NCBI RefSeq assembly: GCF_000420625.1
Contig: NZ_ATVH01000011.1
Location: 62,001 to 126,000 of the forward strand
Direction of reading: 5' to 3'
Source: Fodinicurvata sediminis DSM 21159
GTDB taxonomy: Bacteria; Pseudomonadota; Alphaproteobacteria; Kiloniellales; DSM-21159
Length of the DNA: 64,000 bases
Part shown: piece after piece, positions 1 through 64,000 of the stretch
Numbering within the stretch: the stretch's first letter is position 1
How the letters are laid out: each line of letters begins with the position of its first letter
Made by a program: the position numbers and the translations under genes
The notes under the pieces: generated by a model
What the model saw: the letters and a program-made list of their open reading frames with translations, nothing else
The model's database searches: none
What the model was told of the DNA's origin: nothing

Positions 1-762
1 ACGGCGGCAGAGGGTCTGGTCGCTATTGCGACGGAAGGCCAGCGTGGAGCCATCCTGGAGGTGAATGCGGAGACGGATTTCGTTTCCCGCAACGAGCAGT
101 TCCAAGCCTACGTCAGCAAGGTTGTCGGCATCGCCCTGGAAAAAGGGGGTGACATTGATAACCTGGCAGCCGCTGATTATCCGGGCACCGGACGTAATGT
201 GGCCGATGAACTGACCCAGTTGATTGCTACGATCGGTGAGAACATGAGCCTTCGCCGCTCTGAGGTTCTTTCCGTCGATAAGGGAGTGGTTTCCGGCTAC
301 ATTCATAGCCAGGTGGTCGAAGGTTTGGGGCGTATCGGTGTAATCGTTGCTCTTGAATCCGATGGAGACGCCGAGAAGTTGTCTGCATTGGGCAAGCAGA
401 TCGCCATGCACGTTGCCGCGGCCAATCCAATGGCTCTCGACCGTGATGGGGTAGATACGGCTGTTTTGGACCGTGAACGGGAAGTCCTGGCGGATCAGGC
501 GCGTGCCAGCGGAAAGCCAGAGGATATCATCAACAAGATGGTGGAAGGGCGCCTGCGCAAGTTCTATGAGGAATCCGTTCTGCTTGAACAGACCTTTGTC
601 ATAGATGGCGAGACCAAGGTCAGTGATGTACTTGAGCAAGCCGCGAAAGACGTGGGTGCGCCAGTGAAACTGACTGGTTTCGTGCGTTATCAACTCGGGG
701 AAGGCAAGGAAAAGCAGGAAAGCGACTTTGCCTCCGAGGTTGCAGCGGCGGCTGGCAACTAA
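1..762 (+). CDS. tsf: Elongation factor Ts (5' end outside the window)
   Basis: Nucleotide-exchange factor that regenerates EF-Tu-GTP from EF-Tu-GDP in the cytoplasm. The frame is open from base 1, before the GTG at 61, so the N-terminal UBA-like domain and the start codon lie upstream. The stretch around bases 50-100 encodes the family hallmark [11 protein letters not shown], followed by the dimerisation core ([22 protein letters not shown]) and a C-terminal coiled-coil segment with [14 protein letters not shown] strong terminator follows directly after the stop. First gene of the conserved tsf-pyrH-frr-uppS-cdsA order; rpsB would be expected just upstream. Confidence 0.97.
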
Positions 763-770
763 GGAAACTG

Positions 771-805
771 AAAATCGGGCGGCCCAGGGTCGCCCGATTT
801 TGTAT
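771..805 (+). terminator. Rho-independent terminator after tsf
   Basis: Perfect 11-bp stem AAAATCGGGCG (771-781) with CGCCCGATTTT (791-801) around a 9-nt loop. The right arm ends in a T tract. It starts 9 nt after the tsf stop and lies just ahead of pyrH, so pyrH is expected to have its own promoter or to depend on readthrough. Confidence 0.85.
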
Positions 806-829
806 GGAGCTGCAGGGAGTGAGCCCCCG

Positions 830-1561
830 ATGACTTCTGGCAAACCTGAATACCGCAGGGTTTTGCTCAAGATCTCCGGCGAAGCCCTTATGGGCGAGCG
901 GGAGTATGGATTGGATTCCGCAACGGTTCAGCGTATTGCTGAAGAGGTGAAAACAGTTCACGAGATGGGCGTTGAGCTCTGTCTTGTGATTGGAGGTGGG
1001 AACATCTTTCGGGGATTGAGTGGTGCTGCCCAGGGTATGGATCGCTCAACAGCTGATTACATGGGAATGCTGGCCACGGTCATCAATTCCCTGGCCATGC
1101 AGAATGCCATCGAAACACTGGGAGTTCCGACACGGGTGCAATCGGCAATCCCGATGTCCTCAGTTTCCGAGCCCTATATTAGGCGCCGTGCAATCCGGCA
1201 TATGGAAAAGGGCCGCGTGGTCATATTTGCAGCGGGAACCGGCAATCCCTTCTTTACCACGGATACTGCGGCGGCCCTGCGTGCTTCCGAAATGAACTGC
1301 AGCGCCCTTTTCAAGGGGACCAAGGTTGATGGCGTTTATGAGGCCGATCCGGTCCAGATGCCGGATGCGAAGCGCTATGACCAGCTCGGGTATCTTGAAG
1401 TGCTTTCAAGAGACCTTGGCGTTATGGACCATTCCGCCATATCACTTGCACGAGAAAACCGTATTCCGGTGATTGTATTCAGTATAGCCAAGCCGGGAGC
1501 CTTTGCCGAAGTTCTCTGTGGCAAAGGTCTCTACACAATCGTAAGCGATGGGGAAAACTAG
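830..1561 (+). CDS. pyrH: UMP kinase
   Basis: Phosphorylates UMP to UDP with ATP, in pyrimidine nucleotide synthesis. The 243-residue length is normal for bacterial PyrH of the amino-acid-kinase fold. Visible motifs are [11 protein letters not shown] (nucleotide binding, N-terminus), [10 protein letters not shown], and [17 protein letters not shown] in the substrate site. The ATG at 830 is preferred over the in-frame ATG at 728, which lies inside tsf and before the terminator; an AGGGAG ribosome site (814-819) precedes it. frr follows after 3 nt, so the two are co-transcribed. Confidence 0.97.
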
Positions 1562-1564
1562 AGA

Positions 1565-2125
1565 ATGGCTGATGATTCCAATATCAAAGAGCTGCGACGC
1601 CGTATGGATGGGGCGCTTGAGGCTCTGAAACGCGAATTCGGTGGGCTGCGTACCGGCCGCGCCTCGACCAGCCTGTTGGACCCGGTAATGGTAGAAGCCT
1701 ATGGCACGCAGATGCCACTCACCCAGGTTGGAACCGTCAATGTACCAGAACCTCGCATGCTGACGGTTCAGGTATGGGACAGGAAGATGATCGGCTCGGT
1801 CGAGAAGGCCATTCGTGATTCCGGGCTGGGCTTGAACCCAGCCTCCGATGGCAGTGTGGTGCGCGTTCCCATACCGCCGCTTTCCGAAGAGCGCCGCAGT
1901 GAACTGGTCAAAATCGCAGCCAAGTATGCCGAACAGGCGCGTATAGCTGTGCGCAACATTCGGCGTGATGGCATGGAAGCTCTGAAGAAACTGGAAAAGG
2001 ATAGCGACATTTCGGAAGATGAACAGCGTCGCCGTTCCGATGAAATCCAGAAACTGACGGACGAACACGTCAAGAGCATTGATGAGGCCCTGGCGGCCAA
2101 AGAAACAGAAATCATGCAGGTGTGA
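1565..2125 (+). CDS. frr: Ribosome recycling factor
   Basis: Splits post-termination ribosomes together with EF-G. The 186 residues match the usual length. The N-terminal helix carries [24 protein letters not shown], the conserved start of domain I. The segment [16 protein letters not shown] leads into domain II, and the C-terminus is the long [14 protein letters not shown] helix. It starts 3 nt after the pyrH stop, and uppS begins 4 nt after its own stop. Confidence 0.98.
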
Positions 2126-2129
2126 TTCC

Positions 2130-2870
2130 ATGACGGCGCGGCCGTACCCGCTTCATGAAAACTACCCTCGGCATGTTGCCATCATCATGGATGGGAACGG
2201 GCGTTGGGCCACCCAACGCGGGCGTCCCCGTAAGCTGGGGCACCTGCAGGGTGCGGAAGCGGCCAGAAGAATCGTGCGTGCTGCAAGTGAATTCGGCCTG
2301 TCCTATCTGACACTGTTTGCCTTCTCATCCGAGAACTGGCGCCGACCCGGAACTGAGGTTGCCGAACTTATGGGTTTGCTGCACCGCTATCTCAGCGGTG
2401 AGCACAGGCAAGAACTGGAAGAACTGGATATACGCTTGCGCGTCATTGGCCAGCGTGAGCGCCTGCCCGACACGACATTGCGGCAGATAGAGCGCATCGA
2501 ATCCGAGACAGCGCATCATAAAGGGCTGAACGTTGTCATTGCCATCAGTTATGGCGGTCGGGTCGAGATCGCGACGGCAGCACGTCGCTTGGCGCAGAAG
2601 GTGCAGGAAGGGGAGATGGACCCTGGGGAAATCAATGAAACCCTCATGGAACGCTTCCTGGAAACCAGCGCGTTTCCCGATCCTGATCTCTTGATCCGTA
2701 CGGGTGGGGAGAAGCGAATCAGCAATTTCCTTCTCTGGCAATTGGCATATGCCGAGATGGTGTTCTCGGACTGCTTGTGGCCCGATTTTGACCGTGAAGC
2801 ATTTCTTGCTGCCCTGAATGAGTACCAGATGCGCGAGCGCCGATACGGTGCCCTTGTCTCCACGGGCTAG
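2130..2870 (+). CDS. uppS: Undecaprenyl (polyprenyl) diphosphate synthase
   Basis: Cis-prenyltransferase that makes the C55 lipid carrier for peptidoglycan and surface polysaccharide from FPP and IPP. The 246-residue protein has the diphosphate-binding motif IIMDGNGRWA (Asp and Arg of the active site), FAFSSENW, and the C-terminal DLLIRTGGEKRISNFLLWQ. The ATG at 2130 matches the family start (HVAIIMDGNG near residue 15); the upstream ATG at 2079 lies inside frr and is rejected. cdsA follows after 13 nt. Confidence 0.97.
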   Translation: MTARPYPLHENYPRHVAIIMDGNGRWATQRGRPRKLGHLQGAEAARRIVRAASEFGLSYLTLFAFSSENWRRPGTEVAELMGLLHRYLSGEHRQELEELDIRLRVIGQRERLPDTTLRQIERIESETAHHKGLNVVIAISYGGRVEIATAARRLAQKVQEGEMDPGEINETLMERFLETSAFPDPDLLIRTGGEKRISNFLLWQLAYAEMVFSDCLWPDFDREAFLAALNEYQMRERRYGALVSTG

Positions 2871-2883
2871 AGGATCCTCTGCC

Positions 2884-3696
2884 ATGGCCAATATGGCTCG
2901 GCGTGTCTTGGCAGCACTGGTGCTAATTCCACTTGTTGTAGGTATTTTCCTGCTTGGATCTCCTTACAGCGACATGCTGCTGCTGCTCGTGGTGCTTCTC
3001 ATGGCCTGGGAATGGTCTCACCTGGTGTTGTCAAAGCCTGAGGCGACTGTGTTGCATGTTTCATTCAGTTTAGCGGCAGGGCTTTGTTTCTTGGCATGGG
3101 TATATGCTCCCCCCTTGGTGGCCTGCTTGGCAACTGCCATTGGAGTGACGACAGGATGGGCCCTTGGTCGAATGGGCCAGACCAGACCAGGCACGGGCGC
3201 ATGGTTGGTGCTTGGGCTGTTCTATACTGTCCTGCCGATCCTGGCTTTCCAGTTTATTGCTTCAGACACATACCACGGAGGTCTGCTGGCGATATGGCTG
3301 TTGCTGGTTGTCTGGTCGACGGACACGGCAGCAATGGTTTCGGGCAAAACCATTGGCGGTCCTCGACTCTGTCCCAGGGTCAGTCCCAACAAGACTTGGG
3401 CGGGTTTGCTGGGTGGGGCCGTGTTTGCAGGTTTTGTTGGCATGATCGCAGCCATGCTCTTTTCTTACGAAAGACCTTTGATTCTGTTCCCTGTGGCCAT
3501 GGTTCTTGCATGTGTGGCCCAAGCTGGGGACCTGCTCGAATCCTTGGTCAAGAGACACTTCCATGCGAAGGATAGCGGGCGATTATTGCCTGGACATGGA
3601 GGCATACTGGATCGTGTTGACGGACTGGTGACAGCCTCTCCCTTCTTGTTGATGCTGCTCCAGTGGCCGGTGTTCGAAGGATGGATGAACGGATGA
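2884..3696 (+). CDS. cdsA: Phosphatidate cytidylyltransferase (CDP-diglyceride synthase)
   Basis: Inner-membrane enzyme converting phosphatidic acid and CTP to CDP-diacylglycerol, the precursor of all major phospholipids. The 270-residue protein has about seven or eight hydrophobic segments. It ends with the CDS signature region: DSGRLLPGHGGILDRVDG near residues 230-248. ATG 2884 is chosen because it opens with a normal membrane segment; the longer frame from 2818 overlaps uppS. The stop overlaps the dxr start (ATGA at 3693-3696), indicating translational coupling. Confidence 0.95.
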   Translation: MANMARRVLAALVLIPLVVGIFLLGSPYSDMLLLLVVLLMAWEWSHLVLSKPEATVLHVSFSLAAGLCFLAWVYAPPLVACLATAIGVTTGWALGRMGQTRPGTGAWLVLGLFYTVLPILAFQFIASDTYHGGLLAIWLLLVVWSTDTAAMVSGKTIGGPRLCPRVSPNKTWAGLLGGAVFAGFVGMIAAMLFSYERPLILFPVAMVLACVAQAGDLLESLVKRHFHAKDSGRLLPGHGGILDRVDGLVTASPFLLMLLQWPVFEGWMNG

Positions 3697-4880
3697 CCCG
3701 AGCAAGCGAACCAAGGCGTATTTCCATACTCGGCTCAACCGGGTCGGTTGGAAGGAATACACTTGAATTGCTTTCCCAGCACCCTGGCAGGTTCCATGTG
3801 GAAGCCTTGAGCGCCAATCGTTCGGTTGGCCAGCTTGCTCATCAGGCGAGAGCAACTTCAGCTGCTTTTGCAGCAATAGGGGATCCCGGACTCTACGGGG
3901 ACCTGAAGGAGGCTTTGGCAGGTACGGGAACCGAGGTTGCCGCGGGGCCAGAGGCTCTGGTGGAAGCTGCTGCACGCGACAGTGATTGGGTGATGGCTGC
4001 CATCGTCGGTGCCGCCGGGCTTCCGGCAACGCTGGAAGCGGTGCGCCGAGGCAGAATCGTTGCACTTGCCAACAAGGAGTCCCTGGTTTGTGCCGGTAAA
4101 CTTCTTGTCGAGGCCGCACGTACGTCGGATGCCACCCTCTTGCCCGTCGATTCCGAGCACAATGCGATCTTCCAGGTTTTTGCCGCTGACCAGATAGCGG
4201 AAATCGAGGAAATCGTCCTTACAGCATCCGGAGGACCCTTTCGGACCTGGAGTCGTGCCGAGATGGACGTGGCACAGCCAGAGCAAGCATTGGCTCATCC
4301 AAACTGGTCAATGGGAGACAAGATCTCGATCGATTCCGCGACAATGATGAACAAGGGCTTGGAAATGATCGAGGCCGTTCATCTGTTTGAGCTGCCGGAC
4401 TCCAGAGTCTCAGTGGTCATACACCCGCAGTCGATCGTGCATGGGCTGGTGCGTTACACTGATGGTTCCCTGTTAGCCCAGATGGGAAATCCGGACATGC
4501 GAACTCCCATTGCACATGCCTTGGCCTGGCCCGGTCGCATGCGTTCTGATGTTTGCCCCCTCAGTCTGACGGAAATGTCGCAGCTGACGTTCGATCTGCC
4601 GGACGAAACGCGTTTCCCAGCCTTGCGCTTGGCGCGTGACAGTCTGCGTCATGGGCAAGGCGCATCCATTGTATTCAATGCAGCCAACGAGGTTGCGGTC
4701 GAGGCCTTTCTGAAACGTCGCTTGCGGTTTACGGGCATTGCGCAGTTGGTGGCCCGGGTGCTTGATGGCTACCTTCCCGAAGAACCTTCCAGTTTCGAGT
4801 CTGTCCTTGAAATCGATCAGGAAGCCAGGGCGAGAGCAAGGACCGAGCTTTCTCTGGAACAGGGGGTCAGCGCAAGATAA
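3693..4880 (+). CDS. dxr: 1-deoxy-D-xylulose 5-phosphate reductoisomerase
   Basis: Converts DXP to 2-C-methyl-D-erythritol 4-phosphate with NADPH and a divalent metal, the committed step of the MEP isoprenoid pathway. 395 residues. Visible are the NADPH-binding ILGSTGSVGRNTLELL at the N-terminus, LANKESLVCAGK, the metal ligands in PVDSEHNAIFQ, and the flexible-loop/substrate region SMGDKISIDSATMMNKGLE. The ATG at 3693 overlaps the cdsA stop by 3 nt. With uppS it forms an isoprenoid and carrier-lipid block. Confidence 0.97.
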   Translation: MTRASEPRRISILGSTGSVGRNTLELLSQHPGRFHVEALSANRSVGQLAHQARATSAAFAAIGDPGLYGDLKEALAGTGTEVAAGPEALVEAAARDSDWVMAAIVGAAGLPATLEAVRRGRIVALANKESLVCAGKLLVEAARTSDATLLPVDSEHNAIFQVFAADQIAEIEEIVLTASGGPFRTWSRAEMDVAQPEQALAHPNWSMGDKISIDSATMMNKGLEMIEAVHLFELPDSRVSVVIHPQSIVHGLVRYTDGSLLAQMGNPDMRTPIAHALAWPGRMRSDVCPLSLTEMSQLTFDLPDETRFPALRLARDSLRHGQGASIVFNAANEVAVEAFLKRRLRFTGIAQLVARVLDGYLPEEPSSFESVLEIDQEARARARTELSLEQGVSAR

Positions 4881-4995
4881 TGCGAGGTCCCTCTGTCGGC
4901 GCTTTCCCAAGGGTCTTCAGGTAGTGTAAAAGGAGACAGCCTCTGCTGCCCATCCTTGTCGGCAGTCGCCTTGCTCCAAGGAGTTGAAGTCTTTT

Positions 4996-6213
4996 ATGCA
5001 GTTCCTAACCGGCATCGGTGATTTCGTAATCCCGTTCCTGATCATTCTGACCGTTCTAGTCTTTGTGCATGAACTGGGCCACTATCTTGTGGCTAGGTGG
5101 TGCGGCGTGCGTATCGATGCCTTTTCCATTGGCTTCGGGCCGGAATTGTTCGGCTGGAATGACCGTCGTGGCACACGCTGGAAGTTCAGCGCAATTCCGC
5201 TTGGTGGTTACGTCAAGATGTTTGGCGATGCTGACGTGACCAGCCGTCCAGCCCCCAGCGGTTCTCCCGAGAGCGCAGAGCAGCAGAATTCAGCCCAGGA
5301 TCAGGGTGTTGCAACCGGTGAAGAAACGGGAGGCTGGGCCGGAGGGCGTGAGCGCCCGCTGACGGCCGAGGAGAAGGCTGTCTCCTTTCATCACAAATCA
5401 CTGATGCAACGCACTTGGATTGTTTCGGCCGGCCCCTTGGCGAATTTCCTGTTTGCTCTGGTCGTACTGGCGGGTTTTTTCTTTACGTTCGGACAGCCGA
5501 CCACACCGCCCGTGATCGGACAGGTTCTGCCCGAGAGCGCTGCAGAAGAGGCCGGTCTTCAGGGCGGTGATCGCATAGTGGCCATCAATGGCTCCGAAGT
5601 GGATCGTTTCGAGCAGATTCAGCGTGCAGTGCAATTGAATCTCTCTGCCCCCCTGGATATGGAAGTTGCCCGTAATGGTCAGAGCCTGATCCTTACGGTG
5701 ACGCCTGAAATTGTTGAAGCCGAGGATGGCTTTGGCAATGTCCAGGAGGTTGCCCGACTTGGTATCACGGCCAGTGGAACCGAGTTTGTGCGCTATGGCC
5801 CGCTGCAATCCACCTGGATGGCAGCAGAGGAAACTGTAAGCCTTGTCGGGGCAACCATGAAGGCGCTCGGACAAATCATAACGGGATCTCGCAGTACCGA
5901 TGAACTGGGCGGCCCGGTACGAATTGCCGAGATGTCTGGGTATGTGGCGGACACGGGTATGGTGTCTGTCCTTTGGTTCATGGCAGTGCTTTCAATAAAC
6001 CTTGGCCTAATCAATCTCTTTCCTGTACCCATGCTGGATGGGGGGCACTTGCTGTTTTATGCGTTTGAAGCTGTGCGCGGGCGTCCCCTGGGCGAGAGGG
6101 CACAGGAAATCGGTTTCAGAATCGGCCTGGGGCTAGTACTGACACTCTTTGTATTCGTGACTTGGAACGATCTGGTAAGATTGCGTGTATTCGATTTTCT
6201 TGCAGGCTCGTGA
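4996..6213 (+). CDS. rseP: Site-2 intramembrane zinc metalloprotease (RseP/EcfE)
   Basis: Inner-membrane protease that cuts anti-sigma factors and signal-peptide remnants within the membrane. The zinc site HELGH is at residues 25-29 in the first membrane segment, and the third ligand motif LDG is at about 347-349. PDZ sequences occupy the periplasmic part. A hydrophilic Glu/Gly-rich insert of about 50 residues (near 78-128) precedes the second membrane segment. The ATG at 4996 is chosen because AAGGAG at 4978-4983 is 12 nt upstream; the TTG at 4984 directly abuts that site. bamA follows after 23 nt. Confidence 0.95.
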   Translation: MQFLTGIGDFVIPFLIILTVLVFVHELGHYLVARWCGVRIDAFSIGFGPELFGWNDRRGTRWKFSAIPLGGYVKMFGDADVTSRPAPSGSPESAEQQNSAQDQGVATGEETGGWAGGRERPLTAEEKAVSFHHKSLMQRTWIVSAGPLANFLFALVVLAGFFFTFGQPTTPPVIGQVLPESAAEEAGLQGGDRIVAINGSEVDRFEQIQRAVQLNLSAPLDMEVARNGQSLILTVTPEIVEAEDGFGNVQEVARLGITASGTEFVRYGPLQSTWMAAEETVSLVGATMKALGQIITGSRSTDELGGPVRIAEMSGYVADTGMVSVLWFMAVLSINLGLINLFPVPMLDGGHLLFYAFEAVRGRPLGERAQEIGFRIGLGLVLTLFVFVTWNDLVRLRVFDFLAGS

Positions 6214-6236
6214 CGCAGCAGGGGACAGGCGACAGC

Positions 6237-8561
6237 ATGCAGATCAGGCTGCCGAATTCGGCTAGGGAGGTTTTCGTGGGGCTCAGAACTCTATTCTTCG
6301 GGGGGATGCTGGTCTTTGCCATGGCCCTGACCGGTATGCCGAACAGTACAGAGGCACAATCCATCAATGAAGGCGGGATCATTGAGGAGATTCGCATTGA
6401 AGGAACGCAACGTGTCGATCCTGCGTCCGTACAGAGTTACATGCAGGTTGAGCCGGGCGATGAGTTTGAGCCGCTGACTCTCGACCAGTCACTGAAGAAC
6501 CTCTATGATTCCGGGTTGTTCGAAGACGTGACCCTGCGTCGGGATGGCAGCGCTCTGATCGTTACGGTTTCAGAGAATCCCATGATCAATCGACTGGCGT
6601 TCGAAGGAAACCAGCGTATTGATGACGAGGAACTGCAAAGGGAAGTTCAATTGCGCCCCCGCGTGGTCTACACGCAAACCAAGGTTCAAAACGATGTGGA
6701 GCGCATTCAGGACATCTATCGCAGCCAGGGGCGGTTTGCGGCCACCGTCGAACCCAAGATCATCGAATTGGATCAGAACAGGGTCGATCTCGTCTACGAG
6801 ATCGATGAAGGTCCCCTGACGGGTGTGGAATCCATCAACTTTGTGGGCAATGATGCCTTTTCCGGTTCCACTCTGCGGGGGGAAATCTCGACACGGGAAT
6901 CGGCCTGGTATCGTTTCCTGTCCAGTTCAGACGTTTATGATCCGGACCGACTTGCCTTTGATCGAGAGCTCTTGCGACGCTTTTATCTTGAGGAAGGCTA
7001 TGCCGACTTCCAGGTGCTTTCCACCAATGCCGAACTCAATCCCGACCGCTCAGGCTTCATCATAACCTTCACGATCGAGGAGGGGCCACGTTTCCGTTTC
7101 GGCGAGATCTCGCTCGAGAGCAATCTGCGGGACCTGGAACCGGATGCAGTGGAAGGCCTGCTCGATGCGCGGGAAGGGGATTGGTATGATGCCACGACCG
7201 TAGAAGATGATGTCCAGGAGTTGACCGATCGTATTGGCGAAATGGGCTATGCCTTTGTGGACGTTCAGCCACGCGCCAATACCGACAGGGAGAACGAGGT
7301 CGTCAATATTGTTTATGAAATTGGCGAGGGGCCGCGGATCTTCGTCGAGCGCATCGATATTGAAGGCAATGTACGCACAGTTGATGAAGTCATACGGCGC
7401 GAGTTCCGTCTGGCGGAAGGCGATGCCTTCAATCGGGCCCGCGTGCGGAGGTCCAGACAGCGCATCGAGGATCTGGGATTCTTCCGAACTGTTGAAATGG
7501 ATACGGAAGACGGTTCCGCCGAAGACCGGGTCATAATCAAGACCAGTGTTGAAGAGCAGCCCACAGGTGATCTGACATTTGGTGCTGGTTTTTCGACGGC
7601 CGTTGGGCCCTTGGGGAGTATCCAGTTGCGCGAGCGCAATCTTCTTGGACAGGGTCAGGATCTGCGTGCGTCCGTCAGCCTTGGCGGTACGGGGTCCGAA
7701 TTCAATCTGGGTTTCACGGAACCCTACTTCATGGATCGGCCCATATCCGCGGGTTTTGATATTTTCCGGATTACACGCGATCGCAGCGAGTTCTCTTTCA
7801 CGGAAGAGCGTAGAGGCGGAAGCTTGCGTGCCGGCTATGATCTGACCGAGCACACCCGGAATGTCTGGCGCTATACGCTTGAGCGTCGTGAGATCGATGA
7901 TGTGGATGACGATGCCCCCATTCAGGCCAAACGCGAGGAAGGAGCCTCCTGGCGTTCCAGCATCAGCCAATCCCTGATTTGGGATAAGCGCAACAGCACA
8001 CGCAATCCGACAGAAGGTTTCATTGCCGATCTGACAACCCAGTTCACAGGCCTTGGAGGGAATGTACGTTTCCTCAGAGGCAGTGTAGGCGGCCGCTACT
8101 ACTTCCCGCTGGGGGATGAATGGACGCTGTCCTTGGGAGCACGTGGTGGCACGATGCATGGCCTGGGCCAGGATACGCGCATCAGTGACCGCTTTCAGCT
8201 TGGTGCCGATGAGTTCAGGGGCTTTGATTATGGTGGCATCGGTCCAAGGGATGACAGCAGTCGGGATCCACTTGGGGGCAACAACTTCGCCAAGGGAACT
8301 GTCGAGTTTATCTTTCCGTTGGGGCTTCCAGATGAGTTTGACGTGCGGGGTCGTCTGTTTTCCGACTTCGGCACTGTCTGGGGTGTGGACGATGACACGG
8401 ATGTCATCGGAGACAACAGGTCAATCCGTGTTTCCGTTGGCCCGGGTGTGTCATGGGATTCACCGCTTGGCATGATCAATCTAGACCTTGGTTTCCCCAT
8501 CCAAAAGGAAAGTTACGACAAGACCCAGATATTCAACTTCAGTTTTGGGACACAGTTCTGA
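6237..8561 (+). CDS. bamA: Outer-membrane protein assembly factor BamA
   Basis: Core of the BAM complex that folds beta-barrel proteins into the outer membrane. The 774-residue precursor has an N-terminal signal peptide (about residues 1-41, ending near STEAQS), five POTRA repeats (for example GTQRVDPASVQSYM, EGNQRIDDEELQ, EGNVRTVDEVIRREF) and a C-terminal Omp85 barrel beginning near residue 430. The last residues NFSFGTQF end in an aromatic, as expected for a barrel signal. The start at 6237 puts the signal peptide at the N-terminus; the longer frame from 6162 overlaps rseP. Confidence 0.97.
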   Translation: MQIRLPNSAREVFVGLRTLFFGGMLVFAMALTGMPNSTEAQSINEGGIIEEIRIEGTQRVDPASVQSYMQVEPGDEFEPLTLDQSLKNLYDSGLFEDVTLRRDGSALIVTVSENPMINRLAFEGNQRIDDEELQREVQLRPRVVYTQTKVQNDVERIQDIYRSQGRFAATVEPKIIELDQNRVDLVYEIDEGPLTGVESINFVGNDAFSGSTLRGEISTRESAWYRFLSSSDVYDPDRLAFDRELLRRFYLEEGYADFQVLSTNAELNPDRSGFIITFTIEEGPRFRFGEISLESNLRDLEPDAVEGLLDAREGDWYDATTVEDDVQELTDRIGEMGYAFVDVQPRANTDRENEVVNIVYEIGEGPRIFVERIDIEGNVRTVDEVIRREFRLAEGDAFNRARVRRSRQRIEDLGFFRTVEMDTEDGSAEDRVIIKTSVEEQPTGDLTFGAGFSTAVGPLGSIQLRERNLLGQGQDLRASVSLGGTGSEFNLGFTEPYFMDRPISAGFDIFRITRDRSEFSFTEERRGGSLRAGYDLTEHTRNVWRYTLERREIDDVDDDAPIQAKREEGASWRSSISQSLIWDKRNSTRNPTEGFIADLTTQFTGLGGNVRFLRGSVGGRYYFPLGDEWTLSLGARGGTMHGLGQDTRISDRFQLGADEFRGFDYGGIGPRDDSSRDPLGGNNFAKGTVEFIFPLGLPDEFDVRGRLFSDFGTVWGVDDDTDVIGDNRSIRVSVGPGVSWDSPLGMINLDLGFPIQKESYDKTQIFNFSFGTQF

Positions 8562-8562
8562 T

Positions 8563-9147
8563 ATGACCTTTCGAAACGCTTTCATCGCCGGATTTGTCGC
8601 ATCCGCCATGACAGTCATGGCAAGCTTGGGCATGGCGCCACAGGCCACGGCACAGGATGAAATGCCAACGCCAAAGATCCTTGTTGTCGACCTGCAGCAG
8701 GTCATGCGCGAAGCTGAGGCCATGAAGGGCTTGCGTGAAGAAGCCGAAGGGTTGCGCTCGGAAATGGAGCAGGAGCTTCAGCAACAGGAACAGTCCTTGC
8801 GCGAGGAAGATGAAGCCCTGTCGCGGCAACGCACGGTATTGTCCCAGGATGCTTTCGAGGAAAAGCGCGGGCAGTTGGAGCAGAAGTTCAGCCAGTTCCA
8901 ATCCTCGGCGAACACGGAAATGGGTCGACTGGAAGAAGCTTATTCGGAAGCCGTGGCTGAAGTCGAGTTCACCATCGTTAGAATTTCGGATGATATTGCT
9001 GGAGAGCGTGGTGCAAACATGGTTATTCCCAAGTCCACGCTTCTGCTTGTTGGCGATGATTTCGAGATTACCGAAGAAGTCACGACGCGCTTGAATGAGG
9101 AACTTCCAAGCGTCTCGTTGTCCTTGGAAGAGAGTGATTCAGAGTAA
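8563..9147 (+). CDS. OmpH/Skp family periplasmic chaperone
   Basis: Periplasmic holdase for unfolded outer-membrane proteins, acting with BamA. 194 residues: signal peptide ending near PQATAQDE, then a short strand KILVVDLQQVM and a long charged coiled coil (about residues 45-125, rich in Glu, Gln and Arg), the tentacles of the Skp fold. The C-terminal strand motif MVIPKSTLLLV matches the family. Starts 1 nt after bamA, so co-transcribed. In most relatives lpxD comes next; here it is missing. Confidence 0.92.
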   Translation: MTFRNAFIAGFVASAMTVMASLGMAPQATAQDEMPTPKILVVDLQQVMREAEAMKGLREEAEGLRSEMEQELQQQEQSLREEDEALSRQRTVLSQDAFEEKRGQLEQKFSQFQSSANTEMGRLEEAYSEAVAEVEFTIVRISDDIAGERGANMVIPKSTLLLVGDDFEITEEVTTRLNEELPSVSLSLEESDSE

Positions 9148-9170
9148 CAAACGCACACCACCAAACAGGC

Positions 9171-9189
9171 ACCCGTTAAAGTAACGGGT
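9171..9189 (+). other. Short perfect hairpin between ompH and fabZ
   Basis: ACCCGTTA (9171-9178) pairs with TAACGGGT (9182-9189) around the loop AAG. There is no T run, so it is a weak terminator or pause site at best. It stands where lpxD is expected. Confidence 0.4.
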
Positions 9190-9227
9190 TGTCCTCTATA
9201 CAATTTCAAGTTATGGGATTTTCTGGC

Positions 9228-9719
9228 ATGACGGCCTCAAGGAAATCTGGCTCTGAAACCTCCAAGGAAAAGCCTGAACTCCGTTTTGACGTGATGGAAG
9301 TGATGCGGATGATACCGCACCGCTATCCCATGTTGCTGGTGGACCGTATCCTGGAACTGGAACGGGACAAGGATGCTCTCGGCCTGAAGAACGTCACCAT
9401 AAACGAGGGTTTCTTCCAAGGACACTTTCCCCGACAACCCGTCATGCCGGGTGTGCTGATCATAGAAGCGATGGCGCAAACGGCAGCTGTCCTTGTCGTT
9501 GAGACGCTTGAAGGGGCAGCGGCCGGTAAACTGGTCTACTTCATGTCAGTGGAACAAGCGCGCTTCAGACGGCCGGTCGTTCCGGGAGATCAACTGCACA
9601 TTCATGTGAGCAAGGTTCGCAACCGAGGACCGGTCTGGAAATTTGAAGGCGTGGTTCGCGTGGACGACCAGATTGCAGCCGAGGCCGGTTTCAGCGCCAT
9701 GATACGTGAGGACGAATAG
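9228..9719 (+). CDS. fabZ: 3-hydroxyacyl-[ACP] dehydratase
   Basis: Dehydrates 3-hydroxyacyl-ACP in type II fatty acid synthesis. Hot-dog fold, 163 residues from ATG 9228, with the catalytic His66 in GHFPRQPVMPG and Glu80 in LIIEAMAQ. The N-terminal motif MIPHRYPMLLVDR is present. ATG 9213 is an alternative start. FabZ is usually embedded between lpxD and lpxA; both are absent around it, leaving only this gene of the block. Confidence 0.95.
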   Translation: MTASRKSGSETSKEKPELRFDVMEVMRMIPHRYPMLLVDRILELERDKDALGLKNVTINEGFFQGHFPRQPVMPGVLIIEAMAQTAAVLVVETLEGAAAGKLVYFMSVEQARFRRPVVPGDQLHIHVSKVRNRGPVWKFEGVVRVDDQIAAEAGFSAMIREDE

Positions 9720-9760
9720 CAGGTCTTCCTGGGTTCTTCATATGGACCGAAGTCCAAACG

Positions 9761-9788
9761 GAAAAGGGCGCCATCTGGCGCCCTTTTC
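9761..9788. terminator. Bidirectional terminator between convergent fabZ and gltA
   Basis: Perfect 12-bp stem GAAAAGGGCGCC (9761-9772) with GGCGCCCTTTTC (9777-9788), loop ATCT. A/T tracts on both sides allow it to end fabZ transcripts on the plus strand and gltA transcripts on the minus strand. Confidence 0.85.
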
Positions 9789-9819
9789 ACTTTTCGGCTC
9801 AATGGCAGACCGACAGGGG

Positions 9820-11139
9820 TCAGCTCTTGAAGGACTCCGGAAGTTCACGCCCTGTGTTGCCCTGATAGAGCTGGCGTGGCCGGCTGATGCGGTGATTGGG
9901 ATCTTCGACCATTTCGTTCCACTGGGCAATCCAGCCCACTGTACGGGCCACTGCAAAGAGAGCGGTGAACATGGAAGTGGGAAAGCCCATGGCTTTGAGA
10001 ATAATGCCTGAATAGAAGTCCACATTCGGGAAGAGCTTCTTCTCGACAAAGAAATCATCCTCCAGGGCGATGCGCTCAAGTTCCATTGCCAGATCGAGCA
10101 ACGGTTCCTGCTTGCGGATGCCGAGTTCATCCAAGACCTCATGGCAGCTTTTCTGCATGACCTTGGCGCGTGGATCATAATTCTTGTATACGCGGTGACC
10201 GAAGCCCATGAGACGGAACGGATCGTTCTTGTCCTTGGCGCGTTCGATAAACTCCGGAATACGGTCCTTTGAGCCGATCTCCTGCAGCATGCGAAGGACC
10301 GCTTCGTTGGCGCCCCCATGGGCGGGCCCCCACAGAGATGCGATGCCGGATGCAATGCAGGCAAAAGGATTGGCGCCTGAAGATCCGGCGAGCCTTACCG
10401 TAGAGGTCGAGGCATTCTGTTCATGATCCGCATGCAGGATGAAGATGCGGTCCATGGCACGTGCCAGTGTGGGACTGATCTTGTATTCCTCTGCCGGAAC
10501 GGAAAAGGTCATGTTCAGGAAGTTTTCCGCGTAGCTCAAGTCATTGCGCGGATAAACGAAAGGCTGCCCCACGGAATACTTGTAAGCCATGGCGGCAATG
10601 GTCGGCATCTTCGCGATCATGCGATGCGATGCGACCATGCGCTGGTGAGGGTCCGTGATGTCTGTTGAATCGTGATAGAAGGCTGAAAGGGCGCCAACCA
10701 CACCCACCATGACCGCCATGGGATGCGAGTCACGGCGGAAACCCCGGAAAAAATAGATCATCTGCTCGTGGAGCATGGTGTGATAGGTGATGTCATGCTC
10801 GAACTTCGTCTTCTGTTCGGCATTGGGCAGGTCGCCGTTCAGGAGCAGGTGACAGACATCCATGAAATCGCAGTGCTCGGCCAGATCCTCGATCCGGTAG
10901 CCGCGATGCATAAGGATACCTTTGTCGCCGTCGATATAGGTGATCTCGGAATCACAGGAGGCTGTCGAGGTGAAGCCGGGATCGTATGTGAACATCCCCG
11001 TTTCCCCGTACAGCTTGCGTATGTCTATGACACGCGGGCCGACAGTGCCATCGATGACCGGCAGTTCCCACTGCTGACCTGATTCGTTGTCGGTCAGGGT
11101 GACCGAATTCTGGCTTTTATCACTGTTCGCGTTGGTCAT
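9820..11139 (-). CDS. gltA: Citrate synthase
   Basis: Condenses oxaloacetate and acetyl-CoA to citrate, the entry step of the TCA cycle. 439 residues, type II (hexameric, Gram-negative) length. Motifs include [26 protein letters not shown] (active-site His) and [15 protein letters not shown]. An AAGGA ribosome site precedes the ATG at 11139 on the minus strand. In related genomes gltA follows lpxB; here it faces fabZ across a terminator. Confidence 0.98.
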
Positions 11140-11222
11140 CTTGCTATCCTTGTAAAAGGCTGTGGTCTATTCATTTCCACCCGAACTTTTGCGGCGCAGC
11201 ATAAGCGCCTATCAGGCACCGA

Positions 11223-12641
11223 TCAATTGGCAGAAATGCTAAAAGTTTCCACCTGTTCGCGCGCATCGTTCAGCCGGCCCAGGGTTTCCTCGCGGCCTAG
11301 AATCGCGGCGACTTCGAAGATGCCGGGCGAAATACTGGAACCGGTAAGTGCTGCACGCAATGGCTGTGCAACAGCACCCAGCTTGAGTTCACGCTGTTCA
11401 GATAGCGTTCTGATACTGTTCTCCAGTTCGTTTTCGCTCCAGTTTTCGACTTTCTCCAGTATTTCCTTGATGTCTGCGAGCAGGTCCTTGCCCCCTTTGG
11501 CAATCAGTTTCTGGGCCTTTTCTTCGAAAACCAGGGGACGATCCGAGACATAAAACTGCCCCAGGTCGGCAAGCTCTTTCATAGTCTTGGCCCGTGGCTT
11601 CAAACCGGCCATTCCAGCCAGCAAACGCTTACGGCCAGCAGTTGTAACCTCGCCATAGAAATCCGTGCAGAGAATATCGACCAGACGCTGATCCTCCGCC
11701 TCTCTGAGATAATGACCATTGAGATTGCTGAGCTTTGCAAAGTCAAAGCGTGCGGCGGAACGTCCAACTCCATCCAGGTCGAACCACGCGATGGCTTGAT
11801 CCGTGGAAATCACTTCGTCATCACCATGTCCCCATCCTAGGCGAAGTAGGTAGTTTCGAAGCGCTTCGGGCAAGAATCCCATTTCCCTGTACGTCTCCAC
11901 GCCAAGGGCACCGTGTCGTTTCGACATCTTTGCCCCGTCTGGGCCGTGTATCAGGGGGATATGCGCAAAGCTCGGAGCTTCCCATCCAATTGCTTCATAG
12001 AGGAGGGTTTGCCGAAAGGCGTTGGTGAGATGATCGTCTCCCCTTATGACATGCGTGATGCCCATGTCATGGTCATCGACAACCACGGAGAGCATGTAGG
12101 TGGGCGATCCATTTGCACGCAGCAGAACCATGTCGTCCAGCTGTTCGTTGGCAACCCGAACGGATCCCTGGACTTCGTCCTTGATCAAGGTTTCCCCTTC
12201 TTGAGGGGCTTTCAAACGAATAACCGGATCCACGCCTTCCGGTGCTTCTGAAGGGTCCCGATCGCGCCAGCGCCCATCATAGCGCATGGGACGGCCCTCT
12301 TTCTTCGCCGTCTGCCGCATCTCGTCCAGTTCTTCTTGAGAGGCGTAACAGTAGTAGGCTTGTCCAGCCTCAAGCAGTGCACGGGCAATTTCGGCATGGC
12401 GTTCTGCGCGCGTTGATTGGAAAACGGTTTCTTCGTCCCAATCCAGCCCCAGCCATTCGAGGCCTTGCACGATGGCCTGGATTGCCTCGTCGGTCGATCT
12501 CTTGCGGTCCGTGTCCTCTATACGCAGTCGAAAGACACCACCGTGGTGTCGTGCGTAAAGCCAGTTGAACAAGGCCGTGCGCGCTCCACCAATATGCAGG
12601 AAGCCGGTGGGCGAGGGGGCAAAGCGTGTCACCACTGTCAT
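11223..12641 (-). CDS. gltX: Glutamyl-tRNA synthetase
   Basis: Class I synthetase charging tRNA-Glu; in alphaproteobacteria it may be non-discriminating and also charge tRNA-Gln for transamidation. 472 residues. The HIGH-type motif is in [21 protein letters not shown] at the N-terminus, split here as [11 protein letters not shown]; the KMSKR loop is [10 protein letters not shown]. The start at 12641 places FAPSPTG at residue 6, as in the family; the longer frame to 12713 adds an unrelated tail. A cognate tRNA-Glu gene is at 51.5 kb. Confidence 0.96.
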
Positions 12642-12781
12642 GCGTTTATCCGAGATCCTTTTCTCAGTGCAAGGCAAAGCTGCTGAAGTTGTTGCGTTGG
12701 CGCTGTCTAGCACATCTCTCCTGATGACGCACGCGGCAGCATAGCCGGTGTTATGTCGGTGGTGCAGAGATGGAAATACAT

Positions 12782-12787
12782 ATTATA
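12782..12787 (-). promoter_or_regulatory. Possible -10 element for gltX
   Basis: A perfect TATAAT on the minus strand lies about 140 nt upstream of the gltX start, in the intergenic gap between gltX and the divergent comEC. No good -35 hexamer is visible at the right spacing, so this is tentative. Confidence 0.3.
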
Positions 12788-12839
12788 GTTGCCATTGACT
12801 GGAATTTAATAAAAACTTTTCTCTTGTTCATACATTCCC

Positions 12840-14975
12840 TTGAGTCGGGAGGCAGTGCTGTTAGGCGTTCATTTGGTGGCTGAGCGTGACCGCTGGGGGT
12901 TATGGTGCATTGTTGGACTAGGCTGTGGCGTTGCAGGGTACTATTCCCTCCCAATTGAGCCTCCCACACAGATTTTCCTGGCCACAGTTCCAGCGGTTTT
13001 CATCCCCCTGTTCGTGGCCTGGTATCGACAATGGAGCGTGATCTATCCATTGTTCATTGTCCTGACCACCTTAGCTGGATTCCATCTTGCGCAACTTCGT
13101 ACCTATCAGGTTGCCGCTCCCGTTCTACAGGATGAACTGAACGCGGTTGATCTGGTTGCAGAAGTGATCTCGTCCGAACCTGTTACAGGTGGAGTTCGAC
13201 TGCTATTGCATCCTGAGAGGATCGAAGGGCTCGAAGACAAAGACTACCCCCATTACTTGCGCGTGGTCAGTCGCGGCGAAATGCCAGAGTTAAAATCCGG
13301 ACAAAGGATTGAAGCCCTGGCGTCTCTAGCTCCGCCACCACCACCTGCCGTTCCCGGCGACTATGATTTCTCGCGCGTGGCGTATTTCCAGAGAATTGGT
13401 GCGGTTGGGTTCACTTTTGGAGCTCCTGATCCGATTGGGCAGCGTGTCGGGGAAAAAGGCCAGGACAGCTGGAGAGCTCCTATCGAAGCCTGGGCTCAGT
13501 GGTGGAGTGAAAATCGCCGCCGGCTAGCCGGCATTTCCATTCGGCGTTTACCTGGACAGACGGGGGCCGTGACGGCTGCGCTTTTGACTGGACTGCGGGG
13601 TGCCATATCGGAGGAGACAAATCAGGCAATGCGCCATTCAGGGCTTGCACATCTGTTGGCTATCTCTGGTCTGCATCTTGGCCTGATTGCAGGGACGGCA
13701 TTCTTCGGCTTGCGTGCCTTCCTTTGTCTATGGCCAACCATTGCGCTCCGCCTGCCTGCCAAGAAGATCGCTGCCGCATCAGCTCTTGTGGTCGCCTTCT
13801 GTTATCTTTTTCTGGCCGGTGCGACCATTCCCACCCAGCGCGCATTCATCATGACGGCCCTTGTCCTTGTTGCTGTATTGCTGGATCGGACAGCTTTGAC
13901 TCTCAGGCTGGTTGCCATGGCCGCCTTTCTTGTGTTGTTCTTGTCTCCTGAAAGCCTGCTCGGGGCAAGCTTTCAGATGTCCTTTGCAGCGGTGACGGGG
14001 CTTGTCGCGGGCTATGAGATCCTGCGAGAGCATCGGGTTTTTTCGGATCACGGCCAGACGAGCCGAGGACGCATCACGACCGCCCTGAATTATCTTTCAG
14101 GTGTCGCCATCACGACGGTTATTGCAACCATCGCCACAGCACCCTTCGCGCTCTATCACTTCAATGCCTTGACCAGCTATGGCCTGCTCGCAAATTTGCT
14201 GGCTGTGCCGCTTACGGCTTTCTGGATTATGCCGGCTGCGCTTCTGGTTCTGCTTGCCTATCCCTTTGGTTTGGCTTTCGAGGTATTGCCCTTGATGGGC
14301 AAGGGGGTGGAGTTGGTTCTACATGTGGCTGAGTATATCTCCTCGCTTCCAGGGGCCCGTCTGCTCGTTCCGCAAATGCCAAGCTGGGGGCTTGCTCTCT
14401 GCGTGGGTGGTGGCCTGTGGCTGTGCCTTTGGGGCAGAAACTGGCGCTTCGCAGGATTTCCGGTTTTTCTGGCTGGCTTGGCGACGCCGCTATTCCATGA
14501 TCCGCCAGACATCATGATTTCGGAAAGCATGGAAGTCATGGCTGTAGCCGACCCCGGGGGTCTCTTGGCCTTGTCCAATCGTCGCAAGGCGCGCTTTTCT
14601 TCAGATCAATGGCTTGAAAGACGTGCTCAACACAACCCTCTGGCCTGGCCTGAAGCAGGCACGCGCACTGCTGAATGGTTGGCCTGCGATGACATTGGAT
14701 GTCTGTACGACAGGAAGGGCAAAAGGGTTGCCTTCCCACTGGAAGCTCAAGCCATGGCAGAAGACTGCATGTCTGCTGATCTGGTTATTACGAGCAAGAA
14801 TCCGACTGTGATGTGCCAGCAGCAAATAGAGCGGTCACTATTGATCACCCGCCTCGATGTTTGGCGAAACGGAGGACATGCATTTTGGCTGCGTGATTAC
14901 GGAATAGATCAGTTGACAGTCCGACAGTGGCAAGGCGACAGGCCGTGGACGGCCTATGGAGAGCGCCCGGAATAA
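12840..14975 (+). CDS. comEC: ComEC/Rec2 family DNA-uptake channel protein
   Basis: Polytopic membrane protein that moves single-stranded DNA across the inner membrane in natural transformation. Up to 711 residues: N-terminal membrane segments and DUF4131-like region, then the competence domain with HSGLAHLLAISGLHLGLIAG and many hydrophobic segments to about residue 540, then a hydrophilic C-terminal region. I do not see the HxHxDH metallo-beta-lactamase motif, so the nuclease domain is absent, as in many alphaproteobacterial homologues. The start is uncertain: TTG 12840, GTG 12855 or GTG 12876 are in frame and GGGAGG is at 12847-12852. The stop directly abuts the lexA stop. Confidence 0.9.
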   Translation: MSREAVLLGVHLVAERDRWGLWCIVGLGCGVAGYYSLPIEPPTQIFLATVPAVFIPLFVAWYRQWSVIYPLFIVLTTLAGFHLAQLRTYQVAAPVLQDELNAVDLVAEVISSEPVTGGVRLLLHPERIEGLEDKDYPHYLRVVSRGEMPELKSGQRIEALASLAPPPPPAVPGDYDFSRVAYFQRIGAVGFTFGAPDPIGQRVGEKGQDSWRAPIEAWAQWWSENRRRLAGISIRRLPGQTGAVTAALLTGLRGAISEETNQAMRHSGLAHLLAISGLHLGLIAGTAFFGLRAFLCLWPTIALRLPAKKIAAASALVVAFCYLFLAGATIPTQRAFIMTALVLVAVLLDRTALTLRLVAMAAFLVLFLSPESLLGASFQMSFAAVTGLVAGYEILREHRVFSDHGQTSRGRITTALNYLSGVAITTVIATIATAPFALYHFNALTSYGLLANLLAVPLTAFWIMPAALLVLLAYPFGLAFEVLPLMGKGVELVLHVAEYISSLPGARLLVPQMPSWGLALCVGGGLWLCLWGRNWRFAGFPVFLAGLATPLFHDPPDIMISESMEVMAVADPGGLLALSNRRKARFSSDQWLERRAQHNPLAWPEAGTRTAEWLACDDIGCLYDRKGKRVAFPLEAQAMAEDCMSADLVITSKNPTVMCQQQIERSLLITRLDVWRNGGHAFWLRDYGIDQLTVRQWQGDRPWTAYGERPE

Positions 14976-15698
14976 TCAGTATTTTCGGATCAAGCCGGCC
15001 AAGCGCCCCTGAATCTGGACACGGTCAGGTGGAAAGAGGCGTGTTTCATATTGCGCGTTGGCAGGTTCCAAGGCGATAGCTCCCTGGCGCTGACGCAATC
15101 GCTTCAAGGTGACCTCCTCTCGATCCACCAAGGCAACAACGATTTCACCATTTGCTGCCTGATCCGTAACCTCAATTATAACGGTGTCACCATCTAGAAT
15201 TCCGGCGTCCATCATGGAATCGCCTTCAACCTGAAGCGCATAGTATTGACCATGGCCCAGGAGTGTCTGGGGAACCTCGGTGTAGCTGTCGGGGTCTCGC
15301 AAAGCTTCTATGGGCGTGCCGGCTGCAATCTTGCCGTAGAGCGGCAAAGAGGCAATTTCGGCCTCGCTAGCCTCCGATCCAGCAGCAAGGACGGGATCGA
15401 CTGCAGCTTCGGCCGGGGCATTTGCGTTCGGCCGCCCACCTTCGATCACACTTGGTGAAAAGCCCCCGTTTGCTGCATTCAATTCACCAGGCAGGCGCAG
15501 TATTTCGATTGCCCGTGCCCGATGAGGCAGGCGTCGGATGAAATTGCGCTCTTCCAAGCCGCTGATGAGGCGATGTATCCCCGACTTGGACTTCAAGCCA
15601 AGAGCTTCCTTCATTTCATCGAAGGACGGGGAGACGCCATGCTCATTCAGATGGCGATGCAGGAAAAGCAAGAGTTCATGCTGCTTTTTGGTGAGCAT
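14976..15698 (-). CDS. lexA: LexA SOS repressor
   Basis: Represses DNA-damage genes and self-cleaves when RecA filaments form. 240 residues: N-terminal winged helix ([17 protein letters not shown], then [22 protein letters not shown]), a long linker, and the S24 peptidase domain. The cleavage site is Ala126-Gly127 in KIAAGTP, with catalytic Ser161 (GDSMMDAG) and Lys199 (VTLKRL). GGAGG lies 5 nt before ATG 15698, which excludes the longer frame to 15725. Autoregulation is supported by a box upstream. Confidence 0.97.
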
Positions 15699-15752
15699 CG
15701 CGGCCTCCGGCTTCAATGGCTTCAAGAAGAACGAATCGTAAACTTCCTCAAT

Positions 15753-15767
15753 GTTCTAGTATTGTTC
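15753..15767 (-). promoter_or_regulatory. LexA (SOS) box of the lexA promoter
   Basis: GTTC-tagtatt-GTTC is an exact match to the alphaproteobacterial LexA operator GTTC-N7-GTTC. It is centred about 62 nt upstream of the lexA start codon, consistent with autorepression. Confidence 0.85.
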
Positions 15768-15796
15768 TTGTGATTCGTCAAGCGAACCGAACCGGC

Positions 15797-16210
15797 TTAT
15801 CGAATCTCGGTCCGGCTGTGCTTGTCACTTTTCTCAAAGGTGGCCCACCCAGCTTTGCCCGCACCGGCAGGAGGTGGCAACTGGAACTGGTCCGTATCCT
15901 GCCGCGCCCTGATTCTGTGAAGATGGGTCTTGGCGACAAGATAGGCTGTTACCGGTGCGACAAGAAAGAGAAATATCGTGATAAGCAACTCGTGAACGGA
16001 AAGTGTTCGCTCAACAAAAGCGAAATAGAGGATGGAAGCAATCAACATGCCCCCGATGCCCAGTGTGGTCGCCTTGGTTGGCGCATGCAGGCGGGCCATC
16101 AGATCCGGAAGCTTGCTGAGGCCGAACGAACCAACCAGCGCAAAGACACCGCCTACCACGATCATAGCGGATATCAGAAGTTCAATCAGGAAGCCCATTG
16201 CCACGCCCAT
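15797..16210 (-). CDS. mnhG: Mrp/Mnh cation:proton antiporter subunit G
   Basis: Small membrane subunit of the multisubunit Na+(K+)/H+ antiporter. 137 residues from ATG 16210 (ATG 16198 is an alternative), with three hydrophobic segments and the family motifs GSFGLSKLPDLMARLHAPTKATTLG. The C-terminal 35 residues are hydrophilic. Last gene of the six-gene operon, beginning just after subunit F ends. The longer frame to 16351 is antisense-free but overlaps mnhF and is not used. Confidence 0.93.
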   Translation of the reverse strand: MGVAMGFLIELLISAMIVVGGVFALVGSFGLSKLPDLMARLHAPTKATTLGIGGMLIASILYFAFVERTLSVHELLITIFLFLVAPVTAYLVAKTHLHRIRARQDTDQFQLPPPAGAGKAGWATFEKSDKHSRTEIR

Positions 16211-16214
16211 TTTT

Positions 16215-16484
16215 CTATTCGATGATATCGCCACGCAGGAGGTACTTGCAGAAGGCGACCGTGGTAATGAAGCCGACCATGGCAAACAACAGCGCAGCTT
16301 CGAAATTGGTGCTCGATCCCTGCCAGATGCCGAAAAGGATGAACAGGGCAATCGTGTTGATGGTCAAGGTATCCAACGCCAGGATTCTGTTGATGGAATC
16401 CGGTCCGACGATCAGGCGATGAAGATTCATCAGCACGGCCAAGCCTATGCTTATGAAACCGAAGTAAGTGGCATACGCGATCAT
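16215..16484 (-). CDS. mnhF: Mrp/Mnh cation:proton antiporter subunit F
   Basis: 89-residue subunit with three membrane segments; contains LIVGPDSINRILALDTLTIN, the conserved core of MnhF/PhaF. Its start overlaps the mnhE stop by 4 nt (16481-16484), and mnhG starts 5 nt after its end region. Confidence 0.93.
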   Translation of the reverse strand: MIAYATYFGFISIGLAVLMNLHRLIVGPDSINRILALDTLTINTIALFILFGIWQGSSTNFEAALLFAMVGFITTVAFCKYLLRGDIIE

Positions 16485-16972
16485 TCGAAAATGTCCTTCA
16501 GCCGTTTTTCATAGCGGGACTTGATTCCGGTTACAGTTTCCTGTTCGTCGGCAACATCCAGTCCATGGACGAGAAGGCTCTTGCCATCTGTCGAGATGTC
16601 GCTGCTGACAGTTCCAGGCGTCATGGTAATCGTGCCAGCAAGGATGGCGATAGCTTCCGGTGTACGTATTTCCAGGGGAACCGTGAAGAAGCGTGAACGC
16701 AAATCACGATTGCGGCGAAAGAGGATCAGGTACGCAACCTGCACATTCGCGACGACAATATCGTAAAGAACAACAATTATGTATTCGGCAACCTTCAAGG
16801 GATTCCGGATAGTAGGCCTGTCGGGCCAGAAACTGCTGGTCATGATGGGAATGATGATCCCCAGTATTAGTCCCAGAACGAGGGTGGCCGGTGTGAAGGC
16901 GTTCATCAACATCATCCAGACCAGGGTCAATACCGCGGTCATGATGGGATGAGGGAAGACTTTGCGAATCAT
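16481..16972 (-). CDS. mnhE: Mrp/Mnh cation:proton antiporter subunit E
   Basis: 163 residues: two or three N-terminal membrane segments (TAVLTLVWMMLMNAFTPATL) followed by a cytoplasmic domain with ILAGTITMTPGTVSSDI, the signature of MnhE/PhaE. Overlaps mnhD by 4 nt upstream and mnhF by 4 nt downstream, so translation is coupled through the operon. Confidence 0.94.
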   Translation of the reverse strand: MIRKVFPHPIMTAVLTLVWMMLMNAFTPATLVLGLILGIIIPIMTSSFWPDRPTIRNPLKVAEYIIVVLYDIVVANVQVAYLILFRRNRDLRSRFFTVPLEIRTPEAIAILAGTITMTPGTVSSDISTDGKSLLVHGLDVADEQETVTGIKSRYEKRLKDIFE

Positions 16973-18603
16973 TGCATGTCTCCTTCCTCGCCAAGGCCAT
17001 CTTCCGTGCCGGCAGCCTCGGGCGAACTGCCAAGTCCCGACTCGGTAGGTACATCACTTCCCAGGACGGCTTCTATATAGGGGCGACCATCCAGAAGCTG
17101 TGCAGCCGTTGTATCGAAATACTGGCTGACGGGGCCTGAAAAAGCTGTCAGCAGTCCAATCAGACTCAAAAGGAAAGCTGCAGACGCAATACCAAGTCCG
17201 CTATCGGGACCTTGCCCCTGTTCCTTTCGGCTTACGCTTTCCATGGGGGCGGATGGTCCAGATGACTGGGCAACTGCCTCTGCCTGGCTTTTCCAGAACA
17301 GAATGCTTCCAGCGCGCGAAAAGCCTATGATGTTGAAAAGGCTGGTCGAGAGGATCACGCCCCAGATCCAGGCGACATAGGGCGTGCCTGTGGCACCATT
17401 GAGTATCAGCAGCTTGCCGACAAACCCACTGAGTGGCGGCATGCCGACCATGCCGATTGCCGCCAGGAAGAACAGCCCCGACAACAGGGCCTCCCGGCGC
17501 AACGGCAAGCCGAAAGCCAGTGTATCCTGGCCATCGCTGCGGCCATTGATGACCAGTTCGGCTATGAGGAAGAGGGCGCCGGCGATGAAGGTGCTGTGCA
17601 CCATGTAATAAAGGCCTGCCGAAACGGCCGTTTCGTTGAAAAGGGCAAAGGCCACCATCAGGGTGCCCATTGAGCCGATGACAGAAAAGCATATCAGATC
17701 GCGCAGGGAACGGCCGGCCATGACACCCAGCATCCCCACGACAAGGGTCACGAGGGCGGCCGGCATGATCCAGTCCTGGGCAATCCAGGAGATGTCGCCT
17801 GCGCGCTCGCCAAAGATGAGTGTGTAGACTCTCAGGATCGAGTAGCCGCCCACCTTGGTCATGATCGCAAACAGTGCTGCAACGGGCGCAGCTGCGGCTG
17901 CGTACGTCGCAGGCAGCCAGAAATGCAGTGGCACAAGGGCTGCCTTGATGGCGAAAACCATGAGGAGCAGGAGCGCGCCAACCTGGACAAGCGCCAGGTC
18001 ACCACTATCGACCTGGCCCACACGCAGTGCCAAATCCGCCATGTTCAGCGTTCCCGTTACGCCGTACAGCAGGGCCATCGCCACGAGAAACAGCGAGGAG
18101 CCCATCAGGTTGACGACGACATACTGCATGCCGGCCTTGAGGCGAGTGGCGCCGCTGCCGTGAAGCATCAAGCCGTAGGAGGCAATGAGTAGCACCTCGA
18201 AGAAGACGAAGAGATTGAAAAGATCGCCTGTAAGAAAGGCTCCGTTGATGCCCATGATCTGGAATTGGAAGAGGGCATGAAAGTGCCTGCCTCGCTTATC
18301 CCAGCCGGCAAGGCTGTAGATCAGGACAGCCAGGACCAGCAGCATGGTCACCAGGACCATGGCGGCTGACAGCCGGTCCAGGACAAGGACAATACCGAAA
18401 GGAGCCGGCCAGTTACCAAGTTCGTAGCTGTAGGGTGGATTGCCCGTGGCATGAACAACCAGCCCCACGGCAATCACAAAAACCGCAAGGGCAGACACGA
18501 TGGACAGGAAGCGTTGCAGGACCAGGTCCTGACGTGCCAGCAAGACAATCAGTGCCGCAGTCAGTGCCGGCACCACAATGGGGAGAATGGTCCAGTGTGT
18601 CAT
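16969..18603 (-). CDS. mnhD: Mrp/Mnh cation:proton antiporter subunit D
   Basis: NuoM/N-like proton-translocating membrane subunit, 544 residues and about 14 membrane segments. Motifs include GDLFNLFVFFEVLLIASYGL, the KAALVPLHFWLPATYAAA helix with its key Lys, and MVGMPPLSGFVGKLLIL. A charged C-terminal tail of about 40 residues follows the last segment. 4-nt overlaps with both neighbours. Confidence 0.96.
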   Translation of the reverse strand: MTHWTILPIVVPALTAALIVLLARQDLVLQRFLSIVSALAVFVIAVGLVVHATGNPPYSYELGNWPAPFGIVLVLDRLSAAMVLVTMLLVLAVLIYSLAGWDKRGRHFHALFQFQIMGINGAFLTGDLFNLFVFFEVLLIASYGLMLHGSGATRLKAGMQYVVVNLMGSSLFLVAMALLYGVTGTLNMADLALRVGQVDSGDLALVQVGALLLLMVFAIKAALVPLHFWLPATYAAAAAPVAALFAIMTKVGGYSILRVYTLIFGERAGDISWIAQDWIMPAALVTLVVGMLGVMAGRSLRDLICFSVIGSMGTLMVAFALFNETAVSAGLYYMVHSTFIAGALFLIAELVINGRSDGQDTLAFGLPLRREALLSGLFFLAAIGMVGMPPLSGFVGKLLILNGATGTPYVAWIWGVILSTSLFNIIGFSRAGSILFWKSQAEAVAQSSGPSAPMESVSRKEQGQGPDSGLGIASAAFLLSLIGLLTAFSGPVSQYFDTTAAQLLDGRPYIEAVLGSDVPTESGLGSSPEAAGTEDGLGEEGDMQ

Positions 18604-18953
18604 GAGGGGTCCCGCTGCTCCGCGGTTTCTGACCTGGTTGCGTTGATGCTGTCTTCACCTGTCTCCAGATATCCGCGCAATGCCAGCACCACGGCAAGCG
18701 CTGTCATGCCGAATGCGATAACGATCGCCGTCAGGACGAGCGCCTGGGGCAGTGGGTCGGCGTAGCCTGATGCATCCTTGGATATGATTGGGGGCAGGCC
18801 AACGTTCAGGCGCCCCATCGAGAACAGCACGAGATTCACGGCATGGGACAGCAGTGTCAGGCCAAGGATGACCGGAAAGGTCCGTCCACGTAATAGAAGG
18901 TAGACGCCGCAGGCGGCAATCAGCCCGATCCCAGAAGACACGAGCAATTCCAT
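18600..18953 (-). CDS. mnhC: Mrp/Mnh cation:proton antiporter subunit C
   Basis: NuoK-like subunit, 117 residues with three membrane segments. LTLLSHAVNLVLFSMGRL and DPLPQALVLTAIVIAFGMTA are the family signatures. Overlaps mnhD by 4 nt; starts 3 nt after mnhA stops. Confidence 0.95.
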   Translation of the reverse strand: MELLVSSGIGLIAACGVYLLLRGRTFPVILGLTLLSHAVNLVLFSMGRLNVGLPPIISKDASGYADPLPQALVLTAIVIAFGMTALAVVLALRGYLETGEDSINATRSETAEQRDPS

Positions 18954-18956
18954 GAA

Positions 18957-21788
18957 TCAGGCCTCCTTTCCATCGGTTGTCTGTTCCTGAGCCTCGTAGG
19001 CCGCATCCGCACGCTTGCCAATACGCGACAGATTGGCCAGAGCCACCATGACGGCGCCGACAACGGTCAGGAAGACTCCAACGTCGAAGCCCAGGGCGGT
19101 CGCCAATTCGAACTCACCGATGACCGGCAAATGTACGTAAGTATAGTCACTGGTCAGGAAGGGGCGTCCGGCAAACCAGGCCCCAACTCCGGTCAAGCCC
19201 GCAGCCAGGACACCTGCTCCGATCAGGCCGTGATAGTCCAGCTTCAGCTTGTGTTGTGCCCAGGAAAATCCACTGGCCATGTATTGCATGAGAAGTGCGA
19301 TGGAAACAACAAGACCGGCAATGAACCCACCGCCCGGCTGGTTGTGGCCACGCAGGAAGATATACACGCCGACCATCAGCGCGAGTGGCAGAAGGACACG
19401 TGTTGCAATCACCAGGATAAAGGGGTGGGGGTCCATGGCGCGCATACCCTCGGGGACCCACTTGGACAGGCGCCGCTGAGCAGCACCATGGAGGGCACTG
19501 TCTAGAAGTGCATAGATGGCCAGGGCTGCAATGCCCAGAACGATGATCTCTCCGAAGGTGTCGAAGCCTCTGAAATCCACCAGGATGACATTTACGACAT
19601 TGGTGCCACCACCACCCGGCTTGGATTCTGCCAGATGGTAGTCCGAGATGCTTTCAAAGCCACGGGTGGTCACGGCATAGACCAGCCCTGCAACCCCCAG
19701 GCCGGCCAGTCCGGAAAGAACCAGATCCCTGAGTTTCCGCAAGCTTGAGCTTTCGCGTGGTGTCTCCTTGGGCAGGAAATTCAGGGCCAGCAGCATCAGG
19801 ACCACGGTTACGACCTCGACGGATATCTGCGTCAAGGCCAGGTCAGGCGCCGAGAAGTAGAAGAAGGTAAGCGAAACCACCATACCGACAACACCGATAA
19901 GGATCAGGGCAAACAGTCGGTTATGGTGGAACATCAATGTGGCGCCGAGGGACATGACCAGCAGCACCCAGGCCACAAGCCCGGGCCAATTGATCGGTAC
20001 CATGGATCGCTCGCCGGCGGCCAGGGGTGTGCTTCCAAGATAGCCAGCGAAACCGACGGCTATGATGGCTGAAACCATGACGGCCAGGTAGCGCTGCAAC
20101 GAACCGTTATGAGCAAGCTCCGTGATCTGCCTGCTGACATTGGCTATGGCCTCGATTATGGCCTCAAATATCACCTTGGCTTCAGGTCGAGGGAAGCTCT
20201 CGCGGAAGGATTTGGCGGGAAAGTAGAGGGCCATAAGGGTCAGGCCGCCCGCCAATGCAATCATGCTCATGAACAGGGCAGGTGTGAAACCGTGCCAGAT
20301 TGCCAGATGATAGTCTGGTGTATTTCCTCCGGTCACCGCACCGGTGGTGACCTTGACCAGCGGTTCGGCAATTAATCCCGGCAGAAGGCCGATCAGAACA
20401 ACCAGTGAAACCAGTATGGATACGGGAAGCCACATGCCGAAAGGTGGATCATGAGGCTTGTGCGGGTAATCGTTCCGGACAGGGCCGAGAAATGTGTGAA
20501 AGGCGAAACGTGCGGCATAGGCGACAGAGAAGAGTGCACCGAGCGTCGCGAAGACCGGAAGCACCCAATCCTGGCCCAAGTAAGAGGTGTGAACCGCCTC
20601 TTCGAGCATCATCTCCTTCGAAATGAAGCCGTTCAACAGGGGGATACCCGCCATTGAAGCGGCAGCAACCAGCGCCAGGGTTGCCGTTATCGGCATCAGG
20701 GTAAGCAAACCACCCAAACGCCGCATGTCACGCGTATGGGCTTCATGATCGACGATGCCGGCGCTCATGAAGAGGGCCGCCTTGAAGGTGGCATGATTGA
20801 TGATATGGAAGACGCCCGCCATCGCTGCCAGGGGTGTTCCGAACCCAAACAGCATGGTGATCAGGCCAAGGTGACTGACGGTCGAGAAGGCCAGAAGTCC
20901 CTTCAGGTCATCCTTGAAGATTGCGATCCAGGCGGAAACGATCATCGTGACAAGGCCGAAACTGGTCACGATGTAGAACCACTCGGGTGTGCCTGAAAGC
21001 GCCGGCCAGATGCGGGCCAGCAGGAAGACACCGGCCTTGACCATGGTTGCGGAGTGCAGGTAGGCGCTGACAGGTGTTGGCGCCGCCATGGCATGCGGCA
21101 ACCAGAAGTGCAGGGGGAACTGTGCAGACTTGGCAAATGCGCCGGTCAGGATGAGCAACAGGGCCGGAAGATAGAGGCTGGAACTGCGGATCTGGTCACC
21201 AGCCTGCAATATCTCACTCAAGTCATAGGAACCTGCAATCTGCCCCAGCAGAATCATGCCGCCTATCAGGGCCAGACCGCCACCACCGGTTACCGCCAGT
21301 GCCATGCGGGCGCCCTGGCGCGCTTCGGGCAGATGTCGCCAGTAGCCGATAAGAAGAAACGAGCTCAGACTGGTCAGTTCCCAGAAGATCAGGAGCAAGA
21401 GGATGTTGTCGGAGAGCACGATCCCGACCATCGCCCCCTGGAAAAGCATCAGGTAAACATAGAAGCGCCCCATGGGGTCCTTATGACTCAGGTAGAAGCG
21501 CGCATAGAGTATGATGAGCAGTCCGATTCCCAGGATCAGAAGTGCGAACAGGAATCCCAGGCCATCAAGGAAAAAGTTCACGTTCAGGCCAAGCTGGGGG
21601 AGCCACTCGAACCGGGCCTGTATGACCTGCCCAGAAAAGACAGCAGGCGCCTGGACCAGAAGCAGGACAAAAGCCACGAGCGTGAAGGCCCCGGTTCCAT
21701 AGGCACAAGCATTTCGGCCTGCGCGTATCAGGAAAGCCGGGAACAAGGCGCCGATGAATGGCAATAGGACAATCAGTGCGAGATTCAT
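18957..21788 (-). CDS. mnhA: Mrp/Mnh antiporter subunit A with fused MnhB domain
   Basis: Large NuoL-like subunit, 943 residues. The N-terminal two-thirds carries the proton-translocating core (GAFAKSAQFPLHFWLPHAMA, HATFKAALFMSAG) and a MnhA C-terminal extension. From about residue 780 an MnhB domain is fused in frame (LRGHNQPGGGFIAGLVVS). Such A-B fusions define the group-2 (six-gene, PhaA-type) Mrp complexes of alphaproteobacteria. ATG 21788 is chosen over the ATG at 21806 because an AGGGGA site precedes it. First gene of the operon. Confidence 0.96.
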   Translation of the reverse strand: MNLALIVLLPFIGALFPAFLIRAGRNACAYGTGAFTLVAFVLLLVQAPAVFSGQVIQARFEWLPQLGLNVNFFLDGLGFLFALLILGIGLLIILYARFYLSHKDPMGRFYVYLMLFQGAMVGIVLSDNILLLLIFWELTSLSSFLLIGYWRHLPEARQGARMALAVTGGGGLALIGGMILLGQIAGSYDLSEILQAGDQIRSSSLYLPALLLILTGAFAKSAQFPLHFWLPHAMAAPTPVSAYLHSATMVKAGVFLLARIWPALSGTPEWFYIVTSFGLVTMIVSAWIAIFKDDLKGLLAFSTVSHLGLITMLFGFGTPLAAMAGVFHIINHATFKAALFMSAGIVDHEAHTRDMRRLGGLLTLMPITATLALVAAASMAGIPLLNGFISKEMMLEEAVHTSYLGQDWVLPVFATLGALFSVAYAARFAFHTFLGPVRNDYPHKPHDPPFGMWLPVSILVSLVVLIGLLPGLIAEPLVKVTTGAVTGGNTPDYHLAIWHGFTPALFMSMIALAGGLTLMALYFPAKSFRESFPRPEAKVIFEAIIEAIANVSRQITELAHNGSLQRYLAVMVSAIIAVGFAGYLGSTPLAAGERSMVPINWPGLVAWVLLVMSLGATLMFHHNRLFALILIGVVGMVVSLTFFYFSAPDLALTQISVEVVTVVLMLLALNFLPKETPRESSSLRKLRDLVLSGLAGLGVAGLVYAVTTRGFESISDYHLAESKPGGGGTNVVNVILVDFRGFDTFGEIIVLGIAALAIYALLDSALHGAAQRRLSKWVPEGMRAMDPHPFILVIATRVLLPLALMVGVYIFLRGHNQPGGGFIAGLVVSIALLMQYMASGFSWAQHKLKLDYHGLIGAGVLAAGLTGVGAWFAGRPFLTSDYTYVHLPVIGEFELATALGFDVGVFLTVVGAVMVALANLSRIGKRADAAYEAQEQTTDGKEA

Positions 21789-21931
21789 GCTTCCCCTGCT
21801 AAGCACAAAGCGTTCTGTCCGGACGGCTTGGCCGCCATGAAGTGCCGCGCCAGATTAGTGACACGCGCGGCGGAATCAAGAAAACCCGTACATTGCGATA
21901 CGTTTTTTGCCGCCAAGCTTCGCTTCAGGGG

Positions 21932-22708
21932 CTATCGAGCGATGTCACTTTCTTCGGGCGACCAGGGCAACAGCAAGTGACAGAACCTGTCGGTCAGAAA
22001 GTAGAGCAATAGTGCCAGAACGGCCAAGACGACGAGTGCGGCAAACATGACATCGATCTGCATGCGCGCATTGGCATTCAGCATCAGATGTCCCAATCCG
22101 GCGCTGGAGCCGACCCATTCCCCTATAATGGCGCCTATCGGCGCAACAGCGGCTGCAACGCGCAGTCCGGATGCCAGGGCCGGCAAGGCGGCCAGTATTC
22201 GGACATGTCGGAATGTAGCCCATTTCGATGCGCCACAGGTTCGAGCAAGGTCCAGCCAACCGGTTTCCGTGCGTCGCAGTCCATCATGGAAGGATGTTGT
22301 CACGGGGAAGAAGATAATCAGGCTGGCCATGGCAATCTTGCTGGCCATTCCATAACCAAGCCATAGAACCAGAACAGGCGCCAGAGCGAACACGGGTATG
22401 GCCTGGCTCACGACCAGAACAGGAAGCAGCCAGAATCGCAGAGTTCTAAAGGTTGCGATCATCAGTGCGGAAATGATCCCGAACAGGCTTCCTATGAAAA
22501 ACCCCAGCAGTATCTCGGCAAGGGTTATGCCCGCATGGAAGGCCAGGCTGTCCCAACGCTTGAACAGTACAGCTCCAACCTGACTGGGTGCGGGTAGAAT
22601 ATAGGCCGGAGCACCTGTAACCCAGACCAGGGCCTGCCATAACACGAGGATGCCAATGAAAATCCCCAATGGCCGCAACCTTGCACCAATCTGTTTCACA
22701 CCAGACAT
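21932..22708 (-). CDS. thiX: ABC transporter permease, thiamine-precursor (HMP) type
   Basis: Integral membrane permease of the BPD_transp_1 family, 258 residues with about six membrane segments and the EAA-type cytoplasmic loop ARTCGASKWATFRHVRILAALPAL. Sequence style (PSQVGAVLFKRWDSL, GEWVGSSAGLGHLM) is that of the SsuC/TauC/ThiX group. It lies 4 nt after the ATPase gene and both are downstream of a TPP riboswitch, which points to import of hydroxymethylpyrimidine or a thiamine precursor. The symbol rests on this context. Confidence 0.8.
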   Translation of the reverse strand: MSGVKQIGARLRPLGIFIGILVLWQALVWVTGAPAYILPAPSQVGAVLFKRWDSLAFHAGITLAEILLGFFIGSLFGIISALMIATFRTLRFWLLPVLVVSQAIPVFALAPVLVLWLGYGMASKIAMASLIIFFPVTTSFHDGLRRTETGWLDLARTCGASKWATFRHVRILAALPALASGLRVAAAVAPIGAIIGEWVGSSAGLGHLMLNANARMQIDVMFAALVVLAVLALLLYFLTDRFCHLLLPWSPEESDIAR

Positions 22709-22712
22709 GAAA

Positions 22713-23462
22713 TCAGTTGCTCTCTGCGGCCAAATGCTGGCGTGCTCCGCGCAGGCTATTGATCAACTGCGTCTGTAGGCTTGTTATCTCCGGACTGTCG
22801 ATATCCCGAGGGGGCCGCTGGGTGAGTTCTATCTGCTCGGCTATGTGAACAGGCTGGCCGGCAAGCACGATCAGGCGATGACCCAGTCGCAAGGCTTCCA
22901 GTGGATCGTGTGTCACCAGAAGGACCGTCCTGTCGCGAAGCAGTTCGGCGGTCAGCTCCTGAAGCTCAAGCCGCGTTATGGAGTCGACGGCGGAAAACGG
23001 CTCGTCCATCAGGATTATCTGTCGATCCTGATATAGGGTGCGTGCAAGTGCAGCCCTTTGGCGCATGCCACCGGACAGAGTTGCGGGAAGTTTTGCTTCG
23101 TGCCCATTCAGGCCAACAAGCTGCAAGAGGTGCCTGGCACGCTCCATGTCGACAGGACGCCCTGCCAGGCGGTCGGGCAGTACGACATTGTCTACAAGCT
23201 TCAGCCAGGGCAGCAACAGGTCCTGCTGGGCCATATAGGCAAGTTGTCCAACAAGGAAGGTCTGATCCTCACTGGATACGCATCCACTTGCACCACGTTC
23301 CAGCCCTGCTATGACGCGCAGCAAGCTGCTTTTCCCGACACCGGAGGGCCCGAGCAAACAGCTTGTCAATCCGGCTGGAAGTTCAAGATTGAATTCCTGG
23401 AACAGCGGCTGCCCCTTGTAGGACAAGCTGATTCCCTTGAGTGATATGGCAGATGCGGACAT
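22713..23462 (-). CDS. thiZ: ABC transporter ATP-binding protein, thiamine-precursor (HMP) type
   Basis: 249-residue ATPase with Walker A GPSGVGKSS, Q-loop AYMAQQDLLLPW, signature LSGGMRQRAALA, Walker B IILMDEPFSAVD and the switch His in LLVTHDPLEAL. First gene after the TPP riboswitch, whose 3' end is 9 nt from its start codon. Partner permease follows. No periplasmic binding-protein gene is next to the pair, so that component must be encoded elsewhere or be absent. Confidence 0.82.
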   Translation of the reverse strand: MSASAISLKGISLSYKGQPLFQEFNLELPAGLTSCLLGPSGVGKSSLLRVIAGLERGASGCVSSEDQTFLVGQLAYMAQQDLLLPWLKLVDNVVLPDRLAGRPVDMERARHLLQLVGLNGHEAKLPATLSGGMRQRAALARTLYQDRQIILMDEPFSAVDSITRLELQELTAELLRDRTVLLVTHDPLEALRLGHRLIVLAGQPVHIAEQIELTQRPPRDIDSPEITSLQTQLINSLRGARQHLAAESN

Positions 23463-23471
23463 GAAGAGACA

Positions 23472-23553
23472 CGCTTCCTACGCCGGCATGAACCGGATCA
23501 GGTTCTGGGGTCGCACTTTAGTGGTGCCTCTCAGCCTTGGCGGCTCCCCCGGT
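23472..23553 (-). ncRNA. TPP riboswitch (THI element)
   Basis: Read on the minus strand, the element has GGGGGAGCC, CTGAGAGG, GAACCTGATC and TCATGCCGGCGTAGGAAG-like blocks in the order and spacing of the thiamine pyrophosphate aptamer. It sits directly ahead of the ATPase gene. The AGGAAG at the 3' end (plus positions 23474-23479) is the only plausible ribosome site for the ATPase and lies inside the aptamer closing stem, so ligand binding probably blocks translation initiation directly. Confidence 0.93.
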
Positions 23554-23635
23554 GATATGATTGGCACTATGCCCGCAGTCCAGGGACATGCCAAGTGGTT
23601 CGTTATATCGTGAAGGGGCAAGGTTTAATGGAACG

Positions 23636-24772
23636 ATGATGAAGGATAAGACCGCGCCCCGGTTCATCGGCAGCGAGATTTACCGAAACTCCAGCTATGG
23701 CCGCCTGCATCCGCTGGCCATACCGCGCGTATCCACTTGCATGGATCTCTGCAGGGCCTTGGGCTGGTTGCCGGATGAAGTTTATGTCGACAGCCCGCGG
23801 GCCACGCCTGCACAGCTCGCCCGCTTCCATCAACCGGACTATATTGCAGCGGTCAAGCAGGCCGAGCAGACCCAACATTGTAGTGATGAGGTCAAGCAAC
23901 GCTATGCGCTGGGCATGAATGGAAACCCGGTATTTCCTGAGATCTTCAGCCGACCGGCAACGGCTTGCGGTGCATCGATTGCCGCAGCTGATTGGGTCCT
24001 GAATGATATTCCAGTCCATAGCCCGGCCGGCGGGACGCACCATGGCCGTCGCGGCCATGCCAGCGGCTTCTGTTACTTCAATGACCCTGTGCTAGGAATA
24101 CTGAGCCTTCTTGATAGAGGGGCAGCATCGGTTTTCTACCTGGATATAGATGCGCATCACGGTGATGGGGTGCAGGATGCCTTCCATGATGATGAACGGG
24201 TTTTCACCCTTTCCATCCACGAGGCCAACAGGTGGCCCATGAACAGAAACGATGCCGCCACTGGACCGGGAAGTCTAGTGGACAGGGCCTCGGGGCATGC
24301 GCGGAACATCCCCGTGCCCGAGGGCTTCAACGACAGCGAATTCGCCTTTCTGATGGAAGCTGCCGTGCTGCCCTTGATCGAGCGTGTGGCGCCCGAAGTC
24401 ATTGTGCTTCAGTGCGGCGCCGATGCCCTGCATGAAGATCCTCTCAGTCGCCTCAGTCTCTCCAATCTTTCCCTCTGGAATACTGTTGCGAATATGAAGT
24501 TGGTAACACGTAAGCTGCTGGTGCTGGGCGGTGGTGGGTATAATCCCTGGTGCGTGGCGCGTGCCTGGAGCGGTGTATGGGCTACTTTGAACGGGCTTGA
24601 TGTTCCAGATTACCTGCCAGCGCAGGCACGCGCTATTCTGTCGAGTCTGACATGGCGCCATAGCTGGGGCAGGAATCCCCCTGAACACTGGATTGATAGA
24701 CTTGCCGATAGACCACGCTATGGTGCGGTTCGTGCCGAAATCAGGTCTGCAGCGCAGACTGTACTGTCGTAG
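23636..24772 (+). CDS. Histone deacetylase/AcuC-family amidohydrolase
   Basis: Zinc-dependent deacetylase-fold enzyme, 378 residues. Class I/II HDAC motifs are clear: THHGRRGHASGFCYFND, VFYLDIDAHHGDGVQDAF (zinc ligands), LQCGADAL and LGGGGYNPWCVARAW. Bacterial relatives act on acetyl-CoA synthetase (AcuC), acetylpolyamines or unknown acyl amides; the substrate is not determined by sequence. ATG 23636 or 23639 are likely starts. Divergent from the thiamine transporter operon and followed by the DUF192 gene after 9 nt. Confidence 0.88.
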   Translation: MMKDKTAPRFIGSEIYRNSSYGRLHPLAIPRVSTCMDLCRALGWLPDEVYVDSPRATPAQLARFHQPDYIAAVKQAEQTQHCSDEVKQRYALGMNGNPVFPEIFSRPATACGASIAAADWVLNDIPVHSPAGGTHHGRRGHASGFCYFNDPVLGILSLLDRGAASVFYLDIDAHHGDGVQDAFHDDERVFTLSIHEANRWPMNRNDAATGPGSLVDRASGHARNIPVPEGFNDSEFAFLMEAAVLPLIERVAPEVIVLQCGADALHEDPLSRLSLSNLSLWNTVANMKLVTRKLLVLGGGGYNPWCVARAWSGVWATLNGLDVPDYLPAQARAILSSLTWRHSWGRNPPEHWIDRLADRPRYGAVRAEIRSAAQTVLS

Positions 24773-24781
24773 GACTATTGA

Positions 24782-25240
24782 ATGAAAATAGTATATTATA
24801 CATTATTCCTTATAGTTTTTATCTGCTTCTCGGGAGGCTACCCGGCCATATCGCAGGAGCAGGAAACACAGGAACTGCTCATAGAGACAGCGGAAGGGGA
24901 AAAGCACACATTTCAAGTCGAGCTGGCCAGAACGGCCTCCGAACGTGCGCAGGGATTGATGTACAGACGTTCCATGGATGAAGACGCCGGTATGTTGTTC
25001 ATCTATCCGCGTGCTCAGCACATATCCATGTGGATGAAAAACACCTTCATTCCCCTGGACATGCTTTTCATCAATGAAGACGGGAACATCATCCGCATTG
25101 CCGAACGCACCGTTCCGCACTCAACCCAGTCGATTCCTTCTGGAGGGCGGGCCAGAGCTGTCCTGGAAATCAATGCAGGCATGAGTGACCGGCTGGGCAT
25201 TTCCGAAGGCGACAGGGTGAACCACCCGGCTTTTGAATAG
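24782..25240 (+). CDS. DUF192 family secreted protein
   Basis: 152 residues with a signal peptide (hydrophobic core LFLIVFICFSGGY, cleavage near AISQE) followed by a single DUF192 domain: ELARTASERAQGLMYRRSM, GMLFIYP, MWMKNTFIPLDMLFI, and INAGMSDRLGI. Function of the family is unknown. The 5' end is AT-rich compared with neighbours. It probably shares a transcript with the deacetylase gene 9 nt upstream. Confidence 0.9.
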   Translation: MKIVYYTLFLIVFICFSGGYPAISQEQETQELLIETAEGEKHTFQVELARTASERAQGLMYRRSMDEDAGMLFIYPRAQHISMWMKNTFIPLDMLFINEDGNIIRIAERTVPHSTQSIPSGGRARAVLEINAGMSDRLGISEGDRVNHPAFE

Positions 25241-25253
25241 GCGCCAAGGCTGT

Positions 25254-25919
25254 CTATTTTTTTATTGCCAGCGTCAAGCCATCTGCCAGAGGCAGCATGG
25301 ACAGATTGATCCTCTGGTCAGCTGCCAGCTTTTCATTGAAACTCTTGAGCGCGCGGGTTGCCGCACTTTCATCATCTGATGATTTCGCGACACGGCCACT
25401 CCAGAGCACATTGTCTGCCATCAACAGACCGCCGGTGCGAAGCAAGGACAGCGATTTCTCGTAATACTGCTGATAATTTTCCTTGTCGGCGTCCAGGAAA
25501 CAGAAGTCATAGGAAGCTTCCTGGCCATCCAGGAGCAGCTGGTCCAGGGTTTCCAGTGCGGGAGCAAGGCGTAAGTCCATCTTGTGACGCAAGCCGGATT
25601 CTTCCCAGTAGCGCTGAGCAATGGCCGTGTACTCCGCGCTGATATCGCAGCAGACGATCGATCCGTCATCAGGCAGGATTTCGGCGAAACAAAGAGCGCT
25701 GTAGCCCGTGAAGGTTCCCACCTCCAGGCCACGTTTCGCCTTCATGAGCTGCAACAACAAAGCCATGAACTGGCCCTGTTCCGGCATGATCTGCATCTGT
25801 GAATCTGGCAATTCTGCCGTTTCCTCGCGAAGAGCACGCCTGATCTCGGTTTCCCTCAGAGAGACATTTCTCATATAGGCGAACAGTTCGGACGTAACCT
25901 GAATGTGTTCCGTGGACAA
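25254..25919 (-). CDS. SAM-dependent O-methyltransferase (catechol/caffeoyl-CoA type)
   Basis: 221-residue class I methyltransferase of the Methyltransf_3 family. SAM site GLEVGTFTGYSALCFAE, acidic residue VCCDIS, and metal-binding FCFLDADKENY followed by LMADNVLWSG. Substrate unknown. The start is taken at TTG 25919 because AGGGAG lies 6-7 nt before it and the family usually begins at this point (STEHIQVTSEL); the frame to ATG 25979 would run into prfC. Confidence 0.87.
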   Translation of the reverse strand: MSTEHIQVTSELFAYMRNVSLRETEIRRALREETAELPDSQMQIMPEQGQFMALLLQLMKAKRGLEVGTFTGYSALCFAEILPDDGSIVCCDISAEYTAIAQRYWEESGLRHKMDLRLAPALETLDQLLLDGQEASYDFCFLDADKENYQQYYEKSLSLLRTGGLLMADNVLWSGRVAKSSDDESAATRALKSFNEKLAADQRINLSMLPLADGLTLAIKK

Positions 25920-25953
25920 GTTTTTCTCCCTGAACTTTCGTTCGCCTGCCCAA

Positions 25954-27576
25954 TCAGACTGCTCCGTCGCGGGTTGCAAGGAAACTCAAGGCAGGATTGC
26001 TGTCCTGCGCATCCTGAAGGTGCCAGGCATTGCGTGCCATGAAGACCAGTTCGCCTTCGTGATCCTCGGCAATATTCACACGATTGGAATCAACGAATCC
26101 CTTCAAGTCAGCGGAATCATCAGCCTCGAGCCAACGGGCCGTGAAATAGATCGTGGGCTCAAAGACAACCGGGATGTCGTATTCCGTCCGGATACGGTCT
26201 GCCATGACATCGAACTGCAGCGCACCGACCACACCCACGATCCAGTCGGCCCCCATCATGGGCTTGAAGACACGTGCGGCACCTTCCTCAGCAAGTTGCT
26301 GAAGGGCGCGGCCCAGGTGCTTGGCCTTCAGGGGATCCTTTGGCCGGACCTTCTGCAGGAGCTCGGGCGCGAAGGCCGGCAGGCCCTTGAAGTGCAATTC
26401 CTCGCCTTCGGTCAGGCTTTCGCCCAGATGCAAGTTTCCATGATTGGGGATGCCGATAACATCTCCCGCCCAGGCCTCTTCCGCCAGTTCCCGGTCCTGG
26501 GCGAGAAACAGCAAGGGATTATGGATATTGAGGGTTTTTCCCGTACGCACCTGCTTCATCTTGAGGCCGCGCTTGAAGTGACCGGAGGCAAGGCGAACGA
26601 AGGCAATACGATCGCGATGCTTCGGATCCATATTGGCCTGAATCTTGAAGACAAAGCCGGAAACCTTTGGATCGGAAGGCAAAACCATACGTTCGGAGGC
26701 AACCTGAGGACGCGGGGGTGGGGCCAGGCGTCCTACGCCTTCAAGCAGCTCCCGGACACCGAAATTGTTGATGGCACTGCCAAAATACACGGGTGTCTGA
26801 TGTCCGCCCAGGTATTCCTGGAGATCGAATTCCGGGCAAAGCCCGCGGGCCATTTCCACGCCCTCACGGAATTCGGCCAGGGTATCTGCGGGCAGCAGTT
26901 CATCCAGTTTCGGGTCGTCCACGCCTTTGCAGGATTCGCCTTCGTCCGGTTTCTCTCCTTTGCTCCGATCGATCAGGATCAACTGATCCTTGAACAGGTC
27001 ATAGCATCCCTTGAAACGACGGCCCATGCCGATTGGCCAGCTTGCCGGTGTCACCGAGAGGGCCAGTTTCTCCTCGATTTCCTCGAGCAGTTCGAAGGGG
27101 TCGCGGCTTTCTCGGTCCAGCTTGTTTATGAAGGTGATGATCGGAACGTTTCTCAGGCGGCAAACTTCGAAGAGTTTCAAGGTCTGGGCTTCGATACCCT
27201 TGGCGGCGTCCAGCACCATGACGGCGGAATCAACGGCCGTCAGTGTGCGGTAGGTGTCTTCAGAGAAGTCTTCGTGGCCGGGCGTATCCAGCAGGTTGAA
27301 GGTATTGTCCCCATAATCATAGGTCATCACGGAGGTGCCCACGGAAATGCCGCGTTCGCGTTCGACCTTCATCCAGTCGGAATGTGCACCACGTCTTTGA
27401 GCGCCTTTAGCCTTGACCGCACCGGCCAGCTGGATCGCGCCTCCGAATAGCAGCAGCTTCTCGGTCAGCGTGGTTTTTCCTGCGTCAGGGTGCGAAATGA
27501 TCGCGAAGGTTCGCCTGCGATCAACCTCGGGAGGCAGGGGCTTACCTGTGGTTTGCTGGGTGGCTTGATCGTTCAT
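25954..27576 (-). CDS. prfC: Peptide chain release factor 3
   Basis: Translational GTPase that removes RF1/RF2 after peptide release. 540 residues. G1 [17 protein letters not shown]3 [16 protein letters not shown]4 [13 protein letters not shown], then domains II and III with [16 protein letters not shown] and GALQFDV. The start at ATG 27576 gives the normal N-terminus; the longer frame to 27645 adds an unrelated leader. Confidence 0.97.
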
Positions 27577-27668
27577 GATTGTCCTGAAGCTCCGATTGCC
27601 TTGGGGGTGTATCCCAAAACGTCCCTGTGGAAAAGGCTGCTGCATTCAGCAAAACATGAGTCTCGTGC

Positions 27669-27697
27669 TTGCCAGTCACCTTGCGAACGCATAATTT
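27669..27697 (+). promoter_or_regulatory. Promoter of tRNA-Pro
   Basis: TTGCCA (27669-27674), a 17-nt spacer, and TAATTT (27692-27697) lie 15 nt before the mature tRNA. Spacing and position fit a sigma-70 type promoter. Confidence 0.55.
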
Positions 27698-27711
27698 GCG
27701 GATCATCAGAT

Positions 27712-27788
27712 CGGGGCGTAGCGCAGTCTGGTAGCGCATCTGCTTTGGGAGCAGAGGGTCGCAGGTTCAAATCCTGCCGCCCCGACCA
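27712..27788 (+). tRNA. tRNA-Pro (TGG)
   Basis: 77 nt including an encoded CCA. Acceptor arms CGGGGCG and CGCCCCG pair; the D loop AGCGCAGTCTGGTAGCGC, anticodon loop TTTGGGA (anticodon TGG) and T arm GGTTCAAATCC are all standard. Confidence 0.96.
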
Positions 27789-27853
27789 GGTTATACACCG
27801 CGGGAAGCCAGTTCAGGTGGCTTGGGCGGAAGCAGGACAGACGAGGGATAGCG

Positions 27854-28159
27854 ATGCAGGTGCGTATCTATCAGATGCCAAAAACGGCAATGCAGTCAGG
27901 TCGTGCGTTGACCAAGCGCTGGGTTCTGGAATTCGAACCACAGGAGTCCTCTTCCATCGAACCGCTCATGGGATGGAGTTCATCGCGTGACACGCGCCAG
28001 CAACTGCGCATTTGGTTTGATACGCGAGAAGAGGCCGAAGAGTACGCCCGCAAAAAGGGCTACATGTATACCGTCGACCATCAGCATGAACGCGAGATTC
28101 ATCCCAAGGCCTATGCGGACAACTTCAAGTACTCTCGCCTGCTGCGCTGGACGCACTGA
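27854..28159 (+). CDS. ETC complex I accessory subunit (NDUFS4/18-kDa type)
   Basis: 101-residue protein of the ETC_C1_NDUFA4 family, the alphaproteobacterial homologue of mitochondrial NDUFS4, a peripheral subunit stabilising the NADH-binding arm of complex I. Motifs are VRIYQMPKTAMQSG, WVLEFEP and MGWSSSRDTRQQ, ending with PKAYADNFKYSRLLRWTH. Located between two tRNA genes, as often seen in this class. Confidence 0.93.
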   Translation: MQVRIYQMPKTAMQSGRALTKRWVLEFEPQESSSIEPLMGWSSSRDTRQQLRIWFDTREEAEEYARKKGYMYTVDHQHEREIHPKAYADNFKYSRLLRWTH

Positions 28160-28180
28160 CTTGCCGGAGTGGCTATTGAA

Positions 28181-28257
28181 GACCCCGTAGCTCAGCTGGA
28201 TAGAGCAAGTGCCTTCTAAGCACTAGGTCGCAGGTTCAAATCCTGCCGGGGTCACCA
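28181..28257 (+). tRNA. tRNA-Arg (TCT)
   Basis: 77 nt with encoded CCA. Acceptor GACCCCG pairs with CGGGGTC; anticodon loop CTTCTAA gives TCT; T arm GGTTCAAATCC is standard. Confidence 0.96.
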
Positions 28258-28306
28258 ATTTCTAAAGGTCCATTCCGGCTGGCCTGATTGTCTGGAAAAC
28301 GGATGG

Positions 28307-29080
28307 ATGCAGATGAAGACGGTGGTCTTTCAATCTTTTCGAGATGAGGGGCGACCGGATTGGATTGAACTGTGTCTTGAGACCGTTCAGTCCTGGGCCA
28401 GCCGCCAGGGGCATGAATACCGGTTCCTTGGCGATGAGCTGCTTGAGCGCGTGCCGCGCCTGGTGGCCGAGAAGTCAGAGGGCCGAAACCAGATTGTTGC
28501 TGACCTGGGGCGCCTGCTTGTGGCGCGGGAGATTCTGGAAGAGGGGGTTGATCAGGTCATCTGGCTGGATGCCGACACCCTGGTGTTTGAACCGCAAGCG
28601 TTGCGATTGGAAATCCCCCAAGGAAGTCCCGGGTATGCATTCGGACGTGAGGTCTGGATACAGAAGAATACATCAGGTGGCCTGAAAGCCTACAGAAACG
28701 TACATAATGCTGTTTGTCTCTTCCAGAGCGACAACCCGTTTCTTGATTTCTACATCCATGCCTGTCTGTTGATCATGGATCGTGTCGATGGAGGAGTGCC
28801 GCCACAGATCCTCGGCCCCAAGTTCTTGTCGGCTCAGTACAATATTCTGGGCTTTCCGCTTTTCGAGTCTGTCGGCGCATTCAGTCCGGTTGTAGTGCAG
28901 GATATCCTGAATGATGGCAGGGCAGCCCTTGACCTGCTTCTTGATACAAGCCCATCCATTCCACTCGCGGCAAATCTCTGCGCCTCTCTCAGTCAAAGCG
29001 ATGAGGAGATGCGACTTGTCTGCGAAAGGCTGCTTGCGCAGGGCGCCAGACTGCTTCCCCGGTCCGACTCACCTTTGTGA
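28307..29080 (+). CDS. Glycosyltransferase-like protein with DxD motif
   Basis: 257 residues. I see a GT-A type layout: VVFQSFRDEGRPDWIELCLETVQSWA at the N-terminus, a mid-protein QVIWLDADTLVFEP (DxD metal/nucleotide-sugar site), and a following region resembling capsular or GT32-type transferases. No signal peptide or membrane segment is visible. The acceptor and sugar are unknown; it stands alone between tRNA-Arg and a convergent gene. Confidence 0.6.
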   Translation: MQMKTVVFQSFRDEGRPDWIELCLETVQSWASRQGHEYRFLGDELLERVPRLVAEKSEGRNQIVADLGRLLVAREILEEGVDQVIWLDADTLVFEPQALRLEIPQGSPGYAFGREVWIQKNTSGGLKAYRNVHNAVCLFQSDNPFLDFYIHACLLIMDRVDGGVPPQILGPKFLSAQYNILGFPLFESVGAFSPVVVQDILNDGRAALDLLLDTSPSIPLAANLCASLSQSDEEMRLVCERLLAQGARLLPRSDSPL

Positions 29081-29088
29081 GCAGCAGG

Positions 29089-29538
29089 TTACAGAGCATT
29101 TCTCAGAATATCGACAATGACTCCCGTTGCGGCTTCCACCAGAAGCACATCGTTGCCAACGATGAGACGGTTATAGCCGTGGCGTCCTGGAAGGCGGCCT
29201 TGCAGATCGGTAGGCAGCGCCTGTTTCGCTATTCCAGGTGGAAGTGGCTTGCCACGCGCCAGGTTCTTGGCAATGCCTGGAGGAAGTGACGAGGTCTGGT
29301 AGTTCCGGGTGCCGAAATACTCCTGGATCAAGGCGATCTCGACTGCTGCGAAGGCCGCATCGAGAAGCCTGTCCCCTGTACCGCGGCCATCATGCGTTGG
29401 ACGTTCATGTTTGACACCGGGCCCTTTGCCTGCTGGCGGCCCCTTGCCCTGACTATTGCCTTGGGCTGCGGCGGTCGTGGCAGCCATTGTAATGGCCAGG
29501 AAAGCAGCCGCACATACTTTCAAGCTTGGCTTTGTCAT
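29089..29538 (-). CDS. RcnB/CigR-like secreted protein
   Basis: 149 residues with an N-terminal signal peptide (AFLAITMAATTAAAQG), a Gly/Pro/Lys-rich linker, then the repeated SLPPGIAKNLARGKPLPPGIAK and a C-terminal YNRLIVGNDVLLVEAATGVIVDIL typical of RcnB/CigR anti-virulence-like proteins. Function unknown. AGGAGG sits about 8 nt before ATG 29538, excluding the longer frame to 29640. Confidence 0.75.
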   Translation of the reverse strand: MTKPSLKVCAAAFLAITMAATTAAAQGNSQGKGPPAGKGPGVKHERPTHDGRGTGDRLLDAAFAAVEIALIQEYFGTRNYQTSSLPPGIAKNLARGKPLPPGIAKQALPTDLQGRLPGRHGYNRLIVGNDVLLVEAATGVIVDILRNAL

Positions 29539-29563
29539 CACGAACATCCTCCTGAAACATGAT

Positions 29564-29606
29564 CTGAAAGCCAATGCACAGCTGCTGTGAAGCAGTTGGC
29601 TTTCAG
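29564..29606 (-). repeat. Inverted repeat between the acidic small gene and the CigR-like gene
   Basis: Perfect 11-bp arms CTGAAAGCCAA (29564-29574) and TTGGCTTTCAG (29596-29606). The inner sequence can form a second short stem (CACAG/CTGTG). The right arm overlaps the last codon and stop of the small gene. No long T tract follows, so it may be a processing or pausing hairpin rather than a clean terminator. Confidence 0.6.
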
Positions 29607-29755
29607 CTTTTGTCGGGACGTGTGGGAGAGATCGGGTCACTGGCTGGGAAGCTTTCGTCGAGGGCTTCGTCCAGTTCTTCCTCTTCTTCCTTCGGGTCCT
29701 CGTTCTCGTTCGCTGGTTCCTTAGGCTTCTTGTCCTTGTTCTTGTCCAGGCTCAT
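29603..29755 (-). CDS. Small acidic protein, 50 residues
   Basis: Too short for ordinary gene calling but supported: an AAGGAG site is 8 nt before ATG 29755, the product is highly charged (Lys-rich start, then a Glu run) and it ends with LDEALDESFPASDPIS. That LDEAL-x-ESFPASDP motif recurs in small alphaproteobacterial proteins of unknown function, as far as I recall. Cytoplasmic, probably disordered. It is transcribed toward the CigR-like gene 65 nt downstream. Confidence 0.7.
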   Translation of the reverse strand: MSLDKNKDKKPKEPANENEDPKEEEEELDEALDESFPASDPISPTRPDKS

Positions 29756-29854
29756 GAGCTTTCTCCTTGGCCAACTAAGATTGAATTGATTCCTTACATA
29801 TGGGGTTTCAATGAGGTTTCACCAAAGGTCCAATAAAGGACACGATCCGTGACA

Positions 29855-31084
29855 CTAGAAGCCTCCGTCGACTGAGCGTGTCGAAAGAGCGCGACTCTCG
29901 AAGCCGGCCTTATGCAACGCGGAAATGATTTCCTGCACATGTTCGATGTTGCGGGTTTCCACGACCACATCGACATCTGCGCGCTTGGCGGGCACATCGG
30001 CGAAAAGCCGTTGATGGTAGACCTCAATGATATTGCCCCCGGCACCCCCTATGACCTCGGACAAGCGGGCCAGTTGACGGGGCTGGTCAATGATTTCAAT
30101 GCGCAGTCGCACGACGCGCCCATCACGGATGAGCCCTCTTGCCAGAACGCCGGAAAGCAGGCGGACATCGATATTGCCCCCACAGATTATCGAAGTGACT
30201 CTGCGTCCCCTGAAGCGCTCGGGATGGGCAAAAAGAGCGGCAACTCCAGCCGCGCCCGCGCCTTCAGCAACAATTTTCTGGCGTTCGACAAGGTAATGGA
30301 CTGCGGTTTCCAGGGAGGCTTCATCCACCAGAAGGATATCGGAGACCAATTCCTTGATAATGCTGCGTGTCAGTTTGCCGGGGGACTTGACCGCTATACC
30401 ATCTGCCAGGGTTGTTCCGCCTGAAGAAGGCGGCATGTCATGCAGCGCCTGATACATGGAGGGGAATAGCTCGGTTTCGACTCCGACAATCTCGACAGTG
30501 GGGTTTATCGCCTTGATCGCCGAGGCAATTCCGGAAATGAGGCCACCGCCGCCAATAGGAACCACTACACAGTCGGCATCCCTCAAGTCAGTCATCAGCT
30601 CCAGGCCAATGGTGCCCTGGCCGGCGATAATAAAGGGGTCGTCGTAGGGATGGACAAGCGCCAGGTTCTCGGCTTCTGCAATATCGCGGGCCGCCTGGGC
30701 TGAAGCGTCGATGGTTTCTCCTGTCTGAACAACCTTGGCGCCATAGGAGCGCGTGCGTTCGACCTTCGAAAAGGGAGCGAATTCGGGCATCACGATGGTC
30801 GCTGGTATCCCAAGTCTCTTGGCATGGTAGGCAACACCCTGGGCATGATTTCCGGCCGACATGGCAATGACGCCGTAGCGGCTTTGTTCGGGGGCGAGAT
30901 TCAATAGTTTCCAGCAGGCGCCTCGATCCTTGAAAGAGCCCGTGTACTGCAGGTTCTCCAATTTCAGATGCAGGTCGCAACCGAGTGTTTCACTCAAGCG
31001 CGCAGCCGGCACCACCGGAGTGCGGACGATTTCCCCGGAAATGCCCTCGGCAGCCTTTTCTATCTCCTGGAGGGTGAGGGCCAT
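29855..31084 (-). CDS. ilvA: Threonine ammonia-lyase (dehydratase), ACT-domain form
   Basis: PLP enzyme turning threonine to 2-oxobutanoate plus ammonia. 409 residues: PLP lysine in NLQYTGSFKDRGA, AMSAGNHAQGVAYHA, the phosphate-binding IGGGGLISG, and a C-terminal ACT-like domain (RLRIEIIDQPRQLARLSEVI). This short form with one ACT domain is typical of alphaproteobacteria and may serve isoleucine synthesis or degradation. It follows the acylase gene by 24 nt on the same strand. Confidence 0.93.
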   Translation of the reverse strand: MALTLQEIEKAAEGISGEIVRTPVVPAARLSETLGCDLHLKLENLQYTGSFKDRGACWKLLNLAPEQSRYGVIAMSAGNHAQGVAYHAKRLGIPATIVMPEFAPFSKVERTRSYGAKVVQTGETIDASAQAARDIAEAENLALVHPYDDPFIIAGQGTIGLELMTDLRDADCVVVPIGGGGLISGIASAIKAINPTVEIVGVETELFPSMYQALHDMPPSSGGTTLADGIAVKSPGKLTRSIIKELVSDILLVDEASLETAVHYLVERQKIVAEGAGAAGVAALFAHPERFRGRRVTSIICGGNIDVRLLSGVLARGLIRDGRVVRLRIEIIDQPRQLARLSEVIGGAGGNIIEVYHQRLFADVPAKRADVDVVVETRNIEHVQEIISALHKAGFESRALSTRSVDGGF

Positions 31085-31108
31085 GTCATGTTCTTCCTTT
31101 GGGAGCGT

Positions 31109-33478
31109 TCATTCAGTCGGTTGGGGAGTAAGCCGCAACACGTCGGCTTGATCTAACTCTGGTGCGGCAAGTTTGACATACTGCCCGTCACGCCAAGGCT
31201 CGGCAAAGTTGCTGAACAGAACGGACAAGGGATTTCCGCTCTGGCCTGTGGCGATCATGAAGAGGGAATTGTCCAAGTCTTCCAGAACAAGGACGGTTCT
31301 TAAACCCGGCCCATGGACGTGTCGGAACAAGCTGTTCTCACGCGTACTGGGTGTTCCCCGGTTGACGGTGAAATCACCCCCATCCGTGGCCAGATTGATA
31401 CTGAATAATCGGCCCAGGAGGGGCAGACGTCCATAGAGTGGATGATCCATCTGCGTGCGGTGGTAATTTCCCCAGGTTTTTTCCTTGAAATCGCCAGGTT
31501 TGTCGATTTTCAGAAGCGCCAATGCAGTTGCCAGACTTTCTTGCAGGATTGTCTTGCAGGAAGTCTCCAGAGAACGACACCAATCGCGCTCCTCCTTGAG
31601 GACGGTCTTGACCGCACGTGGATTCCAGCCGCGCATTTCCTGGAAATGCGGAGATAGAGAATCCTCGAACAAGCGCTCCTGCAAAGTCTTCAGCCAAGCC
31701 TGGAACACCAGGGGGGCCGAGGCATCCCTGGACATCTTGCCGTTCCAAGAGGACAGCAGCTCCTTGGCGCTTTCCTGGAGCACGTTGTCGCTCTCGAAGT
31801 CCAGCATCAGCGGGATGAGCTCCAGGGCCATCAGTGAGTGACTGTCGTTCTGGAGTTCGGCCATCCCCTGAAGGCCGTGTTGAGATTGGCGAGAGAGCTC
31901 GTCGGAAATTCGCATGGCTCGATAGGGTTCGGGCCACTCCGTGCCCAGATGATGGGAATAATCGGGTCCGGCAATCCGGTTGTTTGCGTTGAGCAGTTGT
32001 CCGGAACGCGGATCGCGCGCGTGGGGGAGTTCTTCGAAGGGGATAAAGTCTGTCCAGATCTCCTCACGATCTTTCCCATGTACGGGGCGGCTGCCGTCAT
32101 AATCATTCCGGATGGGTACGAGTCCGGGTGTGTAGAAGCCGATAGTTCCCGAACGGTCGGCATAGAAGATGTTCTGCTGTGGGCCCACGAAGCGGCGCAT
32201 GGCCGCTTCGAAATCAGACCAGGATGTCGCACGGTTGAGACGCACGAGCGAATCGGCGGTCGTATCTTTCGCGCGCAATACGGGCCAGGCCAGGGTCGCC
32301 ACGGTTTCCTGATCAACGCCGGGGATTGTCGTTCCGGTGGAGACATCGGAAACCACCGGGCCAAAGCGGCCCTCACGTATTTGCAGTTCAATATCCTCGC
32401 CGAAGCGCACGGGAAGGGTTTCCTGCCGCATATCGAACGAGCGCGAACCATTCGGGGTTTGGTAGCTGTCCTGATCTTCTGTATCCAGTGTTTCCAGAAT
32501 CAGGTCCTGGGTGTCGCTGTGTGTCGTGGTAATGCCCCAGGCGGCCTGCCCATTGTGCCCAATCACGACCAGCGGAACGCCCGGCGCCGTAGCTCCGGCC
32601 AAGGTTTCATCTTGAGTTTCAATCCGGGCCAGAAACCAGGTTCCAGGCGCCTGCAAACTGAGATGCGGATCATTTGCCAGGAAAGGATAGCCTGTGTCTG
32701 TCCGTTCACCGGAAAGGGCCCATACATTGCTGGCGCCTCTATAGGCCTGGATTTCTTCCGGAAGCGCTTCGAGAAGCAGGGCGAGAGGGTTTTTCTGCGT
32801 GCGATTTACGGTATCAAGTGTCGAGGGACTGTCGGATGGCAGGTCCGGGAAGAGTGTGCGCATCTGGTCGGGCGTAAGCACTGAATCAAGCCGCGCATTG
32901 CGCAATTCCTGGCGCCAGTTCCCGGAAAGCTGGATTGCCATCATCTTTCCCCAGAGAACCGAATCCGATGGTTCCCAGGGCTCTGGTTCGATACCCAGCA
33001 ATGCCATTTCCAGTGGAAGAGGGGACGAGCCCTGCTGGAGAAAGGCGTTTACGCCATCGGCATAAGCCTGCAGCAGTGAAAGGGTATCCTGCTCCAGGTA
33101 CGTGATTGCCCTGTCGGACTGACGGCCGAAACCGAGTGTGCGCATCAGGCGATCACTTGCCACTCCGGCCTTGCCAATGACCTCGGACAGTTGACCTCTG
33201 CCGATCCGCCTCATCAGTTCCATCTGGGTGAGGCGTTCCTGAGCATGGACATAACCCAGACCGTAGGCGCCATCTTCCAGGTTTTGAGCCTGGATTGTGA
33301 CCAACCCATTCGAATCGCGCAGGATATCCACCGGGGCGGAAAGTCCAGCTGTTTCCACATCCCCCTTTGTGTTCGGGAGTGAGGCGTACATCCAGGCAGC
33401 GCTCAGAGTTACCACCAGCACGACGGCCGTCGCCAATCCGCAAATGAGATACAGCAGCCAGCGAAGCAATCGAATCAT
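31109..33478 (-). CDS. Penicillin acylase-family (Ntn) hydrolase
   Basis: 789-residue precursor that would self-cleave before the nucleophilic Ser250 in YRGASNVWALSG, giving alpha and beta subunits. One N-terminal membrane or signal segment (residues 5-30) precedes the alpha chain with GYVHAQERLTQMELMRRIGRG. Downstream are LANDPHLSLQAPGTW and IGHNGQAAWGITT. Relatives cleave penicillins, acyl-homoserine lactones or other N-acyl amides; substrate unknown. It lies 22 nt after the racemase-family gene and before ilvA on one strand. Confidence 0.93.
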   Translation of the reverse strand: MIRLLRWLLYLICGLATAVVLVVTLSAAWMYASLPNTKGDVETAGLSAPVDILRDSNGLVTIQAQNLEDGAYGLGYVHAQERLTQMELMRRIGRGQLSEVIGKAGVASDRLMRTLGFGRQSDRAITYLEQDTLSLLQAYADGVNAFLQQGSSPLPLEMALLGIEPEPWEPSDSVLWGKMMAIQLSGNWRQELRNARLDSVLTPDQMRTLFPDLPSDSPSTLDTVNRTQKNPLALLLEALPEEIQAYRGASNVWALSGERTDTGYPFLANDPHLSLQAPGTWFLARIETQDETLAGATAPGVPLVVIGHNGQAAWGITTTHSDTQDLILETLDTEDQDSYQTPNGSRSFDMRQETLPVRFGEDIELQIREGRFGPVVSDVSTGTTIPGVDQETVATLAWPVLRAKDTTADSLVRLNRATSWSDFEAAMRRFVGPQQNIFYADRSGTIGFYTPGLVPIRNDYDGSRPVHGKDREEIWTDFIPFEELPHARDPRSGQLLNANNRIAGPDYSHHLGTEWPEPYRAMRISDELSRQSQHGLQGMAELQNDSHSLMALELIPLMLDFESDNVLQESAKELLSSWNGKMSRDASAPLVFQAWLKTLQERLFEDSLSPHFQEMRGWNPRAVKTVLKEERDWCRSLETSCKTILQESLATALALLKIDKPGDFKEKTWGNYHRTQMDHPLYGRLPLLGRLFSINLATDGGDFTVNRGTPSTRENSLFRHVHGPGLRTVLVLEDLDNSLFMIATGQSGNPLSVLFSNFAEPWRDGQYVKLAAPELDQADVLRLTPQPTE

Positions 33479-33500
33479 GAAGAGGGTCCAGGATTTGGGA

Positions 33501-34541
33501 TCAGGGTGTTCGATACCAGGTGTCTGTTAACGCATAGCCTTCAGGAAAGGGATCATCCGGGTCGAGACCATAGTGATGCAGGCCCGTTATCCAGGCACGT
33601 CCTTTCAGGCTCGGCACAACGCAAACCGTCCCATCTTCAAGCTTGCTGATGGCCTCAATACGGCAGAGGAACCTTGTATCCAGGATGGAACGCGATATGA
33701 AACTCTCGCCCGCGCGAATTTCCCCGCGCGCCGAAAGTGCGGCCAGCCACGCAGACGTTCCAGTGCCGCAGGGCGAGCGGTCCAGCTTACCCGGTGAAAT
33801 GACCACCGTATTTCGGCCTTCGCAGGTTCCATCGGCATTGCGAGTTAGGGGGTCCGTGAACTGAACGAAACTGATGTTTCGTATTGAGGGATTGTCCGGG
33901 TGAATTACCGGGTGTTGAGCGATTGCTGCCGCTTTTATGGCCTCGCCAACCTCGACCAGTTTCCTGGCATTCTCGCGGGTGAGTTCCAGACCCAGGCTGG
34001 CAGCATCTACAATAGCAAAGAAGGCACCACCATAGGCAATATCGAGCTTGATCGATCCCAAGCCCGGTACTTCACAACTGGCATCGAGCTTGACCACAAA
34101 GCTGGGAATGTTGGTGGTTTGTACGCTTTTGCATTTCCCATCCGTGCATTCCGCCTCGACCGCGATAATGCCACCGGGCGTGTCAAGCTTCAGGTGTGTC
34201 ACGGGTTCCTTCATCGCCACCATGCCTGTTTCCAGCAAGACCGTTGCAACGCAGATGGAATTCGACCCCGACATGGGGGGATAGTCCGTTGGCTCCATGA
34301 TGATGAATCCAGCCTGCGTTCCGGGACTGCGTGGAGGAACCAGCAAGTTGCAGTGAACGAATACGCCACCGCGCGGCTCCTGGATTAAAAAGCGTCTGAG
34401 TTCGTCACCCTGCTCTTCGAGGTAGGTTTTCTGCTCAAAGAGTGTGTTGCCTGGCGGGGGCAGTACTCCGCCGGTAATGACACGGCCGACTTCGCCCTCT
34501 GCATGGCAGCCCACAACCGAAACGCTGCGTGACCATTTCAT
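33501..34541 (-). CDS. Proline racemase-family enzyme (hydroxyproline epimerase/dehydratase type)
   Basis: 346 residues of the proline racemase superfamily. The second catalytic Cys is present as Cys258 in DRSPCGTGTSAW. The first position, normally Cys in a MCGH context, is Ser91 in PPMSGSNSICV. Ser/Cys members are known in the family and are linked to 4-hydroxyproline epimerisation and trans-3-hydroxyproline dehydration rather than proline racemisation; the exact reaction here is inference. First gene of a run with the acylase and ilvA. Confidence 0.88.
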   Translation of the reverse strand: MKWSRSVSVVGCHAEGEVGRVITGGVLPPPGNTLFEQKTYLEEQGDELRRFLIQEPRGGVFVHCNLLVPPRSPGTQAGFIIMEPTDYPPMSGSNSICVATVLLETGMVAMKEPVTHLKLDTPGGIIAVEAECTDGKCKSVQTTNIPSFVVKLDASCEVPGLGSIKLDIAYGGAFFAIVDAASLGLELTRENARKLVEVGEAIKAAAIAQHPVIHPDNPSIRNISFVQFTDPLTRNADGTCEGRNTVVISPGKLDRSPCGTGTSAWLAALSARGEIRAGESFISRSILDTRFLCRIEAISKLEDGTVCVVPSLKGRAWITGLHHYGLDPDDPFPEGYALTDTWYRTP

Positions 34542-34601
34542 GGATATTCCTCCCCGTCAGGTCCCATGGCTGGCGCACAGGACGAAGTTGTTTGCTATAC
34601 A

Positions 34602-34633
34602 GTCAAGACAGGGCTTTAGCAGCCTGTTTTGAC
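34602..34633. promoter_or_regulatory. Operator-like dyad between divergent racemase and malonyl-CoA decarboxylase genes
   Basis: GTCAAGACAGG (34602-34612) and CCTGTTTTGAC (34623-34633) are complementary at 10 of 11 positions, the other being a G-T wobble, with a 10-nt centre. It lies in the 148-nt gap between divergent genes, where a terminator is not expected, so an operator for a dimeric regulator is the simpler reading. Confidence 0.45.
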
Positions 34634-34689
34634 GGATTACATATCAGTCTGTTGGGGCAATGTCTGACATGCAATAGGGAGTTGAGCTT

Positions 34690-36117
34690 ATGGCCAGACC
34701 CGGAAACAGCACGTCGTTTTTCGAGCGGGCCTGGGAGCGTCTGTCGCGCAACTGGAAAGAGATCGCCTTTTCCGGAACCAAGGGGGTGAGCCTTGATCTT
34801 GCGAAGGGTGGAAAGTCCGATCTCAACCTACTCAAGAAGCACTTCATGGCATGTCTCGAGGCGCGGGGCGGTGAGGTTTCGGCGCGTGCCCAAGCCGCTG
34901 AGTTGGGGCGTCTGTATCTTCATCAGGGTGCGGATGGTCGTGGAACCTTTCTGAAAACATTGGCCCAGGATTTTGGCCCCAATCAGGATGCGGTTCAGGG
35001 AGCGCTAGAAAAACTTCAAGCCAACCCTGAAGGCAGCAAGAATCACTATGCAGCCGAGCGCGAACTGATAAGTGCTCTTACACCCGATAGCATAAGAATT
35101 CTCAAACTCTTCAGCAGCCTTCCAAACGGCGTCAAGTTTCTGGTTGATCTCAGAGCGGACTTGCTGAACCTGAACGAGCAGGATCCAGCGACAGAGGCGT
35201 TGAGTGCGCATTTGAAAGACCTGTTGTCATCCTGGTTCGATCCGGGTTTTCTGGACCTGGAACGCATTACCTGGAAATCCAGTGCAGCCCTGCTTGAAAA
35301 GTTGATTGCCTACGAAGCGGTGCACGAGATTCGTTCATGGGATGACCTGCGCAACCGACTGGATTCGGATAGGCGATGCTATGCCCTTTTCCATCCGAGA
35401 ATGCCGGAAGAGCCCTTGGCATTTGTAGAGGTTGCTCTGGGAGATGGCTTTGCCGGCAGCATCCAGCATTTACTTGATGAGTCGGCGCCAGCCTTCGATA
35501 CGGCCAAGGCAGATACGGCAATCTTCTATTCAATCTCCAATACACAGAAAGGGTTACAGGGTATTGCTTTCGGTGAATACCTGATCAAATTGGTTGTCCA
35601 GAGACTCAAAACCGAAATCCCCCAAGTGCGTCGTTATGCTACCCTGTCTCCGGTTCCGGGCTTTTTGCGCTGGGTCAATGCCCTGACGGATGAGCGACTT
35701 GAGTCATTCCTGTCTGCCGATCACCGCAAGGCACTGCGCGAAAGCGGCAACAGAAAAACCGCGGCTACGGCATTGCAAGAACTGGTCCGCAAGCCTGAAG
35801 TCTTATTGGAGTCAGAAGACTCGGAACGTTTTAAGGAGCCATTGCTGACTCTGGCTGCCTGCTATTTCCAGGAAAAGAGAGAGGATGGACAGCCGATTGA
35901 TCCTGTGGCGCGCTTCCACCTGCGGAATGGTGCCCGGTTGGAGCGGATCAATTGGTTGGGGGACAGCTCTGCCCGCGGTTTGAAGCAATCCTTGGGTATT
36001 ATGGTCAACTATGGATACCGCCCGGAGGAACTGGACAAGAACCATGAAGCCTACATGAAGGACGGGCGAATTGCTCTAGCTTCAGACGTGAAGTCACTTC
36101 TTAGGAAGGCGCGGTAA
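34690..36117 (+). CDS. Malonyl-CoA decarboxylase
   Basis: Decarboxylates malonyl-CoA to acetyl-CoA. 475 residues: an all-helical N-terminal domain, then a GNAT-like catalytic domain containing FYSISNTQKGLQGIAFGEYL, TLSPVPGFLRW and the catalytic His region ARFHLRNGARLERINWLGD near residue 420. Matches the family's normal length. The hydrolase gene starts 8 nt after the stop, so they are likely co-transcribed. Confidence 0.95.
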   Translation: MARPGNSTSFFERAWERLSRNWKEIAFSGTKGVSLDLAKGGKSDLNLLKKHFMACLEARGGEVSARAQAAELGRLYLHQGADGRGTFLKTLAQDFGPNQDAVQGALEKLQANPEGSKNHYAAERELISALTPDSIRILKLFSSLPNGVKFLVDLRADLLNLNEQDPATEALSAHLKDLLSSWFDPGFLDLERITWKSSAALLEKLIAYEAVHEIRSWDDLRNRLDSDRRCYALFHPRMPEEPLAFVEVALGDGFAGSIQHLLDESAPAFDTAKADTAIFYSISNTQKGLQGIAFGEYLIKLVVQRLKTEIPQVRRYATLSPVPGFLRWVNALTDERLESFLSADHRKALRESGNRKTAATALQELVRKPEVLLESEDSERFKEPLLTLAACYFQEKREDGQPIDPVARFHLRNGARLERINWLGDSSARGLKQSLGIMVNYGYRPEELDKNHEAYMKDGRIALASDVKSLLRKAR

Positions 36118-36125
36118 AATACTGA

Positions 36126-36989
36126 ATGGTAAATGAAAGTAAATGTATCACGCGCTGGGTACAAGGCCTATCCTCCCAGGGTTTTCATCGCATGGCCTAT
36201 TATCAAAGGCAGTCCACGACCAACGGGCGCATGGTTGTTTGCGCCCATGGGTTGACACGAACGGGGCGGGATTTCGACTTGCTCGCCGATGCCTTCCTTA
36301 AGGAGGGCTGGTCCACTGTCTGTCCGGATGTGGTTGGTCGGGGCAGAAGTGATTGGCTATCCGACCCCTCCAACTACGATATGGCGCAATACCTTTCAGA
36401 TATGGTGGCCCTTCTGGCGCGCCTGGACCATTCAGAAGTCGACTGGATTGGCACTTCCATGGGGGGCTTGCTGGGCATGCTGCTTGCCGCGCAGCCAGGT
36501 ACGCCCATCCGCCGCCTGGTCCTCAACGACATCGGTCCATTCATCTCCTCACAAGCACTGGGGGGCATCGCAGAGTATCTGGGACATGTCGGTCCATGGC
36601 CGGACCTGGTGTCTGTCGAACAGCATTTGCGCCGGGTGCATGCTGGCTTTGGAACCCTGAGTGATGAACAGTGGCGACATCTTGCAGAAGTCTCGACCCG
36701 GCAAGGTTCAGACGGACAGTTCTATCTGCACTACGATCCCGCCATCGCTGAGCCTTTCGCGCAATCGGTCGCGCAGGACATCGATCTCTGGGATCTATGG
36801 GAGCGTATTGCCTGTCCAACATTTGTCCTGCGAGGGGCTGAATCCACCCTGTTGACACCGGACACGCTCACCAAGATGCAAACAAGAGGACCAAGTGTGA
36901 CCTCGATGACCATTCCGCAGTGTGGCCATGCGCCGTCTCTCATGCAGGCAGCGCAGATTCAGGCTATCGCCGATTGGCTGAGGGAGTGA
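36126..36989 (+). CDS. Alpha/beta-fold hydrolase
   Basis: 287 residues. Core alpha/beta hydrolase motifs: oxyanion VVCAHGLTRTGRDFD, the nucleophile elbow GTSMGG with Ser111, and the late His in IPQCGHAPSLM; an Asp is expected in LRGAESTLLTPDT. Substrate unknown. Directly after malonyl-CoA decarboxylase. ATG 36126 accepted although no strong ribosome site is visible; ATG 36192 would also keep the fold. Confidence 0.85.
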   Translation: MVNESKCITRWVQGLSSQGFHRMAYYQRQSTTNGRMVVCAHGLTRTGRDFDLLADAFLKEGWSTVCPDVVGRGRSDWLSDPSNYDMAQYLSDMVALLARLDHSEVDWIGTSMGGLLGMLLAAQPGTPIRRLVLNDIGPFISSQALGGIAEYLGHVGPWPDLVSVEQHLRRVHAGFGTLSDEQWRHLAEVSTRQGSDGQFYLHYDPAIAEPFAQSVAQDIDLWDLWERIACPTFVLRGAESTLLTPDTLTKMQTRGPSVTSMTIPQCGHAPSLMQAAQIQAIADWLRE

Positions 36990-37015
36990 CGAGACCATAA
37001 AACCTGGTCGACCTC

Positions 37016-37693
37016 CTATCGACAGAATCTCCAGCGGCCCATGTCAAAGTGGAAGTGATCGTGATGATGGCGGTCCCCGTCAGGACCGATGACGCCCTGG
37101 AACAATTGACATGCACCCTGGTGGACTTCGCGAAGGAAGGCCTCCTTGCTGCCGCCTGCATTCCAGTCATCCCGGACAGTAATCGATTGACCGTCCTGTA
37201 GCTTGAAGCCTGCTATGTCTATGGCATTGGCCTGGGCATGTTCGCTGCGTGAGCCCGCTTGACGATTGTTGCGGTTGCGGCAGGCATAGGTTCCCCAATG
37301 GCTGATCCCTGCCACCGTTTGCCCGAAATGCCGCTCGGCAGCCGGTTGAAGGACCTTTTCCTCGAAAACAGAGAATGTGGCTGCCAGCTTGCAGCTGGAC
37401 TGGAATTTCCGATTCAGGCTGACTGAAGTGCGTTCGACTTGGACGCCATTGGAAATGCCGCAACCACCTTCAAGCGGGCTGTGATCCAACAGCTTTCCCT
37501 CAAGGTGGCTGAGGGAAAAGGCTGCCCTGCAAACCTGATCGTTCTGTGCAAGTTCCGCAATGGTCACACCGTTGAAGCGTTCGGTGCTTACAGGTGGCAT
37601 GTCGCGCGCTGGCTCACGTTGTGGTCCGGCGCAGGATGCCAACACCAATGCGCTCATGATGGCCAGATGGCGAAAATAAAGCCGCTTACCCAG
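37016..37693 (-). CDS. Extensin-like lipoprotein (LAS-fold zinc protein)
   Basis: Extensin-like C-terminal domain protein. Metal site SEHAQANAIDIAGF and HHHDHFHFD, as in LAS-type peptidases; probably acts on the cell wall in the periplasm. The first ATG (37657) gives only MSALVLASCAG, a lipobox with no basic n-region. An in-frame CTG at 37693 adds GKRLYFRHLAI and is preceded by GGGAGGGG, making a proper lipoprotein signal. I list the CTG start; ATG 37657 gives 213 residues. Convergent with the hydrolase. Confidence 0.75.
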   Translation of the reverse strand: MGKRLYFRHLAIMSALVLASCAGPQREPARDMPPVSTERFNGVTIAELAQNDQVCRAAFSLSHLEGKLLDHSPLEGGCGISNGVQVERTSVSLNRKFQSSCKLAATFSVFEEKVLQPAAERHFGQTVAGISHWGTYACRNRNNRQAGSRSEHAQANAIDIAGFKLQDGQSITVRDDWNAGGSKEAFLREVHQGACQLFQGVIGPDGDRHHHDHFHFDMGRWRFCR

Positions 37694-37817
37694 GAACCCC
37701 TCCCAAAAAGATCATGCTCTAAGTGGCTTTTGAAGATCCTTCTCAAATCTGCTTTGTTTTGAGGAGTCGGTGCAAGCTGTAATGCTTGTTTTCAATCCAC
37801 ACAGGTCAGGAGCATCC

Positions 37818-38246
37818 ATGAGTCAGAGCAAGATTACTCTGGAAGAGGTCGACGAGATCTCTGCTGGTTTAAGCTGGGTTACCCAACTGGGCCTGAAAGT
37901 CGAGGAAGTGGGGGAAGGCCATGCGCGTTTGCGCCTTCCCGGATCCGAGGATCTTCTGAGGCCTGGAGGAACGATCAGTGGGCCTTCCATGATGACTCTG
38001 GCCGATTATGCCATGTATATTGCTGTGCTTGGCGCGATCGGGCGAGTGGAATTGGCCGTGACGACGAACCTCAACATCAATTTTCTGCGTAAACCCGAGG
38101 TCGGGGATATCCTTGCCGACTGCCGGCTGTTGAAGTGCGGCAAACGCCTTGCTTATGGCGAAGTGATCCTGACCAGTGAGGCGCTTGGTCAGGATGAGAT
38201 CGTCGCGCACTGCACGGCCACCTACTCGATTCCGCCCCAGCGGTGA
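37818..38246 (+). CDS. PaaI-family thioesterase
   Basis: Hot-dog fold acyl-CoA thioesterase, 142 residues. ATG 37818 follows AGGAG at a 5-nt spacing. Typical PaaI features are GHARLRLPG, PGGTISGPSMMTLADYAMYIA (catalytic loop) and TTNLNINFLRKP, with LKCGKRLAYGEV. Substrate unknown. Neighbouring acyl-CoA genes (malonyl-CoA decarboxylase) suggest a role in acyl-CoA turnover. Confidence 0.92.
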   Translation: MSQSKITLEEVDEISAGLSWVTQLGLKVEEVGEGHARLRLPGSEDLLRPGGTISGPSMMTLADYAMYIAVLGAIGRVELAVTTNLNINFLRKPEVGDILADCRLLKCGKRLAYGEVILTSEALGQDEIVAHCTATYSIPPQR

Positions 38247-38428
38247 ATGCCGCCAATTTTGGCTGTCCTGCGCTCAAGCTCGTCCGGCATCTGCTTGTGA
38301 TGCTTTTATGCCTTCCTGTCTGCAGCTGTTGGTCCCTTCGCTGTTAAGACCCATCTCTGTTCATGAAGAAAACAGCAGTCAAGATCGGCCCTGACGGTCA
38401 GATCCATGGAACGAGAATGGAGCGCAAG

Positions 38429-39145
38429 ATGAGTGAAAGCACGAAGGTACTTTTTGTCGTCACATCGAATGACAAGCTGGGGGGTACAGGCAAGCCCACC
38501 GGCTTTCATTTCGAGGAACTCTCGACGCCCTACTACCTGCTGCAGGATGCGGGTTACCAGGTCGAGATCGCATCGATTCAGGCTGGCAAGGCTCCGATTG
38601 ATCCAGGTAGCCAGAAGGAGAGGGGGCAGAATGCCGCCTCTGTCGAACGCTTTCTGGATGACCAGGAAGCCATGAAGAAGATTGATGACACCAAGGCCAT
38701 CGGGAGTGTGAAGGCATACGATTATGCGGCCATCTACCTGCCCGGTGGTCATGGAACGATGTGGGATCTACCCGATAACAAGACCTTGGGGCACCTTCTG
38801 GCAGAAGGTTTCGAGCAGGGGCGTGTGATCGCCTCTATATGCCATGGTGCGGCCGGCCTGTTGGCAGCTAGGCTTTCGGATGGTGCGGCCTTGGTAAAGG
38901 GGCGTGAAGTAAACTGCTTCACTGACTCAGAAGAACGTGCCGTTGAACTGGACGAGGTTGTGCCCTTCCTTCTGGAAAGCCGGTTGCGTGAACAGGGGGC
39001 CAATTTCAGGGGCGCAGACGATTTCAAGCCGATTGTGGTGAAGGATGGCAATCTCCTGACGGGTCAGAACCCGCCGTCTGCCGAGCCTCTCGGGCGTCAA
39101 CTGGTTGATATGCTGAATGCGGCACGCAACCAGGCAGCCGAATAG
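38429..39145 (+). CDS. DJ-1/PfpI superfamily protein (Hsp31-like)
   Basis: 238 residues. Nucleophilic Cys138 in SICHGAAGLLAA, conserved YLPGGHGTMWDL and the early Glu in FHFEELSTPYYLL fit the class I glutamine-amidotransferase-like Hsp31 group (glyoxalase III or chaperone). GGAG precedes ATG 38429 by 6 nt; the ATG at 38363 adds a non-conserved tail. Followed by a strong terminator. Confidence 0.9.
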   Translation: MSESTKVLFVVTSNDKLGGTGKPTGFHFEELSTPYYLLQDAGYQVEIASIQAGKAPIDPGSQKERGQNAASVERFLDDQEAMKKIDDTKAIGSVKAYDYAAIYLPGGHGTMWDLPDNKTLGHLLAEGFEQGRVIASICHGAAGLLAARLSDGAALVKGREVNCFTDSEERAVELDEVVPFLLESRLREQGANFRGADDFKPIVVKDGNLLTGQNPPSAEPLGRQLVDMLNAARNQAAE

Positions 39146-39161
39146 CTCCTGGACACTTTTG

Positions 39162-39214
39162 CTTGACCCACCGGCCACTGCCGCAACCCAGCAGAGGTTG
39201 GTGGGTCAAGTTTT
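39162..39214 (+). terminator. Terminator after the DJ-1 family gene
   Basis: CTTGACCCACC (39162-39172) pairs perfectly with GGTGGGTCAAG (39200-39210), followed by TTTT. An inner CAACC/GGTTG pairing competes with it. Confidence 0.75.
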
Positions 39215-39216
39215 GA

Positions 39217-39230
39217 GGTATTATAATACC
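39217..39230. promoter_or_regulatory. 14-bp perfect palindrome containing TATAAT, upstream of rplM
   Basis: GGTATTATAATACC reads the same on both strands and contains a consensus -10 hexamer. No matching -35 is visible 17 nt upstream. It may be an operator overlapping a promoter. Confidence 0.4.
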
Positions 39231-39268
39231 ACTATTGTAACCTTCATGTTTTTGTGGCGTTTTTGGAA

Positions 39269-39297
39269 TTGACAAAGCCCGGAAGTGCACTTAGAAG
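39269..39297 (+). promoter_or_regulatory. Candidate promoter of rplM-rpsI
   Basis: Consensus -35 TTGACA (39269-39274), 17-nt spacer, and TAGAAG (39292-39297), 67 nt before the rplM start codon. Confidence 0.5.
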
Positions 39298-39363
39298 CCG
39301 CATTCGCAAGACAGGCGCGGCCTGTTGCATGATTATCCATCCAGTCCATCAACGAAGGCTGCC

Positions 39364-39825
39364 ATGAAGACCTACTCTGCCAAACCGGCCGAGGTCGAAA
39401 AGAAGTGGTTTGTGATCGACGCTGAAGACATTGTCCTGGGGCGGCTTGCAAGCCGTGTGGCCAATATTCTTCGCGGCAAGCACAAGGCGATCTACACACC
39501 ACACGTCGACACCGGCGACCATGTTATCGTCATCAATGCCGAGAAGGTAAAACTTACCGGCAGGAAATACAGCGACCGCCGCTTCTATTGGCATACCGGC
39601 CATCCGGGCGGGATTAAGGATCGCACCATGGGAGAGACCCTGGAAGGGCGCTTTCCGGAGCGCGTGATCTACAAGGCGGTTGAGCGCATGGTTCCAAGTG
39701 GACCGCTCGGTCGCGAGCAGCTTCGCAAGCTGCGTGTCTATGCCGGAACCGAGCATCCCCACGAGGCCCAGCAGCCAGAAGTGCTCGACATTGCGGCGAT
39801 GAATTCCAAGAACAAGAGGGTCTGA
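39364..39825 (+). CDS. rplM: 50S ribosomal protein L13
   Basis: Early-assembly 23S rRNA-binding protein, 153 residues. Contains [32 protein letters not shown], and [23 protein letters not shown] 39364 is the family start; the frame from 39325 adds an unrelated tail. rpsI starts 4 nt downstream, the usual pair. Confidence 0.98.
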
Positions 39826-39829
39826 TCCC

Positions 39830-40315
39830 ATGGCTGAAGAAACCCAGACCTTGACCTCACTGGATCAATTGAGCGAAGGCGCTCCTGCAGCCGTGGAAGA
39901 GGTTCAGGCCGAGCCGAAGATTGATGCTCAGGGCCGTTCCTATGCTACTGGCCGACGCAAGAATGCGATTGCCCGTGTATGGATCAAGCCGGGCACCGGC
40001 AAGATCACGGTCAACAAGCGCCCCGTGGAAACTTATTTCGCACGTCCGGTCCTGCGCATGCTCCTGAATCAGCCTTTCCAGGTGACGGATCGCTTGGGGC
40101 AGTTCGATGTGGTCTGCACAGTTGTTGGTGGTGGCCTTTCCGGTCAAGCAGGTGCTGTGCGCCACGGTATTTCCCGGGCCCTGACCTACTACGAACCCGG
40201 GCTGCGTGGCATACTGAAGCAGGGTGGCTTCCTGACCCGTGACAGTCGTGAGGTCGAGCGCAAAAAGTACGGCCGTGCCAAGGCACGCCGCAGCTTCCAG
40301 TTCTCCAAGCGCTGA
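39830..40315 (+). CDS. rpsI: 30S ribosomal protein S9
   Basis: 161 residues. The S9 core begins at [22 protein letters not shown]; an N-terminal acidic extension of about 40 residues precedes it, as in other alphaproteobacteria. The C-terminus ends in [11 protein letters not shown], reaching into the P site. Confidence 0.98.
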
Positions 40316-40357
40316 GGCCGTCCCGTTCCGGCTGTTGCCGGAAACAAGCGGAACACG

Positions 40358-40387
40358 AAAGGGCGGCCCCAAGTGGCCGCTCTTTTT
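40358..40387 (+). terminator. Terminator after rpsI
   Basis: AAAGGGCGGCC (40358-40368) pairs with GGCCGCTCTTT (40375-40385), one G-T wobble, followed by a T run. Confidence 0.85.
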
Positions 40388-40418
40388 CATTCACAGATAA
40401 GAGCAGGACCATAATATC

Positions 40419-41462
40419 ATGAGGGATATTGTTCGTGCCGGCATCCTGGGCGCCAGTGGGTACACAGGTGCCGATCTGGTTCGCCTGCTGTCTACGCATA
40501 CGGGCGTCTCCATTGACCTGATGACCGCCAATTCCCACGCCGGGAAGCCCATGGCCGAAGTCTACCCCCACCTTGGAGGCCTGGACCTACCAGACCTGGT
40601 CAAGTGGGAGGATGCCGACTGGAGCAACCTGGACGTGGTCTTCTGCGGCTTGCCGCATGGCACGACACAGGACATCATTGCCACGCTTCCTGATAAGGTG
40701 AAGGTCGTCGACCTGTCCGCCGATTTCCGTCTGAGAAATCCCGAGACCTATGCCGAATGGTATGGACACGAACACCGTGCACCGCATCTCCAGGATTCTG
40801 CCGTCTATGGCTTGAGTGAGTTGAACCGGGAAGACATCCATCGTGCCCGGCTGGTCGCGTGCCCCGGTTGCTACCCGACGGCCGTGCTGCTGGCCCTTGT
40901 GCCTTTGGCGCAAAGGCGTGCAATACGTTCCGAAGACCTGATCGTCGATGCCAAGTCCGGAGCGACCGGGGCCGGTCGCGCGGTCAAGGAAGCCACCCTG
41001 TTTTGTGAAGTGGCGGAGGGATTGCATCCCTACAGCGTCTCCAGGCATCGCCATTCTCCCGAAATCGAACAGGAGGTGGGGGCGGCATTCGGAACTGCCG
41101 TGAACGTGAACTTCACGCCACATCTGGTTCCGATGAACCGGGGGGAACTGGTCACCTGTTATGTGAAGCTGGAAGAGGGGATAAAGGTTTCCGACCTACG
41201 GGCCGCGCTGGACGAACAGTATCGTGACGAACCCTTCGTTCGTGTCCTTCCGGAAGGCGCCGTGCCAGCAACGCGCCATGTGCGGGGATCGAACTTCTGC
41301 TTGATCGGTGTATTTGCCGACCGCATTCCGGGACGTGCCATTGTCATTGCCACGATCGACAATCTGGTGAAGGGTTCCAGCGGGCAGGCGATCCAGAACA
41401 TGAACCTGATGTTTGGTTTGCCGGAGAGCATGGGCCTGGAGCAGCAGCCACTGTTCCCCTGA
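40419..41462 (+). CDS. argC: N-acetyl-gamma-glutamyl-phosphate reductase
   Basis: Third step of arginine synthesis, NADPH-dependent reduction of N-acetylglutamyl phosphate. 347 residues. NADP-binding GILGASGYTGADLVRLL, catalytic Cys151 in VACPGCYPTAVLL and the KSGATGAGR/HRHSPEIEQ blocks are present. Follows rplM-rpsI as in many alphaproteobacteria. Confidence 0.97.
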   Translation: MRDIVRAGILGASGYTGADLVRLLSTHTGVSIDLMTANSHAGKPMAEVYPHLGGLDLPDLVKWEDADWSNLDVVFCGLPHGTTQDIIATLPDKVKVVDLSADFRLRNPETYAEWYGHEHRAPHLQDSAVYGLSELNREDIHRARLVACPGCYPTAVLLALVPLAQRRAIRSEDLIVDAKSGATGAGRAVKEATLFCEVAEGLHPYSVSRHRHSPEIEQEVGAAFGTAVNVNFTPHLVPMNRGELVTCYVKLEEGIKVSDLRAALDEQYRDEPFVRVLPEGAVPATRHVRGSNFCLIGVFADRIPGRAIVIATIDNLVKGSSGQAIQNMNLMFGLPESMGLEQQPLFP

Positions 41463-41499
41463 CCTGATTTTATTGCTTGTGAAAAGGATGGAGTGATCA

Positions 41500-42042
41500 A
41501 TGGCAACCATCATCCCTTATAGGGGCATGAGTCCCCGTATAGACCCCGATGCTTTCGTTGCAGAGACCGCGGTTATCATTGGAGATGTCGAAATCGGTCC
41601 TGGTTCGTCCATTTGGTATGGCTGCGTCCTGCGGGGTGACGTCAATGCCATTCGTGTGGGGCGCAATACGAACGTGCAGGACGGCACGATCGTTCACTGC
41701 AACCATGATCCGGATGGCGATTACCGGCAAACCGGCGGCGGCATGCCAACGCATATCGGGGACAATATCACCATTGGCCACATGGCCCTGATCCATGCCT
41801 GCAAGCTGGAGAGTGACTGCTTCATTGGCATGCGTTCAGTTGTCATGGATGATGCCGTGGTGGAAAGCCACGCCATGGTTGCCGCCGGTGCCGTCGTGAC
41901 GCCAGGCAAGCGCGTTCCGGCCAACGAGTTGTGGGCTGGGACACCTGCCAAACTCCAGCGCCAATTGCGTAAGGAGGAACTGGAGTATTTCGGCTATTCG
42001 GCCGATCAGTACGCCAAACTTGCCGCGAGTTATCGCACCTGA
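41500..42042 (+). CDS. Gamma-class carbonic anhydrase-like hexapeptide protein
   Basis: Left-handed beta-helix trimer, 180 residues, with hexapeptide-repeat sequence. Candidate zinc histidines are in DGTIVHCNHDP, IGHMALIHACKL. Relatives are active CAs, complex I gamma-CA subunits or the YrdA group of unclear activity. Located 37 nt after argC. Confidence 0.9.
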   Translation: MATIIPYRGMSPRIDPDAFVAETAVIIGDVEIGPGSSIWYGCVLRGDVNAIRVGRNTNVQDGTIVHCNHDPDGDYRQTGGGMPTHIGDNITIGHMALIHACKLESDCFIGMRSVVMDDAVVESHAMVAAGAVVTPGKRVPANELWAGTPAKLQRQLRKEELEYFGYSADQYAKLAASYRT

Positions 42043-42113
42043 TTTCATGCACTCGTTAACCGATTGCAAAGACCTGACGCCCTATAATCGGTCGAATAGG
42101 AAGATCCAACCGG

Positions 42114-42914
42114 GTGTCAGGTATGACAGAGGTCAAGGAACGTACGGCAAGAACGATCGCAGCCGATGGATTGGCTGCTCACAAGAGTGAGTTTCTGGCG
42201 GACGGGCTGGACGAAATCACGGCCATCGTCCGCGAAATTGGCAAGGTGAATGGCGGTGAGGGATCTCTGCGATCCGTTCTTGAACGTGCTCACCGTCTAT
42301 CACTCGACCTGAAGGGCAGAGCGGGTAGCCTGAACCTTTCGCTGCTGAGCATTGCTGCGCATCGTCTGGAAGATTACCTGGAAGCCGTGGACGAGCCCTA
42401 CGAACGGCATCTCAACGATATCGAGATCTATCTGGACGTCCTCACGGAACTTTTGGAAAACCAGGGCATTGGAGGGGAAAGTGCGGCGCATCTTGTTCGC
42501 CGCCTGCCACCGCGGCGTGGCTTTGATGCCGAAAACATTGCCGTTTGCGAGATCGAGGTTCTGCTCGTCATGGATCGCGGGGTTGTGCGGCGCATGATCG
42601 AGCGCGAAATTGCTGAATGCGGTTATCGCGTCACAGCCGTATCGACACCTTTCCAGGCCCTGGAGATGATCGTCAGAACCCAGCCCGACCTCGTGATCCT
42701 TTCGGCCGTTCTGGCGGATCTTACAGGTGTGGACCTGGCCGCTGGCCTGAAGGCAATGCCGCAGACTCGCAACACCGGAATGGCCTTGATCACTTCGTAT
42801 GATCGAGATCACGAAAGTCTGAAGTACCTGCCGCCGACAGTCCCGATCATACGCAAGGGCAATTCCTTTGCGGATGATCTGACCACAGCACTGAGCGATC
42901 AGTTCATTATCTAA
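42114..42914 (+). CDS. Hpt-like plus degenerate receiver-domain protein
   Basis: 266 residues. The N-terminal half resembles an Hpt four-helix bundle (AHRLSLDLKGRAGSLNLSLLSIAAHRLEDYLEA) but without a clear phospho-His motif. The C-terminal half (from about residue 145) is receiver-like: EIEVLLVMDRGVVRRMIEREIAECGY, TQPDLVILSAVLADLTGVDLAA, and PIIRKGNSF. The Ser of ILSAVLAD stands where the phospho-acceptor Asp is expected. No output domain. GTG 42114 follows AGGAAG with 9-nt spacing; ATG 42123 is the alternative. Confidence 0.65.
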   Translation: MSGMTEVKERTARTIAADGLAAHKSEFLADGLDEITAIVREIGKVNGGEGSLRSVLERAHRLSLDLKGRAGSLNLSLLSIAAHRLEDYLEAVDEPYERHLNDIEIYLDVLTELLENQGIGGESAAHLVRRLPPRRGFDAENIAVCEIEVLLVMDRGVVRRMIEREIAECGYRVTAVSTPFQALEMIVRTQPDLVILSAVLADLTGVDLAAGLKAMPQTRNTGMALITSYDRDHESLKYLPPTVPIIRKGNSFADDLTTALSDQFII

Positions 42915-42927
42915 GCAAGTTCAGGCA

Positions 42928-43473
42928 TCACGGTGCGCCCAGACTGCCCACAAGGGAGCCAAAGGGTCCGAGCCTTTCTCCTATGGCTTGCCAGTCCGTT
43001 GCCTGCTTGTCTTTCAGAATGTCGGGCAATGGGCGCTGGTCCACCTGTATGTCAGCCAGAAGTTCGTTGCGCGTGATCGTGCCACTGTCATCCTCGTCAT
43101 AACTCTGGATCAGGTCATCCAGATCCAGGGAATTGGCAATGGAGCGCGCGATGGACAACTTTGTCCTGTCTTTCCCCGACAAGCCATCCGCCTTCCATTC
43201 CGCCCAGGCATTCATGTCAGAACGCAGGTCCTTCAGTTCTATCCTGTCCAGCTGATCATCACCGTTCCGGTCCGCATAATTCCAGCCATGATCTATGCAT
43301 TCCTCGGCCGGGGCTTCTTCGCAGAGCCATCCGCCCGTTTGGACCATTTCATCGAAAGCGATCGGGTCATTTGCAAAGGCCACGAAAGGCAGGAAAGTGG
43401 CCAGAGTAAAAGCCATACTGGTGCCCAGGGGACGCCAGTATGGCCAGCAGTTAATGTGCCTTGACGCGAACAT
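42928..43473 (-). CDS. Secreted EF-hand protein
   Basis: About 181 residues with an N-terminal signal-like segment (SMAFTLATFLPFVAFAND) and two EF-hand loops: DRNGDDQLDRIEL and DEDDSGTITRNEL. Probably a periplasmic calcium-binding protein of unknown role. Lies just after phaC on the same strand, overlapping its end by 23 nt if the start at 43473 is used; ATG 43416 is an alternative that avoids overlap. Confidence 0.7.
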   Translation of the reverse strand: MFASRHINCWPYWRPLGTSMAFTLATFLPFVAFANDPIAFDEMVQTGGWLCEEAPAEECIDHGWNYADRNGDDQLDRIELKDLRSDMNAWAEWKADGLSGKDRTKLSIARSIANSLDLDDLIQSYDEDDSGTITRNELLADIQVDQRPLPDILKDKQATDWQAIGERLGPFGSLVGSLGAP

Positions 43474-45271
43474 AGGATCCTGGTGCCTCCTCAATGGGCT
43501 TCAGCTTTCCGTCGCCTGGTTTCCGCGCAGGCGTTTTCTTCGGGCCACTCTTGCGTGCTATCCACCTGTACCATTCCGGCCACCAGGACCCCGGATGCTC
43601 CTCGGCATTCTTCAGCCAGGTGTCCGGGTCCTTGGGATTGCGGCTGTTGGTCCAGTAACAGTACTTTCCGGAAGACGGCGGATTTATGACACCAGCAATG
43701 TGTCCTGAAGCGGCCAGAACGAATTTGACCGATCCCTTGGCATACTGGGTCAGGGCATAGGTGCCTTTCCAAGGGGCAATGTGGTCCTCTTTCGCAGACA
43801 GCATGAAACTGGGTGTCTCGATCTTGCGCAGGTCGATGGGTACCCCCTTCAATGTAATGCCCCCCGGCTCGATCAGCTTATTCTCCTGGTACATGCGTCG
43901 CAGGTAGAAGGAATGCATGGCTGCCGGCATGCGCGTTGAGTCGCTGTTCCAGTACAAGAGGTCGAAGGGGAAGGGATCCTTGCCAAGCAGGTAGTTGTTC
44001 ACGACGAACGACCATATCAGGTCATTGGCGCGCAACATGTTGAAGGTGGTCGCCATGGCAGAGCCTTCCAGGTAGCCCTGCTTTTCCATCTTCTCTTCCA
44101 GCGCACTGATTTGGGTTTCGTCTATGAATACACCCAATTCACCGGCTTCCGAAAAGTCGGTCATGGCCGTGAAGAAAGTAGCCGACTTGATATGCGCTGG
44201 GTCGGGTCCGGGATCCTGAGGCTTCTTTGCATAAAGATAGGCAAGGGCGGACGCGAGCATGGTTCCTCCCAAGCAATAGCCGATGACATTCACATCCTGT
44301 TCGCCAGTTGCCTGGGTAACTGCATCATACGCTTCGAAGAAGCCTTGGCTCATGTAGTCCTCGAAGCTCTTCTGCGCCAGCTTCTCGTCAGGATTGACCC
44401 ATGAGATAACGAATACGGTCAGACCTTGTTCCGTGGCCCACTTCACGAAGGAATTCTTCTCGCGCAGGTCTAGGATATAGTACTTGTTGATCCAGGGTGG
44501 GATGATCAGGAGCGGCACCTTGTGGACAGTCTCGGTCGTCGGCTCGTATTGGATCAGCTGCATCAATTCGTTCTGGTAGACGACTTTCCCTGGCGTGATG
44601 GCTATGTTGTCGCCCACTTCGAAGGCATCGTGGTCGGTCATGCTGATCTTCAGCTGGCCTTTGCCGCGTTCCAGGTCGTCCAGCAGGTTCTGCAGTCCGT
44701 TCACAAGATTCTCGCCGCCGCTTTCCAGTGTGGCGCGCAGCACCTGGGGATTTGTCATCAGGAAGTTGCTTGGAGCCAGGGCGTCGACAAACTGCTTTGT
44801 GTAGAAATCGACTTTCTGGACTGTCTTGTCATCGAGTCCCTCGACCTCACGGACCTGATCCTGGATCCAGCGCGCGGTGAGCAGATAGGACTGCTTGATG
44901 AAATCGAAGAGCTGGTTGTCCTCCCATGCTTCATCCTTGAAACGCCTGTCTCCCCGCTCGGGGGTCACAATCGGCTCGCTTTCCTGACCCATCATTCTCT
45001 GGGCCGTGACATGCCAAAGCTGCATATACTGCTGCCAGAGTTCCATCTGCGCTTCGGCAAGCTTGCCAGGATCCGACATCATGCGTGCTGTCATGTCGAA
45101 GAAGGCTTGGCCAATGTTTAGCGGATCGATCTGAGAGTTTGGTGTCTGTTCAGCCTGACGCTGCAGGAAATCGTTCACCAGTTTGCTGCTGCGCTCGGCA
45201 ATCTCTGCCATGTTTTTGTTCATCTCTATCGGATCGGGTAGCTTGACCTGATCCTCCGTCTGTTCGGTCAT
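43451..45271 (-). CDS. phaC: Class I polyhydroxyalkanoate synthase
   Basis: Polymerises 3-hydroxyacyl-CoA into PHA storage granules. 606 residues with the N-terminal PhaC domain, the lipase-like box GYCLGG carrying catalytic Cys333, and late catalytic region FMLSAKEDHIAPWKG and SGHIAGVINPP. Length and form are of the class I type. Starts at ATG 45271, preceded by GGAGG on the minus strand. No phaA, phaB or phasin genes are adjacent. Confidence 0.96.
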   Translation of the reverse strand: MTEQTEDQVKLPDPIEMNKNMAEIAERSSKLVNDFLQRQAEQTPNSQIDPLNIGQAFFDMTARMMSDPGKLAEAQMELWQQYMQLWHVTAQRMMGQESEPIVTPERGDRRFKDEAWEDNQLFDFIKQSYLLTARWIQDQVREVEGLDDKTVQKVDFYTKQFVDALAPSNFLMTNPQVLRATLESGGENLVNGLQNLLDDLERGKGQLKISMTDHDAFEVGDNIAITPGKVVYQNELMQLIQYEPTTETVHKVPLLIIPPWINKYYILDLREKNSFVKWATEQGLTVFVISWVNPDEKLAQKSFEDYMSQGFFEAYDAVTQATGEQDVNVIGYCLGGTMLASALAYLYAKKPQDPGPDPAHIKSATFFTAMTDFSEAGELGVFIDETQISALEEKMEKQGYLEGSAMATTFNMLRANDLIWSFVVNNYLLGKDPFPFDLLYWNSDSTRMPAAMHSFYLRRMYQENKLIEPGGITLKGVPIDLRKIETPSFMLSAKEDHIAPWKGTYALTQYAKGSVKFVLAASGHIAGVINPPSSGKYCYWTNSRNPKDPDTWLKNAEEHPGSWWPEWYRWIARKSGPKKTPARKPGDGKLKPIEEAPGSYVRVKAH

Positions 45272-45433
45272 GCTGTGGCCTCCTTGATCGTTACCGGATT
45301 ACCTGAGCCATAAATGTGTACGAGTAGGCGCCAAGGCCAGGAATGATTTTTGCGACTCACCTTGCTCTTACCTGTTCATCAGGGTAACAAATTCCTAAGG
45401 TTTTGCAGGCGCCCGCAAAGAACAGGAGCTGAC

Positions 45434-46333
45434 ATGCGTCGAGACAATGCAGATTCCCTGACGCAGGGCCTTTCAGTCAGGATGCCGACTATCCTGGCCG
45501 GGACTTTCTTCAAAAAGCTGCCCTTGTTTGCAAGCCTGCCACTTCTTGTAGCCTGCAACAGTCTTGAACCCACTTACAACGAGTTCTTCGGGGAAGAGCC
45601 CATGCCGGAAAGGGTTCAAGTCGATGAACAGGAACTTGAAGGCGGCAGTACGCCAAACCTGTCGACAGTTCCCATGCAACGTCCCTCGCCAACACCCGCG
45701 GAGGAGCGTGAACGTCTGCGGCGCAGCCTGCAGGACGACCACAGTCGCACCACCCAACAGCAGCAAGAGCCGGCCGAGGAACTGGATGCCCCCAGCGGTG
45801 AACGTACTGATGGTGACGACCGTACATCACTGCTGGATGAAACGGCGCAGAGCTACCTGGCTATTGCGACAGAAAATGAAGGGGCTTTGTTCACCGGTCT
45901 GCAGTTGGCCCAGATCACGATCAACCAGGATGTTGTCTCTGACAGCGGGACTTACAACCCTTCCTATTCTGCCGGGAATAGGGAACTGGCCGGCGTGATC
46001 TACTTCCGGCATGGTTCGAATGCCTTGGACAGTCGCGACAGGGGAATCATTTCCGAGATTGCGCGTGTTGCAGAACGTCGGGGCGCAAGTGTCCAGGTGG
46101 TTGGCCATGCCTCGGCACATACTCCGACCATGGATCAGGAGCGTTTTGAACGCGTTAACCAGGCCATGTCCCGACAGCGAGCTGAAGCTGTGGTTGATGC
46201 CTTGCGGCAGGCAGGCCTGGAACAGGGGCGTATACGGATGGAGGCGCTGGGTGTGAGCGGGCGCGTTTATGCGGAATTCATGCCGACCGGTGAAGCCGGC
46301 AACAGAAGGGTGGAGATTTTCCTTCTGTATTGA
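45434..46333 (+). CDS. OmpA-family lipoprotein
   Basis: 299 residues. Lipobox LPLLVACN gives lipid-modified Cys after a signal peptide of about 36 residues; a long Pro/Glu/Gln-rich linker follows, then an OmpA_C peptidoglycan-binding domain (IYFRHGSNALDSRD, VQVVGHASAHT, RRVEIFLLY). Anchors the outer membrane to peptidoglycan. AGGAG lies 6 nt before ATG 45434. Divergent from phaC. Confidence 0.88.
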   Translation: MRRDNADSLTQGLSVRMPTILAGTFFKKLPLFASLPLLVACNSLEPTYNEFFGEEPMPERVQVDEQELEGGSTPNLSTVPMQRPSPTPAEERERLRRSLQDDHSRTTQQQQEPAEELDAPSGERTDGDDRTSLLDETAQSYLAIATENEGALFTGLQLAQITINQDVVSDSGTYNPSYSAGNRELAGVIYFRHGSNALDSRDRGIISEIARVAERRGASVQVVGHASAHTPTMDQERFERVNQAMSRQRAEAVVDALRQAGLEQGRIRMEALGVSGRVYAEFMPTGEAGNRRVEIFLLY

Positions 46334-46466
46334 GAAAAGGGCGGACCATCTCCTTCTGGCGTAAACGGTGTCTTGTATGTGATCCCTGCCGACGGTCGGG
46401 AGTCACCCTTGGTACATTGCGTCAGTATCAGACGATTTATGAATTTAGAGCGCGAAAGTTGGTATT

Positions 46467-47759
46467 GTGACAACATCACTGAAACTCGGTATTGCAGGTT
46501 TGGGGACTGTCGGCAGCGGCGTGGTCCGGCTTATCGAAGAGAACGGATCGCTTCTTGCGGAACGCACGGGCCGCCCCTTGGTCGTTTCGGCTGTATCCGC
46601 ACGTGACCGGCGTAAGGAGCGCGGTCTGAACCTTGAAGGCGTGCGCTGGTACGAGGATTCGCTGGCCATGGCGGCCGATGCGGAACTGGATATCATCGTC
46701 GAACTCATTGGCGGTTCTGATGGCGTGGCTCTCGATCTTGTGAAAACGGCACTGGACCAGGGAAAATCGGTCGTGACGGCGAACAAGGCCATGATGGCGC
46801 ATCATGGAACCGAGTTGGCTCGGCTGGCTGAAAGCAAGGGCGTGGTGCTTTCTTATGAAGCAGCAGTTGCCGGGGGTATACCCGCGATCAAGGTCCTGCG
46901 GGAAGGCTTGGCCGCAAATCAGTTCGTGCGGATCCACGGTATCCTGAATGGAACCTGCAACTACATTCTCAGCACCATGCGCGACACGGGGCGCGAATTC
47001 GGGGAAGTGCTCGCGGAGGCTCAGAAATTGGGCTATGCCGAGGCTGATCCTAGCTTTGACATTGACGGTGTTGACGCGGCCCACAAACTGGCCTTGCTGA
47101 CGGCATTGGCTTTCGGCACTGAGGTGGATTTCGATTCGATCCTGATGGAGGGTATCCGCAACATTTCCTCCATGGACATTGCCTATGCCGAAGAACTTGG
47201 TTATCGCATAAAGCTTCTGGGAATGGCGCGCCGCAAGAATGGTCAGATCGAGCAGCGGGTTCATCCCTGCATGGTTCCCTTGGACAATCCCCTGTCACGC
47301 GTTGACGGGGTCTACAATGCCGTGTTGGCAGAGGGCGATTTTTCCGGCCCAATCATGATCGAGGGAGCTGGAGCTGGCGAAAGCCCGACCGCGTCTGCCG
47401 TTGTGGCAGATCTGATGGACATTGCACGCGGGCTGAAACTGCCGCCCTTCGCGGTTGCGGCCGACAGGCTGGAGCGGGCAGAACCATTGGAGAGTGAGGC
47501 GCATTTCGGCGCCTATTTCCTGCGCCTTCTGGTGGTCGATAAACCGGGGGTCATTGCGGATGTTGCAACGGCCCTGCGTGACGAGGAAATATCTGTCGAG
47601 GCGCTCCTTCAGCGCGGGCGTGCTCCCGGAGAGGCCGTCCCCCTTGTTATCGTTACGCACGAGACAGGGGAGGCACAGGTTCTGCGTACCTTGCGCCGCA
47701 TTGAAGAGTTGGACAGCTGCCTTCAGGAACCGCGTTTCATCCGCATCGAAAACAGCTGA
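46467..47759 (+). CDS. hom: Homoserine dehydrogenase
   Basis: NAD(P)H reduction of aspartate semialdehyde to homoserine. 430 residues: GIAGLGTVGSGVVRLIEE, VTANKAMMAHHG, YEAAVAGGIPAIKVLREGL, NGTCNYILSTM, and a C-terminal ACT domain (YFLRLLVVDKPGVIADVATALRD, split over several blocks). Starts at GTG 46467. glpX follows after 38 nt. Confidence 0.96.
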   Translation: MTTSLKLGIAGLGTVGSGVVRLIEENGSLLAERTGRPLVVSAVSARDRRKERGLNLEGVRWYEDSLAMAADAELDIIVELIGGSDGVALDLVKTALDQGKSVVTANKAMMAHHGTELARLAESKGVVLSYEAAVAGGIPAIKVLREGLAANQFVRIHGILNGTCNYILSTMRDTGREFGEVLAEAQKLGYAEADPSFDIDGVDAAHKLALLTALAFGTEVDFDSILMEGIRNISSMDIAYAEELGYRIKLLGMARRKNGQIEQRVHPCMVPLDNPLSRVDGVYNAVLAEGDFSGPIMIEGAGAGESPTASAVVADLMDIARGLKLPPFAVAADRLERAEPLESEAHFGAYFLRLLVVDKPGVIADVATALRDEEISVEALLQRGRAPGEAVPLVIVTHETGEAQVLRTLRRIEELDSCLQEPRFIRIENS

Positions 47760-47797
47760 TGACATCAGAGAATAGTTGAGCCCCGGGGGAATGGAAA

Positions 47798-48796
47798 ATG
47801 TCTGAGACGGATAGCAAGAGCGTAATGGACCGAAATCTCGCCCTCGAGGTCGTTCGGGTCACGGAGTTGGCCGCTCTGGCCGCATCGAAGCTGATGGGGC
47901 GTGGAGATGAAAAAGCAGCCGACATGCAAGCGGTGAACGCCATGCGGGCCGGTCTGAATTCCATGACCATCGATGGAACGGTGGTGATTGGTGAGGGCGA
48001 ACGCGACGAAGCTCCCATGCTCTATATTGGTGAAAAGGTGGGGGCAGGCGGGCCACGAGTCGATATTGCCTTGGATCCGCTCGAGGGCACGACAATAACG
48101 GCCAAGGGAGGGCCCAACGCCCTGACGGTTGTTGCCATGGCGGAAGAGGGCGGCTTTCTGAATGCGCCGGACGTCTATATGGACAAGATTGCCGTTGGCG
48201 GAGGCCTGCCGGAGGACCTGGTGGACCTGGATGCCACGCCGGCCGAGAACCTGAAGGAACTGGCCAAGGCCAAGCAGATGGATGTGGACGACCTTGTGGT
48301 TTGCATTCTTGACCGGCCTCGCCACAGCGAACTGATTGCGAAAGTCCGCGAAGCGGGGGCGCGAATCATGCTGATCGGAGATGGCGATGTCTCCGGCGTA
48401 ATAGCCACCAGCCAGGCCGAAAGCGGTGTGGATGCCTATATGGGCAGCGGAGGTGCTCCGGAGGGGGTTCTGGCCGCAGCGGCCCTGCGTTGTATCGGCG
48501 GACAGTTTCAGGGACGCCTGACGTTCCGCAATGACGACGAGCGCGCGCGCGCAAAACGCTGGGGCATTACCGACATGGATCGCAAGTACAACCTTGATGA
48601 TCTTGCTGGCGGGGAAGTCATGTTTGCGGCGACAGGTGTTACCGATGGGTCCATGCTACGCGGTGTGCGCCGCCAACCCGGTGGCGCGATTACGCACTCC
48701 TTGGTCATGCGTTCCAAGAGTGGAACCATCCGTTTTGTTGAAACGCGTCACAATTTCACCCGCAAGACCTGGTACGAGACAATGGCTGGACTCTGA
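47798..48796 (+). CDS. glpX: Class II fructose-1,6-bisphosphatase
   Basis: Gluconeogenic phosphatase, 332 residues. GlpX motifs: GDEKAADMQAVNAMR, GEGERDEAPMLYIGE, DIALDPLEGTT and GSGGAPEGVLAAAALRC. Some alphaproteobacterial members are bifunctional with sedoheptulose-1,7-bisphosphatase activity. Placed after hom and before recJ, as seen in related genomes. Confidence 0.96.
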   Translation: MSETDSKSVMDRNLALEVVRVTELAALAASKLMGRGDEKAADMQAVNAMRAGLNSMTIDGTVVIGEGERDEAPMLYIGEKVGAGGPRVDIALDPLEGTTITAKGGPNALTVVAMAEEGGFLNAPDVYMDKIAVGGGLPEDLVDLDATPAENLKELAKAKQMDVDDLVVCILDRPRHSELIAKVREAGARIMLIGDGDVSGVIATSQAESGVDAYMGSGGAPEGVLAAAALRCIGGQFQGRLTFRNDDERARAKRWGITDMDRKYNLDDLAGGEVMFAATGVTDGSMLRGVRRQPGGAITHSLVMRSKSGTIRFVETRHNFTRKTWYETMAGL

Positions 48797-48813
48797 CACT
48801 AAACGAGGCGACG

Positions 48814-50604
48814 TTGCAGGAAACGGAAAGTGAATGCTTACTGGGCGTGGAGCGTTCCTGTACCGGAAAGCGCTGGCTTCTACGAACCTGCGACGAGCGT
48901 CTGTCATTGGCTTTAAGCCAGCGGCTGGGGTTGCCTGACACCATCGGACGGATACTCTCCTCGCGTGGTGTCGATATGGATCAGGCAGAAAGCTTTCTAT
49001 CGCCCACACTCAAGGAATTGATTCCGGATCCACTCTGCCTGAAGGATATGGACAAGGCGGTCGATGTCCTCGCTTTGGCCATTGAGAAGCAACGTCCACT
49101 TGCGGTTTTCGGCGATTATGATGTCGATGGCGCAACTTCGAGCTCCTTGCTGAAGCTGTTCCTCCAGGCCATTGGGGTTCCTCTAGAGGTTTATATTCCC
49201 GATCGGATTCGCGAGGGGTATGGTCCGAATCCGGCTGCCATGCATGCCTTGGCCAGCAAGGGCATAGAGCTTCTGGTAACGGTTGACTGCGGTATATCGG
49301 CTCATGATGCCTTGCAGACGGCGTCGGAGCAGGGACTCGATGTGATCGTTGTTGATCATCACGTGGCTGAAACCAGATTGCCCCCCGCTCAGGCCGTGGT
49401 GAATCCGAATCGCCTGGATGACGAGAGTGGACTGGGGCATCTGGCAGCTGTAGGGGTGACTTTTCTGTTGCTGGTTGCCCTGAACAGGGCTTTGAGAGAG
49501 CGCAACTGGTATGCAGACCAGGGGGTTCGTGAACCAAATCTGATGCAACTTCTGGATCTTGTTGCTCTTGGGACTGTCTGTGATGTTGTTCCTCTGATTG
49601 GTCTGAACAGGGCTTTCGTCACACAGGGACTCAAGGTCCTGGCGCAACGAAGAAATCACGGTCTGCAGGCGCTTTCGGATGTCTCTCGTGTGGATGAAAT
49701 GCCCAGTGCCTATCATCTGGGATTCATCCTCGGGCCGCGCGTCAATGCGGGGGGGCGCGTTGGAGAGGCTGCGTTGGGGACTGAACTTCTGACGTCTCTC
49801 GATACAGGAACGGCTCGTGAGCTGGCACAGCGCCTGGATGAGTACAACAATGAACGCCGCGAAATTGAGGCCGAAGTTCTTGAACAGGCAATTCAGCAGG
49901 TGGAAGGGCAGGACGGGCCTGGAGATCTAGTGATCGCTGTGGGGCAGGGTTGGCATCCCGGCGTTATCGGGATCGTCGCCAGCCGGCTGAAAGAGCGGTT
50001 TGATCGTCCTTCCATCGTCATATCGATCGATGATGAAGGTGTCGGCAAGGGCTCGGGGCGCTCGGTTCCCGGCGTCGATCTGGGGTCCGTGGTGTTGGCT
50101 GCCAGGCAGAAAGGGCTTCTGATCAATGGCGGCGGTCATGCAATGGCGGCTGGCTTGACGGTTGCGCAAGATCAGTTGCAAGCATTGCAGAATTTCATGA
50201 GCGAACGTGTCAGCCAGACTCTTTCAGGTTTGGCATATCAGCCAACGCTTCGCCTGGATGGCACTTTGCAGTACCAGGCCGGGCACTATGCTTTCTATCA
50301 ATCCCTCGAGCGGTTGGCTCCATACGGCACAGGAAATCCGGAACCCAGATTTGCCGTACCAAATGTGCAGATTTTACGCTCAGATGTTGTCGGAGTTGAT
50401 CATCTGCGTGTTTTTGCCCGTACCGAAACAGGGGAAAGGTTGAAGGGAATTGCTTTCCGTTCCGTGGGGCGTCCGCTTGGCGATCTGTTGCAGTCGGCGA
50501 AGGACTTCCCGATTCATCTTGCGGGTAAACTGCGTCGAGACAGCTGGGCAGGGCCTGAGGCCCTGCAACTGCATATTGAGGATGCAGCACGGATTGCGTT
50601 CTAG
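48814..50604 (+). CDS. recJ: Single-stranded DNA exonuclease RecJ
   Basis: 5'-3' exonuclease in recombination and mismatch repair. 596 residues from TTG 48814. DHH motifs: VFGDYDVDGATSSSLLK, TVDCGISAHDAL, VVDHHVAET, and the DHHA1 part with GRSVPGVDLGSVVLAARQKGLL, GGHAMAAGLT. OB-like C-terminus after residue 470. The start codon is unusual but follows GAGG at about 7 nt. Confidence 0.95.
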   Translation: MQETESECLLGVERSCTGKRWLLRTCDERLSLALSQRLGLPDTIGRILSSRGVDMDQAESFLSPTLKELIPDPLCLKDMDKAVDVLALAIEKQRPLAVFGDYDVDGATSSSLLKLFLQAIGVPLEVYIPDRIREGYGPNPAAMHALASKGIELLVTVDCGISAHDALQTASEQGLDVIVVDHHVAETRLPPAQAVVNPNRLDDESGLGHLAAVGVTFLLLVALNRALRERNWYADQGVREPNLMQLLDLVALGTVCDVVPLIGLNRAFVTQGLKVLAQRRNHGLQALSDVSRVDEMPSAYHLGFILGPRVNAGGRVGEAALGTELLTSLDTGTARELAQRLDEYNNERREIEAEVLEQAIQQVEGQDGPGDLVIAVGQGWHPGVIGIVASRLKERFDRPSIVISIDDEGVGKGSGRSVPGVDLGSVVLAARQKGLLINGGGHAMAAGLTVAQDQLQALQNFMSERVSQTLSGLAYQPTLRLDGTLQYQAGHYAFYQSLERLAPYGTGNPEPRFAVPNVQILRSDVVGVDHLRVFARTETGERLKGIAFRSVGRPLGDLLQSAKDFPIHLAGKLRRDSWAGPEALQLHIEDAARIAF

Positions 50605-50649
50605 CGGATTTGTTCCCCGAGGTTTCGGGTCACCCTTCGAGTCCACGAC

Positions 50650-51402
50650 ATGAAAACATGGCCACACCTTTTCTGGCTTCTCGCTTTTCTGCTTCTCGCG
50701 CCCTTGATGGCAGCTGAGGAGTTGAATGCGACGCAACAGGTCGACCTGCAGCTTCTGCTGGCCGTGGATTCTTCGTCCAGTATCGATGCCAGGGAATTCG
50801 ATTTGCAGATGCGGGGTTACGCCGAGGCCTTCCGCAGCAAGGAAGTGCAGAACGCGATTCGCGGGGTCGGTGATCTTGGTGTCGCTGTTGCGATGGTACA
50901 CTGGGCCGGCGAGGACGAACAGGTTATCGCCCAGGACTGGCAGCTGCTCGTTGGGGCTGAGGATTCCGTGGCCTTTGCCGACCAGTTGGACCAGACTCCA
51001 CGTTACGTTCGACGGGGCAGCACAGCCATCGGCAACATGTTTGCATTTGCACATGCCATGGTGAAGGCAGCGCCGTATGCAGGCCGGCGACAAGTGATCG
51101 ATGTCTCAGGGGATGGTGAGTCCAATAAAGGGATACCGGTTGCGCGTGGGCGCGCCTCCCTACTTGAGCAGCGCATCACGATAAATGGATTGGCGATCCT
51201 CAATGAGGAGCCAGCGCTTGATATCTATTACCAGCAGCACGTCATTGGGGGGGCAGGCGCCTTCCTCATCTCGTCTCCTGGATTCGAAGAATTCGGGGAT
51301 GCGATTCGGCAGAAGATTCTGCGTGAACTCGAAGGGGCACCGCTTTCCATGGATGAATCCGATGAGTCCGGTCCTCGTGTGCAATTCTCCCAGCACAAAT
51401 GA
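50650..51402 (+). CDS. DUF1194 secreted von Willebrand A-like protein
   Basis: 250 residues, signal peptide (FWLLAFLLLAPLMAAEE) then a vWA-fold domain with MIDAS-like residues VDSSSSIDAREF, GSTAIGNMF and IDVSGDGESNKG. Family function unknown; periplasmic or secreted. Follows recJ by 45 nt. Confidence 0.88.
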   Translation: MKTWPHLFWLLAFLLLAPLMAAEELNATQQVDLQLLLAVDSSSSIDAREFDLQMRGYAEAFRSKEVQNAIRGVGDLGVAVAMVHWAGEDEQVIAQDWQLLVGAEDSVAFADQLDQTPRYVRRGSTAIGNMFAFAHAMVKAAPYAGRRQVIDVSGDGESNKGIPVARGRASLLEQRITINGLAILNEEPALDIYYQQHVIGGAGAFLISSPGFEEFGDAIRQKILRELEGAPLSMDESDESGPRVQFSQHK

Positions 51403-51465
51403 GTAACTGGAGCAGGAAAAGGAAAAGAGCAGGAGTGAAAAATAATGAAAACGCTCCGCAGGGGG

Positions 51466-51494
51466 TTGCTTTTGCCTGCCTGTAAAGTTATCTC
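51466..51494 (+). promoter_or_regulatory. Candidate promoter of tRNA-Glu
   Basis: TTGCTT (51466-51471), 17-nt spacer, TATCTC (51489-51494), ending 16 nt before the mature tRNA. Confidence 0.4.
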
Positions 51495-51510
51495 ACCAAC
51501 CGTCCACGGC

Positions 51511-51586
51511 GTCCCCATCGTCTAGCGGTCTAGGACATCAGCCTTTCACGCTGAAGACACGGGTTCGAGTCCCGTTGGGGACACCA
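51511..51586 (+). tRNA. tRNA-Glu (TTC), presumed integration site
   Basis: 76 nt with encoded CCA. Acceptor GTCCCCA pairs with TGGGGAC; anticodon loop CTTTCAC gives TTC; T arm GGTTCGAGTCC is standard. The integrase starts 87 nt after its 3' end, so this tRNA is the likely attB of the accessory element. Confidence 0.95.
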
Positions 51587-51636
51587 TTCCAATAAGTGCT
51601 TGATATCACTGCACTTTTTAGCTCTCAAGCGGCTAC

Positions 51637-51657
51637 TGTACACCTAAATGTACACCT
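51637..51657 (+). repeat. Tandem direct repeat TGTACACCT before the integrase
   Basis: Two identical 9-mers TGTACACCT at 51637-51645 and 51649-51657, 12 bp apart. They lie between the tRNA-Glu end and the integrase start and may be arm-type integrase sites or an operator. Confidence 0.5.
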
Positions 51658-51673
51658 TAGCGTAGAGGGCTAA

Positions 51674-53350
51674 ATGCACGTAACTCGGACGGAATCCGGC
51701 AGCTGGTTATTTCAGCGTCGGATTCCGCTCCCTCTTCAAATAATTCTCGGCAAATCACCGCTTCGGCTAGCTTTACCCGCCGTTAATGCGTCGCATGCAA
51801 AAAAGCTTGCGAGACGGCTTTCTGCCGTTTTCGACGAGCTTTGTGATGAGCTGATGGGTAGAAGAGGGGACATGGATAAAACCGAGGTTGAGCAGCTACG
51901 TGAAGAGATTCGGGCTGAGATGCGGTCATATTTACGCAAAGAACTGCGCGGAATTCTCGAGCGCTCCGGCGTCGATGTGTCTAAAGATTCTCCGGAATAT
52001 CAAGATGTTATGGAAATGAGCGGTGAGATCGCTGCAAAGTCGGAAGACCGTTTCTATCAGCATTATAGCGAGATGCTCCGACGCCGACCTTATCGGATTC
52101 CGTTTCATATTCAGCAAGAACTCAGTGATCTGCGTCAGCCCGGCGCAGCGGAGCGGGCGCTATATGAAACACAGGAGAATATCAAGGCGATGCATGCAGG
52201 TCTTGTAGACCGCATGAAAGATGAAATTGCCGAGATTCCTGCGCCTTCTGGCGGCAGAGGGCAGGAAGAGAAAGAGTCTGTGCCGCTCCTTTCTGAAGCG
52301 CTTGAAGAGTATTATGCATATCAACGTGTGCAGCTTAATAACAGCAAGTATATTCGCTACGACGCTCCAAAAGCTTTGAGTGCTTTTCTAGAAATCTGCG
52401 GCGACCGCCCCCTTGATGATTATTATGTTGCGGATTTGCGTGAATATGTGAAAGCATTAGCGCATCTTCCGGCCAATTATCAGAAGATTCGTTCTTTTCG
52501 CGGCTTGAGCATTGCGGAAACATCGAAGAAGAATGCGTCAATGAAGAGGCCGTATCAGACGATTTCCACTTCTACGATAGGTCGTTCGTATAAGAATCCA
52601 GTGATCACGGCATTCAAGTATATGCTGCCGCAACATCGCTTGCCGCCAGTGTTCGACGGACTATCTGTCAGGCCGCCAAAATCGGCTCGGCAGTCGCCAA
52701 AACGCTCGGCCCTGACTCCGGCTGAGATCGTGCAAATCCTGTCATACACAGTCGATCACGCGAAGCGGCGGGACGATATGTGGATGATGATCTTAGGTGT
52801 CTTCACTGGCGCTCGGATCGGAGAATTGGCATATCTCCAACCGCGCGATCTCAAGCTCTCAGAAGAGGGTGGCAGCTATTATCTGTATCTGTCGACGCTG
52901 ATTACAGTGCATGATTCCGAAGAAGAACGGCAGCTCAAGACGGCACAATCCGTGCGGCGGATCCCGATACATCAGACTCTCGTTGATGCGGGATTCATCG
53001 ACATGGTGAAGCGGCGGAAGAAGTCGAACTGGCTGTTTCCACATCTGCATAAGCAGATCAAGGATCCAGCGGCCACAGCGAGCAAGCGAATGGCTCGCCT
53101 CCTTGATGGCGCAGGGATTCCAAAGGGTCAGCAGAAGGTCTTTCACTCATTACGGCACAGCGCGAAGGATTGGCTGCGTCAGCATCTCGATCGGCGCGAT
53201 GTAGACGTGATTCTCGGACATGCCCATGAGAGCGTAGCCGAAGAGTATGGACCCGACGGGATTCCGGAAGACCGCATGCATCTCATGAGAGATGCGCCGC
53301 TTCCGAAGAAGATTGCCGAAGTCTGGCCACCACTGAAGCCGCTCAGGTGA
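51674..53350 (+). CDS. Tyrosine recombinase / integrase
   Basis: 558-residue phage-type integrase. The N-terminal region is of the DUF6538 kind (ESGSWLFQRRIPLPL), followed by a SAM-like core-binding domain and the catalytic domain. Visible catalytic residues are Arg in GARIGE, His-x-x-Arg in HSLRH (491-494), His in ILGHAHES, and the Tyr in EEYGPDG near residue 525. It sits just after tRNA-Glu, the typical arrangement for integration at a tRNA 3' end. Codon usage is plainer than the core genes. Confidence 0.93.
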   Translation: MHVTRTESGSWLFQRRIPLPLQIILGKSPLRLALPAVNASHAKKLARRLSAVFDELCDELMGRRGDMDKTEVEQLREEIRAEMRSYLRKELRGILERSGVDVSKDSPEYQDVMEMSGEIAAKSEDRFYQHYSEMLRRRPYRIPFHIQQELSDLRQPGAAERALYETQENIKAMHAGLVDRMKDEIAEIPAPSGGRGQEEKESVPLLSEALEEYYAYQRVQLNNSKYIRYDAPKALSAFLEICGDRPLDDYYVADLREYVKALAHLPANYQKIRSFRGLSIAETSKKNASMKRPYQTISTSTIGRSYKNPVITAFKYMLPQHRLPPVFDGLSVRPPKSARQSPKRSALTPAEIVQILSYTVDHAKRRDDMWMMILGVFTGARIGELAYLQPRDLKLSEEGGSYYLYLSTLITVHDSEEERQLKTAQSVRRIPIHQTLVDAGFIDMVKRRKKSNWLFPHLHKQIKDPAATASKRMARLLDGAGIPKGQQKVFHSLRHSAKDWLRQHLDRRDVDVILGHAHESVAEEYGPDGIPEDRMHLMRDAPLPKKIAEVWPPLKPLR

Positions 53351-53371
53351 TCTTCGAGCCGCTATTGTTGG

Positions 53372-53866
53372 CTATGGTTCTGTGCTGCTGGCGGGCGGGA
53401 TGAGTTCTAGTTCAAGGCCGTCCAACTCGTTCCTGAGCCTTTCGCAGCTCCAGTTACCTTCAACGGCTTGGGTAACTTTGTTCTGGTATTCTTTATAATT
53501 TTCACACAATTGCTTGAGCTCTGCTTGTCTTCCCGTATTTTTTGAATATATGCCAAGAGCCAAGATAAAAAGAGCTGTATAGTGATCATACCTGAGAGAT
53601 TTGTATGATTTTGGTAGGCCACACTCGCTCACTTTTTGATCGAAGTCTTTTATTGTGATGAAATTTGAGACAATTGATACAAATGGTTGATCGTGAATGT
53701 CTTCAAATCCGCTGGAAATATTTACTTGTAATCCATCTATCATATCGTAATATTCAATTTTCTCCTCAAGACATTCATATATCCTGTTCCCTCGTTTTGT
53801 GTCCTCCAGTCCCTCATCTTCAATAATCCGATTTAGGATAGTTACTAGTTCCGGGCTTGCCGTCAT
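53372..53866 (-). CDS. Unknown AT-rich protein
   Basis: 164 residues; I do not recognise a family. Predominantly helical and acidic, with ILNRIIEDEGLEDTKRGNRIYECLEEKIEYYDM at the N-terminus and a Leu-rich C-terminus (RLRNELDGLELELIPP). It has lower GC than its neighbours, so it looks acquired. It is convergent with the integrase and divergent from the Vsr gene. Its place beside a restriction cassette suggests a defence or phage-related role, but nothing in the sequence proves it. Confidence 0.6.
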   Translation of the reverse strand: MTASPELVTILNRIIEDEGLEDTKRGNRIYECLEEKIEYYDMIDGLQVNISSGFEDIHDQPFVSIVSNFITIKDFDQKVSECGLPKSYKSLRYDHYTALFILALGIYSKNTGRQAELKQLCENYKEYQNKVTQAVEGNWSCERLRNELDGLELELIPPASSTEP

Positions 53867-53992
53867 TGTACTTCCTAACGTCGCACTACCATTTTGAATT
53901 GTGTGTAAAGCTTATCACAAGTAGTGGACGCGGCAAGTATACCCCGGATATACTTAATCTCACTGCCGCTTGCTCAAAAAGGATGTCTCTTC

Positions 53993-54409
53993 ATGGACAC
54001 TCTATCGCGTGAGGAAAGAAGCAAGCGGATGTCGCGCATTAAAGGCAAGGACACCAAGCCCGAGATGCGCGTGCGCCGCATGGTTCACGCGCTTGGATAT
54101 CGCTACCGGCTGCATCGAAGGGACTTGCCAGGCTGTCCCGACCTGGTGTTCCCCGGGCGCGGAAAGGTGATTTTCGTGAGCGGGTGCTTCTGGCACCGCC
54201 ACGAAGGGTGCCATCTCGCGCGCCTTCCGAAGTCACGAGAGGAATTCTGGAAAACGAAGCTGGAAAAGAATCGGGAACGTGATTTACGTAATCAGGAGGC
54301 CTTGGAGCGTGATGGCTGGGGCGTGCTGGTCATTTGGGAGTGCGAGACCAAACAAGACGCATCCCTTTCGCGCCGCATAATCGCGTTTCTAGACGGGGAG
54401 GACAGCTAA
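53993..54409 (+). CDS. vsr: Very short patch repair endonuclease
   Basis: Nicks next to T:G mismatches caused by deamination of 5-methylcytosine. 138 residues. Catalytic Asp50 in GCPDLVF and the His68/His70 region CFWHRHEGC are present. AAGGA precedes ATG 53993. Its stop overlaps the methyltransferase start by one base (54409), tying repair to methylation. Confidence 0.95.
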   Translation: MDTLSREERSKRMSRIKGKDTKPEMRVRRMVHALGYRYRLHRRDLPGCPDLVFPGRGKVIFVSGCFWHRHEGCHLARLPKSREEFWKTKLEKNRERDLRNQEALERDGWGVLVIWECETKQDASLSRRIIAFLDGEDS

Positions 54410-55638
54410 TGGACGCGCTTGAATTGTTCGCCGGTGCGGGCGGATTGGCAATGGGGGTATCTCTGGCGGGATTCCGGCCCTTGGGCGTGCTGGAGTGGGA
54501 TCGCTGGGCGTGTGACACCATTCGAGAGAACCAAGAGCGTGGTTATCCGCTTGTGCAGGATTGGCCCTTGGTGGAAGGGGATGTTCGCCGCTTCGACCTT
54601 TCGGGCATCCCGGAAGACATTGATCTGGTTTCCGGTGGTCCGCCCTGTCAGCCCTTCTCAATGGGGGGCAAGCATCGTTCTCACTCGGATCATCGCGACA
54701 TGTTCCCGGCAACCGCCGACGTGATCCGTCGAGTCAAGCCAAAGGCCTTTGTTGTCGAGAACGTCAAGGGCCTTACGCGGGAATCCTTCGCGAACTACTT
54801 TAACTATATCCTCCTTCAGCTTTCGTTCCCGGAGATAGCTCCACGCGACGGAGAGGACTGGATTGAGCACCTTGCTAGGCTAGAGCAGGAGAAGACATCG
54901 GGCTGTCACCATGGCTTGACCTATGATGTTGTATTCCGGGTCTTGAACGCCGCCAATTATGGCGTTCCCCAGCGCCGAGAGCGCGTCTTCATCGTTGGTT
55001 TTCGGAATGACTTGGGGATTCGCTGGAACTTTCCAACCGAAACGCATTCCCATGAAGCCCTGTTCGTGGATCAGTGGGTCACGGGGGATTATTGGGAACG
55101 TCACGAGGTGGCCCGAAAAGAACGCCCGGCGATGAACAGGACGACCGCGAACAAGGTCGAACGTCTACGGTCCAGAAACACGCCTCCCGACATGCTCCCG
55201 TGGCAAACGGTGCGTGATGCGCTCGTGGGATTGCCGGACCCCGAGAAATCACGCGGCATTCACCGAGATCATGTCTACCAGAAGGGGGCCCGGTCTTATC
55301 CGGGACACACGGGAAGCCCTCAGGACCTTCCCGCAAAAACCTTGAAGGCGGGCGATCATGGCGTTCCCGGCGGGGAAAACATGATGGTGAAGGCGGATGG
55401 CAGTGTTCGCTACTTCACGGTTAGAGAGAGCGCACGCCTACAAACATTTCCGGATGGCTACGTCTTTCACGGATCGTGGACAGAGACGATGCGCCAACTA
55501 GGCAATGCCGTTCCCGTGACCTTGGCGCATGTCGTTACATCGGCCGTCGCTGAAAAACTCGCCGGATTCCAACTTGAACGACTCGCCAAACGCGACGGAT
55601 CATCCGTGGATGAAATGACCGTCGCGGGGAACGCATGA
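54409..55638 (+). CDS. DNA (cytosine-5-)-methyltransferase
   Basis: C5-cytosine methyltransferase, 409 residues. Motif I ELFAGAGGLAMGVSLAG, motif IV with Cys80 in GGPPCQPFSMGG, motif VI VENVKG, motif VIII NYGVPQRRERVFIVG, and a C-terminal motif IX-X region RQLGNAVPVTLA. Overlaps vsr by 1 nt and the GIY-YIG gene by 4 nt. As the partner nuclease is Eco29kI-like, the target may be CCGCGG, but this is inference. Confidence 0.95.
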   Translation: MDALELFAGAGGLAMGVSLAGFRPLGVLEWDRWACDTIRENQERGYPLVQDWPLVEGDVRRFDLSGIPEDIDLVSGGPPCQPFSMGGKHRSHSDHRDMFPATADVIRRVKPKAFVVENVKGLTRESFANYFNYILLQLSFPEIAPRDGEDWIEHLARLEQEKTSGCHHGLTYDVVFRVLNAANYGVPQRRERVFIVGFRNDLGIRWNFPTETHSHEALFVDQWVTGDYWERHEVARKERPAMNRTTANKVERLRSRNTPPDMLPWQTVRDALVGLPDPEKSRGIHRDHVYQKGARSYPGHTGSPQDLPAKTLKAGDHGVPGGENMMVKADGSVRYFTVRESARLQTFPDGYVFHGSWTETMRQLGNAVPVTLAHVVTSAVAEKLAGFQLERLAKRDGSSVDEMTVAGNA

Positions 55639-56279
55639 GTTCACAAAAGCATTACAACCCTCTTGATAAACGGAATCTCGGCGCGAGTGTCGCGGAGGCT
55701 CTTCTAGAACGGGATCCTGTTCGGCTGGATGACCTCGAGTCCTTTGAGGGCGCTGGAGTGTACGCACTTTACTACACTGGCCCATTCGAGCCCTACCGGC
55801 CAATGGCCGAGCGTAACAAAGAAGGACGCTTCGAATGGCCCATTTACGTGGGCGAAGCCATGCCCAAGGGCTCGCGTAAAGGGACCGATAATCTGGATGA
55901 CCCTCCGGGAGCCGTCCTGTTCAAGCGCCTAAAGGACCATCGGAAAAGCATCCAGCAGGCGGAGAATCTGGAGACATGGGACTTCTTCTGCCGGTACCTC
56001 AGCGTTGAACAACACTTCATTTCGCTTGGCGAGGCCTTGTTGATCTCCAAATTCGCGCCGCTGTGGAATAAATTCATCGATGGCTTCGGGAATCACAATC
56101 CCGGGAAGGGAAGGCATGCCGGTCTTCGGCCAAGGTGGGATGTTTTACATCCCGGGCGCCCATGGACACTCAATCTTCAGGGTCGTCCCGAGACATACGA
56201 GCAGATTGTGGCCGAGATCGAAACCCATCTGCGTACGACCCCGATTCCCCGGCATCCCAAAATGATGACAGAGGAATAA
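55635..56279 (+). CDS. GIY-YIG restriction endonuclease (Eco29kI-like)
   Basis: 214 residues, the length of the Eco29kI type II enzyme. GIY-YIG core: GVYALYYTG (41-49) and PIYVGEA (69-75), the helix with VLFKRLKDHRKS, and Glu133 of the nuclease site in GEALLISKF. Eco29kI itself cuts CCGCGG; the specificity here is not certain. ATGA overlap with the methyltransferase. Confidence 0.88.
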   Translation: MSSQKHYNPLDKRNLGASVAEALLERDPVRLDDLESFEGAGVYALYYTGPFEPYRPMAERNKEGRFEWPIYVGEAMPKGSRKGTDNLDDPPGAVLFKRLKDHRKSIQQAENLETWDFFCRYLSVEQHFISLGEALLISKFAPLWNKFIDGFGNHNPGKGRHAGLRPRWDVLHPGRPWTLNLQGRPETYEQIVAEIETHLRTTPIPRHPKMMTEE

Positions 56280-56452
56280 TCCTCTGCCGTCCAGACGCTG
56301 TAAGAGGTGTTGGTAGTGCGGTTATTATCACTCGTGCTGGCTCACGACGGTTGTGCGCCAGCGCCTTCTCCTCGTTCTTCGTTTCTCTTTTAAAACCCGT
56401 GACTAGGGTATAGAGCTTCTACTGCTTATGAGCAGATAGCAGAGTAAGGCAC

Positions 56453-57898
56453 ATGGACTTTCGCCCGGTCGGTTTCATCCTGGGCTTCCTGATTCTGGCG
56501 CTTGCGGGTGCCATGGGAGTGCCAGCCCTGCTGTCTTTGCAGGCTGGAGATGGTGAGTGGTTCGGGTTCCTGGCGTCCTTGGGAACAGCCATATTCCTGG
56601 CGGGAATCCTGATCCTCAGCCAGCGTCCCGAGCGGATCGAGTTGAGCCGTCGACAGGCGGTGCTACTGACCTGCCTGGCCTGGTCGATACTCCCTTTGAT
56701 GGGATCCCTGCCACTGCTCTGGTCCGACTTGGGGCTTTCACCAGCGGATGCTGTCTTTGAAAGCGTCTCCGGCTTGACCACAACGGGCTCCACCGTTCTT
56801 TCCGGACTCGACGAGATGGCTCCCAGCTTGCTGCTGTGGCGCTCGATGCTGCAGTGGCTTGGCGGTATCGGTATCATCGCCATGGGCATTGCCATCCTGC
56901 CTTTCCTGCGCGTGGGCGGCATGCAGATTTTCCGCATGGAATCCTCGGATCGTTCCGATAAGGTAGTGCCTCGCGCCAATGACTTCGCCAAGCTGCTGAT
57001 TTCGGTCTATCTCGGCCTCAGCCTTCTCTGCGCAGTGACTTATGCCGCAGCGGGCATGAATGGTTTCGAGGCCATCAACCATGCCATGACGACCATTTCC
57101 ACGGGCGGTTACTCGACCTCGGATGGCTCTGTGGGGCATTTCCAGCAGCCGCTGATCCAGTGGCTGGGCACTTTGTTTATGTTGGCCGGAGCGTTGCCCT
57201 TCGTGCTCTACATTCAGATGTTGCGCGGGCGGCCCTACCTGCTGTACCGGGACAGTCAGGTCCGTACCCTGGTGGCCTTCCTTCTGGGAGTGACACTCCT
57301 ATTGGCTTTCTGGCTTGTCTTCGCCCAGGGCGTGGGCCTTTTGGACTCCCTTCGATTAGCTGCCTTCAATGTCACCTCGGTGGTCACCACGACCGGCTAT
57401 GCCACGGATGATTATACACTCTGGGGGCCGTTTGCCGTGGTCGCCTTCTATTTCTTGATCTTCGTTGGTGGCTGTTCCGGGTCGACGGCGGGCGGTTTCA
57501 AGATCTATCGCTTGCAGGTGCTGGCACAGCTTTTTTCCATATCCGAGAAGCGCATGATCACGCCGCATGGTGTCTTCTTCGCGCGTTTCGGTGGCAAGCC
57601 CATCGACGAAGAAATCATGCATTCCGTGGCAAGTTTCATGATGCTCTTTGTCTCGACAATTGCAGCGCTTGCCATGGCACTGGGCCTCATGGGCCTGGAC
57701 TTCCAGACGGCCTTTAGTGGCGCGGCCACGGCCGTGGCCAACGTGGGTCCTGGAATCGGGCCAGTTATCGGCCCGGCGGGAAATTTTGCCAGTCTACCCG
57801 ATGCAGCGAAATGGCTGCTCAGCCTTGGCATGATAATGGGGCGGCTCGAAGTCCTGACCCTGGCCATATTGGTAATGCCTGAATTCTGGCGGCAGTAA
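56453..57898 (+). CDS. trkH: TrkH-family potassium uptake protein
   Basis: 481-residue polytopic protein. The four filter-like segments are visible: SGLTTTGSTVLSGLDEM, MTTISTGGYSTSDG, TSVVTTTGYATDDY, and TAVANVGPGIGPV. Forms the channel part of a TrkAH K+ system; trkA is not in the window. It lies between the restriction cassette and the plasmid-like region, and its codon use resembles core genes. Confidence 0.93.
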   Translation: MDFRPVGFILGFLILALAGAMGVPALLSLQAGDGEWFGFLASLGTAIFLAGILILSQRPERIELSRRQAVLLTCLAWSILPLMGSLPLLWSDLGLSPADAVFESVSGLTTTGSTVLSGLDEMAPSLLLWRSMLQWLGGIGIIAMGIAILPFLRVGGMQIFRMESSDRSDKVVPRANDFAKLLISVYLGLSLLCAVTYAAAGMNGFEAINHAMTTISTGGYSTSDGSVGHFQQPLIQWLGTLFMLAGALPFVLYIQMLRGRPYLLYRDSQVRTLVAFLLGVTLLLAFWLVFAQGVGLLDSLRLAAFNVTSVVTTTGYATDDYTLWGPFAVVAFYFLIFVGGCSGSTAGGFKIYRLQVLAQLFSISEKRMITPHGVFFARFGGKPIDEEIMHSVASFMMLFVSTIAALAMALGLMGLDFQTAFSGAATAVANVGPGIGPVIGPAGNFASLPDAAKWLLSLGMIMGRLEVLTLAILVMPEFWRQ

Positions 57899-58404
57899 TC
57901 CCTTGAGAACAATTGGTCCGACCGGCTAGGTCGGTCAGAGAAGAGTGAAGGCCCGAGGAAGTATGACAAGAGACGATGCTGAAAATCGGGTTCCCGGAGC
58001 GCCACTGTCAGCCCCCTTATGGGGGGGGGAAGTAGCGGTCCCCGATTTTCAGCTCCTTGGATCCTGCAGTGTATATTCTTCTGCATACAATTAATTTTGA
58101 GCCTGTAATAGGAGCGGCTGCTCTGAATGTTGGATGTGGGGGTGGGGACGTGACCAAAGGATCCAGGAAAGGCGCTGACAGTCTGGCCGACAATCCGGGA
58201 ACCCTTGATGCTAATGTCTAACGGACCTCCCAGATACTGATAATAATCCTGAAAGGCCGGTAGTTCAGAAGATGGATTTGCCTTATGAGGCCGTCAGAGC
58301 CTTTCTCAGAGGAATTCTGACCATGTGACGGGTGCATGCTCACCGAAGGCAGGGAATTCCTCTCAGCGGCAATTTATGGCCGTTTTCGGTGGGCCGTGTC
58401 CCAG
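57899..58404. other. Gene-free gap after trkH
   Basis: 506 bases with no convincing gene. It holds the long hairpin at 57978-58053 and a 23-codon open frame starting at GTG 58151 with no family I recognise. It may be the junction between chromosomal-like trkH and the mobilizable module. Confidence 0.5.
57978..58053. repeat. Long hairpin after trkH
   Basis: Perfect 13-bp arms GCTGAAAATCGGG (57978-57990) and CCCGATTTTCAGC (58041-58053). Inside are a second stem CGCCACT/AGTAGCG (6 of 7) and a terminal CCCCC-TTAT-GGGGG hairpin. It may form one 76-nt stem in RNA or a cruciform in DNA. Confidence 0.65.
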
Positions 58405-60117
58405 CTAAGCCGCATTCTTGGAATTCCGCCATGCCTGATACAGCATCTCTCGACGGCTGGGGGATGTTGGCCGTTTCGGATTCCGATTCAGTGTGATCAG
58501 GTTGAAGTCAGGCGGCTTGGGTTTCCCTTCGGCAAAAACTTTGGTTTCATTGTTTCCATGATGTTGGTTTTCAAAGTCGTCTGAGCTGCGCTTCTTTTTA
58601 ACAGAAGAAGAGCTAATTGCCGGTTCCTCGACTGCCGTTCCTGCTGCGTTCTCAGCAACTGCATCAAGCATGGCTTGCCAATGATTCCGCACTGTCCGTT
58701 CACTCTTACCAGAAGCCGCTGCAACAGCTTTCTGAGTCGGTTGTTCACCGTCAGCTTGCAACTGATTGTAAGCCGACATGATTGCATTGAACGTCTTTGA
58801 GCGCTTAACTTCAGCTGTCCGCTGCGCTGCCGTGGCCTGCCGCGAATGAAGCTCTTCAGCGGACAGCGTCGGCTTCGCATTGCGTGCTTTATACCAGCTG
58901 TATTTTGCTACGCTGGCTGCTGTCTTGCGTGCGTCGGCTTCTGTGCTACCTGTGCGCGCTGCGATTTCGAGCGCAGTAATAATGATCTCAGTATAGAATT
59001 CGTCTTCATTGGCTCCAGCAGCGATGCGAGCGGGGGCGATATCGCGAGCGAACAGTCGCAATTCGTTGAAAAGCTGCATAGACGGCTTTTCGGGATCTGT
59101 GATCGTGCATGCTGACCGCGCGGGAATGTCTTGATGACTGCTGAACAGCGCTTCGTCTGTCACGCTGAGATCTACATAGCGCGCAAGCTGCGACAGCGAA
59201 TACGGCTGCTGAGCACCGATGCGGCGTGTCCAAGCAGGGCACAGAGGATTCTTTGTCCGCAGCGGATTACTCAAACCACCAGAGTCAGCCCCGACAGGGG
59301 CCAAAGCGTGCGTGAGACCGCGCGAAACTTTATGCCAGAGAGCTTTAAACTCGCTCTTTGCCTTGCCGCAGAACGCGACGGGGTCATGCAGCATATAGAG
59401 CAAGTGCGGATGCATCATGCGTCCGTCACGATCAACATAGCCAACAATGATATTCGGATGCGGGATCTTCGCTGCATCGCATGCTGACAGCACAGCGTCT
59501 GTGGTCGCGAAATCTGCGTCTAGATCGATTCGGATGAGTCCGCGCATACGCGCATTTGCTGTTATATATTCATCATCGAGCGCTAAGAGTTTTGAATCTC
59601 CAGATTCAGATTCAGCTTTCGTGTGCCCGCTTCTCAGCGTGTGCTGGTTACGCTCACTGATGAAAGCCCCAGTTTGACGATCACGCTTAACCCTATGAAC
59701 GCCAGCCCGCGGCGTATACTGCACAAAAAGTTTCAGTAGCTCATGCTCATCACTGACCAGACCATGATATCTGAAGCGCGGCTGATAATAGCGCGCATCC
59801 CCCCCGACAGCGCCGCCTAGCCACAGAAATCCGTATTTTAGTCGACTACGTACGGAATCGTTTTTACTCCGTGCATTCTGAATTGCGAGATCGCGCAGTC
59901 CTGCTTTTTCTTCAAGATCGCGGCGTTCATCATGATCACGTGCTGCAAGGGGGTCGATGAACTCGCGTTTGCGACGGCGCTCGCGAGCGCGGCGATCTTC
60001 TTTACGTGCGCGATTGCGTTCTGAGTGATGCTTATATTTAGAATCATAATATTCTTGCCAATTTTTGTCGCTTAGAGAATTTTTGTTACTCTTGACTTTG
60101 GGATTCGGCGCTGACAT
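58405..60117 (-). CDS. Replicase-family plasmid replication initiator
   Basis: 570 residues. A highly basic Arg/Lys-rich N-terminus (RKEDRRARERRRKREF) is followed by a Replicase/primase-like domain with RIDLDAD (196-202), HPHLLYML (236-243) and GLSNPLRTKNP, then a PriCT-like region and a helix-turn-helix near 473-500 (QKAVAAASGKSERTVRNHW). This resembles ColE2-type Rep proteins that prime replication at their own origin. GAGG precedes ATG 60117; the frame to 60222 is not used. Marks an integrated plasmid or IME. Confidence 0.82.
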   Translation of the reverse strand: MSAPNPKVKSNKNSLSDKNWQEYYDSKYKHHSERNRARKEDRRARERRRKREFIDPLAARDHDERRDLEEKAGLRDLAIQNARSKNDSVRSRLKYGFLWLGGAVGGDARYYQPRFRYHGLVSDEHELLKLFVQYTPRAGVHRVKRDRQTGAFISERNQHTLRSGHTKAESESGDSKLLALDDEYITANARMRGLIRIDLDADFATTDAVLSACDAAKIPHPNIIVGYVDRDGRMMHPHLLYMLHDPVAFCGKAKSEFKALWHKVSRGLTHALAPVGADSGGLSNPLRTKNPLCPAWTRRIGAQQPYSLSQLARYVDLSVTDEALFSSHQDIPARSACTITDPEKPSMQLFNELRLFARDIAPARIAAGANEDEFYTEIIITALEIAARTGSTEADARKTAASVAKYSWYKARNAKPTLSAEELHSRQATAAQRTAEVKRSKTFNAIMSAYNQLQADGEQPTQKAVAAASGKSERTVRNHWQAMLDAVAENAAGTAVEEPAISSSSVKKKRSSDDFENQHHGNNETKVFAEGKPKPPDFNLITLNRNPKRPTSPSRREMLYQAWRNSKNAA

Positions 60118-60141
60118 GATGACCTCATAAACGATGATGAT

Positions 60142-60188
60142 GTAAAAGCCGCAGGAGGGGTTACCGCCCCGTTGATTGCGGCTTTTAC
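60142..60188 (-). promoter_or_regulatory. Hairpin in the rep leader
   Basis: Perfect 12-bp arms GTAAAAGCCGCA (60142-60153) and TGCGGCTTTTAC (60177-60188) with inner GGGG/CCCC. In the rep transcript it lies 24-71 nt upstream of the start codon, so it could control rep expression or be part of the origin. Confidence 0.6.
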
Positions 60189-60323
60189 TATTATGCTCGT
60201 CCGGATCAGTTGCATACGTCAACTATGACGATCGAAAATTTTTTTAGATCGACTGGCACGTGTCAAAGAATCACCCCGAAATCGCAAAAATCTTTCCTCT
60301 TCCTCGCTTGCAACCCGACGCCG

Positions 60324-60348
60324 TACAATTGAGGAAACCTTAATTGTA
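60324..60348. promoter_or_regulatory. Operator-like dyad before the small membrane gene
   Basis: TACAATTGAGG (60324-60334), spacer AAA, CCTTAATTGTA (60338-60348); 10 of 11 bases are complementary. Located between rep and the small membrane gene. Confidence 0.55.
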
Positions 60349-60361
60349 TGGGAACGGGATC

Positions 60362-60616
60362 ATGAGGATTGCGAGTATTCTGAGATACTGCCGGGCGGTG
60401 TCGGCTGTGCTACTGCTGTTGTTGCTGGTGCCAGTGCTGGCGGTCGGTCTGACGCTGCCGTTTGACCATTGGATTATTCCGGCGGCTATAGACGGGGGTA
60501 GCTCGGTCGTAGGGGTGATCACAGCGCTCGGGATTGTCCTGCCGTTGGGATTCTTGGCGCTTGGATGGACATTAGTTGTCCGGAATGTTGACCGGATTAT
60601 TTCGGCTCTGACGTAG
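60362..60616 (+). CDS. Small two-helix membrane protein
   Basis: 84 residues from ATG 60362. Two hydrophobic segments (AVLLLLLLVPVLAVGLTLPF and VVGVITALGIVLPLGFLALGW). No family recognised. The TTG at 60344 is also open but sits inside the dyad. Its place beside rep suggests a plasmid or phage accessory function. Confidence 0.5.
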   Translation: MRIASILRYCRAVSAVLLLLLLVPVLAVGLTLPFDHWIIPAAIDGGSSVVGVITALGIVLPLGFLALGWTLVVRNVDRIISALT

Positions 60617-60620
60617 CCGA

Positions 60621-60743
60621 GTTGTCCCCGTTTTCCAGTCTGCCGACAGGTAGACCGTAGCGAAGCGGAGCATTCATTTTCCGCCAGACGCGCCCCCCAT
60701 TGCGCAAGATGGCGGAAAATGAATGTGTGTAAACGGGGTCAAC
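60621..60743. repeat. Nested double inverted repeat
   Basis: Inner perfect 16-bp arms CATTCATTTTCCGCCA (60671-60686) and TGGCGGAAAATGAATG (60710-60725). Outer arms GTTGTCCCCGTTT (60621-60633) and AAACGGGGTCAAC (60731-60743), 12 of 13. Lies between two convergent small genes. It could be a bidirectional terminator, an origin element or part of a transfer or integration site. Confidence 0.7.
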
Positions 60744-60782
60744 TCAGTGGCTCTATTGTCACAAAGTCTTATCTCACAGAAG

Positions 60783-61214
60783 CTATATTTCTGGCCATGG
60801 TGATAAGAGTGTGAGGCGGCTTGGTGTTGCTTTTCTGACCTTTTTTTGTGCTTTTTTATCAATATCTTTCATTTCTGAAAATGCAATACCATTATTTTTA
60901 GCTCTGGAAATCGTGCTGAGTAATTCTTTGTCCAAATCTAAGAAATTCTGGCTAACCTTTTTTTGATTAGCCGCAATTAGGTCGCTACTTATATCAAGCA
61001 TCCTTTGGTGGTTATAGCCTGATATTGTTCTTACTGATTCATCGTCTACGCAACAGTACTCAATTCCTCGCACAACTCTTAGCGCTTCGTCGCGCAGATC
61101 TCTGAATCGTGTGTAACGCGCGACTACAAGGCCCGTGTAAGTGCCGCTGACAAGCCCCGTAAAAATTCCTATAGCTATCCCTATAGCAATCTCTGTCACA
61201 ATATCCATTAACAT
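60783..61214 (-). CDS. Small membrane protein downstream of the relaxase
   Basis: 143 residues: one N-terminal hydrophobic segment (IAIGIAIGIFTGLVSGTYTGL) with glycine-rich packing motifs, then a soluble basic/helical region. No family recognised. It begins 36 nt after the relaxase stop, on the same strand, and its low-GC codon use marks it as part of the element. Confidence 0.55.
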   Translation of the reverse strand: MLMDIVTEIAIGIAIGIFTGLVSGTYTGLVVARYTRFRDLRDEALRVVRGIEYCCVDDESVRTISGYNHQRMLDISSDLIAANQKKVSQNFLDLDKELLSTISRAKNNGIAFSEMKDIDKKAQKKVRKATPSRLTLLSPWPEI

Positions 61215-61250
61215 ACTGTTCCTCTTTCATAATTGCTGTAATTGCTCCAA

Positions 61251-62534
61251 TTAGGGCCGTCCCATTTCGCGCCGACGTTTTCGTTCCCACGGTGGCACAA
61301 ATTCGGGCGCAGGTGACAGCTTTTCAGCGTCCCGAGCGCGGACTTTCTTCAGATGCTCCGGTGAGTGAAGAACGGCGGCTTTATGCGCAGTCTGTGACGG
61401 CTGTTTGTCGTGGTCGTGCTCGATGCCTCGTAGCTCAAGAGCTGCTGCTAGGCGCTCACGGAATCTCTGGTCTCCGGTCAACTCGACATGCTGCCAACCC
61501 TGCTGCCGGGCCTGGTCGGCTAGGGCGGCAATAGCGCGGTCATCTGCGCGGCCGCGAATGATCATGCGCTCCGGTCGCACCCGGATTTCCGAGCCGGATT
61601 TGAGCGTGATCACAGCGCTCTTATCGTCGTGCGATACGTCCACGATCTGCCCACCGACCTTGGGCAGGCGGGCAGGGTCAAGGCGCGGCTTTCGGCGGCG
61701 ATTTCGCATGCCCGGAGCACGGCTGCCGAGTTCGTACCTGATATCCGAAATTTCAGATTCGGCGGCGGTGAGCTCATGGGATTCAGCGCGTAGGGCAAGG
61801 CGCGTATCTCGTTGTGCGATGATCTCGGGGAATACCTCGGCATCGTCCGGTGCGTTCTTCCAAGCTTCGACGGCGCGGCGCGAAACGTTCGGTTCGGGTG
61901 GGGTGTCGTCGCCGCGCTCTTTGTGCGAGCGGTGATCGACGCGTGTCGAGATCTCATGCTGCTCAAGCCATTGATTCATGCGTGATGACACGGCTGCGCG
62001 CATGTCGCGGCCACGATTTTGTGTCCATGGATCATTCGGCAATTTCTTCTTTGCGAAGCCGTCTTCGTTGAGCGCACGTCGGCTCAGAATCACGTGAGCG
62101 TGAGGCTGTTCCTGGCCGTCTGAAGCAAGCGGGCAATGAAGATCGATCTGCGCCGCTGCTCCGTCATGCTCAACCCAGGGCCGTGTTACTGAACGCGCAA
62201 AATCAAGGCGATCTTCTGGCGGAATCTGTCGCGGAATTGAGAACTCAATTAGCCGTGCGGGCTGACCATCTCTGCGCGTCTCAGCAGTCTGCGCGGCGTT
62301 CCAAAGTTTCTCAGGTTCTTGAAGCTCCGGCGAGGCGCCATCGGGGAGCATTATGCAGCCGCCCTCGTGCTCATTTTGCTTGCGTGTGAAGTCAAATGTA
62401 GTGGCCGAGCCGTCGCGGAGATCACGCAATTTGCTGCACGCGTTGTATGCGGAAACTTTGCACAAGTTGTCGCCGCGCGAAGGCTGCACTGCGCCGAATT
62501 CGACATGAAATAGAGACTCGGGGTGTGCAGACAT
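61251..62534 (-). CDS. MobA/MobL-family relaxase
   Basis: 427-residue mobilization nickase. Catalytic Tyr is probably Tyr30 in KVSAYNACSKLRD; the HUH-type metal histidines are His133 and the pair His145/His147 in EQPHAHVILS. A long charged C-terminus follows. AGGAG is 6 nt before ATG 62534; the frame to 62603 is rejected. Upstream DNA holds an oriT-like hairpin. Needs conjugation machinery from elsewhere. Confidence 0.9.
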   Translation of the reverse strand: MSAHPESLFHVEFGAVQPSRGDNLCKVSAYNACSKLRDLRDGSATTFDFTRKQNEHEGGCIMLPDGASPELQEPEKLWNAAQTAETRRDGQPARLIEFSIPRQIPPEDRLDFARSVTRPWVEHDGAAAQIDLHCPLASDGQEQPHAHVILSRRALNEDGFAKKKLPNDPWTQNRGRDMRAAVSSRMNQWLEQHEISTRVDHRSHKERGDDTPPEPNVSRRAVEAWKNAPDDAEVFPEIIAQRDTRLALRAESHELTAAESEISDIRYELGSRAPGMRNRRRKPRLDPARLPKVGGQIVDVSHDDKSAVITLKSGSEIRVRPERMIIRGRADDRAIAALADQARQQGWQHVELTGDQRFRERLAAALELRGIEHDHDKQPSQTAHKAAVLHSPEHLKKVRARDAEKLSPAPEFVPPWERKRRREMGRP

Positions 62535-62559
62535 TGGCGGCTCCTGTTGTGGGGGTCGA

Positions 62560-62615
62560 GGGGCGAAGCCCCCGCTCGCTGTCGGTGTTACTTGTGCAAG
62601 CAAGTCACTCCGACA
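62560..62615. other. Candidate oriT: paired hairpins upstream of the relaxase
   Basis: A short hairpin GGGGC-GAA-GCCCC (62560-62572) is followed by a 15-bp imperfect inverted repeat (62580-62594 with 62601-62615, 13 of 15) around the 6-nt loop TGCAAG. It lies between divergent relaxase and accessory genes, where MobQ-type elements often keep their transfer origin. No nic sequence could be assigned with confidence. Confidence 0.5.
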
Positions 62616-62744
62616 TATAGGCGAGACTAGTTGGTAATCATTAAATCTCTTGCGTCATCTATTGTAAGGTCGGCTCTCATTTTTTTGCAACGGTACCATT
62701 GATTTTTTCAAACGAATCTCACCACAATTTAAGTAGAGCAACTA

Positions 62745-63086
62745 ATGAGGTTCGTGATGACGCAAAATTTGTTGACGAATACCGAAAACACTGAAGAGCT
62801 GACTAAGAAATTGGAAGTTGCGCGCGAGCGTGAGCGCAAAGCACGTGCACGGGTTTCAAAATTAAAGCGGGAGATGAATGCGATGGATCGCAAACGCGCT
62901 GCGCAACAGAAAATCACGATTGGGGCGGCTCTGTTGCGGGCTGCTGAAGCGCTTTCTGCGTCGCAAGTCGAGCAGCTGAAAAAACTGATTCGGCCGCACA
63001 TCACACGCAAGACAGATATCGAGTGCTTGCGCGGCACTTTGTTTGAGATTCTGGAGGAAACGGGGGGCGATAATGGAACGGGATGA
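62745..63086 (+). CDS. TraD/MobC-like mobilization accessory protein
   Basis: 113 residues, very basic coiled coil (EELTKKLEVARERERKARAR, KREMNAMDRKRAAQQKITIGAALL) like the small TraD/MobC accessory proteins of MobQ systems that assist the relaxase at oriT. ATG 62745 or 62757 possible. Divergent from the relaxase, across the oriT candidate. Confidence 0.75.
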   Translation: MRFVMTQNLLTNTENTEELTKKLEVARERERKARARVSKLKREMNAMDRKRAAQQKITIGAALLRAAEALSASQVEQLKKLIRPHITRKTDIECLRGTLFEILEETGGDNGTG

Positions 63087-63582
63087 CAACTTGAATTTTT
63101 TTCAAGCAGGTCACTACGGCATTCGCGAATGGGAGCAAGAGTACCGTGCGGAAAAACGGCGTGCACATCGGCGGGTAGCCGCGTCGCCGCAGGCTCGGAT
63201 TCTGCGTGGATACATCGCTTATAAAACTTTTACTGAAGAGCCTGACCGCCAGTCGCCCCGCCATCTCGACGATCTCGACATGCTTTTGATTGCCGCTGTG
63301 AATGCAGCGACGGTGCAGCAAGCGCTTGAATGGATTGATAAAATCGGCTCGCACATTGGCGTTGTTGTGCAGCGTCGTGAGCTCAAGCTGTTGCGGGAGC
63401 GCGGTGAGAAAGTGCTTGCGGAGTATCCGGATCTTAGGAAGCCAGAGCCGGGGCTTCCGCGTGGGATTCGGCTTGCGAGCGATCCGGAGCCGGAAGAAGA
63501 GCCGGATTACAGCGAGACCGCTGATATCGACTTAGACAGCATCGATTTTGACGACAGCGCGCCGCCGCGCGCGGGGCGGTGA
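63073..63582 (+). CDS. Element-encoded protein of unknown function
   Basis: 169 residues from ATG 63073, overlapping the TraD-like gene by 14 nt. Charged and helical, ending with an acidic tail (DPEPEEEPDYSETADIDL). Similar proteins follow TraD-like genes in mobilizable plasmids; function unknown. The next gene starts 2 nt after its stop. Confidence 0.6.
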   Translation: MERDDNLNFFQAGHYGIREWEQEYRAEKRRAHRRVAASPQARILRGYIAYKTFTEEPDRQSPRHLDDLDMLLIAAVNAATVQQALEWIDKIGSHIGVVVQRRELKLLRERGEKVLAEYPDLRKPEPGLPRGIRLASDPEPEEEPDYSETADIDLDSIDFDDSAPPRAGR

Positions 63583-63584
63583 GC

Positions 63585-64000
63585 ATGTCTATTTTCGGAA
63601 AAATCGGGCGTGGAATCGCTGCTCTGACCGTCGCTGCCGATGCTCCCGCGCGCGCTGTGAAGGCAAGCGCGGGATATCATGGCTGGGCGCTCGGATCACT
63701 CCTGCGGCTCGCGCGTGCACGCGGTGGTGCGCGTGATAAAGGGCATGCACCGTCGTTGCAGGCAATTTGGCGCGCGTGGTCGGCATATGTGGTCGGGGGT
63801 GCCCTGACGGCTTGCATGGGGATACTGGCTGCGCCAGGCGCTCTGCGCGGCGATGATTCCGCTTTCAGTATAGCGCTCGTGAGCATGGCCTTATCTGCTC
63901 TCGCTGGGCTGCTCGCAATGCGCGCCGGGATCGCACACTATCATCTGAGAACTGGTCGCGTGGGCGGCTGGGCTGAGTGGTGGCGGGAAGGTGCATTCGT
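63585..64000 (+). CDS. Membrane protein of the mobilizable element (3' end outside the window)
   Basis: Open from ATG 63585 to the window end (138 codons). Basic, Ala-rich N-terminus followed by two hydrophobic segments (YVVGGALTACMGILAAPGAL and SIALVSMALSALAGLLAM). Starts 2 nt after the previous stop, so same operon. Likely part of the element's transfer or maintenance module; no family recognised. Confidence 0.5.
   Translation, partial: MSIFGKIGRGIAALTVAADAPARAVKASAGYHGWALGSLLRLARARGGARDKGHAPSLQAIWRAWSAYVVGGALTACMGILAAPGALRGDDSAFSIALVSMALSALAGLLAMRAGIAHYHLRTGRVGGWAEWWREGAF

What the first reader, a model, noticed from the sequence alone, without database searches (positions are those of the whole stretch)
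9148..9819. Lipid A genes missing from an otherwise intact locus
The gene order bamA-ompH-fabZ-gltA-gltX is kept, but lpxD (expected between ompH and fabZ) and lpxA-lpxI-lpxB (expected between fabZ and gltA) are absent. FabZ is flanked by a short hairpin on one side and a strong bidirectional terminator on the other. The organism may have moved these genes or may lack classical lipid A, while still keeping BamA and Skp.
Basis: partly seen in the sequence, partly recalled or inferred. Interest (0 to 1): 0.55.

Follow-up and report, generated by a model that had tools for sequence, protein, structure and literature searches.

The report
LPS-free bacterium with sphingolipid-type Lpt exporter
This Fodinicurvata bacterium has lost the lipid A (endotoxin) genes that were tested, yet kept the Lpt machine that normally carries LPS, with its usual inner-membrane part replaced by a version encoded among sphingolipid genes, which suggests that sphingolipids now cover its outer membrane.

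Summary
The window is a Fodinicurvata genome (rated 100% complete): bamA-skp-fabZ facing gltA. A family member (G004) carries lpxD before fabZ and lpxA-lpxI-lpxB after it. LpxA, LpxB, LpxC, LpxD and WaaA are absent genome-wide.

In its order 12 of 61 genomes lack all five (two are incomplete). A three-protein tree forces at least five changes of state, Reyranella included. LptD is kept in 12 of 12; LptC is found in 11.

The canonical LptF/LptG permease is gone. The remaining pair lies inside a ceramide cluster (Spt, CerR-like, ACP, acyl-AMP ligase, bCerS-like, ceramide-kinase-like). A 66-protein tree separates this type 2 from the LptD-linked type 1. The 11 lipid-A-less genomes typed have only type 2; 15 of 16 lipid-A-positive ones placed have type 1 (the sixteenth's other pair was left out). 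Most likely a ceramide lipid replaced lipid A and rides LptB2-F2G2-C-A-D. Cargo and chemistry are inferred.

Three lipid-A-less genomes (G009, G010, G034) show no ceramide genes either but keep LptF2G2. Their outer-membrane lipid is unknown: the most novel lead.

The parts
6162..8561 (+). bamA, outer-membrane protein assembly factor (retained)
   Evidence: TIGR03303 772 bits; Omp85 and POTRA domains
8563..9147 (+). skp/ompH periplasmic chaperone (retained)
   Evidence: PF03938 64.6 bits, cut-off 32.4
9148..9227 (+). 80-bp skp-fabZ gap where lpx-positive relatives have lpxD; includes a small hairpin at 9171-9189
   Evidence: hairpin no stronger than shuffles; position
9228..9719 (+). fabZ, 3-hydroxyacyl-ACP dehydratase, left behind when the flanking lpx genes went
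   Evidence: TIGR01750 193 bits, cut-off 155
9720..9819 (.). 100-bp gap where lpx-positive relatives have lpxA-lpxI-lpxB; holds a bidirectional terminator-like hairpin at 9761-9788
   Evidence: (z -4.97)
9820..11139 (-). gltA citrate synthase (flank)
   Evidence: TIGR01798 773 bits
11223..12713 (-). gltX glutamyl-tRNA synthetase (flank)
   Evidence: PF00749 309 bits

Best explanation
The empty positions beside fabZ are one visible scar of the loss of lipid A synthesis in Fodinicurvata. The cell still exports a lipid to the outer membrane through Lpt, but with the permease pair LptF2/LptG2 encoded in its ceramide cluster; the ordinary lptF and lptG were lost together with lipid A. Shown: absence of LpxA, B, C, D and WaaA; presence of LptA, B, C, D; type-2 LptF/G as the only pair, inside a ceramide cluster; the same state in several separate lineages. 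Inferred: the cargo is a ceramide-derived lipid (phosphorylated, perhaps further acylated by the LpxL-family enzyme at the end of the cluster), and it takes the place of LPS in the outer leaflet.
For: Gene absences in a genome rated 100% complete and repeated in relatives. LptD and LptC kept, with LptA and LptB beside LptC. True Spt: NF047599 633 bits, cut-off 500; best PDB match is an SPT, 1.4e-141. Cluster content. No lptF/lptG in the 310 bp between pepA and lptD. LptF/G copy counts and tree: 11 of 11 typed lipid-A-less genomes type 2 only. At least five forced changes on the BamA+GltA+FabZ tree. Named genomes with the empty fabZ locus: LpxC absent in 11 of 13, Spt orthologue in 13 of 13 (three matched only in part), against LpxC in 8 of 8 and Spt in 1 of 8 lpx-positive controls.
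Against: No lipid chemistry or transport assay. G009, G010 and G034 lack lipid A genes and have LptF2G2 but no ceramide genes found, so LptF2G2 is not tied strictly to ceramide. No second LptC as in Caulobacter. In the Reyranella-type genomes no LptF homologue scored E<=1e-8 with an LptF2 query that did find type-1 LptF in the controls, so the permease swap is shown only in the window's order. 17 of 47 lipid-A-positive genomes also carry the ceramide cluster, so ceramide alone does not force loss. KdsD, a Kdo-pathway-type isomerase, is retained.
Confidence: 0.72

Rival explanations
1. The lpx genes were only relocated, or lie in an assembly gap.
For: The genome is in 20 contigs; single-gene gaps do occur in draft relatives (LpxC missing but LpxB, LpxD, LpxA and WaaA found in G018, G039, G056). 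In Azospirillum-type named loci lpxD alone is not beside fabZ (only a 24-30% cross-match to LpxA there), so lpxD by itself can sit elsewhere.
Against: Five families missing at once from a genome rated 100% complete and from its sister species; the same set missing in ten other genomes; canonical lptF/lptG missing too.
Confidence: 0.02
2. LptF2G2 exports some other envelope glycolipid made by cluster neighbours (ELM1-family, GT8-like, sulfotransferase), and ceramide synthesis is a separate matter.
For: G009, G010 and G034 keep LptF2G2 beside an ELM1-family gene with no ceramide gene found; G009/G010 also keep GT8-like and sulfotransferase genes whose homologues lie in the extended clusters of G003, G005, G011 and G025 (in G027, ELM1 and GT8-like only).
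Against: Fodinicurvata's fetched cluster has no ELM1, GT8-like or sulfotransferase match but has the ceramide genes directly around LptF2G2; Caulobacter cofitness links CC_1156 (of the LptF2/G2 pair) to a phosphosphingolipid gene (PMC11324152, passages).
Confidence: 0.15
3. The outer leaflet is mostly phospholipid, and the Lpt remnant does a minor or unrelated job.
For: No chemistry is available.
Against: LptA, B, C, D and F2G2 are all kept in the own genome, LptD in 12 of 12 and an LptF/G pair in 12 of 12 lipid-A-less genomes, not expected for a dispensable machine.
Confidence: 0.08

Closest known systems
Caulobacter crescentus CC_1168-CC_1152 phosphosphingolipid cluster (aasR, cerR, acpR, spt, cerS, ceramide kinase CC_1160, LptC2/F2/G2)
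   Same: Ceramide genes plus a second LptF/LptG pair in one cluster; the authors propose, untested, that these carry phosphosphingolipids (PMC11324152, passages).
   Different: Caulobacter keeps lipid A (its lipid A is mentioned in the same passages). Fodinicurvata has none of the lipid A genes tested, no canonical LptF/G and no second LptC. The proteins were not compared directly with the Caulobacter ones.
Sphingomonadales, sphingolipids in place of LPS
   Same: No LPS, sphingolipids instead (PMC11087976 passage; PMC11324152 passage).
   Different: Another order; the genes are scattered in S. wittichii and Z. mobilis (PMC11324152 passages) but in one cluster here; a 2020 survey says sphingolipids appear restricted to Sphingomonadales (PMC7179689 passage).
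Caulobacter lacking lipid A in the laboratory
   Same: Viability without LPS depends partly on an anionic ceramide lipid (start of the abstract of PMC12275187 in a search listing).
   Different: A laboratory mutant; here the loss is natural and happened in several lineages. The original report (Zik 2022) was not held.

Membership tests
Naturally LPS-less, sphingolipid-bearing diderm (Sphingomonas type) | No lipid A synthesis genes | tested here: met
   LpxC, LpxB, WaaA, LpxD, LpxA absent; LpxK, LpxI and Kdo synthesis not searched in the own genome
Naturally LPS-less, sphingolipid-bearing diderm (Sphingomonas type) | Serine palmitoyltransferase and ceramide synthesis genes | tested here: met
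   Spt NF047599 633 bits; acyl-AMP ligase NF006624 780 bits; epimerase, PP-binding and GNAT proteins by Pfam. CerR and bCerS are named by position and Caulobacter analogy, no model
Naturally LPS-less, sphingolipid-bearing diderm (Sphingomonas type) | Sphingolipid present and LPS absent chemically; spt essential | not testable with these tools
   Needs lipid analysis and genetics
Caulobacter-type sphingolipid synthesis and transport cluster | LptF2/LptG2 distinct from canonical LptF/G, inside the ceramide cluster | tested here: met
   (LptF2 passes TIGR04407; LptG2 at 216.6 bits is under the TIGR04408 cut-off of 240)
Caulobacter-type sphingolipid synthesis and transport cluster | Second LptC (LptC2) in the cluster | tested here: not met
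   One LptC only, on contig C18 in a kdsD-lptC-lptA-lptB-rpoN run
Caulobacter-type sphingolipid synthesis and transport cluster | Ceramide kinase | tested here: inconclusive
   DAGK_cat domain 36.6 bits, cut-off 23.6; no solved relative at 1e-5; substrate not shown
Canonical LPS export system | LptB2FG with canonical LptF/LptG | tested here: not met
   The only LptF/G pair in the genome is type 2

The most novel reading that the evidence does not exclude
Some relatives (G009 and G010 in the window's own family, G034 in another) show neither lipid A genes nor ceramide genes, yet keep LptD, LptC and the type-2 LptF/LptG beside an ELM1-family gene (GT-B clan: recalled); G009 and G010 also keep GT8-like and sulfotransferase genes. 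They may export a third, undescribed kind of outer-membrane lipid by Lpt, so Lpt would be a general exporter whose cargo changes with its LptF/LptG module.
Probability: 0.35. Interest if true: 0.82.

Novelty: new variant of a known kind. Interest (0 to 1): 0.62.

Why it matters
How bacterial sphingolipids reach the outer membrane is open: in 2024 one group wrote that it had not yet identified any flippase or lipid transporter (PMC11087976 passage), and another proposed LptC2F2G2 without testing it (PMC11324152 passages). Here evolution seems to have run the deletion several times: where lipid A goes, canonical LptF/G goes and the type-2 pair stays. That makes the transport question directly testable, widens natural LPS loss beyond Sphingomonadales (Fodinicurvata, Reyranella and others), and separates the Lpt machine from LPS.

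Tried and rejected
Relocation and assembly gap: rejected (see rivals). G015 was first read as lipid-A-less (no LpxC, LpxB, WaaA) but LpxD and LpxA flank its fabZ: an 81%-complete draft. G018, G039 and G056 lack LpxC only. G028 and G029 (72% and 69% complete) have a lower-scoring LpxC (233 and 220 bits) and Spt but no LpxB, WaaA or LptF/G match; I dropped both from the counts, which leaves 12 lipid-A-less and 47 lipid-A-positive genomes of 61. G053, counted as lipid-A-positive, has only a weak WaaA match (2.3e-4) but has LpxC and LpxB.

A strict rule 'no lipid A means Spt' was rejected: Spt orthologues (at least 53% identical) in 8 of 12 lipid-A-less genomes; the ceramide cluster in 9 of 12 (G026 has the rest of the cluster at the end of a contig, Spt not found) and in 17 of 47 lipid-A-positive ones (the weak matches of G036 and G037, 26-27% identical, not counted). 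Fisher p 0.02, but the genomes are related, so I put little weight on it.

Looking for one LPS-binding residue that separates type 1 from type 2 (E. coli LptG K34, recalled): not informative, since type-1 alphaproteobacterial LptG lacks it too. Type-diagnostic columns do exist (LptF Glu-Arg at E. coli 29-30 in 18 of 18 type 2 and 0 of 15 type 1; LptG Arg at 180 in 19 of 19 and 0 of 14), of unknown meaning.

One search gives wrong Spt percentages because my slice slipped by one base; I use none of them. One search's match list was cut ('more matches are not listed'); G009's second match is unlisted, hence weaker than 1e-26, and what it is was not seen. One search is a quick tree with SH-aLRT only. 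The program warns that long branches meet between the types.

Papers: PMC11324152, PMC7179689, PMC11087976 and PMC12275187 passages only; PMC9393093 not held. Searches for earlier reports: Fodinicurvata + lipopolysaccharide, lipid A/sphingolipid/lpxC/Spt, sphingolipid + LptF, Caulobacter + sphingolipid, Reyranella + sphingolipid, loss of LPS in Alphaproteobacteria, Sphingomonas + Lpt, LPS phylogenomics, sphingolipid + LptC. In these listings (the longer ones show only the top 12 or 20 titles) I saw no title or abstract start reporting LPS loss in Fodinicurvata or Reyranella; the listed papers were not opened except those named.

Full report
WHAT THE WINDOW SHOWS. The window lies in a 3.69-Mb, 20-contig genome rated 100% complete. 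Its FabZ is 94% identical to that of Fodinicurvata fenggangensis DSM 21160, so it is a Fodinicurvata (which species is not shown). The locus is bamA-skp-fabZ, with gltA and gltX facing them. G004, of the same family, has bamA-skp-lpxD-fabZ-lpxA-lpxI-lpxB, a small gene, then gltA; G003 has LpxD, LpxA and LpxB at the same places but no room for skp between bamA and lpxD (skp and lpxI by eye). In the window 80 bp and 100 bp stand where lpxD and lpxA-lpxI-lpxB would be. The fabZ-gltA hairpin is real (z -4.97); the skp-fabZ hairpin is not beyond chance.

LOSS, NOT RELOCATION. Whole-genome searches find no LpxC, LpxB or WaaA, and a joined LpxD-FabZ-LpxA query finds FabZ only. The searches do find their targets in relatives: LpxC in 45 of 61, LpxB in 46 of 61 and WaaA in 45 of 61 genomes of the order. 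Twelve of 61 have no match to LpxC, LpxB or WaaA and no listed LpxD or LpxA match: G000 (own), G008, G006, G007, G009, G010, G011, G025, G026, G027, G034, G058. G008 is F. fenggangensis and G007 and G011 are the genomes of L082 and L063, judged by matching contig positions. Two of the twelve are incomplete (G010 88%, where FabZ was not found either; G026 81%), and G009 has one further, unlisted match weaker than 1e-26. Ten lpx-minus loci that I read (own, G006, G007, G008, G009, G011, G025, G027, G034, G058) show bamA, fabZ and gltA in the same order with no LpxD, LpxA or LpxB match.

HOW OFTEN. Of 80 named FabZ loci (the best 80 of a longer list), 13 lack LpxD, LpxA and LpxB beside fabZ, some of them cut by contig ends; seven of these are Reyranella by title or fall with Reyranella in the tree, and one more is titled Enhydrobacter. 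In other named loci lpxD alone is displaced (Azospirillum type). In the genomes of the 13, LpxC is absent in 11 (the other two, those of L075 and L128, have a 46%-identical match), and a serine palmitoyltransferase (Spt) orthologue of at least 53% identity is present in 13, three of them matched only in part; all 8 lpx-positive controls searched have LpxC and 1 of 8 has such an Spt (21 of 22 handles held). On a BamA+GltA+FabZ tree of 40 rows, 17 of them lpx-minus, the state needs 7 changes, at least 5 forced by supported branches. Because lpx-positive relatives keep the lpx genes at the same place, I read these as losses.

THE EXPORTER WAS KEPT BUT CHANGED. LptD is found in 60 of 61 genomes, including 12 of 12 lipid-A-less ones, LptC in 57 of 61 and in 11 of 12, weakly in some. 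In the own genome LptA and LptB follow LptC, between kdsD and rpoN (rpoN by eye). There is no lptF or lptG between pepA and lptD, which lie 310 bp apart; the aligned parts of the two proteins lie about 240 to 490 bp apart in G009, G034 and G058, against 1.9 kb in lpx-positive G003, whose lptG lies there. The only LptF/LptG pair of the own genome lies 2 kb from Spt.

THE CERAMIDE CLUSTER. Around it (L142 = G000:C15:395000-414999) stand an acyl-AMP ligase, a CerR-like epimerase, an ACP, Spt, a protein without Pfam match, a DAGK_cat (ceramide-kinase-like) protein, LptG2, LptF2, a metallophosphoesterase, an NTP transferase, a GNAT (bCerS-like) protein and a fatty-acid hydroxylase, then an LpxL/HtrB-family acyltransferase (PF03279, 175 bits), whose homologues lie in the fetched clusters of G003, G005, G006, G008 and G011. 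The names CerR and bCerS rest on position and on the Caulobacter cluster described in PMC11324152 (passages), not on a model.

TWO TYPES OF PERMEASE. A maximum-likelihood tree of 66 LptF/LptG proteins splits LptF into type 1 (100/100) and type 2 (99/93), and LptG into type 1 (100/100) and type 2 (97/81) (the program warns of long branches). In this tree type 1 occurs only in lipid-A-positive genomes: 15 of the 16 placed (of G030 only the ceramide-cluster pair was put in). The 11 lipid-A-less genomes placed (all but G026; G007 by LptG alone) have type 2, and no other pair. Copy numbers over the order agree: two matches, one pair, in 12 of 12 lipid-A-less genomes (G058 has a third below the cut-off); four in 14 of 17 lipid-A-positive genomes with the ceramide cluster (three in two, two in one); two in 26 of the 30 without it. 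So lipid A and LptF1G1 disappear together and LptF2G2 stays.

MECHANISM. Ceramide is made at the inner membrane, phosphorylated and modified by the cluster enzymes, taken up by LptB2F2G2 and passed over LptC-LptA to LptD. Shown here: the gene content and its co-loss pattern. Inferred: cargo, direction and outer-leaflet position. Literature: sphingolipids functionally replace LPS in sphingomonads (PMC11087976 passage); Caulobacter viability without LPS partly depends on ceramide diphosphoglycerate (start of the abstract of PMC12275187 in a listing); transporters not identified (PMC11087976) or only proposed (PMC11324152).

WHAT DOES NOT FIT. G009 (100% complete), G010 (88%) and G034 (99%) have none of the lipid A genes tested, no Spt orthologue and no bCerS-like, kinase-like, hydroxylase or CC_1161-position protein at E<=1e-8, but keep type-2 LptF/G beside an ELM1-family gene (PF06258); G009 and G010 also keep a sulfotransferase and a gene that I call GT8-like by eye (no Pfam match). 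Homologues of these lie in the extended ceramide clusters of G003, G005, G011 and G025 (in G027, ELM1 and GT8-like only). They look like descendants of ceramide makers that dropped the backbone pathway and kept the exporter and head-group genes. What they export is unknown. In Reyranella-type genomes the LptF2 query found no LptF at all at E<=1e-8, so their exporter is untyped. KdsD is kept in the own genome although WaaA is gone; KdsA and KdsB were not searched.

VERDICT. The finding is real, and its 'lack of classical lipid A' reading is supported. LPS-less sphingolipid bacteria and a second LptF/G pair are each known or proposed; their combination, with loss of the canonical pair in several lineages outside Sphingomonadales, I did not see in the paper listings named in Tried and rejected. 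I rate it a new variant of a known kind, with one open case (G009, G010, G034) that could be more.

Noticed in passing
L207:416-1501 (+), also L209:2077-3054: An LpxL/HtrB-family 'lipid A acyltransferase' (PF03279) closes the ceramide cluster of a genome without the lipid A genes tested; it may acylate the sphingolipid.
   Followed up: partly
L152 (G009), L153 (G010), L154 (G034): Genomes with neither lipid A nor ceramide genes found keep LptF2/LptG2 beside an ELM1-family gene; G009 and G010 also have sulfotransferase and GT8-like genes.
   Followed up: partly
L196:4529-5527: KdsD-type arabinose-5-phosphate isomerase (SIS+CBS domains) retained upstream of lptC-lptA-lptB though the Kdo transferase WaaA is absent.
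   Followed up: no
G028 and G029 (G029 appears to be the genome of L075): Low-completeness genomes with a divergent LpxC (46% identical to G004's in L075's genome) and Spt but no LpxB, WaaA or LptF/G match; perhaps another stage of lipid A loss, or gaps.
   Followed up: no
window:51674-56279: Integrase-like gene followed by what look (by eye, not searched) like a Vsr-type endonuclease, a C5 DNA methyltransferase and a restriction enzyme: a possible mobile restriction-modification island.
   Followed up: no
G002:C9:85616, G052:C15:814767, G053:C66:37950, G055:C125:75349, G056:C88:16913, G057:C1:2286584: In six genomes a weak WaaA-like match (G053's only one, G056's below cut-off) lies about 13-14 kb from Spt: a possible glycosyltransferase of the sphingolipid cluster.
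   Followed up: no
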